A DNA stretch of 64,000 nucleotides from Nipponacmea schrenckii (lineage: Eukaryota; Mollusca; Gastropoda; Lottiidae): NCBI GenBank assembly GCA_030562195.1, contig CM060200.1, positions 40,273,084-40,337,083 on the forward strand, given 5' to 3'. The notes below the pieces were generated by a model. That model saw only the letters and a program-made list of their open reading frames with translations, searched no databases and was not told the DNA's origin. The position numbers and the translations under genes were made by a program. This document shows positions 1 to 64,000 of the stretch, piece after piece (position 1 is the stretch's first letter; each line of letters opens with the position of its first letter).

Positions 1-3000
1 AACTAAACTTACTAAACTATTCCCATTTATCACCATAGCGAACTCTCCACATTCTTCTGTATTATTGGGAACATGCCCATTGGAACGTCCATTAGCTATC
101 ACTACCCCAGATTCTTCCTTTCCACTTTTCAACGCCTTAATTTGATAGACAGCTGCTTGTAGTTCTTTCTGAACCTCCTCCGACGAATCGGAACTGATGA
201 CAAATGGTTCCTCCATCTCCTCTGTGAGTAGTTTACAGGAATAGCCGATATTGATGGCAGTTTCTGAAAAAAAAATACAGAGAAAAATATACAAACACCT
301 GACACCACTTGCCAATGAGTGTATCAACTTTATCTTAGTAAGTCTATTTTTTAAAAATTTGGTAGCTCTTTCAGAGAGTCCACATAGCTAATGATGTTTA
401 TTTGGTATTTAGGTGAGCACTGAGCTCTTATTCTCGAAATCTTAACTTAAAATGACTTCATTATTCATTTGCTTTCTACTCCAAAATGTCGCTTAAGGAT
501 TATTATTTTAATATCATATTTTTACCTTGTTTGTCTCCAGTAAGAACCCAGATTTTAATACCAGCTTGAGCGAGATTAGCGATTGTTTCTGGTACACCAT
601 CTTGTAATTTATCTTCTATAGCTGTAGCTCCTATTAATATCAAATTCTTTTCGATTTCTTCATAAACTTCATCTAATTTATCATCACGATTTGTCATTGA
701 GGTACTGAAATATTAACACGATTGGTCATTGAGGTACTGAAATATTAACACGATTTGTCATTGAGGTACTGAAATATTAACACGATTGGTCATTGAGGTA
801 CTGAAATATTAACACGATTGGTCATTGAGGTACTGAAATATTAACACGATTTGTCATTGAGGTACTGAAATATTAACACGATTGGTCATTGAGGTACTGA
901 AATATTAACACGATTTGTCATTGAGGTACTGAAATATTAACACGATTTGTCATTGAGGTACTGAAATATTAACACGATTTGTCATTGAGGTACTGAAATA
1001 TTAACGTTTAGGTACAGATCCAAATCTGATTTGAAATGAAATGAAATGAATGGAGTTTTATATCCTACTGTTCTGCACCTTATGGGCTAATGAAGACGGA
1101 CAATGCCATGCAGTGAGCAATGAGGAAAATTTTGCCATGACTACAGCATTAGCCTTCTTTTTTTTGTGATTTCCAACTGTTGAGAGAATATCTGAATGGA
1201 AGACTGAATTGAAATATTATGACCTATATAAAAGTTATTATGAATTATTAAGTGTGTTATTTCTATTGTTAGAACCATTCATAGTTTCATACGGTTTAGA
1301 CACAACAACAAAACCACGTTAATGATTAGAAGATTGGTTCAAAATTAACTCTCCTTGCATCGTATATCTTAAGACCAAATATATAAAGAAAGGTCACTAT
1401 TATTGACCTATTATTTATATGATTTAGCAACAAACCTTGCAGCATGGTGTTTCTTTTTCCATGTCTCAAAAACATCAGCATCTAATTCTTTATAAGCTAA
1501 ACAGAGAGTTCGTAGTCCTGTTTGAGCAAAATCCTGAAGAAGAAAGAATAGAAAAGATTAAATAACATCAACATGTTTTCTAGGATAGAGGGACAGTTGG
1601 ATTGATGTTTGCTAGGATAGTGGGACAGTTGGATTGATGTTTGCTAGGATAGAGGGACAGTTAGATTGATGTTTGCTAGGATAGAGGGACAGTTAGATTT
1701 GATGTTTGCTAGGATAGTGGGACAGTAGGGATTGATGTTTGCTAGGATAGAGGGACAGTTAAGGATTGATGTTTGCTAGGATAGTGGGACAGTTGGATTG
1801 ATGTTTGCTAGGATAGAGGGACAGTTGGATTGATGTTTGCTAGGATAGTGGGACAGTTGGATTGATGTTTCTAGGATAGGGGAGGTTCTAATAATTATGT
1901 TTGCTAGGTATGACACTGGTTGATGTTTGCTAGGATATGCAGTTCGGATTGATGTTTGCTAGGATAGTGGTTGATAGTTAATTTATGTTTGCTAGGATAG
2001 TGGGCATTGTTTGCAGATATGAGGATAGTGAGGACAGGATTGATGTTTGCTAGGATAGTGGGACATTATGATGTTTGCTAGGATAGTGGGACAGTTGGAT
2101 TGATGTTTGCTAGGATAGTAGGCGTATTGATGTTTGCTAGGATAGTGGGACAGTTGGATTTGATTTGCTAGGATAGTTGGGCAGTTGGATTGATGTTTGC
2201 TAGGATAGTGGGACAGTTGGATTGATGTTTGCTAGGATAGTGGGACAGTTGGATTGATGTTTGCTAGGATAGTGGGACAGTTAGATTGTTGTTTGCTAGG
2301 ATAGTGGGACAGTTGGATTCATGTTTGCTAGGATAGTGGGACAGTTGGATTCATGTTTGCTAGGATAGTGGGACAGTTGGATTCATGTTTGCTAGGATAG
2401 TGGGACAGTTGGATTGATGTTTGCTAGGATAGAGGGACAGTTAGATTGATGTTTGCTAGGATAGTGGGACAGTTAGATTGATGTTTGCTAGGATAGAGGG
2501 ACAGTTAGATTGATGTTTGCTAGGATAGTGGGACAGTTGGATCATTTTTACTACCGGTAGTCTTGGATTCATGTTTGCTAAGTTTATATCATGTTATATA
2601 GAGGTTCTATTTTTCAGTCATAACACCTGGTAAATCTAACTGATAAAATATGCATTCTTATTCACCCAAGTTTGAAACTTTATGCCCATTTAGCATTCTT
2701 TCAATATGGGTATAAACACAATACTATAAAAAGGAAAACTTACATTAAGATGAATCAAGGTTGAATCTTTTAATTCTCTACATGAACTATCAAGTCTTTC
2801 AAATATCACTGAATCAGCTCCTTTACAATATAATCTTATTTTATTGTCTTTTCTTAATATCACCTGTTACAATATAAATAAACAAATTAACACATGTACA
2901 TTGTAAAGTGTTTACGAGAATATTCCAAGAACAAGGGCGATAACTGGTACTATTATTTTTCTGATTTTCAATAGAGTTTATCTTTTTTTTTGTGACATTG

Positions 3001-6000
3001 GTCAATATTGATTGGTCCATTCAAATGAAATGAAAGGAATGGAGTTTAAAGTCCTACTCTTCTGCCCCTTATGGGATTATAAAGACGGGCAATGCCATGC
3101 AGTGTCCAGTGAGGGACAGGACAGCAGCATTAGCCTATTCTTTTTGAGATTTCCAACTGTCGAGGGATCTTTAACATGCACAGCCTGTTTATTGTCCCAT
3201 CTGAACAACTTAAAAACTTTTTCCATATCAGTCCCTCTGACTTGCATCACTGTCATGGGAGGGAAAATGGGTTTAAAAATCTGAAAGTATAACCTTTGCC
3301 AGGAATGAATCATGGAGCCACCCCAGATCCCTATGGAACTTTTCAGAAGATTCTCTGACAGTATTGTATATTCAGCAATCTTTAAATCAATGAAATCCAT
3401 TGGTGATGTTTTGAAAAAAAATATAATGTCATTAGAACCCAATTGTGGTTGAAATCTGTTTAGATCTCTATGGAGACAAAAAATATCAAACAAAACAAAG
3501 AAATGAAATAAGATTTCGTACTTACAGACATGCGTTTACGAACATTATTAAAATCTAAAATACATAATAATTCATAGACTTCAATTTGACCATGAACTTC
3601 AATAGATATAGTAGCAGGTGTTCTCGACTGAAAAATATAAATAGCATGGTAAGAGAATGGAGTTTTACATCCTACTTATCTACAACATCAGTCAGTGTGC
3701 AATAAGGGAAGTAGCATCAGTAATAATGTTAAAGAGCAACCATCTTTATCCTGCACAAAAATCATATTTCTAAGAAATACCTCTCAAACTAGGAATTTCT
3801 TCCATTTTTAGGGCTTGATATGTAAATAGTTTAAGAAATACTAGAACAGCATATAAATTCATAATCTCTTCAAAAATACCTCAAACTTTCTATTTAATTT
3901 TGGTCTATAATATTTGTAAATAGTCTTCAGAATTACTAGAAATGTATAAAACTTTATTATCTATGTCTACTTAAATCTTGATTGGTTTCTCCCTGCCTGA
4001 ATATTGTAAATTCTAAATAGAAAAAACTTACCTTGAAAACAAAGCCAAAATTCCTGGCAGCTGAAACTAAGGCACCTTCATCAGGGGACTGGGCCTGATA
4101 CTCTAGTCTCCCTGCAAAAATATATATTGTCTTAAAATTCACACAACTGAGAGAGGAGACTTGTTAAATTTCCACAAGGAAACCATGTTTCAGATTTGTG
4201 ACCAATATCCATTCAGAATTATTTTGAAACTGGATCATTGAAATGGATATTGTTCTAACTGAATACCGTACATGGGACTTCATTTTAGGTAACAGATCCA
4301 TTAAACTGTATCAGCTGATAATGGCCTCCCTTGTCTGCCTCAAGAGAAAACCAACCGATAACAGTACCGACTTCAAAACTTAAGTTTTGTCAAAAATTCA
4401 AACTCAGTTTTTCAGAACAACTAAGAATATAAAATTTGCTCACCATCTTTCTTTGTTTCTGGCATCACTGTGTGACATAAAGCTAAATTACGGAAAAATG
4501 CCTCCACTTCCGTTTTTCCCTGTTTCACATCTTGTAATAAATGTGGGTCGTAAAAATCAAACGTTTCTTCAGCGTATGAATTACCAGAAAAATCAACTCT
4601 TGGCGTTCTCTATAAAATAACATTCATCATTACAAACATGGAATGAAATGAATGGAGTTTTACATCCTACTCTTCTGTACATAGTTAGGCTAATGAATAC
4701 GATCTATGTCACAATTAGGGAAATTTTGCCAGAACCGCTGTATAAGCCTACTCTTTTTGCGATTCCAACAGTCATGGACTTTAACATGTTCAGCCTGTAT
4801 CACATGATTTATTGTTCCATCCAAACAAAAGAAGACATCCAACACCATGCAGTGACATGAGCACTGATTATTCTTTATCAATTGAGAAGAGATAGATATT
4901 GTGGTAGAAGTTATAAACATACCTGAGTAACTTCCAATAAATTACCATATTCATCCATAGGATCTCCGTACGACTTCCCATTAATAGAGCACTTGTTAAA
5001 CGTCATGATATTCTATAAAATACAATCAATTCTTCATGAGATATAAAAAAAAATGAAATGAATGGAGTTTTACTTCCTTCTCTTCTGCACCTAATATGCT
5101 AATGAAGACAGACAATGTCATGCAGAATGCAATGATGAAATTTTGCCAGGACAGCAGCACTATCCTACTCTTATTGCGATTTCCAATCAAAAAACAAGAA
5201 AAGAAATTCAAATGAAAGATATAACCCAGAAAAGATAGCATAAATAAATACAAAATATAAGTCATTAAGAACAAGGAATATATGGATGTACTACCTCTAA
5301 ATTTATTACATACATCCATACATCCATATATTCCTTGTTCTTAATGTAGTATCCTACTTCTATATGTCTTATAAAGAATAAAATATAAGACCACAAAGAG
5401 AAATGAAAGGAAGTTTTATGTCATACTTAATTGCTCCAAATATGGCGAAGGAAGATGCTCTATGCCATGAGGTTTGTATTGAGAGAAATTTTACTTGGAA
5501 AGCATCATTTTTAATTTCCTCCTGTTGAGATATCTTTAATAGTCATAGCCTGTAGTACACAGGAACCTTACAAATGGACACTATTTTCACTGACAAAGGG
5601 ATCGTTGATGAAATTGCACCTTGGACCTAGGTAAGTGAGTAAGCATCAATGAGTTACAGAATTTCCAGGGAGATATAGGTATAACTAACTAACCTGTGTT
5701 AAAGTACCAGTTTTATCAGAGAAGATATATTCTATCTGACCCAGTTCCTCATTTAAAGTTGTTGTGCGAGCTTTAGCCGGGGTATCTTTTTTATCGTAAT
5801 ATAATTTTACATCCCAATTGATCCACAAACTATTTACTAGACGGATTATTTCAACACTGAAAAAATACCAAAATATTTTTTAATAATAACAGGGTTATAA
5901 CTATAAAGCAAGTTGGATAAAATAGATACAGTTTACTGTACATGGTTTAACATACACTGGAATTAACTGATTATAAACCTGACTGTAGTATAGAATACGG

Positions 6001-9000
6001 GAAAAGTTAACCAACTCTTTTCACTAATTCATAAATATGTCTGATTATTAATACAGTCCTACGAGCTAGCATGGGAAGCAGGTTTAGTTGATTGAATGGG
6101 ACAATAAACCGAGGCACTGTGTGCCACAGGCTATGTATGTTAAAGATCCCTCGAAATTGCAAAACTTATGCCCCCCCTGTCCTGGTAAAATTTCCCTCAT
6201 TGCTTCCTTTAAGAAGTTGCCCGTCTTCATTAGCCCATTCGGTGCAGAAGAGTAAGACGTAAATCTCCATTATTTCATTTTTTCACTTTAATATTACAGA
6301 ATTGGAACAACAGTGTTGACTGCGGACTGTATAACATAATGGCCATAGTTGTTCTCATGTTTCAACTTGACTACTGCTATATTCCACCCCTACCCTACCC
6401 TACCCCTGCCTCAACCAGACTACCAGAGCCTGCCCTAAATAAATAATCTTACCTCACATAGAGTGATATAGGCACGACAGTATTTAAAATAATGATATAG
6501 GACAAGAATACGAGAGCTCCTATAGTTGCTGCCCCTTGCTCTTTATTTTCATTAACGAACCACTCCCAGGGAAGGTATTTCTGATAGTCGTAACCAACCG
6601 CTGTTTCCCACACACCACACGCTATTGTAGTGATTAGGCACATTGTGACCAAAAATAGAAAAATCTGAAAAAAATAAAACATAGGAATTAGTAACAAAAT
6701 AGGATTTGAACAACATTTAGAAGTTGAGTGTAAATATAACAAGAAAAGTGTGGTGCAGTTGTACCATTTAACATTTCCTTGTGTTCTTTTATAGAAACAA
6801 AATAACTAAGCAATTATTATGTGTAATTTTATGGATAGTTACTTAGTGTTTTATGGATAGTTACTTAGTGTTTTATGGATAGTTACTTAGTGTTTTATGG
6901 ATAGTTACTTAGTGTTTTATGGATAGTTACTTAGTGTAATTACTATGGATAGTTACTTAGTGTTTTATGGATAGTTACTTAGTGTTTTATGGATAGTTAC
7001 TTAGTGTTTTATGGATAGTTACTTAGTGTTTTATGGATAGTTACTTAGTGTTTTATGGATAGTTACTTAGTGTTTAATGGATAGTTACTTAGTGTTTAAT
7101 GGAAAGTTACTTAGTTTTTATAGATACTTAGTCTTATGGATGGATACTTAATTTTTTAGACAATAAATTAGTTGTATAGTTAATTACTATAGAAAATTAC
7201 TCAGTGTTTTATAGGAAATTACTTAGTTTCATAATTATTAAGTGTTTTTTGGAAAATTACTGAGCTTTATGAATAATTACTTAGTTTTATAGATAACTAC
7301 TACGTTATTTAGAAAATTGCTTAGTTTTATGGATAATTGCTTAGTTTCATAGATAATTATTAAGTGTTTTTTGGAAAATTACTGAGCTTTATGAATAATT
7401 ACTTAGTTTTATAGATAACTACTACGTTATTTAGAAAATTGCTTAGTTTTATGGATAATTGCTTAGTTTCATAGATAATTATTAAGTGTTTTGTGGAAAA
7501 ATACTGAGTGTTATGAATAATTACTTAGTTTTATAGATAACTACTAAGTTATATAGAAAATTGCTTAGTTTTATAGATAACTACTAAGTTATATAGAAAA
7601 TTGCTTAGTTTTATGGATAACTACTAAGTTATATAGAAAATTGCTTAGTTTTATGGATAATTGCTTAGTTTCATAGATAATTATTAAGTGTTTTGTGGAA
7701 AAATACTGAGTGTTATGAATAATTACTTAGTTTTATAGATAACTACTAAGTTATATAGAAAATTGCTTAGTTTTATAGATAATTACTAAGTTATATAGAA
7801 AATTGCTTAGTTTTATTGATAACTACTAAGTTATATAGAAAATTGCTTAGTTTTATAGATAATTACTAAGTTATATAGAAAATTGATTAGTTTTATTGAT
7901 AACTACTTAGTTATATAGAAAATTGCTTAGTTTTATGGAAAATTGCTATGAGTTTCATGAAGTTATCAAAATTGTTTTGAGGGTGACAAGACTGATGCTA
8001 TACTACTATTCACTAGTATCCAACAGTAAACTGAACTTCAATACGATAAATATTTGGTAATATTCATCATAATTGGAACTTAAACTTTCTGAACTTATTG
8101 TCATACATCACATCACAATAACAAAACAATCTGATCATCAAACTTTAATAACAAATACTCACTCTAATAATAAGCAGATTCATCAGTCTATCTATATGGG
8201 TGCGTTTAAATTTGGTCTTCCCAGAATTCATCATTAACTTAGTATCTCTTCCGGCGAATATAACCAAACCATAACACCAGGCTGTATTACGTAGTATACA
8301 ACCACGCAGTAAAATCTTCTCATTATCTAACGAATATTCTTGATTATTCATCGTTAACTTGCCTTCAAATTTACTCAATCTGTTGTTTGGAGGTTCACAT
8401 AATATTTCAGCTATAAAATAAATATATACTGGCACTCAAATAAAACTAACATACAAATCTATTATTCTCTAGCTGGGGATTAAGTCATTATTAAAAGATC
8501 CATGATGTATGTACAATATCCTGAAAACAATGTCGAGAATAAGGTTCATAGTTTGAAGTTTGAAATAGGATTTTAACCAACCAGAAAACTGATCCATTTT
8601 ACTGTGATTATCTTCTAAAACAGCTGTATCATTTAATGCCTGCTTCACTTTTAAATTCGTCTCTCTATAAATATATAAATCAACATAAACATGTTGTTAT
8701 AAAAGGCAGAAAAAACTTGATTATTATATAAATAATAATAATTTAAATATACACCTAGAGGCAGAAAATTATTACAATAATAACTTAAATAGACACCTAG
8801 ATACACAAGCCAATCCTCACTTGGATCTTTCTTCTATAATAGCAAACATCATAAGCAAAAAAAGGCAATTTATGCCCGACCGACCAAACAAATCAGCCAA
8901 AATACAAAAAACAGATTTATCATAATATGTTTCCAGAAGTTTCCTATAATGCCCATGTGTTAAGTTAACCCAGGATCAGTGATATATCTGGGTTACTTCT

Positions 9001-12000
9001 AGGGACAGGATCCTCATTATAAAAATCTTACCCATCTAATTCAGCCGTTTCTATATAACACAAACTATTCGGTTCACTGGCAGATAGTAGTAATAAATCA
9101 GCCTGAAAATAACATTAACCTGTAGCACTTATCATTTTACATCATTGAGGTTTGGAATTCCCCTCATATAAAACCTCACATTTTTAAGGTAGGTTTCCCC
9201 AACCTTGAAAACAAAAATAGTGGAATTTGAGCTTTAGAGCTTAAAAGCTTATGTGTGGTTAAATCCACCCTCTAGACTAGCCATCATCAGGAAACATATT
9301 GAAAAATTGGGGTTTATAGAAACTTACAGCTACAAATTCATTATTTTGAAGTTTGATAATATCCCCCACCATGACCTTATGCCATCTTTCTTCAATCAAC
9401 TCTCCGTTCCGCAGCACGTACGATAATCGGTTGTTCACGATATCATCGTTACGATGTCGTTGCTAAAAATAAATATATCATAAATCTACATTTCCAAACT
9501 ATTAAAATAGATTTAATGATATTATCTTTATGAAAAATTTACAAAAGTTCTTGTAAAGCAATTTAAATTAATTTAGTCAATTTTTTTAAATACTTTTGCT
9601 GATGAAATAGAACATTATTTTGAAAAAAATGGTTTCTAACGATATCAATATTTTCTGCCCTGATTTATTGTCCTATTAACAATTTTTAAGAATTTGAGAT
9701 TTTGTCAATGTTTTCATTATATCTTCTGAGACAGAAAAACTTATGGTTGTTAAAATTTTATTAATAATTATATTTCTATTTTGGTTTGAAGTGTGAAATA
9801 TAAATGAGTAAAATATGATAATATATAATAAAGGATGTAAGGGTTAATGGAATTTAGAGGAAATATTATAATAATTGTTTCCTTCTATTATTTATCAGAG
9901 ATTATTTGACCTTCAGTTTGAATTTATACTACGAATATAACTAAAGCCTAGTTCAGGGGGTTATAAGATATACTCTCCTATAGAAGCACTGGTCTAGGTT
10001 ACAAGTATTAGGTGTTATAAGAGATACTCTCCTATAGAAGCACTGGTCTAGGTTACAAGTATTAGATGTTGTAAGAGATGCTCTCCTATAAAAGCACTGG
10101 TCTAGGTTACAAGTATTAGGTGTTATAAGAGATATTCTCCTATAGAAGCACTGGCCTAGGTCAAAAGTATTAGATGTTATAAGAGATACTCTCCTATAGA
10201 AGCACTGGTCTAGGTTACAAGTATTAGGTGTTATAAGAGATGCTCTCCTATAGAAGCACTGGTCTAGGTTACAAGTATTAGATGTTGTAAGAGATGCTCT
10301 CCTATAAAAGCACTGGCCTAGGTCAAAAGTATTAGATGATGTAAAAGATACTCTCCCATAGAAGCACTGGTCTAGGTTAAAAGTATTAGATGTTGTAAGA
10401 GATGCTCTCCTATAGAAGCACTGGCCTAGGTCAAAAGTATTAGATGTTGTAAAAGATACTCTCCTATAGAAGCACTGGCCTAGGTCAAAAGTATTAGATG
10501 ATGTAAAAGATACTCTCCCATAGAAGCACTGGTCTAGGTTAAAAGTATTAGGTGTTGTAAAAGATACTCTCCTATAGAAGCACTGGCCTAGGTCAAAAGT
10601 ATTAGATGTTGTAAGAGATACTCTCCTATAGAAGCACTGGCCTAGGTCACAAGTATTAGATGTTATAAGAGATACTCTCCTATAGAAGCACTGGCCTAGG
10701 TTACAAGTATTAGATGTTATAAGAGATGCTCTCCTATAGAAGCACTGGTCTAGATCACAAGTATTAGGTGTTATAAGAGATATTCTCCTATAGAAGCACT
10801 GGCCTAAGTCACAAGTATTAGGTGTTATAAGAGATACTCTCCTATAGAAGCACTGGCCTAGGTCACAAGTATTACATGTTGTAAAAGATACTCTCCTATA
10901 GAAGCACTGGCCTAGGTCACAAGTATTAGATGTTATAAGAGATAATCTTCTATAGAAGCACTGGCCTATGTAGAGACTATGCTATGAATTTCAGAATATA
11001 TCATTTTGATAAGAAATTATCTACTTCTGGAAAGATTTACAATATAAACTAGATAAAAAAATACAGAAGAGTAGGATGTAAACTCCATTCAATTCATTTA
11101 ATTTTTAATGTTTAGTCAGAATACCTAATAGTTACAGTGTTTTAATAATTGATGTTTCTAATCAACTATTACCTAGCCTTATTTTTTATTCTCTAGATTT
11201 AATAAGTCAGCTAAATAGTCAATGGAATTTAGATCCTTTATAATTGGAGATAGTAAAAGTAGGCTAATGCTGATGTTCTGCCCAACTGTCAGGCTGTAGT
11301 GGAATTATTGTCAATGACAAAAGAAGTAAGTCTATTACTACCACTCTGTTAGACTTTAGTGGAATTAAAAGTGAATAAAAAATTTGTCATGATGAAAGTG
11401 GCAGGAAGTTTCTGGAGTGATTGATGTCTAGTCTCCTCTGAGTCAAGACAAACTGACGTAAAGTGACAGAGCAGTTAATGATCATTTCTTTATATCAAAT
11501 CATCTGATTCCTTCAGTTTTATATATTATTGATAGGAATTTGGGGGTGAGTTTTGATAGAGTGGAGGGGGAGTTATTTTTATTCATATTATTGACAGGGT
11601 GGGTGGGGGAGGGGAGTTATTTTTCTTTTATTTATTGACAGGAGTTGGGGGGGGGGGTGATAGTTTTGATAGGGTTGGGGAGGGGAGTTTTTTTCATTAA
11701 TATATTATTGACAGGAGTTGGGGGTTGATAGTTTTGATAGGAGTGGGGAGGGGAGTTATTTTTCATTCAATATATTATTGACAGGAGTTGGGGGGGGGGT
11801 TGTGAGTTTTGATAGGAGTGGGGAGGGGAGTTATTTTTCATTATATATTATTACAGATACATTGTTTTTTGACAGTTAGAAGTGGATTTGATTTATGCCT
11901 CCTTTGAAATAAATTTGAGGAAGAACATTATCATCAAATGGCTTTTCATTGACTAACAACAATTTCATTATCAATATTAAACTGAAACAACTTATCAAGA

Positions 12001-15000
12001 TAAAGTCATAATCTTGCAACGTAATCTTTCAATTTACATTTTATATTGTTTATTGGCAATATAATTATCACTATGACAACATCCTTTAATGTGAACATCC
12101 TGATCAATGTCATCTTTAATTAACAAGATAACGAACTCAAGTCATATTTCCTTTAATTACTTGACCTGGTGATCTCTTGGTCTAAAGGTTAAAGGTTAAA
12201 TATGACATTTCAATTTCTATATTTACATCCTTATTAATAATCTCTCGCTGTCAAATCTCATCTTGATTATTTCTATTTCATACTTCTATTGAAAACACTT
12301 TATTACTGTGTGAACTCCCCAAAATATCCTCAAAGTCATCTTGATTATTTTTATATCATACTTCTTTTTAAAAACACTTTATTACTGTGTGAACTCCCCA
12401 AAATATCATTTCTCCTGATGATGACAATGTAAATTGTTGAAACATTGTGTAATAAAACTTAGGAGTATTATACCATATAAACTGATGATGACAATGTAAA
12501 TTGTAGAAACATTGTGTGTAATAAACCTAGGAGTAATATACTATATAAACTGATGATGACAATGTAAATTGTAGAAACATTGTGTAATAAAACTTAGGAG
12601 TAGTATACCATATAAACTGATGATGACAATGTAAATTTTAGAAACATTGTGTATAATAAAACTCAGGAGTAGTATACTATATAAACTGATGATGACAATG
12701 TAAATTGTAGGAACATTGTGTACAATAAAACCTAGGAGTAGTATACCATATAAACTGATGATGACAATGTAAATTTTAGAAACATTGTGTATAATAAAAC
12801 TCAGGAGTAGTATACTATATAAACTGATGATGACAATGTAAATTGTAGGAACATTGTGTATAATAAAACTCAGGAGTAATATACCATATAAACTGATGAT
12901 GACAATGTAAATTGTAGAAACATTGTGTGTAATAAAACTAGGAGTAGTATACCATATAAACTGATGATGACAATGTAAATTGTAGAACATTGTGTACAAT
13001 AAAACTAGGAGTAGTATACCATATAAACTGATGATGACAATGTAAATTGTTGAAACTTTGTGTGTAATAAAACCAAGGAGTAATATACCATATAAACTGA
13101 TGATGACAATGTAAATTGTAGAAACATTGTGTGTAATAAAACTCAGGAGTAGTATACTATATAAACTGATGATGACAATGTAAATTGTTGAAACATTGTG
13201 TGTAATAAAACCTAGGAGTAGTATACCATATAAACTGATGATGACAATGTAAATTGTAGAAACATTGTGTGTAATAAAACTCAGGAGTAATATACCATAT
13301 AAACTGATGATGACAATGTAAATTGTTGAAACATTGTGTGTAATAAAACCTAGGAGTAGTATACCATATAAACTGATGATGACAATGTAAATTGTAGAAA
13401 CATTGTGTGTAATAAAACTAGGAGTAGTATACCATATAAACTGATGATGACAATGTAAATTGTAGAAACATTGTGTGTAATAAAACCTAGGAGTAGTATA
13501 CCATATAAACTGATGATGACAATGTAAATTGTAGAAACATTGTGTGTAATAAAACTCAGGAGTAGTATACTATATAAACTGATGATGACAATGTAAATTG
13601 TAGAAACATTGTGTGTAATAAAACTAAGGAGTAGTATACCATATAAACTGATGATGACAATGTAAATTGTAGAAACATTGTGTGTAATAAAACTCAGGAG
13701 TAGTATACCATATAAACTGATGATGACAATGTAAATTGTAGAAACATTGTGTATAATAAAACTCAGGAGTAGTATACTATATAAACTGATGATGACAATG
13801 TAAATTTGTAGAACATTGTTGTAATAAAACCTAGGAGTAGTATACCATATAAACTGATGATGACAATGTAATTGTTGAAACATTGTGTGTAATAAAACTA
13901 CAGGAGTAGTATACCATATAAACTGATGATGACAATGTAAATTGTAGAAACATTGTGTGTAATAAAACTAAGGAGTAGTATACCATATAAACTGATGATG
14001 ACAATGTAAATTGTAGAAACATTGTGTACAATAAAACTCAGGAGTAGTATACCATATAAACTGATGATGACAATGTAAATTGTAGAAACATTGTGTATAA
14101 TAAAACTAAGGAGTAGTTACCATATAAACTGATGATGACAATGTAAATTGTAGAAACATTGTGTACAATAAAACTCAGGAGTAATATACCATATAAACTG
14201 ATGATGACAATGTAGATTGTTGTAACTTTGTGTGTAATAAAACTAAGGAGTAGTATACCATATAAACTGATGATGACAATGTAAATTGTAGAAACATTGT
14301 GTATAATAAAACTCAGGAGTATTATACCATGAAATATGGTTCTATTATTTTATGTGATCTCTACCTCTAAATGTTGCTTCAAGATTATAACATCATTGTC
14401 AGCTCAAAAAATATATTTGAATCAAGATATTATAATAAATTGTCTTATTAATTCTTAATTATCATTCAATTACTAGAATATCAATTAATATTTTAAATTT
14501 TAAATTATTTCTTAAAATTAATAAAGTAATTAGCGAGGAAATGTCAAACGAGATATAATTAACTATTGATAATGATATAGTATACCTTAATTAATTCTAC
14601 TTCGTTATCATCCCTAATTATCATCACTTAATTAAGAAATTAATTGTTAATCTCATTCAATTTCTGATTTTGCTTGCTCTGTTATTTCAGAAAACCCTAC
14701 GATTACAAACACAAGATGTCGGAAATGAAGTAAAATGAATTGAGTTTTACATCCTACATTTCTGTACCTTATGGGATAAAGAAGACGACCAATGCCATGC
14801 AGTGTGCAATGAGGGGATTTGCTAGGACAGCAGCATTAACCAACTCTTTTTGCAATTTCCAACTGTTGAGTGATCTTTAATGTGCACAGCCTGTAGCACA
14901 CTGGGCTCAAGATGATGGAATGAAAAAATCATGTTTTTTTTTTAAGAAGAGGGCTATATTTGTGTATTCATTGGAAAATATATCAGACTAAATACTCATA

Positions 15001-18000
15001 TTAAATAAAAGAGTTATTTTCTTATACCCGTGTTGAATTTAAAAGTGTTTATGTTTATTCAGACTGTATTATATATATTTCTATTATAACCGACATATTC
15101 GTGTTCCAGACAGGTGGATTGTTATTAACATAAACGTTTAAATAAAATGCTTTAATAAGGTATATAAACAAATTCAGAAGATATATGAAAACATTGAAGT
15201 TGATAAATCTTTAAAAATATCATTTGATTAAATCATATGTTAACATTGATATTTGTTATATTAAAATCAAAGTTAAAAATTCTTGACAAAATAATTAATT
15301 AAAATGTTATAATTCATTAATTAATATGATTATTAGCTAGCTTGGAATAAAGTTAAAGATACTAGGCACATTCAGAATTGTTTCTAAGTTTAGATATTAA
15401 TATTTCTTTAATCAAAGTTGATCATCAATATTTCTATACAATTTCAAAAGTAAACACAACTAGTCCATTGAATTCTAAGGTAGCTAAGTAGTCATGGAAA
15501 CAATTTACAATAAGCGGTTCTATTTATTCTACCAAAACCAACAAACTGTTTTTTTGTATCCATGATGCGCACAAATATCTATAGCAACTAAAGTTGATGA
15601 ATCTTTGACTTCATTTACCACTTAAACTACCTCAGAATAAAGTGGACTATTCCTGTTTATTTTTAGAAACATTACTGCATGTGCATAATCATCTTTGACC
15701 TACTAAAATTCGCTATAGTTGATAAAAATATTAGTGGCAGTGCTAAAAAACAGGTCTCACAGCAGTTTTCTCTCACCCCAACCTCAACATTTTATTGTTT
15801 ACTCAAGACTAATATATATCATAATATTACATTTAAAGTAATACTGTATCTTAGAAAGGACATAAAATTTCAGTTCTCAAGAATGGTCAATATGAGTATA
15901 TATTCATCAGTGAACTTACCTGGTGTCATAAAGTAACAGAATCCCTGTAAAATCCAGATAACTCACAAAACTAAGTCATTTTGAAAAAAGCTTAAGCAAT
16001 TTATTAAGCGTTTTTCAATAATCAAATGCATCTTTATGGATAATTACTTAGTTTTGGGATATTTACTTTCATTTTTGAAATATTTATGACAGCATGTATA
16101 TTTACTGATAAATAAAGCTCTTATTTGCCAAGTTTAAAATTTTCAAGTTTTATGTTCATTCTAAGATCTATTATCCCTTTAAAATTAAACATAAGTTCAA
16201 TCTGTGTATAAGCAAACAATAGAGAAACCTTCACCCAAGGAGCCAATAAAACCATTGCAGCATAGATACACCATAGATACACCAAATATTATCTAGATAC
16301 ATCCAAGTTATCACATTGTTCTATTTAATTCTTTTTAATTTATCTGATGCTATTTGAAGGAGCAAAACTCTTGATGGAAATTTCTGTTCAAGGGTCCAAA
16401 TAAGATTTGAGTTGAAAAATTCAAATAAGATTTGAGTTGAAAAATTGTATTGTCCCCATGGGCGTATTGGACCTAATTCTGACCCATTAAAAATAAAGAG
16501 TTTAACTTTTGAAAATAGATAACAAACACAATCCCAAGATATATCTGATAAAATTCTCTAGTAGGATTTGTTTATCATCAGCGCCTATTTCATGCTCAAT
16601 GTTTTATTTCTGGTGAGCGAAGCAACCAAACTATACAAAACAGATCAAAATAGCGTGAGCTGTGTAGAGATCATAATGAAACCATTAGATAACCCATGGC
16701 AACACAAATATTACATAGCTGAATTCTAAACAGACAGTCCCAAACTTAGAATCAGATTTTGATTTGATGAAAGAAATTGTGATAACCTGATGTATCTGAT
16801 AATTTTCAAATTTTGAATGTACGGAAAAATAAAAGTTAAAAAACTCACGAAATCATCCACGGCATCTTTTATAATAGTAACACTGATTACAGCCACTAAG
16901 GGGATGATGGTTGTAAGCGGAGTTAGGGACGAAATCACAGGAAGCAACTGAGAGAGAGACAGAAAAAAAACCATGTGCCGTGTCAGCGTTAAAAATGAAA
17001 GTAGAAATACCAGTGTGGGAATCAGGTGGGAACACTAGCTAACAGTGATGTTTGGTTTGTATTTGATAAATTTTTAGGTTTTTTTGAAATTTCATAACAA
17101 AATTGGCTCATATTTGAATTTTTTGTTTTTTTAATTCTTTTCTTCTCAATACCCTTAACTCCCCTTGTGAGCAAAGCTGGATATAGTGTACCAGTCATCT
17201 ATTTGACACCCCTCAACTTTCTAATGAACTCTTCCTCACATGCATACCTTCTATTGATATGATACTGTATATGTATAATTGGAAGAGCTCATTTGTAAAA
17301 TTAGGTGTGTTTTTAGTTGCCTGTGAAGTTATATCAATCCTTGCTTGTGAGGGAAAGCAAGATTACATATTCTGTCATAAATTTCATAAATTATCTCAAG
17401 CTAATTTAACCATAAACCATTAAAATTTATCAAATACAAACACATACAAAACAAGTATAAAACTTCTAACCACCCTAAGACTATATTCTGAAAACTGTGA
17501 AATGGACTTAGCCAAACATTTTTAACTCTTCACAATTTTGTTCTTTATTTAGATTTTAAATTACATGTCTGGAAAAATTAGTCTGTTTTAAAAATCTCCG
17601 TGATTTCAAACAAACGTTTCAAATTATCTTTTCTTGACATACGATCTAACTTCAATTAGAATTTGATTTTTTAATTAACCGATTGTGAATTTTGAAGAAA
17701 GGAGAGGTCTGATATTTCTAGGTTGTCTTTTTGGAAGAAGACTAAATGAAACTTTCAATCGTCAAGTTAAAACTCATATTAATTCAAACAAGTGCTGAAA
17801 AAAAACTTTTTAAATTTTTAATCAGCACTGTGTTCAAATCAAGTTAAAGTTTTTCCATCTACTTAAGTTCCACCATCTGTCGATATCTGAAATCGGAACC
17901 CACATGGTACTTTCTGTCTACTTTCCAAAACTACCAAGACAGGTTAGATCACTCAGTCAAAATAAAAATTCTACCCCTAGTCATATAAAGTATAAGTCCC

Positions 18001-21000
18001 CATGTTAGTTTATTGTTTATACACATGCATATATTTCTATAAAATACAAAATGATAACAGCATGCATTAAATACAGTTAATTCTACAGAGAGACTGGAAA
18101 AATGAGACTAACCTTTTTATTATTCATAAAGTCTAAACAACAAGTATTAGAATTATCAAATTTGAACCAGTATCAAAACTGAACCAGTACAGGTCGTAAA
18201 ACTGAACCAGTATCAAAATTGAACCAGTAAAGGTCTCAAAACTGAACCAGTATCAAAATTGAACCAGTATCAAAACTGAACCAGTATTAAAACTGAACCA
18301 TTAAAGGTCTTTAAACTAAACCAGTATCAAAACTGAACCAGTATCAAAACTGAACCAATATCAAAACTGAACCAGTAAAGGTCTCAAAACTGAACCAGTA
18401 AAGGTCTCAAAACTGAACCAGTATCAAATTAGAACCCGGTATTAAAAAAGAATTCAAATGACAGAAATATCAAAACAATCTCCTTATTTTATTTTTCTAA
18501 TTATAATTAACAGAACCTGGTGCTTTAATTTTATTTAATTAACCATAACAACATGTTATTCTTAGAAAGATTCATTCAAAAAATTTCAAAATCTGGATTC
18601 CATAAAATCGCCGACTATTCTCCCAAATTTTGATTAATCTCACATTTTTTTCTCAAATATTTCAACTTACATGTCAAGATGGTGATATAACTTGGAAATA
18701 TTACTTCCCTTATAGACTCCACTGACAGCCGATCAACCTTTCAATAAATATTGTCTTGTCTTATAAATTCTTAAAACTAAATCAGATAAATATGGAAATT
18801 TTTTCCCAAATATTGATTGCTTTTTTCCATGCTATCAATTTTAGCTTCAAGATAAAGTTAAAAAGAACATCAGTATAATCTCTTTAACTATATGTACCCT
18901 CTTATAGGATGACAAGTTGTCAAACTTAATCTTTCAAGATATTGTAAAGTGATTTACTTAATTTTAATGTGTATTGTGGACACAGACGTGTGTTTGTGGC
19001 AATTCCACCAAAACTTAATGTTTGATGCCATCACAAACAGCAAGGGCCTTATGGTTTCTCTTTATAGTATATATTTGTTATTAGAATTGTAGGAACGACA
19101 GACATCTGATTGAAAATCTAATTCACCAATGCTCATTACAAATTTAAAAAACCTTTTTACAATCCCTTTAAAGATAAAAATAACTTGCATCAATAATGCC
19201 ACTGAAATCCCAGTAATTATTGAGGAGCAGGTCAATTAAAACAAACATATTGACATCTAAACTTACTAATTTGATAAATATTTAATACACCAGAACAGTA
19301 TACCAGTTAATCCTGATATCTGGGTTCAGGTACTATGACAATCTAATCAATCTTTTTTCGATTCCAAAACGATATATATTCTATAACTGTTGTTTGAATG
19401 TTATGAATATTTATAAAAATTGTCTCATTTTCTACCAGTCTTCAGAAAGAAGAATTAATATATATGTAATAACAATATAGAAGGAAGCCACTACAAACAA
19501 GCGTGTTAGCAAGCAAGGTGCAACGTGCAGGGGGGTGAACTACTTTTGAATCCTGATTACAGTTTATCAAATCGCTGTCCATACAGGATTCAATTTAAAA
19601 CAACACTCAAAAATATAAAATGTTGCCAATGAAATCTGATAGGACAAGACAGAAATTTTTGCGGAGGGTCGAAAAAACATCTGCCTACGATTTAACAACT
19701 TGTAAAAGGTTTCACTGACATTGCTGTGACTTACAAAATCATCAATGGCATCTTTTACACCCGAAATGGTGAGTACGAAGACCAATGGAATGACAGTAGT
19801 TACGGGGTTCAACGAAGAAACAGCAGGTATCATCTACGGTAACAAAAATTACAAAATTTCACATCAGATGGATGGTTAAATGGATGGATGGTATGGATTG
19901 AATCAAAAAATAGATGAATGAATCTTTGATGGATGAGTTTATGAATAAATGGAAAGTGGATTGATGGATGAAAATGAATAAATATATCGATAAAAATCCA
20001 GATCTAGATGTTTATTTTTTATATTTTCTCTGGGTAACTATAGAAACCTAGATTGGATCTGTTGAGTAACTATAGAAAACAAGACCTGGATCTGATGAGT
20101 AACTATAGAAACCCAGACTTTTTGAGATTGTTCTAGTTTGAGTAACTATATAAACCTAGATCTGGATCTGTTGAGTAACTATAGAAACCAGACCTGGATC
20201 TGTTGAGTAACTATAGAAACCAAGACCTGGATCTGTTGAGTAACTATAGAAACCTAGATCTGGATCTGTTGAGTAACTATAGAAACCAAGATCTGGATCT
20301 GTTGAGTAACTATAGAAACCAAGACCTGGATCTGTTGAGTAACTATAGAAACCAAGACCTGGATCTGTTGAGTAACTATAGAAAACAAGACCTGGATCTG
20401 TTGAGTAACTATAGAAACCAAGACCTGGATCTGTTGAGTAACTATAGAAACCAAGATCTGGATCTGTTAAGTAACTACAGAAACCAAGACCTGGATCTGT
20501 TGAGTAACTATAGAAACCAAGACCTGGATCTGTTGAGTAACTATAGAAACCAAGATCTGGATCTGTTGAGTAACTATAGAAAACCAAGATCTGGATCTGT
20601 TTGGTAACTATAGAAACCAAGACCTGGATCTGTTGAGTAACTATAGAAACCAAGACCTTTTGGAAAATACTGTTGGGATTTTTAACTATAGAAAACCAAG
20701 ACATGATCTGTTAGTAAATATAGAAACCAAGACTGGATCTGTAAGTAACTATAGAAAACCAAGACTGAATCTGTTAAGCAACTATAGAAACCAAGATCTG
20801 GATCTGTTAGAAACCAAGACATGGATCTGTTGAGTAACTATAGAAAACCTAAATCTGAATCTGTTAAGTAACTATAGCAACCTAGATCTGGATCTGTATT
20901 TGAATCAGAATGTAAAGTACAATACAAGTTAGTAAGCAATCCCTATCCCATGTTTTATAATGATAGTATGTATATACATCTGATGTTACAGCCATTTAAT

Positions 21001-24000
21001 TCTATATAGATGCATATATAATTTATATCTCATGCATATATAAATAATCTAGTTATAGAAAAAGGTCAAAGGTCAATAGAAAGGACATGCACAGTCTGTA
21101 AGAAGTTGGTGTTATTTGTTTTAGTCTGATAAATGGTGGTCAAGGGTTCTAATTCTAGTCAGTCAATTTCAGAGATCTTGAATAAGTCATCTCTGTTCAA
21201 TATTCAAGTTTGTCAAAAGATGTGCAAAATAGAAATAAAGAGTAGTTCTCTTTTCTGAAACATAGTTGATTCTTTCATTTCTTTTTAAACCAGCAAGTTT
21301 CTTTGAAAATCTGGGCCACTTCAAATGGAAGGTAATCAATTGAAACCAATTGTGTTGTGCATAACAAGGATAAAAACCCAAGTCACGAGTCTGAGTTGTC
21401 AATAACACATACTTGGTACCTGATATAAAGATCATTATATACACTAGCTAATCAATATCATAACAGTATATTGAGTGGCTCGACAACATTCCTCATTTCT
21501 AGATTACATGTATTTATAAAGTTATCAATGATAAGATCATAATAACTAAACCAGATAATTATAGATATCTAGATATTGGACATCTTCTCACTAAATTACA
21601 GCGCAAAGGGATACTGCATCTTAGCATGAACATAAAATTTTGGTTCTCAAGAAAGGTCAATATGAGTATATATTCATCAGTGAACTAACCTGGTGTCATA
21701 AAGTAACAAAATCTGGAAAACTCACAAAACTGAGTCATTTTTTAAAATTGCTTAATCAATTTATTAAGTGTTTTTCAATAATAAAATGCATCTTTATGGA
21801 TAATTACTTAGTTTTTTGGATATTTTTTTTTATGTTATTTATTGCAGCAGGTATATTTACTGATAAATAGAGCTCTTATTGGCCAGTGTAAAATTTTCAA
21901 ATTTTATGTTCATTCTAAGACCTATTATTCATTTAATGGGCTTTCCCTAATAACTTGTCCAAAACTATAGTTATTATTGTAAGTTCTAATATCTCTATAA
22001 TTATGAGGTTAATATATTATGGTTTTAACTTTGATAACTTTTATAAATCCTGAAAAGAAGAGTAGCCTGTTTTCTGTACCACTAGATGTACTCCATGCTT
22101 CATACATTCTAGATACAAGGATATTCTCTCCCCACCCCCCTCATCTTTTACCCCGATACCATGCTCAATGTGTATTTCTCTTATCAATATCATACTGCCT
22201 TAAACAACCCCAGGAAAAAGTAAAAAAATTTCTGCAATGATAGATCACTAAAACTTCTATATATAAAACAGAACAATTTATGCATTTTGCCTGAATGTTT
22301 GAACATCAATATTTGCAATTTGCATGTCAGAGCCTCCACCCAAACATCATGAAGTATGACCCAAACAATATAGTTCCATGCTTACCTGTAAAATAAGCAG
22401 GCCCAGAAAATAGGCGTTGGCCAGACGCTGGAATTGTTCAAACAGATTTTTTGGCAGGAACGTGAGTACATTGTACTTGGATGTACTGATGTAGTTGTTC
22501 TGAAAGTATCAAAAATTAAAATTTAGATCTAATTCGGTGGGTCAGTGAGTTGGATACTTGCTTGTTAACCTGAAGGTCCAGGGTTCGATCTCAGCAAAGG
22601 TCGAGATGAACTTTCAGATTGTTCAACCCAGTTTCCCCCTGTCAGTGATGCAGGTCAGATGGACTTATATGAACAAGTAGTGTCTATCAGGACACCCCCA
22701 CCCCCAACACCCCCAAATTCTACATTTCTGAATCCTTGGGGTAAAGAAGACAAACTTTGTCAAGACAGTGCCACTAGACCCTGCATTATTAAAACTTCAT
22801 TTATTTTACACTTTCAATAAAAAGATGTAAATTTAAAATCAGCGTTGAGACAATCTTTGTTTACCCATTTAACCCATATCCTCGTTGTCATTGTCAACAA
22901 CCTAATATTTTTAAACCATGGTCTAACAAACTACTCTAGTTGAAAACATTATTGATTTTAACAGGTTTTTTATATTAAATTACAATGAATCTTGTTAGAA
23001 AATCAATGATTGATTTGAAATAATGGAGAGAACAATGGTTTAAATCTTTTATAGTAAGATATTTAAAGGTATTATCTAGGATGCACGGTATTATTAGATC
23101 ATTTCTATAAAGGGTCTGATATTTCTCATAAAATAATGATAAAATTCAAAAAATGACATGAATTGAGTTTTACATCCTACTCTTCTGTACCTTATTTAGT
23201 TATCTCCTAATTACATCCAACTTGATAAACAGATATTGATTATATTGTACTTGAAAACTTGGTGGGGGGGGGGGGGTGTACAATACATATACAGTTTGCC
23301 AAGGGGGGGATCTCATAATAAAGGTTGAGAAACACTGATGTAGATGCTAGACCATTGTATATATAAAAATGAAATGAACATGATTGGAGTTATACATCCT
23401 ACTCTTCTGCACCTAACGAGCTAGTGAAGACGATGAAATATAAAAGTTAACTTACAGCATATTCAAAACTATTGTTATATTCGTGATCGTTGCATTTAAT
23501 TCTTCTTTCTAATTCTGTAATAATAAAATAAACATTTATATCATCAGTTAAAAGTTCGTATCACCCTTAGACACGCTAACCGGGACGACTCACATGATTT
23601 TGTAAATAATAAACCAATCAAAGCAAATCGTATCAAAGATCAAGGGACACCAACACTGAGAAAGATGAATGCTAAGAGGTTTGGCCAGCTGGACCAGCTG
23701 GTAGAAAGGATCCCCAATCTATTCTTATATCAAAGTGTCCCACCTAGCCTTTTAAATAACCAAAAACATAGAACCTAACATGTACAGTTGATAGAGCAAA
23801 CAATTAATGTAATTAAAAGGAGCTATACAAATTTAAAAAACATTATTATTATTATTTTATTGAAAAATTTGAAAAAACAACTGTGCTTATAATTGGTAAT
23901 TAACAGAATACTGGTTTTTGGCAAAGGTCGGGAAAATACAGGCTTAAGAAAGCTATTCAAGAGAATAAAAAAATTTTTTAAAAAAATGAACCAGTGTTTG

Positions 24001-27000
24001 TGATAACAAATTACTGTTAGAATAACAATGGTATGGGGACGAAGGTGAAATATAAAGGGAGAAATGAAGAATAAATGTGAATGAAGAGATATCAATAAAA
24101 TTGCTTTGGGACAAGGAATTAAAATTAAAAAAATTACCCTGTTAGAAAAAATAGTAAAAACCCAAATGGAAGTAATGGATTTAAATAAAGGGAAGAATGA
24201 ACGAATGGGAAAGAATGAATGGGAAAGAATAAACAATGCTAGAGAGATGGGAAGAAGTATAAAAAGAGAGGGAGAAATGAATGTAAAACAAATGAAATGA
24301 AAAAGGAATGAATGAATGATTGGATAATTGGATGGGAATGAATGAATGAATAAATGAATGGCAGAATGAATGAATGGGAAAGAATGAATGGATGGAATGA
24401 ATGAATAATGGAATTTATGAATGAATGAATGAAATGGAATGAATGAATGGATGGATGGAATTTATGAATGAATGAATGAATGAATGAATGAATGTGATAA
24501 ACAAGTGGTAGGGAGACATGAAGAAATAAATGAATAAGAAGAGAGAGTGTTGTAAGTTAATTGAAAGATATTGATCTAAACAATGGGTAAATAAATTGAT
24601 TGTAAGATTTCTCTCGTGGAATGAATGGTGACTAGGATAGTCAAACAGATAATAGGCTATAAAACTAATAACATCACTACCGTAATCACTGGCCAAGGTC
24701 TCAGAAATCTAGTTTTATATGATGTTTAATACAATGAAGGAACTGAACAATGAGGGGAGGAGGATGGGGGAAGAGGATGAGAAGAGTATGCCTGTAACTC
24801 CAATGGTGCCACCACAGCATTCTGACTTCATGTACAATATATATGTCTTATAAATTCAAAAAATCTTCCTAGCCTTTTTTATGATATCTGAAACAACTCA
24901 AAGTTCTATTTGAGGTAGAGATTAAAAATAGATTATCCAGCCTTTGTCGTTATAAAGGCACACATAAAGCTACTATTTGTATTAATATATTTAACAAGTG
25001 TAGGTTGTCAATAGTTATGAGGCAATATTCACCAATTAATCAATGAGTAACATTTAAATTGAATTAGTGTTTTCATGATGAATATGGCGAGAATATAATA
25101 CATTACTATATAATTAAACAGCTACCATAGATACTTAAATAATTCAATAATATCATATAGTTCTCTGTCTGTTCTATATGAGATCAAGCTCAATAATATC
25201 ATATAGTTCTCTGACTGTTCTATATGAGATCAAGCTCAATAATATCATATAGTTCTCTGACTGTTCTATATGAGATCAAGCTCAATAATATCATATGGTT
25301 CTCTGACTGTTCTATATGAGATCAAGCTCAATAATATCATATAGTTCTCTGACTGTTCTATATGAGATCAAGCTCAATAATATCATATAGTTCTCTGACT
25401 GTTCTATATGAGATCAAGCTCAATAATATCATATGGTTCTCTGACTGTTCTATATGAGATCAAGCTCAATAATATCATATAGTTCTCTGCTGTTCTATAT
25501 GAGATCAAGCTCAATAATATCATATGGTTCTCTGACTGTTCTATATGAGATCAAGCTCAATAATATCATATGGTTCTCTGACTGTTCTATATGAGATCAA
25601 GCTCAATAATATCATATAGTTCTCTGACTGTTCTATATGAGATCAAGCTCAATAATATCATATGTTCTCTGACTTTCTATATGGATCAAGCTCAATAATA
25701 TCATATGTTTCTGAATGTCAATAATATCATATAGTTCTCTGACTGTTCTATATGAGAACAAGCTCAATAATATCATATAGTTCTCTGCTGTTTATATGAG
25801 ATCAAGCTCAATAATATCATATAGTTCTCTGACTGTTCTATATGAGATCGAGCTCAATAATATCATATAGTTCTCTGACTGTTCTATATGAGATCAAGCT
25901 CAATAATATCATATGTTCTCTGACTGTTCTATATGAGATCAAGCTCAATAAATCATATGTTCTCTGACTTTCTATGTGAGATCAAGCTCATAATATCATA
26001 TGTTCTCTGACTGTTCATATGAATCAACTCAATAATATCATATGTTCTCTGCTGTTCTATATGAGATCAAGCTAATAATATCATATGGTTCTCTGACTGT
26101 TCTATATGAGATCAACTCAATAATATCATATAGTTCTCTGACTGTTCTATATGAGATCAAGCTCAATAATATCATATGTTCTCTGACTGTTCTATATGAG
26201 ATCAATCAATAATATCATATGTTCTCGACTGTTCTATATGAGATCAAGCTCAATAATATCATATGGTTCTCTGACTGTTCTATATGAGACAAGCTCAATA
26301 ATATCATATAGTTCTCGGCTGTTCTATATGAGATCAAGCTCAATAATATCATATGGTTCTCGACTGTTCTAATAGATAAGCTCAATATTCATATGGTTCT
26401 CATATTCATATGGTCAGCTCATAATACATATGGTTCTCTGACTGTTCTATATGAGATCAAGTCAATAATATCATATGGTTCTCTGACTGTTCTATATGAG
26501 ATCAAGTCAATAATATTTCTATGTTCTCTGACTGTTCTATATGAGATCAGCTCAATAATATCATATAGTTCTCTGACTGTTCTATATGAGTCAAGCTCAA
26601 TAAATCATATGTTCTCTGACTGTTCTATTGAGATCAAGCTCAATAATATCATATGGTTCTCTGACTGTTCTATAGAGATCAAGCTCAATAATATCATATG
26701 GTTCTCTGACTGTTCTATATGAGATCAAGCTCAATAATATCATATGTTCTCTGACTGTTCTATATGAGATCAAGCTCAATAATATCATATAGTTCTCTGA
26801 CTGTTCTATAGAGATCAAGCTCAATAATATCATATAGTTCTCTGACTGTTCTATATGAGATCAAGCTCAATAATATCATATAGTTCTCGCTGTTCTATAT
26901 GAGATCAAGCTCAATAATTCATATAGTTCTCTGGCTGTTCTATATGAGATCAAGCTCAATAATATCATATAGTTCTCTGACTGTTCTATATGAGATCAAG

Positions 27001-30000
27001 CTCAATAATATCATATGTTCTCTGACTGTTCTATATGAGATCAAGCTCAATAATATCATATGGTTCTCTGACTGTTCTATATGAGATCAAGCTCAATAAT
27101 ATCATATAGTTCTCTGACTGTTCTATATGAGATCAAGCTCAATAATATCATATGGTTCTCTGACTGTTCTATATGAGATCAAGCTCAATAATATCATATA
27201 GTTCTCTGACTGTTCTATATGAGATCAAGCTCAATAATATCATATGGTTCTCTGACTGTTCTATATGAGATCAAGCTCAATAATATCATATAGTTCTCTG
27301 ACTGTTCTATATGAGATCAAGCTCAATAATATCATATAGTTCTCTGACTGTTCTATATGAGATCAAGCTCAATAATATCATATGGTTCTCTGACTGTTCT
27401 ATATGAGATCAAGCTCAATAATATCATATGGTTCTCTGACTGTTCTATATGAGAATCAAGCTCAATAATATCATATAGTTCTCTGACTGTTCTATATGAG
27501 ATCAAGCTCAATAATATCATATAGTTCTCTGACTAGTTCTATATGAGATCAAGCTCAATAATATCATATAGTTCTCTGACTGTTCTATATGAGATCAAGC
27601 TCAATAATATCATATAGTTCTCTGACTGTTCTATATGAGATCAAGCTCAATAATATCATATAGTTCTCTGACTGTTCTATATGAGATCAAGCTCAATAAT
27701 ATCATATAGTTCTCTGACTGTTCTATATGAGATCAAGCTCAATAATATCATATGGTTCTCTGACTGTTCTATATTAGATCAAGCTCAATAATATCATATG
27801 GTTCTCTGACTGTTCTATATGAGATCAAGCTCAAAATATCATATAGTTCTCTGACTGTTCTATATGAGATCAAGCTCAATAATATCATATAGTTCTCTGA
27901 CTGTTCTATATGAGATCAAGCTCAATAATATCATATAGTTCTCTGACTGTTCTATATGAGATCAAGCTCAATAATATCATATAGTTCTCTGACTGTTCTA
28001 TATGAGATCAAGCTCAATAATATCATATGGTTCTCTGACTGTTCTATATGAGATCAAGCTCAATAATATCATATGGTTCTCTGACTGTTCTATATGAGAT
28101 CAACTCAATAATATCATATAGTTCTCTGACTGTTCTATATGAGATCAAACTCAATAATATCATATGGTTCTCTGACTGTTCTATATGAGATCAAGCTCAA
28201 TAATATCATATGGTTCTCGGACTGTTCTATATGAGATCAAGCTCAATAATATCATATAGTTCTCTGACTGTTCTATATGAGATCGAGCTCAATAATATCA
28301 TATGGTTCTCTGACTGTTCTATATGAGATCAAGCTCAATAATATCATATAGTTCTCTGACTGTTCTATATGAGATCAAGCTCAATAATATCATATAGTTC
28401 TCTGACTGTTCTATATGAGATCAAGCTCAATAATATCATATAGTTCTCTGACTGTTCTATATGAGATCAAGCTCAATAATATCATATAGTTCTCTGACTG
28501 TTCTATATGAGATCAAGCTCAATAATATCATATGGTTCTCTGACTGTTCTATATGAGATCAAGCTCAATAATATCATATAGTTCTCTGATGTTCTATATG
28601 AGATCAAGAAACTGTTTCAAATGACACACTGTTTACACTAACATCATTCAGACAATCCTTCAATGGTATATTAGCAGCACAAATATAGATAAATAAAAAA
28701 ATTATTATCAATGGATACTTCTAGAATATTTATTGCTACTAAACATCAATGTGGTTTGGTGGTAGAAAACTTGCTAGAAAAGGCTAAAAATATCAAAAAA
28801 CAACAAAGATATCCAATTGTAACATATCTTTTATCGAATGAAACAAATCATACACTAGAAATATTCTTACCAAACTGAGATTCTGTGCTAGTATCTTCAA
28901 TAACCACCTTAGTCTTGATTTCAGACATCTTAGTATTGTTGGAATTAAACTCCCAGATTAAACATCATCATTGGGATTTAATTTTGATACACTTTAATTT
29001 ACATCACTCTAATCATGGCCAAACAAATACAGTTCAGGTCATTTTTACAGCTTGTATGTAATTGATTACTGTCATGACACAAATTCCAACACTTAATCCC
29101 TCCAAATATTGAATCGAGCAACATTCCTTCATATCCTAAGACTTAATAAATACGAAATCCAATTGCAATATACTCGAATTGGATATATCCCACTGAATTT
29201 CAGTCTGCATTGCTTTTCAATATATATATATATTAATATACTTCTATTATAGAATCTCTTCTTCCCTTCAATTGTCTTTTAAAATGGCTAGAATATTTCA
29301 ACCAGGCCTTAGAATCCTATTTAAGCTATTTCATGATTTTAAATCTGATTTGAAGGCTAACCTGACAATAAATTTCAACTTATTAAATCAGAGTAGTGAT
29401 TGTAAATGATAATGAACTACTTTGTGTGTTAGTTTACTGTAAAAACCTTACATTGTTTTGTCTGGGACACTTCTAGAACATTCCACAACAATTCAGTAAA
29501 CAAAGGTTACAGTAACAGACTAGTAGTGGAATTCCTGAAACCGCTTCCATAATAACATAATAAACACAATAGATTGAAAATTACCCATGCTCGTCTCACA
29601 TGGACCTAAATCGGCAATCTATAGTCAAAAACCACAAGCCAAAAAATCAATGAGGTTCGCGAGAAATAACTCCAAATAACCAATAACAACTATCCTAGAT
29701 CAAAATTTCACAAAACATTTTCAATAGACCAAATAACACTGGCATTTAGGTTTTAAATCAGATATAAATGGATATAAACAACTAAAATATGCACAATAAA
29801 CAACATCTACAATGTTTTTACTATAACTGATAATGGCACTTAACACAGATTGGTATAGAAATTATGGTCAATACGGCCATCACCAGTCTACTGTCAGACA
29901 CGGACGCATTCTAAATTAGATTGAGATGGCAGATTGCTACAGACTAGATATTAATATATCCCAGTCTACAATACATTGGAAGTCATACCATTATTCCTTA

Positions 30001-30766
30001 CATGGTTATTTTATGAATGAATGAATAAATGGGTGGATAGGTAGATGGATGAATGAATGAATGAATGAATGAATTAATAAATGAATGAGTAGATGGATGG
30101 ATGGATGGATGGATGGATGGATGGATGGATGGATGGATGGATGGATGGATGGATGGATGGATGGATGGATGGATGGATGGATGGATGGATGGATGGATGG
30201 ATGGATGGATGGATGGATGGATGGATGGATGGATGAATGAATGAATGAATGAATACATGGATTTTTCAAATGGGCGGGTGAGTGAGTGGGCGAGTGTGTG
30301 AGTGGATGGAAGGTTGGTTGTATGTTTGGACGGATGAATAATTGAATGAATGAATGAATTAATGAAATTGACCTGTAGATATTTTGTAGAATAAATCAAA
30401 CAATATTGGGAAAGATTGACAGACAGACAGAAATAATGAATAAAAGCCTTCTAAATGGATGAACTTGTAGATTGCTTGCAGAATAAATAAAAAAATATTA
30501 GGAAGATTGATGTATAGACAGAAACATAAAATAAGTGAGCAACTGCTGTATTATGTAAAATGAAATGAAATGAATGGAGTTTTACATCCTACTGTGCTGC
30601 AGCTATATCATTGTAAAACAAACAAATGAATGCATGAATGAATCAACAAACGAATGCCTGATCTAATGAACAAATTTATGAACAAATGGATCGAACGAAC
30701 AATGTATGAATGAACAAATAAATATACCCTACCTGGAGGTTTCTCCTTTTTCCAACATGCCTTCAT
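1..30766 (-). CDS. ATP8B: ATP8B-class P4-ATPase (phospholipid flippase), N-terminal ~780 residues, continues off the left edge
   Basis: Flippases of this class move phospholipid from the outer to the cytoplasmic leaflet and normally need a CDC50/TMEM30 partner. Exons, 5' to 3' on the minus strand: 30733-30766 or 28871-28928 (alternative starts), 23456-23514, 22386-22499, 19735-19833 or 16849-16947, 9328-9462, 9032-9102, 8582-8664, 8163-8410, 6453-6664, 5694-5856, 4923-5012, 4444-4609, 4032-4111, 3526-3627, 2744-2863, 1436-1533, 526-704 and 1-263 (open). All junctions keep phase and use GT-AG. Visible motifs: the DGET actuator loop (across 9032-9102/8582-8664), the TM4 PISL motif (6453-6664), the catalytic DKTGTLT at about residue 407 (5694-5856), KGAD of the nucleotide domain (2744-2863), and [11 protein letters not shown]...TGDKQETA (526-704/1-263). 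The GDGxND hinge and TM5-TM10 lie outside the window. Wording such as [21 protein letters not shown] and [13 protein letters not shown] is closer to ATP8B1/2/4 than to ATP8A. Introns are bloated with minisatellites. Confidence 0.95.
694..1005 (-). repeat. 32-bp minisatellite made of repeated 3' splice sites (10 copies)
   Basis: Ten near-perfect 32-bp units lie at exact 32-base spacing (starts 694, 726 ... 982). Read on the minus strand each unit contains ATTTCAG|TACCTCAATGAC. The copy nearest the gene body is the real acceptor and first 20 bases of ATP8B exon 526-704. The other nine lie upstream in the intron. Units differ only by T/G at one site (gatttgtc or gattggtc). See findings for the splicing consequence. 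Confidence 0.95.
1031..1195 (-). mobile_element. SINE 3'-body fragment
   Basis: Matches in reverse orientation the body and tail of the tRNA-derived SINE at 38957-39325: the terminal ATTTCATTTC tract, GGAGTTTTA.ATCCTACT, CATGCAGTG, GCATTAGCC and TTTCCAACTGTTGAG. The tRNA-like head is missing (5' truncated). Confidence 0.75.
1580..2580. repeat. 32-bp minisatellite (~30 copies)
   Basis: Tandem units of GGATAGTGGGACAGTTGGAT plus TGATGTTTGCTA, 32 bp, in the ATP8B intron between exons 2744-2863 and 1436-1533. G/A and T/A variants alternate. The middle (about 1870-2170) has many small indels while both flanks are clean. It is unrelated in sequence to the 32-bp array at 694-1005. Confidence 0.93.
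3021..3215 (-). mobile_element. SINE 3'-body fragment
   Basis: Reverse-oriented copy of the same SINE body (compare 38957-39325), lacking the tRNA head. It includes GACGGGCAATGCCATGCAGTG and the GAGGGATCTTTAACATGCAC block. It sits in the intron between ATP8B exons 3526-3627 and 2744-2863. A small copy fragment also lies at about 3652-3712. Confidence 0.75.
4638..4835 (-). mobile_element. SINE 3'-body fragment
   Basis: Reverse-oriented, more diverged SINE body between ATP8B exons 4923-5012 and 4444-4609. The terminal GAAATGAATGGAGTTTTACA tract and the CTACTCTTTTTGCGATTCC block are clear. Short open frames here are repeat shadows. Confidence 0.7.
5052..5195 (-). mobile_element. SINE 3'-body fragments (two)
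   Basis: A reverse-oriented SINE tail lies at 5052-5195, and a more decayed one at about 5400-5570, both in the intron between ATP8B exons 5694-5856 and 4923-5012. Between them, 5281-5345 holds a short near-palindrome (a tatatggatgta...tacatccatata type) of unknown meaning. Confidence 0.65.
6085..6295 (+). mobile_element. SINE 3'-body fragment, plus orientation
   Basis: Contains GGGACAATAAACCGAGGC, the AAAGATCCCTCGA block, the AAATTTCCCTCATTGC block and a T-rich ATTTCATTTTTTC end. It matches 38957-39325 in direct orientation without the tRNA head. Confidence 0.75.
6820..7950. repeat. 22-bp minisatellite grading into ~40-bp degenerate units
   Basis: From 6820 to about 7135 the unit TTTATGGATAGTTACTTAGTGT (22 bp, described here as ATGGATAGTTACTTAG plus TGTTTT) repeats with few changes. 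From 7135 to 7950 it becomes diverged higher-order units of about 40 bp (ATAGATAACTACTAAGTT alternating with ATATAGAAAATTGCTTAG). It lies in the ATP8B intron between exons 8163-8410 and 6453-6664. The core equals the middle of the MITE family seen at 15832-16184 and 47751-48068. Confidence 0.9.
9955..10978. repeat. 54-bp minisatellite, forward array (~19 copies)
   Basis: Units are exactly 54 bp (for example phase points at 10021, 10075 and 10129), with core CTCCTATAGAAGCACTGG then TCTAGGTTACAAGTATTAG. It lies in the ATP8B intron between the TM1-TM2 exons and exon 9328-9462. The same unit forms an inverted array at 31193-32560. Confidence 0.95.
11060..11500. other. Intronic sequence with SINE scraps
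   Basis: A 3' SINE end fragment (GAAGAGTAGGATGTAAACTC) is visible at about 11062-11100 and a weaker body scrap (AAAGTAGGCTAATGCTG) at 11255-11275. Nothing else was recognised. Confidence 0.4.
11530..11880. repeat. G-run minisatellite, ~70-bp units (4-5 copies)
   Basis: Irregular units combine TTGATAGTTTTGATAGG, long G runs (up to about 10 G, for example near 11650 and 11790) and ATTATTGACAGGAGT. Several G tracts per unit give G-quadruplex potential on the plus strand. It is inside an ATP8B intron. Confidence 0.8.
12413..14332. repeat. 69-bp minisatellite (~27 copies)
   Basis: The 69-bp unit contains CTGATGATGACAATGTAAAT followed by TGTAGAAACATTGTGTGTAATAAAAC and GGAGTAGTATACCATATAAA. Since 69 is 23 codons, repeat-length open frames appear on the minus strand; they are not genes. 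The unit holds the small inverted repeat ACAAT/ATTGT and a GAAACATTG motif. It lies in the ATP8B intron between 16849-16947 and 9328-9462. Confidence 0.95.
14722..14910 (-). mobile_element. SINE 3'-body fragment
   Basis: Reverse-oriented SINE body with GACCAATGCCATGCAGTG, CAGCAGCATTAACC and ATCTTTAATGTGCACAGCC. The tRNA head is absent. The stretches around it (14340-14720 and 14910-15830) are AT-rich intron in which I see nothing else. Confidence 0.75.
15832..16184. mobile_element. Palindromic MITE copy
   Basis: The terminal inverted repeats are of the TTAAAGGGATA...TATCCCTTTAA type (the left end here reads TTTAAAGTAATACTG, the right end TATCCCTTTAAA). The inner arms include GAACATAAAATTT and ATATGAGTATATATTCATCA. 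The centre is AAATGCATCTTTATGGATAA then TTACTTAG. The left arm carries ACTTACCTG, a perfect donor on the minus strand. No transposase frame is present. Confidence 0.8.
16440..16505 (+). repeat. Dispersed single copy of the 86-bp repeat
   Basis: The segment with TGTCCCCATGGGCGTATTGG, ACCTAATTCTGACCCAT and AAAATAAAGAGT matches the unit tandemly repeated at 45772-46015. Only one unit is present here. Confidence 0.55.
16849..16947 (-). CDS. ATP8B: ATP8B alternative TM1-TM2 exon, version B
   Basis: A 99-bp, 33-codon, phase 0-0 exon. It begins [13 protein letters not shown] and ends KDAVDDF. The acceptor is a long pyrimidine tract ending CTCTCAG and the donor TTC|GTGAGT. By my alignment 18 of 33 residues equal version A (19735-19833), and both keep P, SSL, P.TT, IPLV and KDA.DDF. 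Differences cluster in the TM2 core, where A has FVLTISGV and B has AVISVTII. It is intact and not a decayed copy. Confidence 0.88.
18158..18440. repeat. 17-bp minisatellite (AACTGAACCAGTATCAA, ~16 copies)
   Basis: Short units of AACTGAACCAGTATCAA with an interspersed variant AACCAGTAAAGGTCTCAA. It lies between the two alternative TM1-TM2 exons of ATP8B, 1.3 kb from either side. The rest of 17.05-19.7 kb is AT-rich intron in which I recognise nothing else. Confidence 0.85.
19735..19833 (-). CDS. ATP8B: ATP8B alternative TM1-TM2 exon, version A
   Basis: A 99-bp, 33-codon, phase 0-0 exon. It begins [13 protein letters not shown] and ends KDAIDDF. The acceptor is TACCGTAG and the donor TTT|GTAAGT. 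It covers the end of TM1, the luminal PxxSSL turn and most of TM2, matching the vertebrate ATP8B stretch around PEISSL...KDATDD. It follows exon 22386-22499 (ending LLILQ) and can splice to 9328-9462 (QRHRNDD). A second intact exon of the same length and content lies 2.8 kb downstream at 16849-16947. Confidence 0.9.
20032..20900. repeat. 33-bp minisatellite (~25 copies)
   Basis: The 33-bp unit is CTATAGAAACCAAGACCTGG followed by ATCTGTTGAGTAA. Because 33 is 11 codons, it is open in several frames on both strands; these frames are repeat artefacts. It lies about 200 bp upstream of the version A TM1-TM2 exon of ATP8B. Confidence 0.93.
21604..21936. mobile_element. Palindromic MITE copy
   Basis: Same family as 15832-16184: starts AAAGGGATACTGCATCTTAG, has AGTGAACTAACCTGGTGTCA in the left arm (the donor motif mutated here to AACTAACC) and the TTTATGGATAATTACTTAG centre, and ends TTCATTCTAAGACCTATTAT then CATTTAA. 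Confidence 0.8.
22535..22705 (+). mobile_element. SINE 5' part with tRNA-like head
   Basis: GGTGGGTCAGTGAGTTGGAT is an A-box-like block and CCAGGGTTCGATCTC a B-box-like block, as in RNA polymerase III promoters of tRNA-derived SINEs. It continues into CAACCCAGTTTCCCCCTGTC and is then truncated. It lies immediately upstream of ATP8B exon 22386-22499. Confidence 0.7.
23150..23430 (-). mobile_element. SINE tail fragments and a poly-G stretch
   Basis: Two short SINE tails (about 23150-23200 and 23362-23425) flank a run of about 14 G at 23263-23276. All lie in the intron upstream of ATP8B exon 22386-22499 and just below exon 23456-23514. Confidence 0.5.
24295..24500. repeat. (GAAT)n/(GGAT)n microsatellite
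   Basis: Imperfect GAATGAAT and GGATGGAAT tetranucleotide runs, with an A-rich flank upstream (23.83-24.3 kb). The latter starts with GAGCTATACAAATTTAAAAA and ATTATTATTATT, resembling a decayed retroelement 3' end. No gene is seen in 24.5-25.1 kb. Confidence 0.8.
25140..28612. repeat. 46-bp minisatellite, 3.5 kb (~75 copies)
   Basis: The largest array in the window. The unit is CTCAATAATATCATATAGTT followed by CTCTGACTGTTCTATATGAGATCAAG. The A/G variant in CATATAGTT versus CATATGGTT alternates along the array. The interval of about 25660-26900 is full of one-base deletions; the rest is nearly clean. It lies in the ATP8B intron between exons 28871-28928 and 23456-23514. Open frames inside it are artefacts. 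Confidence 0.96.
28871..28928 (-). CDS. ATP8B: ATP8B alternative start exon 1b ([19 protein letters not shown])
   Basis: This exon encodes 19 residues from the ATG at 28928, plus one base before a TTTG|GTAAGA donor. It joins in phase to 23456-23514, exactly as exon 1a does. The peptide is acidic and serine/threonine-rich rather than basic. No strong acceptor is obvious just upstream (the ATG follows ACTAAG), so it may be a true first exon with its own promoter around 28.95-29.1 kb. Whether it is transcribed cannot be decided from sequence alone. Confidence 0.65.
30010..30360. repeat. (GGAT)n microsatellite
   Basis: A pure GGAT tetranucleotide run at about 30087-30234, flanked by GAAT-rich runs to 30360. 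Poly-serine/histidine/proline/isoleucine frames on the minus strand come from the repeat and are not genes. A short SINE tail follows at about 30560-30600. Confidence 0.95.
30733..30766 (-). CDS. ATP8B: ATP8B alternative start exon 1a ([11 protein letters not shown]...)
   Basis: This exon encodes 11 residues, [11 protein letters not shown], plus one base. It joins in phase to the exon at 23456-23514 ([14 protein letters not shown]). The lysine/proline-rich start followed by ERR.K.ND.E(Y/F)N is how vertebrate ATP8B2/4 proteins begin, so this is probably the ancestral N-terminus. The donor reads CCAG|GTAGGG. A consensus acceptor (TTTCAG) lies 17 bases upstream of the ATG, which implies at least one upstream non-coding exon; 32731-32773 is a candidate. 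Confidence 0.8.
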
Positions 30767-31192
30767 GATTATAATTCATTTATACTGAAATAGAGAAAAG
30801 CCAGTAGTCATGTTTTAAAAACAACATTAATTTGATAAATACATGTTATATATAGTTAAATGATTTCTTATCAGTGAGAGGGTGTTATTAAAATACTGGA
30901 TCAATTGATAGAGGACAAGTGCCAATAATAACATTTATTACTCTCAAAAAGTGACTCTTTGGGCCAATTTAAGACAAATTTTTTTAACATTTATACCAAA
31001 CATTTGGTGACTGCTAACAAAAGGAATAAAAATCTGAGTAATATTCTTGTACATGGTAGATTAGATCCCCTTTCATTATCTCCCTGAAGTAATCGATTGC
31101 ATTTTTATCATTGCTTTATCTTGTAAGTTTCTCCAGTAATAGATAATTTCTTATCAAATTCATTTATACTGTAATTCATAGCATAGTCTCTT

Positions 31193-32560
31193 CTTGTGAC
31201 CTAGGCCAGTGCTTCAATAGGAGAGTATTTCATATAACACCTAATACTTGTGACCTAGACCAGTTTTTATCATCACTGACCTATACTTTACAAACATCCA
31301 TTTTGGCATGACTGCCAGTCATGACCGTAATATAGAGCCAAATCAACAGCCATGCTTGTGACCTAGGCCAGTACTTCCATAGGAGAATATATAATACAAC
31401 ATTAATACTTGTGACCTAGGCCAGTCTTCTATAGGAGATTCTATAAACATCTAATACTTGTGACTGGCCAGTCTTCTATAGGAGAGTATCTCTTATAACA
31501 CCTAATATTGTGACCTAGACCAGTCTTCTATAGGTTGTATCTCTTATAACACCTTATGCTTGTGACCTAGACCAGTGCTTCTATAGGAGAGTATCTTTAT
31601 AACACCTAATACTTGTGACCTAGACCAGTGCTTCTATAGGAGAGTATCTCTTATAAAACCTAATGCTTGTGACCTAGACCAGTGCTTCTATAGGAGAGTA
31701 TCTCTTGTGAAACCTAATACTTGTGACCTAGACCAGTCTTCTATATCTCTTATAACACCTAATACTTGTAACCTAGCCAGTGCTTCTATAGGAGAGTATC
31801 TCTTATAACACCTAATACTTGTGACCTAGACCAGTGCTTCTATAGGAAAAGTATCTCTTATAACACCTAATACTTGTGACCTAGCCAGTGCTTCTATAGG
31901 AGAGTATCTCTTATAACACCTAATACTTGTGACCTAGCCAGTGCTTCTATAGGAGAGTATCTCTTATAACACCTAATACTTGTAACCTAGACCAGTGCTT
32001 CTATAGGAGAGTATCTCTTATAACACCTAATACTTGTAACCTAGCCAGTGCTTCTATAGGAGTATCTCTTATAACACCTAATACTTGTGACCTAGCCAGT
32101 GCTTCTATAGGAGAATATCTCTTATAACACCTAATACTTGTGACCTAGACCAGTGCTTCTATAGGAGAGTATCTCTTATAACATCTAATACTTGTGACCT
32201 AGGCCAGTACTTCTATAGGAGAGTATCTCATATAACACCTAATACTTGTGACCTAGCCAGTGCTTCTATAGGAGAGTATCTCTTATAACACCTAATACTT
32301 GTGACCTAGGCCAGTGCTTCTATAGGAGAGTATCTCTTAAACAAATACTTGTGACTAGGCAGTCTTCTATAGGAGAGTATCTCATATAACACCAAATACT
32401 TGTGACCTAGACCAGTGTTTCTATAGAAGAATATCTCTTATAACACCTCATCCTTGTGACCTAGGCTAGTGCTTCTATAAGAGAGAAGTATCTATCTCAT
32501 ATAACACCAAATACTTGTGACCTAGACCAGTGTTTCTATAAGAGAGTATCTCATAGAACA
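31193..32560. repeat. 54-bp minisatellite, inverted array (~25 copies)
   Basis: The unit CTTGTGACCTAGACCAGTGC followed by TTCTATAGGAGAGTATCTCTTATAACACC is the reverse complement of the 54-bp unit at 9955-10978, with the same length. The part around 31400-31560 is indel-rich. It lies upstream of ATP8B start exon 1a and downstream of the candidate leader exon 32731-32773. Confidence 0.95.
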
Positions 32561-32730
32561 CCCTGGACCAATTTAGGATGAGACAATCTTCAATATATTT
32601 ACACGAGAGTTTCCCCAGCCCTTTTCCTTTCCATATTGTAAATACTAAAAGTTTGGGGAAAATAAAGACAAACCGAACAGGTTAAACACAATGATAAATA
32701 TTGTAGCAGTATATCCATCTGTCTACTTAC

Positions 32731-32773
32731 ACTAATGACTTAATCCTCCAGGACCAATTTCAACTCTATCAAT
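32731..32773 (-). other. Candidate non-coding 5' UTR exon of ATP8B
   Basis: On the minus strand a strong acceptor (TGTATTACAG) is followed after 43 bases by a strong donor (GTAAGTAGA). The segment has stops in frame, so it would be untranslated. It lies 2 kb upstream of start exon 1a, which itself has an upstream acceptor and so needs a leader exon. A further donor-like site, ATG|GTAAGT near 36733-36738, could mark an even earlier exon. The support is splice-site quality and position only. Confidence 0.35.
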
Positions 32774-33312
32774 CTGTAATACATAATATACCCTTCATTA
32801 GTATATAACAATTAGTACAGTTGTTAATTAGACCTTTATATTCTTTTGTATTTTATAGAGGCCCTTATGGCTCCTAATTTCTTAAAACCCTATTGAAATA
32901 GAAATTATGACATACCGTTTGTTAACAATTAAACCACTGGGTATGTTCAGGAAGACCTTATTTCCGACTCTGGTTGTATCATATCCCTTAATTAATACAT
33001 CAATTAACAAACATTTTAATTAAGTCAGGGTTACAATGTCATATAACTAGATATCAGTACGTATTGCCTGCAGATTTAATCACCTCAATTCAAATATATT
33101 AATGAAGCAAATGTCTGCTAAAACATGACCAGATAAAGTCTTTCAGCAGTAATTATGTGAATAATAAACAGGATTTGGACCACATTAAAGTGAAGAAATA
33201 GCAGCTTCCTATAACACTTTCCAAATTAAAATTATTACACACGGTTTGTTAACAATTAAACCACAAAAAAATGTATATTCAGGAAGACCTTACTTCCATC
33301 TCCAGCTGTAAC

Positions 33313-33650
33313 ACATCCTTGCCTTAGAATGAACATAAAATTTAAAACTTGGCCAATAAGTAAACATCTAGACATCAGTAATTATATCTGCTGCCATAAA
33401 TAACATAAAAAAATAAATAAATATCAAAAAAACTAAGCAATTACCGGTATCCATAAAGATGCAATTGATTATTGAAATAATAATTTGATTAAGCATTTTT
33501 AAAAAAAAGACTTCGTTTTGTGAGTTTTCCAGATTTTAAGAGATTATATTACTTTATGACACCAGGTAAGTTCACTGATGAATATATACTCATATTGATC
33601 ATTCTTAAGAACTTAAATTTTATATTCATGTTAAGACAAAGTAATATATG
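33313..33650. mobile_element. Palindromic MITE copy
   Basis: CTTAGAATGAACATAAAATT at the left, TTTATGACACCAGGTAAGTT (donor motif, plus strand) in the right arm, and a right end decayed around GTTAAGACAAAG. 32.78-33.3 kb upstream is AT-rich with no gene seen. Confidence 0.75.
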
Positions 33651-33885
33651 CACTAATTTAACCAAATAATAAACTACTCAGAGAAAACTTTCTATATCAC
33701 AAGATTTAGGCGTTGCAACACTGAATCATCATATTTGATCTTGACTTTATTTGTATTATGATAAATTTAAAACATTGCGAAATATGGGACTTTATTACTT
33801 GGTTACCTTGACTTAACAACACAAATTTCTGACTGATAACAACTTTATACGAGTTCAGATAATCAACTAGAATAACTGATATTGA

Positions 33886-35750
33886 TTTGACAGTATTTAC
33901 CTGTCATGTCTGACTAGTGCTCTAGACTGTTGATTGACTGTATTTACCTGTCATGTCTGACTAGAGCTCTAGACTGTAGATTTGACTGTATTTACCTGTC
34001 ATGTCTGACTAGAGCTCTAGACTGTTGATTGACTGTATTTACCTGTCATGTCTGACTAGAGCTCTAGACTGTTGATTTGACTGTATTTACCTGTCATGTC
34101 TGACTAGAGCTCTAGACTGTTGATTTGACTGTATTTACCTGTCATGTCTGACTAGAGCTCTAGACTGTGATTTGACTGTATTTACCTGTCATGTCTGACT
34201 AGAGCTCTAGACTGTTGATTGACTGTATTTACCTGTCATGTCTGACAAGAGCTCTAGACTGTTGATTTGACTGTATTTACCTGTCATGTCTGACTAGAGC
34301 TCTAGACCGTTGATTTGACTGTATTTACCTGTCATGTCTGACTAGAGCTCTAGATTGTTGATTTGACTGTATTTACCTGTCATGTCTGACTAGAGCTCTA
34401 GACTGTTGATTTGGCTGTATTTACCTGTCATGTCTGACTAGAGCTCTAGACTGTGATTTGACTGTATTTACCTGTCATGTCTGACTAGAGCTCTAGACTG
34501 TTGATTTGACTGTATTTACCTGTCATGTCTGACTAGAGCTCTAGACTGTTGATTTGACTGTATTTACCTGTCATGTCTGACTAGAGCTCTAGACTGTTGA
34601 TTTGACTGTATTTACCTGTCATGTCTGACTAGAGCTCTAGATTGTTGATTTGACTGTATTTACCTGTCATGTCTGACTAGAGCTCTAGACTGTTGATTTG
34701 ACTGTATTTACCTGTCATGTCTGACTAGAGCTCTAGACTGTTGATTTGACTGTATTTACCTGTCATGTCTGACTAGAGCTCTAGACTGTTGATTTGACTG
34801 TATTTACCTGTCATTTCTGACTAGAGCTCTAGACTGTCGCTTTAACTGTATTTACCTGTCATGTCTGACTAGAGCTCTAGACTGTTGATTTGACTGTATT
34901 TACCAGTCATGTCTGACTAGAGCTCTAGACTGTTGATTTGACTGTATTTACCTGTCATGTCTGACTAGAGCTCTAGACTGTTGATTTGACTGTATTTACC
35001 TGTCATGTCTGACTAGAGCTCTAGACTGTTGATTTGACTGTATTTACCTGTCATGTCTGACTAGAGCTCTAGACTGTTGATTTGACTGTATTTACCTGTC
35101 ATGTCTGACTAAAACTCTAGACTGTTGATTTGACTGTATTTACCTGTCATGTCTGACTAGAGCTCTAGACTGTTGATTTGGCTGTATTTACCAGTCATGT
35201 CTGACTAGAGCTCTAGACTGTTGATTTGGCTGTATTTACCTGTCATGTCTGACTAGAGCTCTAGACTGTTGATTTGACTGTATTTACCTGTCATGTCTGA
35301 CAAGAGTTTTAGATTGTTGATTTGACTGTATTTACCTGTCATGTCTGACTAGAGCTCTAGATTGTTGATTTGTCTGTATTTACCTGTCATGTCTGACTAG
35401 AGCTCTAGACTGTCGATTTAACTGTATTTACCTGTCATGTCTGATTAGAGCTCTAGACTGTTGATTTGACTGTATTCACCAGTAATGTCTGACTAGAGCT
35501 CTAGACTGTTGATTTGACTGTATTTACCTGTCATGTCTGACTAGAGCTCTAGACTGTTGATTTGACTGTATTTACCTGTCATTTCTGACTAGAGCTCTAG
35601 ACTGTTGCTTTAACTGTATTTACCAGTCATGTCTGACTAGAGCTCTAGATTGTTGATTTGACTGTATTTACCAGTCATGTCTGACTAGAGCTCTAGACTG
35701 TTCATTTGACTGTATTTACCTCTAATGTCTGGCGAGAGCTCTAGACTGAG
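33886..35750. repeat. 48-bp minisatellite (~38 copies)
   Basis: The 48-bp unit is CTGTATTTACCTGTCATGTC followed by TGACTAGAGCTCTAGACTGTTGATTTGA. Each unit holds the 12-bp perfect palindrome CTAGAGCTCTAG and, on the minus strand, ACAG|GTAAATAC, which resembles a splice donor. Copies are clean, with a few T-loss variants. Confidence 0.95.
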
Positions 35751-36094
35751 TTAGCAGTATGTCAACTATCGCTTGACATCTCATATTTAAACAAAATTAA
35801 TGTTTATAAGTAGGAAATAATTTCTGATGAAAAGAGGATGAATTTCATGGAAAACAAACAGGATATATAAACTTCACTAATATATAAAAATACAGACAGG
35901 ACCTGTACTAGATATTATGATTAGATTATTAGATATGATTAGATATTTAACTTGTGACGCACAAGAATACATATCAACATATACTAACAACCACAATCTT
36001 GTCTATGTTGTATCATCAGTTAATATCAAACTATATGAGGGTCATATCCCATACATGTCAAATGTTTTGAATATTCTAATATTCCTCTAACATA

Positions 36095-36345
36095 CACAAC
36101 CCCGTCACCAGGACAGAATTGATACTGGGGAACTTATGTTTTTTTCTGGGTTCTGCCCCTCCAGGAATTTTGAAACTAGAGGTCTGGAGAACGTATTTGT
36201 GGCGATGCAGAGGCGCCAAAATCCCAATCAAAATGTTCATCTTATTGTTTTTTTGTAAATTAATCAATCTCTGATAACTGAAGAAGGTTTTGAAGGAGAA
36301 CAATTGGTAGAACACAGCCCCCACGACAGGTCTATACCATGTTTC
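36095..36345 (+). repeat. Dispersed repeat family, copy 1
   Basis: Starts near CGTCACCAGGACAGAATTG and carries CCCTCCAGGAATTTTGAAAC and CCCAATCAAAATGTTCATCT. The same blocks occur inverted at 43860-44125 and direct at 53660-53815. An open frame across it on the minus strand does not match any known protein and is best seen as part of the repeat. Confidence 0.6.
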
Positions 36346-36872
36346 AAATGTTTTTAATCGTATAATATTTTTCATTCATACAAAAAATTTAAAGAGTAGG
36401 CCTACACAGTTCTACATTACCCTTTTCCAAGTTTTTAACTATGTTCCTCGACTCTACCCATATAAGGTTAAATCAGGTATATTTTCAATAAAACTGTCTA
36501 CATTTATAATTCAGGTGTTGGTCTAAGTAACCCTTCTAATTTAAAAAAAAAATGGGGGCAAAAGTTGAACTGATACAAATTAAAATCAAGCACACACTTC
36601 CAAGATCTCTTGTATACCTTCCAAAAGAATTTGTTTGAAATAGAAAGATTCAAGACTCCAAGTTGACATTTTTTGTATACTTATGCAGAAATATCATACA
36701 AATTTTAAAATAGTCATTTATTTTCCTGTCTAAAGACTTACCATTCTCTTTGTTTACAGTTTATATTTCACAAACTCATTAAAGCGTTTATTTTCTACGC
36801 CTGACCAACTCTATTACACACTACACTATCTCCAGTTGTATCCTTCTACTACATCTTGACCTTTGACATCTA

Positions 36873-37207
36873 CTTTAAAGGAATGCTACTTCTTAGAATG
36901 AACATAAAATTTTAAAATGTGAAACTAGGCTAATAAGAGCAGTAGATAGGCCTATATCCTGCGGCCATAAATAACATAACAGAATCATTATATAATGCAA
37001 TAAAAAACTTAGTAATTATCCATATAAATACAATTGATTATTGAATAACAATTAAGTGTTTTTCAATATTTGCGAGTTTTCCAGATTTTAAGGGATTCTT
37101 TTACTTTATGACACTAGGTAAGTTCACTGATGAATATATATATACTCATATTGACCATTCAGGAGAACTTAAACATATGTCCATTTTAAGACACAGTATC
37201 ACTTTAA
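36873..37207. mobile_element. Palindromic MITE copy
   Basis: Starts TTTAAAGGAATGCTACTTC, ends ACACAGTATCACTTTAA, with inner AATGAACATAAAATTT and a right-arm TTATGACACTAGGTAAGTTC (CTAG|GTAAGT donor motif). It lies in the gene-poor region upstream of ATP8B. Confidence 0.75.
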
Positions 37208-37461
37208 TGACTAATAACGAACTTAATGAATTATATCAATTTAAATATAACAACTATAGTTGTTTCCTATCTTATAGATAATGGTGTCAAATGAAGGATG
37301 ATGTTTGTCCTACTCTCTTTCCAGTTACTCTTAATATTTTTATAATTTCCAATTTTTAAGGGGAATTTCAATGTGAAAAGCCTGTATTTTTATTTCCCAC
37401 TGTTACGAGATATTCAATATTTAAAGTCTGTATCAAACATAGCTTCGGTTGATTGTCCTAT

Positions 37462-38716
37462 CTTAACCATTGACATTTCTACCAGACTAGCCCACTGGTA
37501 TCACTAACCATTGACATTTCTACCAGACTAGCCCACTGGTATCACTAACCATTGACATTTCTACCAGACTAGCCCACTGGTATCACTAACCATTGACATT
37601 TTTACCAGACTAGCCCACTGGTATCACTAACCATTGACATTTCTACCAGACTAGCCCACTGGTATCACTAACCATTGACATTTCTACCAGACTAGCCCAC
37701 TGGTATCACTAACCATTGACATTTCTACCAGACTAGCCCACTGATATCACTAACCATTGACATTTTTACCAGACTAGCCCACTGGTATCACTAACCATTG
37801 ACATTTCTACCAGACTAGCCCACTGGTATCACTAACCATTGACATTTCTACCAGACTAGCCCACTGGTATCACTAACCATTGACATTTCTACCAGACTAG
37901 CCCACTGGTATCACTAACCATTGACATTTCTACCAGACTAGCCCACTGGTATCACTAACCATTGACATTTCTACCAGACTAGCCCACTGGTATCACTAAC
38001 CATTGACATTTCTACCAGACTAGCCCACTGATATCACTAACCATTGATTTTAAGTCCCTGTATCATAACAACTTTCTACCAGACTAGCCCACTGGTATCA
38101 CTAACCATTGACATTTCTACCAGACTAGCCCACTGGTATCACTAACCATTGACATTTCTACCAGACTAGCCCACTGATATCACTAACCATTGACATTTCT
38201 ACCAGACTAGCCCACTGGTATCACTAACCATTGACATTTCTACCAGACTAGCCCACTGTATCACTAACCATTGACATTTCTACCAGACTAGCCCACTGGT
38301 ATCACTAACCATTGACATTTCTACCAGACTAGCCCACTGATATCACTAACCATTGACATTTCTACCAGACTAGCCCACTGATATCACTAACCATTGACAT
38401 TTCTACCAGACTAGCCCACTGTATCACTAACCATTGACATTTCTACCAGACTAGCCCACTGTATCACTAACCATTGACATTTCTACCAGACTAGCCCACT
38501 GGTATCACTAACCATTGACATTTCTACCAGACTAGCCCACTGGTATCACTAACCATTGACATTTCTACCAGACTAGCCCACTGTATCACTAACCATTGAC
38601 ATTTCTACCAGACTAGCCCACTGGTATCACTAACCATTGACATTTCTACCAGACTAGCCCACTGGTATCACTAACCATTGACATTTCTACCAGACTAGCC
38701 CACTGGTATCACTAAT
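37462..38716. repeat. 41-bp minisatellite (~30 copies)
   Basis: The 41-bp unit is ACTAGCCCACTGGTATCACT followed by AACCATTGACATTTCTACCAG. It is highly homogeneous. One interruption at about 38045-38075 replaces part of a unit with unrelated sequence. Confidence 0.95.
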
Positions 38717-38956
38717 AAAGGGATATCAAAATTTCACTATCCAACTGTGGTACATCAAAGACCTCAACATTTAAGGATGTAATATAATATTTTTATTACC
38801 CCCTTTCATCAATAGCACCAATATGCAACGTTGTCCACAAACATTTTGTTTTATCAGAATTGCAGAAATCACAGAAGTCTGGTTGAAAAATGGAATTGTG
38901 TAGTGTATAGAGATATACCTGGTAATATCTATTATTCAGTTAGAACATGTTGAATG

Positions 38957-39325
38957 GGAGCCACAGTGGTTCAGAGAGTTAAATACTTGTTCGATAACAT
39001 AAAGGTCCAGGGTTAAATCCCAGCAAAGGTCGAGAGGAACTTTCAGATTTTCAGCCCGGTTTCCCCTTGTCAGTGATTCAGGTCAAAGGGACTAAAGGAT
39101 GGAAAAGTGTCTAGTCATTCAGATGGGACAATAAACCGAGGCCCCGTGTGCTGCAGGCTGTGCACATTAAAGATCCCTCGACAGTTCAAAATCGCAAAAA
39201 ATGGTAGGATAATGCTGCTGTCATGGTAAAATTTCCCTCATCGCACACAACATGGTGTCCTGTATTCATTAGCCCATTAGCAGAAGAGTAGAACATAAAA
39301 TTCTATGCCTTTCATTTTCATTTCA
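38957..39325 (+). mobile_element. Full-length tRNA-derived SINE (reference copy)
   Basis: The head GGAGCCACAGTGGTTCAGAG resembles a tRNA 5' half with an A box, and GGTCCAGGGTTAAATCCC a B box. The body includes CAGCCCGGTTTCCCCTTGTC, GGGACAATAAACCGAGGCCC, AAAGATCCCTCGACAGTT and ATTTCCCTCATCGC. The end is ATTCATTAGCCCATTAGCAG then TTTCATTTTCATTTC. It is the only copy here with head, body and tail intact, about 370 bp. Confidence 0.8.
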
Positions 39326-39534
39326 CTTGAACATGATAAATACAATAAACCGTTTGGGAGATTGGTAATTCTCACTCAAATTGATCGTTCTATTAAATAA
39401 TATATATGGTATGTAAAGTGGGATATTGTTTACCCAGTATATAAAATTGATTACAAGAATTGATTGAGATACAAGGTATTATAATCCACCAACATCTGTT
39501 GTTATCTGACAACTGTCTTCTACCTACAATCTTT

Positions 39535-39700
39535 GGAGCCACGGCGGCTTAGTGAGTTAGATGCTTGCACGCTAGCCTGGGGGTCCAAGGTTCAATCCTT
39601 GTCAAGATTAACTTCCTGGTTTTTCAGCCCAGTGATGTAGGTGAGAGGGGCTGACATGGATAAAGCATTTGAGCCACCATAGCTCAACCTACCCATTTAA
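39535..39700 (+). mobile_element. SINE head copy (3' truncated)
   Basis: GGAGCCACGGCGGCTTAGTG and GGGGTCCAAGGTTCAATCC are the best-preserved A- and B-box blocks in the window. It continues to CAGCCCAGTGATGTAGGTGA and then stops. A short mid-body scrap of the same SINE lies at about 40433-40500. Confidence 0.7.
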
Positions 39701-40070
39701 AACTGGGTCAACTTGATTTTTATGTATAGTTATGACACCAAATAAGTCGACTGAGCGAAATCAAAATATTAAGGTTCAATCTAAGATGTGCAATTCCTAT
39801 AAACTTTCACTATGATACCTTAAAGTTAAGTTGACTTATTAAATCCGACCTGAATGTAGCCTTATTTTCTAGAACTTGTCAACACAATCATGCTTTCTTA
39901 CAACAAAAATAATATTACAATATGCTAATCCAAGACACCATCTGTCACATCATGACGTCTTGTTTTTACCTATATTTCACTAAATACCTCAAGAATTTAA
40001 TATAGTATATATTTATCTATTACCTATAATCATATACTTATTAAAACACAATACAATCTGGACCTGCCTC

Positions 40071-40411
40071 TTAAAGGGATAATAGGTCTTAGAATGAACT
40101 TGAAATTTTAAAATTTTATAATTTGTCAGTAAGAGCTCTACTCAGTAAACATACCTGTTGTCATAAATAACATAAAAAAAATATCCAAAAAACTAAGTTA
40201 TCATCCATAAAGATGCATTTGATTATTGAAAAACGCTTAATAAATTGATTAAGCGATTTTCAAAAATGACTTAGTTTTGCGAGTTTTCAAGATTTTAAGA
40301 GATTCTGTTACTTTATGACACCAGGTAAGTTGACTGATGAATATATACTCATATTGACCTTTCTTGAGAACTAAAATATTATGTTCATGCTAAGACCTAT
40401 TATCCCTTTAA
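40071..40411. mobile_element. Palindromic MITE, best-preserved ends
   Basis: Left end TTAAAGGGATAATAGGTCTT, right end AAGACCTATTATCCCTTTAA. The inverted repeats extend about 29 bp with one mismatch. The right arm holds ATGACACCAGGTAAGTTGAC (perfect donor CAG|GTAAGT) and the centre ATCCATAAAGATGCATTTGA. There is no coding capacity. The TTAA/TA-rich ends could fit a piggyBac- or Tc-type origin, but the target duplication is not certain. Confidence 0.85.
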
Positions 40412-40623
40412 TAATGATAGAAATTAACCAAGTCCTTGTGTGCTGCAGGCTGTGCGCATAAAATATTCCTTGACATTTGAAAAGTGAAAAACAGGTGGTT
40501 ATCCAACTGCGATGGAATTCTACACTACTAGTGGTTGCTTATTATCATGTTAAATTCTATTGTCGGATTAATTTACAATAATGTGCTTAGAATAGGGTTT
40601 TGTTCACATAATAAAGAATATTC

Positions 40624-40924
40624 TTTAAAGAGATACTGTATCTGTGAATGGAAATAAAATTCCAGTTCTCAAAATAGTCAATATGAGTATATATTCATCA
40701 GTGAACTTACCTGGTGTCATAAAGTAACAGAATCTATGTTAAATCTGGAAATCTCACAAAACTTAATTCTATTTAATTTGAAAGGATAATTACGGTACTA
40801 AGTTTTTTGGGATTTATCAGATTATATAAGGATTCTGTTATGTTATTAAGGCAGCAGGTATATCTACTGATAAATATATACTCGTATTGACCAAGTTCAT
40901 TCTAAGACGCAGTATTCTTTTAAT
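40624..40924. mobile_element. Palindromic MITE copy
   Basis: Starts TTTAAAGAGATACTGTATCT, ends AAGACGCAGTATTCTTTTAA, with left-arm GTGAACTTACCTGGTGTCAT (donor motif on the minus strand). It lies only about 210 bp from the copy at 40071-40411. From 40.93 to 43.1 kb I see AT-rich sequence with one SINE tail fragment (about 41583-41675) and no recognisable gene. Confidence 0.75.
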
Positions 40925-43111
40925 TATTTATATCTTTCCCAGAAACAATCATTCATGTAACAAGAAAAAGCTCAAATTCGGTCAAAAAAATGTTTATCAT
41001 CTCGGCATCCATGTCAGAGAGTCTGTAATAGTATAGCTACTTATTTTTTTAAATAATTGAACATTCAAAGCAACATTACAAGGAAAACGGTTTATATAAA
41101 TTCGAGATTCAAACCCTTAAAACTGTTTGTTATCTGACATTTGTTTATGAAAGTAATAAACAAAGAAATCATTATTCGTATGTATTCAATGTTATTGTCA
41201 GAAGGAGGTCAACTTAAAAAACACAAGTGACATAAACACATCAAAAATATCACTATGACAAAAGTTCATAAAAATTAGACGTTAAGTTATCCAAACTATT
41301 TGTCATATGGTATCCATTTATACGAGTAGAGACTAAGTATTCATTATCCTGTGCTATACTTCTACTAGATTAAGTTATCATCATAAGAGGATACATTATA
41401 AGCTGACAATAAGAACAAAAAAACCTGACGTAACCCCATCAAAACTATCACTATAACGATAACAAACTTGGTTGCTGAGATAAATATCGTTTTAAAAGGG
41501 TATACATGTATATATACCTTTCAATAATCATTTAGTAGGTCTACTTGTACCATTTTGCATTTTTTCCAAAGATATTATCAAACTGAAATGAATGGAGTTT
41601 TACATCCTACTCATCTGCACTTTCAGAGCTAATGAAGACAGGCAATGCCATGCAGTCTTCAATGAGGGCATCTTTAACCTAACAACGTAATTCTGAGAAC
41701 TGACAAAATCAATAAAACCGAATCAAACAGATCACCAAAAACAATTCGAAACTCCAAACTCTTTTAAGAGGAAATATAACAATGAATAGGTTGTGAATTT
41801 TTTTCAAGAAATCACCACTGCCAATAAATGTTTGAAATTTTCAATTTTTGTCAGCTTATAATCATTGGGAATCGTCGTTTGGAATTGGTATTTTTCTAAG
41901 ATGTCAACATAGCTAACAATTATCTGGTATTTTTTTCTAACACAATGTCATAAACAAAACAACACGTCAATAAGCTGAGCGTTTTGAAGATAAAGATGAC
42001 ATAAACCTATCAAAACTATAATCATCGGCATTACCAACCAACGTTACAATCGACATAACACAGTATTAAAGACACAAGTCTTCAGTAAGACGATTCTTAT
42101 AACAGGGTTTATAATCAGTCAAGGACAAAAACAATAACAACACTGATTGCAAATTCATGTTCTTGATAAATAGATATGGATTTTATCTACGCTAGTAATA
42201 AGGAGCGTAGAGTGATCATTCACTTGCGGGGTGTAACATCTAAATTTTACCAATGAATACCCCTTCATAAAAAAAATAAAATTAAATAACTGTCACTAAT
42301 TTAAATTAGATGAACAGTTAACCGATAATATCTTAACCAACATATGGTTGTCATGCTCTCGGTTAACCAACCGGTTTTACAGACGGCTCCATCAATTAGG
42401 TACTGTTTTTTTTGCCAACCAATTTCAAGTTTTACTGACAAGTTTAGCAATTTGAAACTGAAATGGACGTCCAATTGACATCCAACGATATCATTTGTAA
42501 AAACTGTTTCTAATGTAGTGGGTTAACTTAGTCAATATAATTTGCCTTGTAGCCTGTTTAGTATGCCTATGTCTTATTCTAAGACAGAATATAATGATGG
42601 GCTACTAGTAGTAGTCCTAGCAACTCTAATTAAAAAATAGTGATTAATCACAAAAAGTAATTAAAATGATAAGGATTCTCAAATCTTACATCTTTTCTAA
42701 GCCAATACTTGTTCTTTAAACCTGTCAATCATTTCTTTCCTTTTAACAATAGTAGAATGTAGGTCTAAAAGGTACCTCATGATGGATTATCCACTTCAAA
42801 ACACATTTAATCCAAAATTATTGTTTAACAGTGTTACCGGTATATTATGATATTTTGAACTGAGTCATGATGTTATGGACCGTGGCCAATATCACCCACT
42901 ACTCTATATAAGCCTAGCCTTTAGAATTTCACAATTCTGTTTTTTTTATTGATTCTTTCAAAACAAACCACTAGATCTAACTGACGACAGGTAAACCTAC
43001 ATTAACCAAACTCTTTAGATTTAATAATCACTACAACATTAATCAATAATTTTACATTGTTTTTTAAATCTAAATCAGGCCAGAGAAAGTCAGAAATATC
43101 AGGTTACATAC

Positions 43112-43181
43112 CTTTAGAAAATAAAATCCATATTGTCAAGAATAAACACTGTTTAACGGCAGTCGCCATGTTAGATCTCAT
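43112..43181 (-). CDS. Orphan signal-peptide-like first exon (tentative)
   Basis: The minus strand reads MRSNMATAVKQCLFLTIW then ILFSK up to a good donor, AAAG|GTATGT. The second ATG (43169) has a strong context, AACATGGCG. A basic n-region followed by about 12 hydrophobic residues is typical of a signal peptide. I could not find further exons between here and 36 kb, so it could be the first exon of a small secreted or membrane protein, a relic, or chance. It is not homologous to the ATP8B start exons. Confidence 0.3.
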
Positions 43182-43859
43182 TCTAACAGGAAATCAACGT
43201 AGCCTCATTGGGAGAATTTCGTTTCAAATTTCAATTCGAAGTGTCAACATTTATTAAGAAATATCCAAACTTTTTGCTATTCCAAAGAAAGTTTCGTATC
43301 ATTGAGATAAAAAATCATAAAAGTGAGAAATTTAAATAATAATTCACAAAAGTTGCAAATTTTCAGTTTTGCGCATTCTTTGTCTGCAATAATTTCCCCC
43401 GCAGGTGTGAGAATACCTGTGAATAGTCTCGAGTAACAAGTTGATCTCAATGAAATGTCAATATTATTTCCGTCTGGTTAATACAGTCTACAGATACGTA
43501 ATGATCATATTAGATACAGGTAACAATAGCAATCAAGTCTTTGATGAGTGCCGACAATATCCTCATTATAATATAATATAGAGAAGGTGGCACAAGTGGT
43601 CAATAGAAACAACAAGTGAATGTATGGAAACAGCTAATTATAGATTTTCTCTTGTACTTCTTTGATTGTATAATTCCGAACAAAAATATTCTAATCGTTT
43701 AGACTTTGAATTCATTTCTTTCTTGTGTTTTATTCTTAAAATAGGCCAATATATTACAGCCTTATAAAATCGTATTAAAATACTGAAATTCACATGGATG
43801 ACAAAAAGGTCTGTTTTTATTTTTGACATGATGCCTAACAAGCAACTGGACGGCAGCCC

Positions 43860-44125
43860 CTCATCAGGGTGGGGACCGAGGGAGCTGGATTACGGCTAGT
43901 GAGAATTAAGCCCCACCAATTGTCCCGTCACAAAACTTTCTTAAGTAAGAATGATTAATTCCCTAGAAAAATAAAAAAGATGAATATTTTGATTGGGATT
44001 ATAGTGCCTCGTAATCGTCAGAAATATGTTCTACGGGCTTCTAGTTTTCGAAATTTCCTTGGGGTGGAGGGAAAATAGGACAAAAAAAGGTCGCGGTACC
44101 AGTTCAGTCCTGGCGACGGGGCTGA
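43860..44125 (-). repeat. Dispersed repeat family, copy 2
   Basis: Reverse-oriented relative of 36095-36345: GATGAATATTTTGATTGGGA, GAAATTTCCTTGGGGTGGAG, ACCAGTTCAGTCCTGGCGAC. Local GC is higher than the surroundings. A SINE body scrap follows at about 44270-44385. Confidence 0.6.
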
Positions 44126-44485
44126 TTGACAGCCCAGGAAATCTGATACAAGATCTAAGGGTGATATAGTGGACGGTTTTGTGTATCATCAGATGAGTTT
44201 TGTAGTCTTGCAGAAAGTTAATAAATGACCTTTCATCATGAAATTTGATGAATATCTAAATGAATGCCGATACCAAGTGTCATGGACCATGCACTCAACA
44301 ATGAGGTCTGCAGCATTAGACTAATTTTTTATCACTTTCAATTGTTGAGCATCCGTAACATGCAGACTGTAATGTACTCGGCCTAGGACAGGAAGCAAAG
44401 GATTTCAAACAAATATTTCAAAGAAATTTAGGAGAATATTTGAGAGAAGTGCCACTTTCATAATAACTCTCAAAATCATGTAAAG

Positions 44486-45285
44486 TTAAAGGGATACTGC
44501 GTAGTTCTTAAGAATGGTCAATAAGAGTCATCAGTAAACTTACCTTGTGTCACAAAGTAGTCTAACATTTATTTATTTTATTAACAACATTTATAAAGCG
44601 CTCCTTTCACCATGACAGTGTTCAGAAGCGCTGTACAATTGGTAAATTAAACATATAAAATCATATTAAAATAACCAAGTAATCAAAATAGCAAATGATT
44701 AAACTAGCTAATAATAAAAATAGCAATAATTAAAATATTCAAATTAAAAGAAATATTAAATCAAATTAATCACAAATATTACAGAATAATTAATTAGATA
44801 TTAATACAATAAACACATAAGATAATTAAAACTAGTAGCCTTAAAAACAAATGATTTAGCTTTTTAAATACATAAAACTGTGGTAATTATGCTAATTGGA
44901 AGTTTATTTAGGAAATGACCTTATATGCAAATCACCGCTACCCGTATTAAAATATTCAAAATAGGAATTATAATTTCTTGATGCAGACTATTCAGTGGGT
45001 TGTAGATTAGGAGATCAACTAAGATAATTTGGAGCCAAGCTATTAAACATTTGTTAAATAGTAAAAACTTAAATTACTAGTGTATGGCGTAGCCAATTGA
45101 TTGTACAGATATAGGGTTGATATGTCAATCCTCCGTTTCATGTCATTTTAAAAACGTTTCATCAATTTGACTTGAAGCTTTTATATAAATGTTTTTGAGT
45201 ACGTTATTTTTGGAGGTATATTTACTAAAATAGAGCTCTTATCAATTTAAATTTCAAATTTTATATTCACATCCCTCTAAAGTTC
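44486..45285. mobile_element. MITE copy interrupted by another repeat
   Basis: The MITE left part (GTTAAAGGGATACTGCG, then AAACTTACCTTGTGTCAC) stops at about 44565. The right part (GGAGGTATATTTACTAAAATAGAGC, then ATCCCTCTAAAG) resumes at about 45200. The interposed 44565-45200 begins with ACATTTATAAAGCGCTCC and AGCGCTGTACAATTGG, a motif I associate with widespread marine-invertebrate retroelement 3' ends, followed by AT-rich sequence. Confidence 0.55.
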
Positions 45286-45771
45286 TTGATATTATCAATA
45301 CCCCCCGAGTCATTTAAACCTAGTACCTTCCTTTTGCTTTTTAACATACATACACGTGTAATTTTTTTCGAAGTGATTTAGGAGAATGTCGTTTATAATC
45401 GTCGCTACCCGTATAAAATATTCTGGAAATAAATTTCTTGGTGGACATTCGGTGGGGCTACGTTGGAGAAATTAAGAACGTGTTGCGAACTCGCTTTATT
45501 GACCATCGTTACGCAGTACAAACATACCTATTTCAAATAAGTGTAATCTACCCCAACCATTTCATTGAAGACTTGTTGATTTGAATCCTCCAGAAGTGCT
45601 CTTTTAAAAGACTACATCCTAATCTGCGACTGTAATTCCCAATACACTGGATGTGATTTTCAACTCTTTACTCTGTACCAGTGTTTTCTGTTGAATAATA
45701 ACTTGTTACCTTTCAACCGCCCTAATCTCTACAATATCTGAACACTTTGTATTTTATCAAATGTATTGCCA

Positions 45772-46015
45772 CATGGGCTGAATGTTAAACGGGACTATGT
45801 CCTTGTGTATTGAACTTAATTCTAACCCATGTAAAATAAAGAGTCTATGTTTATCTCCATGGGCTGAATGTTAGACAGGACCATGTCCTTGTGTATTAGA
45901 CCTAATACTGACCCATGTAAAATAAAGAGTCTATGTTTGTCCCCATGGGCTGAATATTAGACAGAACCATGTCCTTGTGTATTGGGCCTTATTCTAACCC
46001 ATGTAAAATAAAGAG
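45772..46015. repeat. 86-bp tandem repeat (3 copies)
   Basis: CATGGGCTGAATGTTA begins units at 45772, 45858 and 45944 (86-bp period). Each ends with CCATGTAAAATAAAGAGT, which contains an AATAAA hexamer. A lone related copy is at 16440-16505. Confidence 0.85.
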
Positions 46016-47750
46016 TTGTTTATTATTATTATACCCCTGTACCAGTACGTTATATCCGACACTAATATCCAATGTCCAACTAGCAATGAGTGGAAACCAT
46101 CACGATCTACAATACAATTTAATCTGCAAACCAACAGTTCAACGGAAGGTGAAACACAAAAATCATAACATCATCATGCAAAGTCGAGATCTGGACGTAA
46201 AATTAAAACTCCAAGCCTCCAAGTTGTTACAGAGACGAATCCTGTATTTTTTTTATTGAAATATCAGTGAACATTTTGAAACCACAACTTATTAATCTGT
46301 ATGTTTCAAAATCCGGGGGATGTTGAATCTTGTGATCAACCACTTTGCGTGAAGTCTGGAAAATACCATTGTGCCAAGTCATAGCTTTATGAAATGTTTT
46401 ATTCTGTAATGCCTGCCCAAATAAATGGAATACCCGCCTGAAAAACTCTAACAACAGACCAATTTCATTACCCCATTGACCCTCCTGACATATGACTTGT
46501 CCCTCCAAACAATCTGGTAGTCACTTTCGCAAGTTTCGAAGCTAATACTGTAGTGCAAACCCACTCTTTGTTGAGCCCGTTTTAGGGTAAAAACCTGCGC
46601 ATTATACACGGAATTATACGGTAATCCCTTGCTGACTCATGATTGTAGTAAGTAAACTTATTGAACAGGAGGGAGAAATCTTGAAGAATAATACAGTTCT
46701 ATCAGCATTAAAAATCTATACAGTTATAATTAGTACTGATTATATTTTCATTTACATATTCATATAATATAAACTCATGAATATTCATTTAGCTTATTTA
46801 CATATAAATAAATAAATCAACACGTTTTACATAAGAAAGACCATTTGTTACAAGTCAGATTTCCCCCGTAATACTTACAATTTCGGCTGGAAGTGGATTA
46901 CAACATCCAAAATAATAATAAAACCCTAAATAAAATATTGGCATATAAAAACATATTGGAATATCACAGATAAGTATTTTATGTACAATAATTTAATGCA
47001 AAGCTGTGTATGTGTTCCCATGGAAACATTTTCCTAATTTCGAGCTCGCAAATAATCACATCTTGAGACTATGTCTTTCTGATACATCCTCAAAATACAG
47101 TGAAATCCTTTATTTTCATGGGTATGGGTTATACAAAACTACATTATGGTTCTTTAGTACAAGATAAAACATGACTTCGAGGTTAGCTTGGATTTGTAAA
47201 ACTGAGAAGGAAGCAAGTTGGCAGATTGTAAATGGTTTGACAAGAGGTCCAAACTTTCTGACTGAGCTTTTACAAATCCAAGCATAACCAAGTAGGACTG
47301 TTTTATCAGACTTATAAACTTTTAAATCTGAAAAGAAGGTTAAGTGAAATATTAAAACCATAATCAAAATTCAACCCAAGTTAAAGTAGTGATTAAAAAA
47401 AGATAGAGAATTATGTTCATGTGTGTTTTATTTTACTGTAAGAACTGATGTAGGTTGACTGGGGAACCATTAACACATTTGAAGGGTTTGCCCTGATTAA
47501 CATAATCATATTAAGGATTTCAGGATTTTGTGAAATCCTAACTTTGTTTTGCCAATAGGTACTTCAAACTTCTTTATTATTATTTCAACCTATATTTCGT
47601 TCCGTTCCTACACTATTTATAGTTTTACACCCCAATTTCATCAAACCTTATCATTTCTAAATTATTCTAAAATCATTCTACACAATTGACAATATTACAG
47701 TACTTCAAATTTTATGGGGATATAAATTCACAATATTTGAGCTCATAAAT
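46016..47750. other. Gene-poor intergenic stretch
   Basis: AT-rich sequence between the 86-bp repeat and the MITE near CFAP53. Several short frames exist (around 45.97-46.5 and 47.1-47.4 kb), but they lack splice support and recognisable protein motifs. I see nothing else. Confidence 0.5.
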
Positions 47751-48068
47751 ATTAAAGAAATATTACTTCTTAAAATGCACAGAAAATTTCAAGTCTTAAA
47801 CTTGGTCAATAAGAGTATATATTCATTAGTTATTATCATGACTAAAGAATAGAATCTCTATATTACATAATATATCTATTAAACTAAGTAATTATTTAAC
47901 TTATATCTAAGCATGTTCAAAATGGATAATTACTTAGTTTTATGGATTTATTAGATTATAGAAGGATTCTGTTTTATAGTTTTGACATTGGTAAGTCTAC
48001 TAATGAACAAAGACACATTTTAACCAATTTCAATATTTTGGTCACCCTAAGAGGTAGCACACCTTTAA
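47751..48068. mobile_element. Palindromic MITE copy
   Basis: Starts ATTAAAGAAATATTACTTC, ends CTAAGAGGTAGCACACCTTT then AAAT. The centre reads ATGGATAATTACTTAGTTTT followed directly by ATGGAT, i.e. slightly more than one unit of the 22-bp array at 6820-7135. It lies just beyond the 3' end of CFAP53. Confidence 0.7.
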
Positions 48069-48133
48069 ATGATTTGACAATATTTGTAAAAGTAATAAAG
48101 CTTCCGATCAACTTGTAACTTTAAGAACATCAA

Positions 48134-48139
48134 TTTATT
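48134..48139 (-). terminator. Candidate poly(A) signal of CFAP53
   Basis: AATAAA on the minus strand, about 160 bases after the CFAP53 stop codon. It is the first canonical hexamer I find downstream. Confidence 0.5.
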
Positions 48140-48298
48140 TTCTAACAACTGCATTTCAAAGAAATAAATAATTCACAATATTTGAAATGGCTATGATAGA
48201 AATAAACTCAAACAGTATTTACCATAAACAGAACCCATTTCACAAAACTAACAAAATTCCCAATAATTACTGAAATGCTCAGAAGTCCTGCATTTAAT

Positions 48299-51200
48299 TT
48301 AAAATCCCTTCCCTTGGATCTGAAGCGAGGCTGAATGAGCTCGACGTCTGATTGGATGTAGTTTTTCAATCACAGGATTACTTAAAGCATCTAGAATCTT
48401 CTGTTGGAATTCTTTCTCAGCCTGGAGACCCAGTTTATACTCCGTTTCTTCCAGTTGATGTTCCTGAACTCTCTGACGTTGATTAAAGTCAATCTGGCCT
48501 TCCAAATCGTTCTGATATTGAAGATTTTTCTGCCGTATTTTCTGTGCTTCTTCTTGATCGAGCTGTTTATTTTTCTCAATCACTTTCATCAGTTCATTGC
48601 GTTCTCTCTGAGCATCGAGTTGATTCTTCTCATTCTCTACCACTAGAAATAGAAAATAAACCAAAATTTGTATGGTTGTTGTCAACAGTTTAGTTTCAAA
48701 AGGATGTTCACTCTCAAAAGACTGAAAGTTTGACTTTCGAAAAGATTTACAGGTAACTGACAATTAGTTCCAAGTTTGATGTAGTTTTAATTGTACGTCA
48801 ACTTAAACCTGAAAACCCTCATAGGCCTATACATATCAAAATAGTAAGTCATAAGTTGACAATATTTATTATATTAAATTAATATGAGATGAGCACAATA
48901 GCTGTTGTAGATTATTTCAGTATAAAATGAATGACAAAGGTAGGTGTTTGCAGAAAAAGAAAGTATTTCATTCCAAAATCAGGATCCAAATCAACTCAAA
49001 TTTTGGATCAAACTAGATGTTTATATTTACTCAGACTTGTTTTAAAATTAGATAAAAACAATAGAACTCAATTTTATGCTATCCTACTCTAGTTGTCTTG
49101 TACACAACGTTTCTACAATTTACATTGTATTTATCAAGTGATAAGATGGCAATGTAAATTGTAGAAACATTGTGTACAACAAAACCATGATCTTTTTTTA
49201 ATGTGACCTAACCATAGGACATTTTAAAATATTAAACTTACATCTATCTCTGATTTGCTCTGCACGTCCAGCCATCACATCATCTAATAGCCTTTTACGT
49301 GCCAGTCTCTCCTGTCTCCATCCTTCTAGCCGTTTCTGCCAAGATTTCTCGACCTCCTCGTTACATAAAGCATCTAATTCTCGCTCCTTTCGCTGTTCTT
49401 CTTCCATCAATTGTTGTAGATAAGTTCGATAACGTTGATCTTCCTGGCGTAACTCTTTCTGTAATTTAAATGCAATAAATGAATAGAGTTTTACACCCTA
49501 CTTTTCCGCAGCTGATTAGGTGAGGGAAGATGACACCATGCAGTATGCAATGAGGGAAATATGCCAGTATTCACCACAGTCACAAATGCATTAGCTTTTT
49601 AACTGTCAAAGGATCTTTAATGTGTGCACCTGTCAACCTTTAGACAACCCTCAACCCTGCATGAGTGACAAGGGGAATTCAACTAGGTTGAAAATTCTTT
49701 CAAAATATGCTTAGGTTAAACTTGGAACTTTAGAGATAAGGGTGGTTGAACAGTAGTATGTTACTATTCACCAGAAGGCACTGGCACAGGATGAAACATG
49801 TTCACAAAAAATGTTAAGGTTATAATGTTAAAAGTAAATTCATAGTATGTCTAACATAGGCTTCAAAATGGACATTCAGGTAAGCAGGCAAGCACTTGAC
49901 CGTGTAAAAACATCACTACAGAGATTGTCAAATTAGATCAATGCTTACCTTTCTCTGCATTTGTTCCATGGCCTCATTTCGAGATTCTTCCAGCAACTCT
50001 TCCAACATCTTGAGATCAAATGCCATCTGTTCCTGCTCTTCTTTCGCTTTCTTCTTCATTTTTATCTTCAGAGATAAATCTAACATATCTCTTGTTTCTC
50101 TCTGCCGTCTTAATTTATCTTCAAACGCCCTTCTGTCTTCTAATTTTCTTAACAAAGCTTGTTCTTTCTGTAAATAAATAACATTTGTTGTTAATTATTA
50201 GAATCAACAACCATCAATGAATGAATCATTATCCATACGAGAACACGTCTGACCTAGTTACCAGAATCAGGACACAGGATAATTAGGAGACATTTTAAAG
50301 GTGTGGCCTCTTCAAATTACTTTTCTATACTATACTGAAATATCATGAAACCCATTCGACTGATTTAGTAAGATGTATGTTATTTAATGGATTATAATTA
50401 GGTTCGGGTCTGTTATTTCTATGCCCTAAGAATGACGCGATAGTTTCAGATGACATCTGTATGTGGCCATTTACTTACCAATAGTTGAGCTTCTTCCTCC
50501 TTTAGTCTCTTTGCCTCATCTTTCTGATATTGTAAAGCAGCCATTTGTTTCTGCAGAATGCCAACAACTTCTTGATTACGCAGATGCTTGGCTTTAGCCT
50601 CTTCCTCTTCTTTCTTGGCCTTTTCTAACATGTCTTTCTTCCACAACTCAGCATACATAGCATCTTCCTCTCTTTGGACGTCTTCTAAATGATTTTTAAC
50701 CTGAAGTTGTTCCAATCTCTCAACAGAGATCTGATCTTGTGTTCTTTTAGAAACAGTTGATCTTAATTCTTCACACTGCTCTCTAAAATTATCATTTAAA
50801 TGAAGTTTTACATCCTATTTCTGTACATGTTTGGCCAATGAGGACAGGCGTGGCAATGCAGTGTGATATGAGGAAAGATTTTGATAGCAGCATTCAAAGT
50901 TTTAATCTGTTTAAGTTTTATTTTATTTTTGATAAAAAATTGGGAAGTAAAAATTCATGACATGCAAACCACATTCCACCTCCAAAAAACAACATCCCAA
51001 AATGCTTTTTTAAACAGAGAAAAATTGTAAAGCATGGCTGTTGATATTACTGTATTTGCCAATCATGTTTGATTGGAGTTCCAAAATAACTGATTACAAT
51101 TTTGATATTTAGGACAATTTCTATGCTATATTTTGTGCATTTATCATGAATTCTGGATGAAAATAAGTAGCATTATTTACATGTTAAAATGTCCGGTTGT

Positions 51201-52452
51201 TGTAAAGAGATTCTTACCTAAATTGTTGATCATATTTATCTTGTACCAATTTCAACCTTTCTGTTTCTCGCTGTTCTTTCAAGAATTTCGCTCGAGACCT
51301 CATCTTAGCCTGACGCTCTATTGTGGTTTCCTGTTTGTCCTCCATTTCTTGTAGATATCCCTTCTCTTCATTTTCCAGCATATCTCTTAATCTATGGATC
51401 ATTTTAAACACAAATTATTTATAATTATATTGATTGTGAAGTAACAGATTCTGTTAAACAGAAGCTCATAGTTTTCACCCCTGGTTATAGAAAGGATTGT
51501 GAAAGATTTGATATTGAATCCTTATAAAGCAAGACACTAATAATTTATTTACTGTTAATTCCGTCAAGGATAAGAACTGTGTAGACTCATTAGATACAAT
51601 TATTATTCTAAAAATGAAAAATGGATGGAAGGTCATAGAGGACTGACAAACGTTAAACAGCCTTGTAAGCAAAAGAATAAAATATTCAATCACCTTTCTC
51701 TTCGCTCCTCAATAGTAAAATCATTTGCTTGCATCATGGAGTTTAACCTTCGTTTGACTGTATTTAACTGAATTTTTTTATCAGTGAATCTTTCCCATTC
51801 ATTTTTTAAATCACACAACTCCATATAATTAGTCATTTTCTGATTTTCTTCCAACTTTTCTTCTTGTTTTCGTCTTTCTAATATTAAATGCTCTGGAGGT
51901 CGACTATTTGTGGGTCGGGCCAACTGAAATAAATAGAAACAGCATTTAGTGCATCCTGTTTTTAATATTGAAGAAAGAAAACAGTTTTAATATGTATATT
52001 TCTACTCAAATAGATTATTGCCATGTTATTCCATCTTGTACCACACATAAATTCATTAATAATTGACATATCTAGAATTCAGTTGAAAATAATGTTTCCT
52101 TTTATTTCTTTTAAAAGGAATTTCAACACATTTCTCTTTTCATATTTCATCCAGGGGCCATGGCATCACCAAAATGGAACGATACAGGGCTATAAAATTG
52201 AGTTTATAGATATCAAATTTATGATAATTGACTAACAGAGCTAAACATAAATAAACTAAACAACTCCAGAAACTAGGATTCGAGGTTACCAGGCAGTATG
52301 GCAGTAGACTAGGCGTAATAATAATATTTTAAATTTAAATTGGGATCAGTCTTGTGAATAAATTTACTAATAAAAACACTTACAATAGCAACAGAATGAG
52401 GATTTGGACCAGTGACCTCTCTGGTCCTTCTTATTCTCTGAGATACCATCAT
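48299..52452 (-). CDS. CFAP53: Cilia- and flagella-associated protein 53 (CFAP53/CCDC11), complete
   Basis: Seven coding exons: 52384-52452 (ATG), 51694-51923, 51218-51391, 50479-50782, 49949-50167, 49242-49458 and 48299-48642 (TAA). They give 518 residues, against about 514 in human. All junctions are GT-AG with matching phases. The protein is almost entirely charged coiled coil (long E/K/R/Q runs such as KKKAKEEQEQMAFDLKMLEE). Diagnostic stretches are the start VSQR..RTREVTGPNP, DQQFREQCEELR across exons 51218/50479, and the C-terminal LHPIRRRAHS. CFAP53 is a microtubule inner protein of axonemal doublets, needed for motile cilia and left-right patterning in vertebrates. Of the two adjacent ATGs I chose the first. 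It is divergent from SKA1 across about 880 bp. Introns contain SINE tails (about 49470-49650 and 50795-50900). Confidence 0.95.
49090..49192. repeat. Inverted pair related to the 69-bp minisatellite
   Basis: TTTCTACAATTTACATTG at about 49110-49127 faces CAATGTAAATTGTAGAAACA at about 49150-49169, a near-perfect inverted repeat with a spacer of about 22 bp. The right arm is the core of the 69-bp array unit at 12413-14332. It lies in the CFAP53 intron between exons 49242-49458 and 48299-48642. Confidence 0.75.
49470..49655 (-). mobile_element. SINE 3'-body fragment in CFAP53 intron
   Basis: Reverse-oriented SINE body: AATAGAGTTTTACACCCTAC, GACACCATGCAGT, CAAAGGATCTTTAATGTGTG. It sits immediately upstream of CFAP53 exon 49242-49458. 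A similar fragment lies at about 50795-50900, just upstream of exon 50479-50782. Confidence 0.65.
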
Positions 52453-53330
52453 CTTGGCAGGTTTATTTCGATTTTCTTCACTTTAATAAAAAACTTTTTA
52501 AATCTAGCCTAGATCTAACAACTTGTCGTGCAGCAACAAGGGTAAAGAATCAGCAATTTGTTTCCACGTTTCTCCTACAAACAACAACTAGAATCGGAAA
52601 AGATTCATATACAGTTTCTAACAAATGTTCTACACCTCAAACCAACCCATTATTAGAGAAGAAATTGGAAAATCTGGTCCTTAATCCGATTTCATTCAAT
52701 CAAGAATTTGTTTACTTTGATAATGGCGTCATGTATCTAAGGAAGTAGTGTAAGAGGCTCGAATAAGCGAGTTTGATCTCCAGAGTTATTTGCCCCTAGA
52801 CCACAAATTCAGCGCCAAATACGGTTTGTTTATTAGTGTTTTAGTTATTGTGTATTTTCGTAGTTAATAACTATGTCTGCAGATCAAAATATTTCAAACC
52901 TTAGCATGACATAAAATCAATGAAATAGTTGTTACCACTTGAAAAGAGATCATGTATTCCAATTATCCGACTGAGTGACGTTAAATCGGACCAAATCGGA
53001 CACTAACTAATTCAGGCCAATTCGTACCAAAAAGTAACTGAGAAATTAAATTAAAAATAAAATGCTTGGATATATTATTATGTTATATTCTTTTAAATTA
53101 TTTTGTTGTTATAGTTATAGCAGTATAATCAAAACTTAAATTAGTTTTATTATTTATACATTGGCATCATTTCTGTGTGGTTCTTTTTTTAGTCTAATTC
53201 ACAATCACCATTGTTCAAGCGACTAACTTCATCCCCCTCTGCACACTACTTTACTTTGACATTGAAATAAAAAAGTGGTAAAAATTAAATAAAGAAAATT
53301 CCTGAGACGTCTCTACGATATATATTTTAG
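52453..53330. promoter_or_regulatory. Shared CFAP53/SKA1 divergent promoter region
   Basis: An 878-bp interval between the CFAP53 and SKA1 start codons, which point away from each other. I see no obvious TATA box, and no confident RFX X-box that would be expected for a ciliary gene. The SKA1 ATG is directly preceded by ATATATTTTAG, an acceptor-like sequence, so SKA1 may have an additional untranslated exon inside this interval. Confidence 0.55.
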
Positions 53331-56300
53331 ATGGAGAGCAGAAGTTTATTAGAATTAGCTGGACATTTCAACAACAAATTATCAACGTTAAAAACAGTTT
53401 GTGAATTACGTAAATCTGGTCAGGATGAGGAGTGTAATCAACATCTTATTACCATAGCAACAGAATTAGAGGGCCTGGAGTTAACAATGTCCATGTTAAA
53501 ACAGGAAGTAAAGCGTCAAAAACAAGAATTAAAATCAGTACAGGTGACAAAATATTGATTGTTTTTTTCTTGTGAACACAATAGAGACATAGGACTAGAG
53601 AAACACAATAGTGCTGACTGCTCAGTATTGCCAATCATGTTTTGATACTATACAAGCAGCCCTGAAGCCAGGACTGAATTGGTAAATGGGGTTGTAAATT
53701 TTTGTCCTGGTTCTTCCCCTCCCCTGAAAATTTTTCAAAACAACAGAAAGGTTTTGGACAATTTTGAGGCGCAAGCCCCCAGTCAAAGTTTACATTATAT
53801 AGGAAATGACTTTGAAGGTATTTTCTGGTAAAATCTCCCCTGCATCCCTTATGTCTTTATAGATAAATTCCATTTCCTCGATTAGATTTATTTGATACTG
53901 GGATCCCTGAGTTATGTAATTATAGACATACCCAGAAACTATTGATATTTCCCTCATAACACACTGCATGACTTTGCCTGTCTTCTTTAAACCAGCAGAA
54001 ACAGAAAGTAGGATTTCATGTTTTTAAATGATGATATTGTAGGATATGAGAAGTAATTTTGAGAAGTTGATTAAAGATGTTATCTATACTAGTAGTAATA
54101 TACCTACTAGATTACCTGGTACCAACAGATCTACTACTTTACATACAGCTAGGTAGAACTATTATATTAGTCTTTTATAGGGCCTTGTTTAACGGGACAG
54201 GTGATAGACCAAGATCTGTTCCCATCAATAGTTTAATACATCATATATTTATTCATTTCATGATATGTTACTTATACAACATTATACAATCAACTAACTT
54301 GTTTATACCTATAGCACAGGTGACGCTTGTCACTGCGCATGTCCATGTTTAACATATAAATATTCATGACCTCATAATTACTATTAACACAGGTTCACGT
54401 TTCATTTGACAAATCATACCTTAATCTCAGCAACAGGAAACTTTTAGCTTTGCTAATCAGTAATACTGTTCACCTATCACATTTAAAATTTCAACCTTCA
54501 AACCCATGTGTGTCTGTAATAATAATATGCATTTGAAAGTTGAAATTATAATCTTCATTAGAAAGTAAAATATCTAGTTTGAGGGATATTTGAAGAAATT
54601 GTGTGAATTCTGAAATCAACACTGAAAATGACAAACCTGACCTTGTAAGGAATTCATTAAATGTTAAAATCAAGCCCATGTTTTGTGGGGTAAGCTCACT
54701 GATAAATATATACTCATATTGACCATTGTGGAGAACGTAAATTTAAAGTCCACTCTAAGATGCAGTATCATGTATAGAATATTTACGTGAAGAAGATTTG
54801 GTTATTTAACTGATATGATTCTGTATTGTAGTGAGAAATCTACCTGTAATAAGAACAGTAATAATAATGAAGCTACTAAGAAAGATGAGACTGGAAAAAA
54901 ACCTGGTACTGTCAGTAAAAAGCAACATTGTCCGTCTATAGAGTATCTTACTGTAGAGGAATTTGAAGATGTTCCAAAGTAAGTCATAAGTGAAAAAATC
55001 ACTCATTCTATTTTTAGTTAAAACTTAACATTAAAGATCCCTTGACAGTTGGAAATTGCAATAAGAGTAGGCTTATGCTGCTGTGTTGCAAAATTTATCT
55101 CATCGCATTCTATATGGCGTTCCTGGTCTTCATTAGCCCAATAAGTGAAGAATAGTGAGACGTTAAACTCTATTCCTTTCATTCCATGTCCCATTTCTTT
55201 GAAGTACAGAATTGTTGGATGTAAAACTCCCATTAATTCGTGTCTATATTTCAGATATATGAAAGGAAGAGTTAGTTATAATCAAGTGAACACGTTACTT
55301 GATGAACTGAACAAAACGTTCACAGCTAAATATAAAATAGTTCACATGAAACGAACCACCATGAATGATTTGTCTAGAAAGAGATACGAGAATTATAAAT
55401 CTCAACATACTAAGGATACTGAAGGTAAAACTTCTTTCATCCCCTGTCTTAGATATTTAAACATAAAGACTAAACTTTGAAGAAGTTATAACAGGACAAT
55501 AAAATGTGATCATAAACTACTGAAGTATTTCTGAAGAAGGAATTTAGCCGAAACGTTAGACGACAGAAAAATAGTATATCTATTATTGTTTTCTCCTTTT
55601 ATGGGAATTTATTCAGATGCTAAGTAGGGAGCTGCGGTGGCTCAGTTGAGTTAGACACTTGAAGGTTCAGGGAACAATTCTGGCAAAGGTTGAGATGAAC
55701 TTTAGGATTTTTCAGCCTGATAAGAGTGTCTTGCAAAATTTCTCTCATTGAACACTGCATGGCGTTTCCCTTCTTCATTAGCATATTAGGTACAGAAGAG
55801 TGAAGGAGGTAAAACTCTATTCAGTTCATGTCAGATACTAATCAGCTGTAGATCAGGTGTTTAGTTATCACACTTAAGCTATTCCTCTACATGATGTTGC
55901 TGACTTTTCAATGGATGATGTAATTTGTGTTACAAACTTTGTTTCAGTGTTTAACAAGCGTAACTAAGGTCTACTAAACTGACAGAATTATAGTTTTTAT
56001 ACTGAATACTGAATATTGTCGTAGCCCCTGTCCATCCGTCTGTCATGTCCCTCTACATTTATTGTAGACACAATAGAAGCTACTATTTTCAATGGATTTT
56101 AATGAAACTTGGTTTGAGCATTGGAATTGATAAGACGACGGTCAAGTTCGATTTGGAAGATTTTTCGATGAACGGTTTTTGAGTTATTGCCCCTGCCTCT
56201 ATATTTTTGTAGACAAAATAAAAGCTACAATTTTCAGTGGATTTTAATGAAATGTGAGCATTGGAATAAATAAGACGGCAGTCAAGTTCAAATTTGACAA

Positions 56301-57124
56301 TTTTTTGATGAATGTTTTTTGGTTATTGCCCTTGACTTTGTTAAATCACGTCAAAATTTATTGTTGATGCAGTAGAAGCTACAATTTTTAATGCATTAGA
56401 ATGAAACTTGGTGTGAGCATTGGAATTGATAAAACGGCAGTCAAGTTCAATTTGACAATTTTTCGATAAACGTTTTTTTAGTTATTGCCCCTGCCTCTAT
56501 ATTTGTTGTAGACACAATAGAAGCTTCAATTTTCAATGCATTTGAATGAAACTTGGTATGACCTTTGAAATTGATAAAACGGCAGTCAAGTTCGAAATTG
56601 ACGATTTTTCGATTAACTTTTTTTGGAGTTTTTTGACTTATTCAAATTGCGTCATAATTTCTTTGTGGGTGAAATAGAGGCTACAATTTTCAAAGTATTT
56701 TAATGAAACTTGGTATGAGCATTGGAATTAATAAGGTGGTAGTCAAGTTTGAATTTGACGATTTTCCATGAACAGTTTTTGAGTTATGGCTTTGACTTAG
56801 TAAAATTGCATCCAAATGGTATTGTTGGTGCATAGAAGCTGCAGGTATCCAAGGATTTTGATGAAATTTGGTGCGAGCGATGGCATTGAAAAAAAATATT
56901 CAATGAATGTTTTTAGAGTTAGTGCCCAAATTATTATTCATATTCAATATTGTTGTTATGTTACAGGGGTGTATTTTGTGGTAGAAGCTGATATAAAAGA
57001 GTTCTCCACCATAAAACTGGATGCTGTAACCAGAGCTATTTTAACTATTTTACGGCATTGTGGAAGAATACGAGAAATTCGAGGTGGAAAATTGACCAGA
57101 TATGCCATTATTGAATCTTATTGA
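53331..57124 (+). CDS. SKA1: SKA complex subunit 1, complete
   Basis: Five coding exons: 53331-53543, 54043-54152, 54832-54978, 55255-55424 and 56967-57124 (TGA). They give 265 residues, against about 255 in human, with all phases matching. Exon 1 (MESRSLLELAGHFNNKL..., then a helix to KSVQ) is the N-terminal coiled coil that pairs with SKA2 and SKA3. Exons 2-3 form a low-complexity S/T/N/K linker ending in the conserved VEEFEDVP. Exons 4-5 form the winged-helix microtubule-binding domain, with YMKGRVSYNQVN, KYKIVH, YFVVEADIKEFSTIK and ILRHCGRIREIRGGKLTRY; the arginines of this last block correspond to microtubule-contact residues in human SKA1. The complex tracks depolymerising microtubules at kinetochores. 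A MITE scrap and SINEs lie in introns, and the last intron is tandem repeat. Confidence 0.95.
53660..53815 (+). repeat. Dispersed repeat family, copy 3
   Basis: CCAGGACTGAATTGGTAAAT, GTCCTGGTTCTTCCCC and CCCCTGAAAATTTTTCAAAA match the blocks at 36095-36345 and (inverted) 43860-44125. A SINE scrap follows at about 53945-54020. Both are in SKA1 intron 1. Confidence 0.5.
54690..54780. mobile_element. MITE fragment in SKA1 intron 2
   Basis: Only the right arm survives: GTAAGCTCACTGATAAATAT, ACTCATATTGACCATTGTGG, TCTAAGATGCAGTATCA. It ends about 50 bp before SKA1 exon 54832-54978. Confidence 0.55.
55025..55190 (+). mobile_element. SINE 3'-body fragment
   Basis: AAAGATCCCTTGACAGTTGG, AAGAGTAGGCTTATGCTGCT, CATTAGCCCAATAAGTGAAG, TTAAACTCTATTCCTTTCAT. 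Direct orientation, in SKA1 intron 3. Confidence 0.7.
55520..55615 (+). repeat. Retroelement-tail-like fragment with CGAAACGTT motif
   Basis: TTTCTGAAGAAGGAATTTAG then CCGAAACGTTAGACGACAG. CTGAAGAAGG followed by CGAAACGTT resembles the short hairpin and tail found near the ends of Penelope-like elements, as I remember them. No reverse transcriptase is present. It lies in SKA1 intron 4. Confidence 0.4.
55626..55832 (+). mobile_element. SINE with head and tail, internal deletion
   Basis: The head GGAGCTGCGGTGGCTCAGTT (A box) and body GGTTGAGATGAACTTTAGGA join directly to AAAATTTCTCTCATTGAACA and the tail. Compared with 38957-39325 the middle, including CGAGGCCC and AAAGATCCC, is missing. Confidence 0.7.
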
Positions 57125-57920
57125 ATAAATATTTATTGTTTAAAGGTTTGTTTGCTTTTTATACGCCCACATTATAATTTCGAACTTGGCAATTTTTCGA
57201 TGAACGGTTTTTGAGTTATTGCACTTGACTTAGTCAAAACGCGTCAAAATTGGCTTGTGAACGGGATAGAGACTACAGTTTTTGTCGGATTTGAATAAAA
57301 TTTGCTGTGATCATTTATATTGAAGAGATCTCAGACAAGTTTGAAATTGGCAATTTTTCGATTAACAGTTTTTGAGTTATTTCACTTGACTTAGTCAAAG
57401 CGCGTCAAAATTGGCTTGTGAACGCGATAGAGACAACAGTTTTCAATTGATTTGAATATAACTTGCTGTGATTTTTAATATTGAAGAGATCTCAGACAAG
57501 TTTGAAATTGGCGATTTTTCGATAAACAGTTTTTGAGTTATTGCCCTTGACTTAGTCAAAACGTGTTAAAATTGGCTTGTAAAAGCTATAGAGACTACAT
57601 TTTTCATTGGATTTGATTGAAACTTGCTGTGATCATTTATATTGGTGAGATCTTGGACAAATTCAAAATAGGCTATTTGTCGATTGACTTAGTTAAAACC
57701 TGGCTTGTGAACGCAATAGAGATCACAATTTCCATTGGATTTGAATGAAATTTTGTGTCATCATTTATATTGATCTTAAACAAGTTTGATAGTGACGATT
57801 TTGTGGTGAACGTTTTTGAGTTATTGCCCTTGACTTAGTCAAAACGCATCAAAACAACAGTTTTCATCTGATTTGAATGCGAAATTGGCTTGTGATTGCG
57901 ATAGACAATACAGTTTTCAT
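56030..57920. repeat. Degenerate ~140-161-bp tandem repeat surrounding the last SKA1 exon
   Basis: Recurring blocks GACAATTTTTCGATGAACGG, TTTTTGAGTTATTGCCCTTG, CTTAGTCAAAACGCGTCAAA and AATAGAAGCTACAATTTTCA. The TTGAGTTATT marker falls at 57211, 57372 and 57533 (161-bp period), with shorter spacing on the left side (for example 56179 to about 56320). The array is split by SKA1 exon 56967-57124, which is unique sequence. Divergence between units is high, so the array is older than the clean minisatellites. Confidence 0.75.
57124..57129 (+). terminator. SKA1 poly(A) signal overlapping the stop codon
   Basis: AATAAA begins at the last base of the SKA1 TGA (57122-57124). If used, the 3' UTR would be only about 20 bases. 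Other hexamers occur later in the repeat DNA (for example near 57294), so the site used cannot be settled here. Confidence 0.4.
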
Positions 57921-58179
57921 GAAAACATTTCTATTGATGAAAATTTGAATTAGACCTAAATGATGTTAGAGTTTCTGCCTGTGTTAAAACAGAAAATATA
58001 TTTTAAAGTGGGCGTATCTTGCTAGGCAACCGCTTGTAAAAACACTGGATGGGTCATCTGAAATTTGTCATAGGGGGGGAATATTATACTTGCATGCTTA
58101 TTACTTACTATGTGTAATGATATGGCAGCCCCAAAACACAATGGAGGATCGCAGTGGATCAGACCTCTCTTGGCTTATC

Positions 58180-59900
58180 TAGTTCCTGCAAAGATCCAAC
58201 CAGTTTCCCCCCTGTCAGTACCAGGTGGGAGGGGTCCACTAAGTTACAGGATGTTCACAATATGGATTCATGAACAGTGGACTGTCACAGTGACTGGGTG
58301 CGATTCAACCAGTTCCCACCCCCCCTCCCCCCCACTGTCAGTACAATGTGGGAGGGGTCCACTAAGTTACAGGATGTTTACAATATGGATTCATGAACAG
58401 TGGACGGTCACAGTGACTGGGTGCAATCCAACCAGTTTCCCCCCCTATCAGTGCAAGGTGGGAGGGGTCCACTAAGTTACAGGATATTTACAACATGGAT
58501 TCATGAACAGTGGACGGTCACAGTGACTGGGTGCAATCCAACCAGTTTCCCCCCTGTCAGTACAAGGTGGGAGGGGTCCACTAAGTTACAGGATATTTAC
58601 AACATGGATTCATGAACAGTGGACGGTCACAGTGACTGGGTGCAATCCAACCAGTTTCCCCCCTGTCAGTACAAGGTGGGAGGGGTCCACTAAGTTACAG
58701 GATATTTACAACATGGATTCATGAACAGTGGACGGTCACAGTGACTGGGTGCGATCCAACCAGTTCCCCCCGTCAGTACAATGTGGGAGGGGTCCACTAA
58801 GTTACAGGATGTTTACAATATGGTTTCATGAACAGTGGACGGTCACAGTGACTGGGTGCGATCCAACCAGTTCCCCCCGTCAGTACAATGTGGGAGGGGT
58901 CCACTAAGTTACAGGATGTTTACAATATGGTTTCATGAACAGTGGACGGTCACAGTGACTGGGTGCGATCCAACCAGTTTCCCCCCTGTCAGTACAAGGT
59001 GGGAGGGGTCCACTAAGTTACAGGATGTTTACAATATGGATTCATGAACAGTGGACGGTCACAGTGACTGGGTGCAATCCAACCAGATTCCCCTCCTGTC
59101 AGTACAAGGTGGGAGGGGTCCACTAAGTTACAGGATGTTTACAATATGGATTCATGAACAGTGGACGGTCACAGTGACTGGGTGCGATCCAACCAGTTCC
59201 CCCCGTCAGTACAATGTGGGAGGGGTCCACTAAGTTACAGGATGTTTACAATATGGTTTCATGAACAGTGGACGGTCACAGTGACTGGGTGCATCCAACC
59301 AGTTCCCCCGTCAGTACAATGTGGGAGGGGTCCACTAAGTTACAGGATGTTTACAATATGGATTTTATGAACAGTGGACGGTCACAGTGACTGGGTGCGA
59401 TCCAACCAGTTCCCCCTGTCAGTACAAGGTGGGAGGGACCACTAAGTTACAGGATGTTTACAATATGGATTCATGAACAGTGGACGGTCACAGTGACTGG
59501 GTGCAATCCAACCAGATTCCCCTCCTGTCAGTACAAGGTGGGAGGGGTCCACTAAGTTACAGGATGTTTACAATATGGATTCATGAACAGTGGACGGTCA
59601 CAGTGACTGGGTGCGATCCAACCAGTTTCCCCCCTGTCAGTACAAGGTGGGAGGGACCACTAAGTTTAAAAGGATGTTTACAATATGGATTCATGAACAG
59701 TGGACGGTCACAGTGCTGGGCAACCAACAGATTCCCCATCTGTAGTACAAGGTGGGGGGGTACTTATTAAGATTTTCAATTGGATTATGAACATGGACGG
59801 TCACAGTGACTGGCTGAGATGGCGTTTAGATGGCAGAGATCCAACCAGCTTTTTACTGTCAGAACTACAAGCTTGGAGGGGTCCCCCTAACAGGATTGGT
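58180..59900. repeat. ~107-110-bp tandem repeat (~15 copies), SINE-derived
   Basis: The unit contains GGGAGGGGTCCACTAAGTTA, CAGGATGTTTACAATATGG, TTCATGAACAGTGGACGGTC and CAACCAGTTTCCCCCCTGTC. The last block equals the SINE body just after the B box (compare 22535-22705). The preceding stretch at 58140-58200 (GATCGCAGTGGATCAGACC...) looks like a decayed SINE head. Overlapping open frames here are repeat artefacts. The last two units (59700-59900) are decayed. GC is clearly above that of the flanks. Confidence 0.9.
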
Positions 59901-59904
59901 AGAG

Positions 59905-60470
59905 TGAAATAGATGGCTAATCTGAAGGTGTAAGTAATTCCTTTGTTCAAAATTGAAAATTTGTTGGCTTATACCACGTTCCTGTGGCATCAAATTTTGT
60001 TCATAACAGCATCAGTTTAGGAGATTATTGGGTCAAGATTCAAGCAAGCCAAGGTCAGAAATCATGCAGTGTTCTTGAGCAGGTTTGTTTGCCCCCCAAA
60101 ATGTATTGAGAAAATAATGGTATTTCTAAATTTTCTGATAAACATGTGCTATGCTCTAGCACCTGCTTCCAGCATCTAAGCCAGGAGAAAACGGAATAAA
60201 AACATCTTGACCAATACAGTCATTTAGCTGGGGAAGAGACACTCTTTTAACTGTCATTTCTAAATACTGGTACTGCACGAACATGTAATGGTAGCACAAG
60301 GTCCAATACCTCAATCAGAAATGCAAAGTGTATATTGCTGTCAACCCAGGATCCTCCCCAATCGAAAGATTTTGACAAGGATGAACTCTATTGAACACTT
60401 CATTTCAACTTGAATTGATCTATAGCCTTTCAGTGAACAGGAGAAATTTTCAGAATTCCATAAATTTTTT
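59905..60470. other. Unique intergenic sequence between SKA1 and cyclin B
   Basis: Separates the repeat block from the cyclin B 3' UTR. No frame with protein-like composition or splice support was found, and I see nothing specific. Confidence 0.4.
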
Positions 60471-60569
60471 TTTAACTTTATTCTAAAAACACGAAATTAC
60501 AAAATGGAAGAAGGATTATTATGCGTGGTATTGAATGACTAAAAAGATACAAGATCAATAACTTAACAG

Positions 60570-60575
60570 TTTATT
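60570..60575 (-). terminator. Cyclin B poly(A) signal
   Basis: AATAAA on the minus strand, about 520 bases after the cyclin B stop codon and directly downstream of the CPE and Pumilio motifs. A second hexamer is at 60478-60483. Confidence 0.6.
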
Positions 60576-60583
60576 CTATGATA

Positions 60584-60611
60584 TATTTACAGATGTACAA
60601 TGATAATAAAA
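60584..60611 (-). promoter_or_regulatory. Cyclin B 3' UTR Pumilio site and cytoplasmic polyadenylation element
   Basis: In mRNA sense: UUUUAU (60606-60611), then UGUAAAUA (60584-60591), then AAUAAA (60570-60575). A further canonical UUUUUAU is at 60642-60648. UUUUA(U) is bound by CPEB and UGUANAUA by Pumilio. The CPE-to-hexamer gap is 30 nt, inside the range known for translational activation of maternal cyclin B mRNAs. The call rests on motif match and order only. Confidence 0.6.
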
Positions 60612-61094
60612 TAATCGTCCATTCATTCACTCTCTTAATTCATAAAAACATGACATGATTTCTTGATTATACCCCAATCAGCATAGAAATACAAGTCCAT
60701 ATTTAATTGGACAGACCAAAATTTTCTCAGACCTAATTCCAAAATACTGGTGGTCGGTACCAAATCAAATTTTACTTGACTAAGTATTTCAATGCATGAA
60801 AGAAGTTCGAAAACATGATTACCAAGTTTAATGCCATTTTGGCTTATTAAAAACATGCACTTGTGCCAAAAAAAAAAAAATAACGTACCCTTTAGGCAAA
60901 TTAAAAACATTCTCTGAAACTAAAATCACATGCATACCTGAACGTTAAAAACATAGGTATAAAATAGTTTGAAGATATATGAAAGACAAGGAGTAATGAA
61001 TTATCAAGTACTGAATGAAGTCGATGACATTTATAACCCGAACCACAAATACACAATTTCAAGTCTAACAATGTCCAGTCCTAGACTAAACTCA

Positions 61095-63860
61095 CTAAGA
61101 TGCTAGGTCGGTTATTATACTGGATTTTAATTCTGGAATGGTACTTATTTTCATAAATTTTGAACTCAAATATTTGGTACGAACCGCCTGAAATGAAATA
61201 AGACAATTTTTAGAAGAAGGCGAAGAAAGCAAAGATTGTCCTATTTTTAATAGAGTTAATCCTTAGGTTATTTAAGCCGACATAAGGTGAAACTACCTCC
61301 TTACAATTCCAAGCAAATTTTATTCATACAGCTGAATGGAGTTATTGATATTACACAACTTGTCAACATTACTGTGTAGGAAAGAGGTAGATATGAGCAA
61401 GGAATAGAATGGTTATCTGTCCTTGTGAGAATGGAGTAAATAACTTGTCAACTTACCGTTAATTTACTGGTTTCAGCTTTAACAACTAATTGAGATAATT
61501 TTTGAAGTAGAGGAGTTAATTCTTTTTCTGTGTAGGCACTGTAGTGAGCTAGGGTATCACACTGAAATAAACATTACAATTAGCAATCTGTCAATCACTA
61601 AACTAGATTTAAATATTTAGGTTGGTTATCCAATTACTCTATAGGAACAGATACCTTTTAGAAATTAGACAAATCCATCATACTATACCAACTTATTAGA
61701 AAACATAAGTTGGTGTTATCAGCTGATACTATCAAATAAAAGTCAATACATACCCATGATGAACTATCTAAAACTTTCATTGAAAGACATAAAGCTGCAG
61801 CTGCTATTTGAGATGGGTTGTAATGGACCATATCATATTCCACTATAGTTAATTCCATTAGGTATTTGGCTAGTGTGTGTTTGGTTGCGTCGACCTACAA
61901 AAACAATTCAAATTGAATTTACATTCAAAATCCAAGGTTATGGGTGTTCGAGTACCAACTCAATAATGTAAAAGTGACTATAACTTAACATTCAACAAAA
62001 CAGTTTAGTGGCTAGAGCAGGTTTGACCTGGCAACAATTAAGTAATTTTAATCAATGACAAATACCTAACTATGATATCTGTTGAAAATCGCTTTTTAAA
62101 TGAAAAATTAAAAACGTACTTGTCCTGCCTTGGAATTCCTCCGTAAGAAATGTAAACACAAGGGTTTTCCAAAACTAAAGTTCAAAGTTCTTAAAATCAA
62201 TTGTTCCATATTCCTAATATCAGCTTTAGTATAAGCATTGTCAGTAATATACACAAAATCAGCCACTTCAGGAGCATACATCTCTTCGTATTTCGACGCC
62301 AGTAACATTGAGGTCACACCAACTAATTGTAGTTTATTTCTGGAGATTGGATGAACCTGTCAAAATTATGAAATTATTAACTTAAAAATGAATATATGAC
62401 AAGAAACTCAAACTACAGTAGATATGGTAATAAAAAAAATGCAAGTCATGAATAGTAGAGGGAAGTTTCAGATTTTGATATTCTTAGATATCTTTTGATT
62501 TGATATCAAACACTGTCCAAATTCAGTGATTAAAGCTAGAATGAGTAGGAAATAAGACCGTACCTGTAAAAATCTGTCTATTATAGAGACAGTGAGGTAG
62601 AGAGTTTCCTGTAGAAGATGAAATCTATGATGAACTTGACATAACCAATCTATTAATATGGACCTCATTTTACCAGTAACTTCCTGTCCCTCTAGATAGT
62701 TACAACGTACACTGAAATCTACCTGTAATAAATATACAATTAATATTTAGTTAAGTTTTCACACAAACTCAAAGCATTTACTTTCAGGAGCGCTGCTCCA
62801 ATGATATTTATGGAATCCATGACAATGTTGTTTCAATGATAAATCTTTTCCTTTAGTGCAGCTTGCTTTTGTTTTACCTTTTTTGCGAAAAATCTTTTAA
62901 ATCATTCATTTGAACAAAAGTTCAAACTTAAATTAACATTTTTCAAACTTCTTAAAACAATATTTTATTCAAATAAATCAAAAAGTTTGGGGGACAGGCT
63001 TTGGCCTTTATAACCCCTTATTTACCTCTAATTTTCTCATGTATTGGTAGATGTCATTAACGTAATCACTGACTAATTGAGGATTGTCTTTATCATTGGC
63101 GTCAATGTCTTCTACTGGACACATGGCTTTAGAGAAGGCTTCAGGCTTGTCTTCACTGATGTCCATAGGATCTACAGTCACTATAGGTTCTGTTGGCATC
63201 TTTAATGATGGTATTAATTCAACCACTACAGGCTCCTTGTCCTATAAGAAAACATGATTAAACATACAAGTTTCTAAATTGAAACAAGTCAGAAAAAGCC
63301 TTTACTTAAATTTTATGTAGCATGCTAAGTTTTTGTGCAGTAAAAACCACTTCCATCAATGTAGACTAGAATTCTTCAAAAAGATTCTTATTAAAAAGCA
63401 ACCCTCAGTAAAATTCAAATTTAATACAGTTTGATAGAAATCCTAATCTAAGGATATCACAATTACTGCTCAGAGAAAACATTACCTGGATCTGTCCCAA
63501 TTCTTGGTCTTTCTTCACAAATTTGGACTTCTGTAAAATTTCTTTTTTGATGATACCAGATTTCTTTGTGGGGTCGATAGTCATGTTGGATACTTTGTTT
63601 CCGATATCTCCCAGTGCTGCTCGGTTTGATCTGGTTGGGAAGCCTTTGGTGGACATCGTATCTTTTTTAATATTAATATTTTGACTAGCAATGTTCGCCT
63701 GGAAGGAAAAATAAATAATTAGTTTAAAGCTTACTTCATATGAATAGTACAGTACAAATAGTCCACATGGTTAAACAACTCCCCATTTTTGCCTCAAATT
63801 GAAAAATTGATATCCTGTTACTGTTCTCTGTAAACTTACAAGTAATTTGGTGAGGTCCAT
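61095..63860 (-). CDS. CCNB: G2/mitotic cyclin B, complete
   Basis: Eight coding exons: 63840-63860 (ATG), 63486-63698, 63026-63241, 62564-62722, 62120-62356, 61754-61894, 61457-61561 and 61095-61187 (TAG). They give 394 residues, the usual length; most junctions are phase 0. The N-terminus has the destruction box RAALGDIGN (about residue 33), the APC/C degron. The linker [23 protein letters not shown] is typical of B-type cyclins (residue pattern at 63026-63110). The cyclin box starts with [13 protein letters not shown] and continues [38 protein letters not shown] and [14 protein letters not shown]; the C-terminal cyclin fold holds [15 protein letters not shown]. It binds and activates CDK1 for entry into mitosis. 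The start at 63860 adds 21 residues ahead of a second ATG (63656), which is followed by [15 protein letters not shown]; either could be used, since exon 1 is short. Confidence 0.96.
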
Positions 63861-64000
63861 TTTAATGGCAGAAAATAAATAAACACGGTCCACTTCTGGT
63901 ATATGAATGAAATCTCATTATCCAGCCATGGCTTCTAATCCTAAACACTGGTAAATACACCCACTACAGTCAGTAATAAGCCAAGGTTAATCTCTTTATC

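Follow-up and report, generated by a model that had tools for sequence, protein, structure and literature searches.

The window (the whole stretch of 64,000 nucleotides that was analysed) contains one intact gene for an ATP8B-type P4-ATPase, which is encoded on the minus strand and extends about 3.5 kb past base 1 of the window. Its nearest relatives carry the names ATP8B, ID or IM, and a PDB search with exon A (see below) and its flanks gave human ATP8B1 (phospholipid-transporting ATPase IC; 8ox4, 7py4) as the best match (E 7e-34). The first 399 residues of the model were tested for the PhoLip_ATPase_N domain (PF16209) with exon A and with exon B separately, resulting in 100 bits for the A form and 95 bits for the B form (cut-off 29). 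The P-type motifs DGET, DKTGT, TGDK and GDGAND as well as PISL in TM4 are all legible in the exons located with tblastn, GDGAND just outside the window. The limpet is close to Lottia, and the likely orthologue of the gene is the Lottia gigantea protein P0004, with 19 of the 23 aligned pieces being more than 88% identical. Based on its membership in the ATP8B group, the gene product is predicted to be able to flip lipids together with a CDC50 partner.

All exons described here are located on the minus strand. Using P0004 in tblastn, the N-terminal exon was found at 23456..23527 (donor GCT/GTAAGT). It is followed by a constant exon at 22386..22499 (..FLGLLILQ), the final codon of which is equivalent to Gln131 of ATP8B1. 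The next part of the protein is encoded twice, by exon A at 19735..19833 and exon B at 16849..16947, which are separated by 2,787 nt (16948..19734). Downstream of the pair, tblastn identified a constant exon at 9328..9462, in which the actuator domain begins, and 13 more constant exons within the window (13..9102), which hold DGET (split across two exons), PISL, DKTGT and TGDK.

Two copies of one exon

In an earlier note on this DNA, A and B had been described as intact exons encoding alternative TM1-TM2 hairpins. Their coordinates, lengths (99 nt each), phase 0, AG and GT borders and 18 shared of 33 residues were all verified in the sequence, giving a pair of adjacent homologous exons of equal length and phase. 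Each copy supplies the part corresponding to ATP8B1 residues 132-164, and the alignment of this segment to the solved ATP8B1 is clear. It comprises TM2 and the luminal turn, preceded by the last residues of TM1 only, so that TM1 of the proposed hairpin is incomplete in the exon. The flanking exons were likewise confirmed to be single, since a comparison of the Lottia protein with 90 kb by tblastn gave a second full placement for no other exon.

At the DNA level A and B are identical at 62 of 99 positions. The shared residues use the same codon in seven of 18 cases and fourfold sites agree in three of ten, and with such low agreement the copies look old. The segments encoded by the two limpet exons are 15 residues apart, many of the differences being conservative hydrophobic swaps; B is the canonical hairpin and A the diverged one. 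A genome-wide search with B as query recovered B itself (E 8e-13) and exon A (E 2e-8), plus two weaker matches on another contig. A profile made from 113 hairpins detected the two copies in the window at E 2e-19 and 3e-15, and no third copy was found there with this profile (next best match E 1.2).

Altogether, the 64 kb (both strands) contain five open 99-nt stretches whose splice signals equal or exceed those of the weaker of A and B. Two of these are A and B, and another one overlaps one of the real exons of the gene. The acceptors scored -1.5 bits (A) and 1.9 bits (B), compared to 3.5-14.0 for the constant acceptors of the gene, and the donors 3.0 (B) and 6.7 (A, ordinary), compared to 3.8-12.4 for the constant donors. 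Both acceptors and the donor of B are lower than all 20 constant sites of the respective kind, which would fit with regulated exons.

The exon pair in other molluscs

The earlier note had proposed a search for the same pair in other molluscs. It was found in protein models from three mollusc classes, excluding that it is confined to this assembly: the snail Littorina (V1264_002281, P0123), the pearl oyster Pinctada (FSP39_023456, P0148) and the argonaut Argonauta (isoform X1, P0133) all contain both copies in tandem, with the copy carrying TPLTT as the second one. Boundaries and order are alike in all four tandem cases, including the window. Exon A is identical to the first Littorina copy in 27 of 33 residues and exon B to the second copy in 27 of 33, while the cross-type comparisons gave 18/33 and 20/33; in addition, B is 30/33 identical to the Lottia protein. 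Littorina isoform models X1 (containing B) and X2 (containing A) show 15 differences in 1256 residues, all of them within this exon.

Hairpins were tallied from the best 120 of 2,499 matches and further listed matches. A recognisable hairpin was present in 225 of the fetched proteins, once in 222 of them and twice in three. The A and B groups in these tallies were assigned by resemblance; the order of the copies could be used for the assignment only in the four tandem cases. A-type hairpins are present in nine gastropod species (10 clusters) among the matches listed, with F19 and S24 conserved in 10/10 and also in the limpet, although such diagnostic positions are partly circular because of the grouping by resemblance. 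Among the matches listed, Lottia and Patella have the B type only and Elysia, Plakobranchus and Aplysia the A type only, which says little, since 90% clustering hides sister isoforms. In Babylonia the two types are encoded by two paralogous genes (80% identical) on different contigs. Four bivalve-like "lgn" entries (P0152, P0161, P0164 and P0182) contain one hairpin each, of the first-copy type; with contigs of 4.3-6.9 kb for 1220-1257 amino acids these entries look like cDNA. A crab model (P0003) was considered as a candidate for a further tandem copy among arthropods; what it duplicates is a larger block, in which the second hairpin is garbled, and it looks like a gene-model fault. It was excluded from the hairpin profile tallies, the tree, the topology tests and the 225-protein count.

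Probable alternative use of the two copies

We consider it highly probable that the locus is an intact limpet ATP8B-type gene with an ancient tandem exon pair, and that either-or splicing of this pair results in two pumps differing at the gate. In this reading, the exon for ATP8B1 residues 132-164 was doubled in tandem long ago, and selection has retained both copies. Of this, the anatomy and age of the pair and its conserved order and length are shown. The spliceosome would join the upstream exon to one copy, either A or B, which in turn would be spliced to the downstream exon; the outcome would be two pumps with a different outer end of TM1, luminal turn and TM2 but otherwise identical. One limpet gene thus probably encodes two pumps with different gates.

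The earlier proposal of mutually exclusive splicing has two parts. Alternative use of A and B is well supported by the gene models of relatives, namely the tandem models and Littorina X1 and X2, which fit exactly the pattern of each copy being joined to both neighbours. Exclusion in the limpet is what we infer, whereas the models of three relatives hold both copies. All splice sites of A and B are GT-AG and every combination remains in frame. Hydropathy analysis showed a third hydrophobic peak ahead of the actuator domain when both copies are included; as the membrane topology would be disturbed by two copies as well as by none, exactly one exon should be used.

A search at A and B for a mechanism of exclusion (short intron, splice-class clash, frameshift or, for the longest complementary stretches, competing RNA stems) revealed none. 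Steric exclusion is ruled out, as the 2,787 nt between the copies are too long. Within the upstream intron, a stretch of 36 nt has complements at two other places, one of them beyond exon B. This stretch is the inverted end of a dispersed repeat of about 300 bp (10 matches in the window, 0.02 expected), and it was therefore dropped as a candidate for exclusion by RNA stems. Comparable complementarity was found in none of 10 shuffles but in three of four other window stretches (11, 3, 13 and 0 pairs compared to 3 here). Many mutually exclusive exons are without a recognised mechanism, and a mechanism is therefore not defining.

Several other explanations of the pair were weighed. Inclusion of A and B in one mRNA would add a TM segment to the flippase; this would preserve the frame and tandem copies are indeed present in the three two-copy proteins, but we regard it as very unlikely, since the additional hydrophobic peak would place a cytosolic domain on the wrong side. 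Moreover, Littorina V1264_002281 matches X2 on either side of the pair and is thus the same gene, while X1 and X2 hold one copy each, as do the four bivalve-like entries of cDNA length. That only one exon, probably B, is functional, with A being a fading relic rarely or never spliced in, would agree with the acceptor of A being the weakest scored and with B in the database models of the nearest relatives, Lottia and Patella, among the matches listed. This is improbable as well, because A is open, resembles the first Littorina copy, retains F19 and S24 together with the gastropod A-type hairpins and is used by Littorina X2. An assembly artefact or collapsed paralogue, for which the separate contigs in Babylonia could be cited, can be practically dismissed: A and B differ at 37 of 99 bases, they sit in a single 42.8-Mb contig in which each flanking exon is single, and the tandem order is the same in relatives.

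No described case of a P4-ATPase with such an exon swap was found in the open-access papers searched, in agreement with the earlier note. Among human and fly genes, tandem duplicated exon substitutions are rich in ion channels, and the homologous exons concerned are mutually exclusive, mostly ancient and retune membrane proteins (PMC9741552); the terms ATP8, ATP11 and flippase do not occur in the main text of that paper. The C. elegans P4-ATPase genes tat-1 and tat-2 have splice variants, affecting the final five exons of tat-1 and the first two and the penultimate exons of tat-2, none of these being a duplicated TM exon (PMC2572054). In Crassostrea virginica, the duplicated exon 10 of AOX is alternatively spliced, described by its authors as the first such case in a mollusc; it is the 3' exon of a mitochondrial oxidase, unlike the TM exon of the limpet flippase (PMC5589949).

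The lipid gate and the origin of the pair

Gln131 of ATP8B1, the equivalent of which ends the upstream constant exon, binds the lipid headgroup (PMC11225554). Gln131, T143 and T144 are at the same place in the limpet protein, the two threonines, which contact the headgroup, being encoded in the swapped exon; the solved ATP8B1 chain covers the segment once, with no second version noted, whereas the limpet gene has two versions. Entry and exit gate residues were described for yeast Drs2 and Dnf1 (Dnf1 G230, A231, T254 and D258), and the swapped exon begins at the equivalent of A231 and includes those of T254 and D258 (PMC4937031). In yeast, differences lie between separate flippase genes, whereas the limpet would select them by splicing. 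The equivalents of T143, T144 and D258 are identical in limpet A and B, and position 24 (T254 equivalent) is Ser in A and Thr in B. In the gastropod clusters tallied, grouped by resemblance, the T143 and D258 equivalents are Ala and Glu in the A types (10/10) and Thr and Asp in the B types (10/10).

The lipid choice of P4-ATPases is debated, with much of the evidence coming from mutants and between-pump comparisons. The Littorina isoforms are a natural pair differing by 15 residues in one gate exon only, and the two limpet exons are the counterpart within one gene. Side-by-side expression of the A and B forms would directly test whether the TM1-TM2 unit sets the cargo, and a difference between them would show that splicing tunes membrane lipid asymmetry.

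The position of the swap fits a different lipid preference of the two forms, which we put forward as a reasoned hypothesis; exon choice would then tune lipid handling at the entry and exit gate. In its full form, this reading assumes one pair inherited from an ancestor that gastropods, bivalves and cephalopods had in common, with the Gln in the constant exon and the TM2 threonines and exit-gate residues in the swapped one, and A (Ala at T143, Ser/Glu at T254/D258 in tallied gastropods other than the limpet) handling other lipids than B, which would give one molluscan ATP8B gene two cargo specificities; we propose it tentatively. The swap might instead alter folding, CDC50 pairing, turnover rate or autoinhibition, a possibility to which we give somewhat less than an even chance: the T143, T144 and D258 equivalents are the same in both limpet copies and many differences are conservative, but position 24 and the type-specific residues of the tallied gastropods differ, and residues in TM1-TM2 affect the lipid choice of flippases in yeast (PMC12424579, PMC4937031). 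As to the single ancestor, a tree of 33 columns and 48 hairpins (selected among those of the window and the 225 proteins) does not discriminate between one and several origins. It places bivalve first copies near vertebrate hairpins, apart from gastropod first copies, and a constraint grouping all gastropod hairpins survives (p-AU 0.609), so that separate origins in the three classes are conceivable, though we would not favour them; constraints grouping all first copies (p-AU 0.123) or all second copies (0.615) also survive, and order and boundaries are shared by all four tandem cases. A duplication private to the limpet was rejected (p-AU 0.014, a per-test value from one of four tests).

The hairpin exon pair of the limpet ATP8B gene

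The minus strand of the window carries an intact ATP8B-type P4-ATPase gene. The limpet species is close to Lottia, and the Lottia gigantea protein P0004 was aligned exon by exon from position 23527 to about 3.5 kb past window base 1 (the window is part of contig C9 in the 399-Mb assembly). Nineteen of the 23 aligned pieces are more than 88% identical, and GT-AG was found at all 21 mapped junctions with a script that permitted GT or GC with AG; the start exon was not found in this mapping. Repetitive minus-strand open frames within or upstream of the gene (10.0-11.0, 12.4-14.3, 20.2-20.7, 25.4-28.2 and 30.0-30.4 kb) mark apparent tandem repeats.

Between the constant upstream exon, which ends in FLGLLILQ (minus strand, donor 22386), and the constant downstream exon, which starts with QRHRNDD (minus strand, 9462), lie two exons, A (19833-19735) and B (16947-16849). 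Each encodes the hairpin formed by the end of TM1, the luminal turn and TM2. The earlier note had described two equal-length exons sharing 18 of 33 residues, and this is borne out: both are 99 nt long with 18/33 identical residues, 62/99 bases are identical and fourfold sites are equal at 3/10. No third hairpin copy was found in the window, and when the whole assembly was searched with B, the hits were B itself, A and, on contig C13, two weaker ones. A and B are a real, conserved exon pair, through which a single flippase gene of molluscs most likely produces two variants of the lipid gate that may differ in lipid cargo. In the open-access literature, where the broader searches were judged by title and start of the abstract of the papers listed, no mutually exclusive or duplicated-exon case was found for a P4-ATPase or flippase. 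The closest cases seen there are the splice variants described for tat genes in C. elegans (PMC2572054), swaps between tandem exons, among others in ion channel genes (PMC9741552), and an exon pair in an oyster oxidase (PMC5589949).

Occurrence and age of the pair in molluscs

Three protein searches listed 120 of 588, 6 of 6 and 120 of 2,499 matches, the query length in the first limiting candidates to about 377-1199 residues. Among 225 proteins with a recognisable hairpin fetched from the listed matches, 222 have one hairpin and three have two. The occurrence of the same pair in other molluscs, raised as a check in the earlier note, was found in these three protein models, which have the two hairpins in tandem and their boundaries unchanged: Littorina saxatilis V1264_002281 (P0123), Pinctada imbricata FSP39_023456 (P0148) and Argonauta hians isoform X1 (P0133). 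In all three the 'TPLTT' copy comes second, as it does in the window. Two Littorina isoform models, named as in the database listing, contain only the second copy (X1, P0131) or only the first (X2, P0124); they are 1256 residues long each and differ at 15 positions, all within the hairpin exon. P0123 matches X2 on either side of the tandem pair. Other bivalves have one hairpin type or the other, and oysters have both, among species. For Lottia and Patella only B was seen among the matches listed, from a database clustered at 90%; the Patella protein is listed as isoform X2, its X1 being hidden by that clustering.

Babylonia areolata has two ATP8B paralogues on different contigs (P0129 and P0144, 80% identical), one shown with a B-type hairpin and the other with an A-type hairpin. 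The hairpin types could thus also be split between genes, perhaps by a division of splice forms between the duplicates. The first copy of the Argonauta protein P0133 is very diverged, with Phe at the T143 equivalent, a KSAIDDI end and a long tree branch, and may be degenerating or specialised. In a crab model (Chionoecetes opilio P0003) the TM1-TM2 block is repeated with a garbled second hairpin, probably a gene-model or assembly fault.

Limpet and Littorina share 27/33 residues in the first copies and 27/33 in the second, with cross-type values of 18 and 20. The first copies of these gastropods share 17 with that of Pinctada, no better than cross-type comparisons (17-20), and the second copies share 22-23, above cross-type. 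The tree, built from 48 hairpins, places the first copies of the gastropods in a supported group (98/88), to which the long-branched Argonauta first copy also belongs. Among four uncorrected AU tests, a duplication private to the limpet was rejected (0.014); there was no rejection of a single clade uniting every first copy (0.123), every second copy (0.615) or every gastropod hairpin (0.609). Taken together, the identities, the tree and the AU tests argue that the exon pair is old within gastropods.

Lipid-gate residues and probable use of one copy at a time

Q131 in M1 and T143/T144 in M2 of ATP8B1 are headgroup-binding residues, acting in successive states of the pump (PMC11225554). G230, A231, T254 and D258 of Dnf1 are described as setting lipid choice in yeast, their ATP8A2 equivalents being Q95, Q96, A119 and E123 (PMC4937031). 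Positions were mapped by alignment to ATP8B1, an equal-length span on Dnf1 and the published numberings. The last constant residue before the swap is the Q131 equivalent, and exon positions 1, 12, 13, 24 and 28 are the equivalents of A231, T143, T144, T254 and D258. Gastropod A-type clusters (nine species) have Ala12, Phe19, Ser24 and Glu28 in 10/10, and B-type clusters have Thr12 and Asp28 in 10/10 and Thr24 in 8/10, tallies that are partly circular because the clusters were grouped by resemblance. Bivalve first copies have Thr (5/10) or Ser (5/10) at position 12 and Asp28 in 10/10, so that the full set of A-type changes is seen only in gastropods. Limpet A keeps Thr12 and Asp28, with Phe19 and Ser24 present. 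At the named sites it differs from B at positions 1 (Met/Leu) and 24 (Ser/Thr), and 13 further positions differ.

A and B are separated by 2,787 nt, all sites are GT-AG and every splice combination stays in frame; hence no simple enforcing device applies. The candidate sequence for exclusion by an RNA stem proved to be a dispersed repeat and was set aside. Of the four splice sites of A and B, three have lower scores than any of the gene's 20 constant sites of the same kind, which fits regulated exons. When hydropathy was scanned in 17-residue windows, counting values above 1.4, a single hairpin copy gave peaks at the TM1 end and TM2, with shoulders; two copies added an extra strong peak and zero copies gave none. 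A protein with both copies or neither would be expected to be mis-threaded. We infer that the limpet would use A and B one at a time. Points against such a swap are the three relatives with both copies in a single protein model, one of them a named isoform, the Babylonia paralogues with one type each, and the fact that only B was seen for Lottia and Patella.

Other features of the window

A MITE-like repeat of about 300 bp with inverted ends (AAATTTTATGTTCATTCTAAGA) is present at 15849-16166, 21619-21920, 33322-33636 and 40087-40395; its end was matched 10 times in the window, where 0.02 matches would be expected. Roughly joined open frames on the minus strand outline a gene with a trichohyalin-plectin-homology (TPH) domain at 49.2-50.8 kb and a cyclin gene (Cyclin_N and Cyclin_C) at 61.7-62.7 kb.
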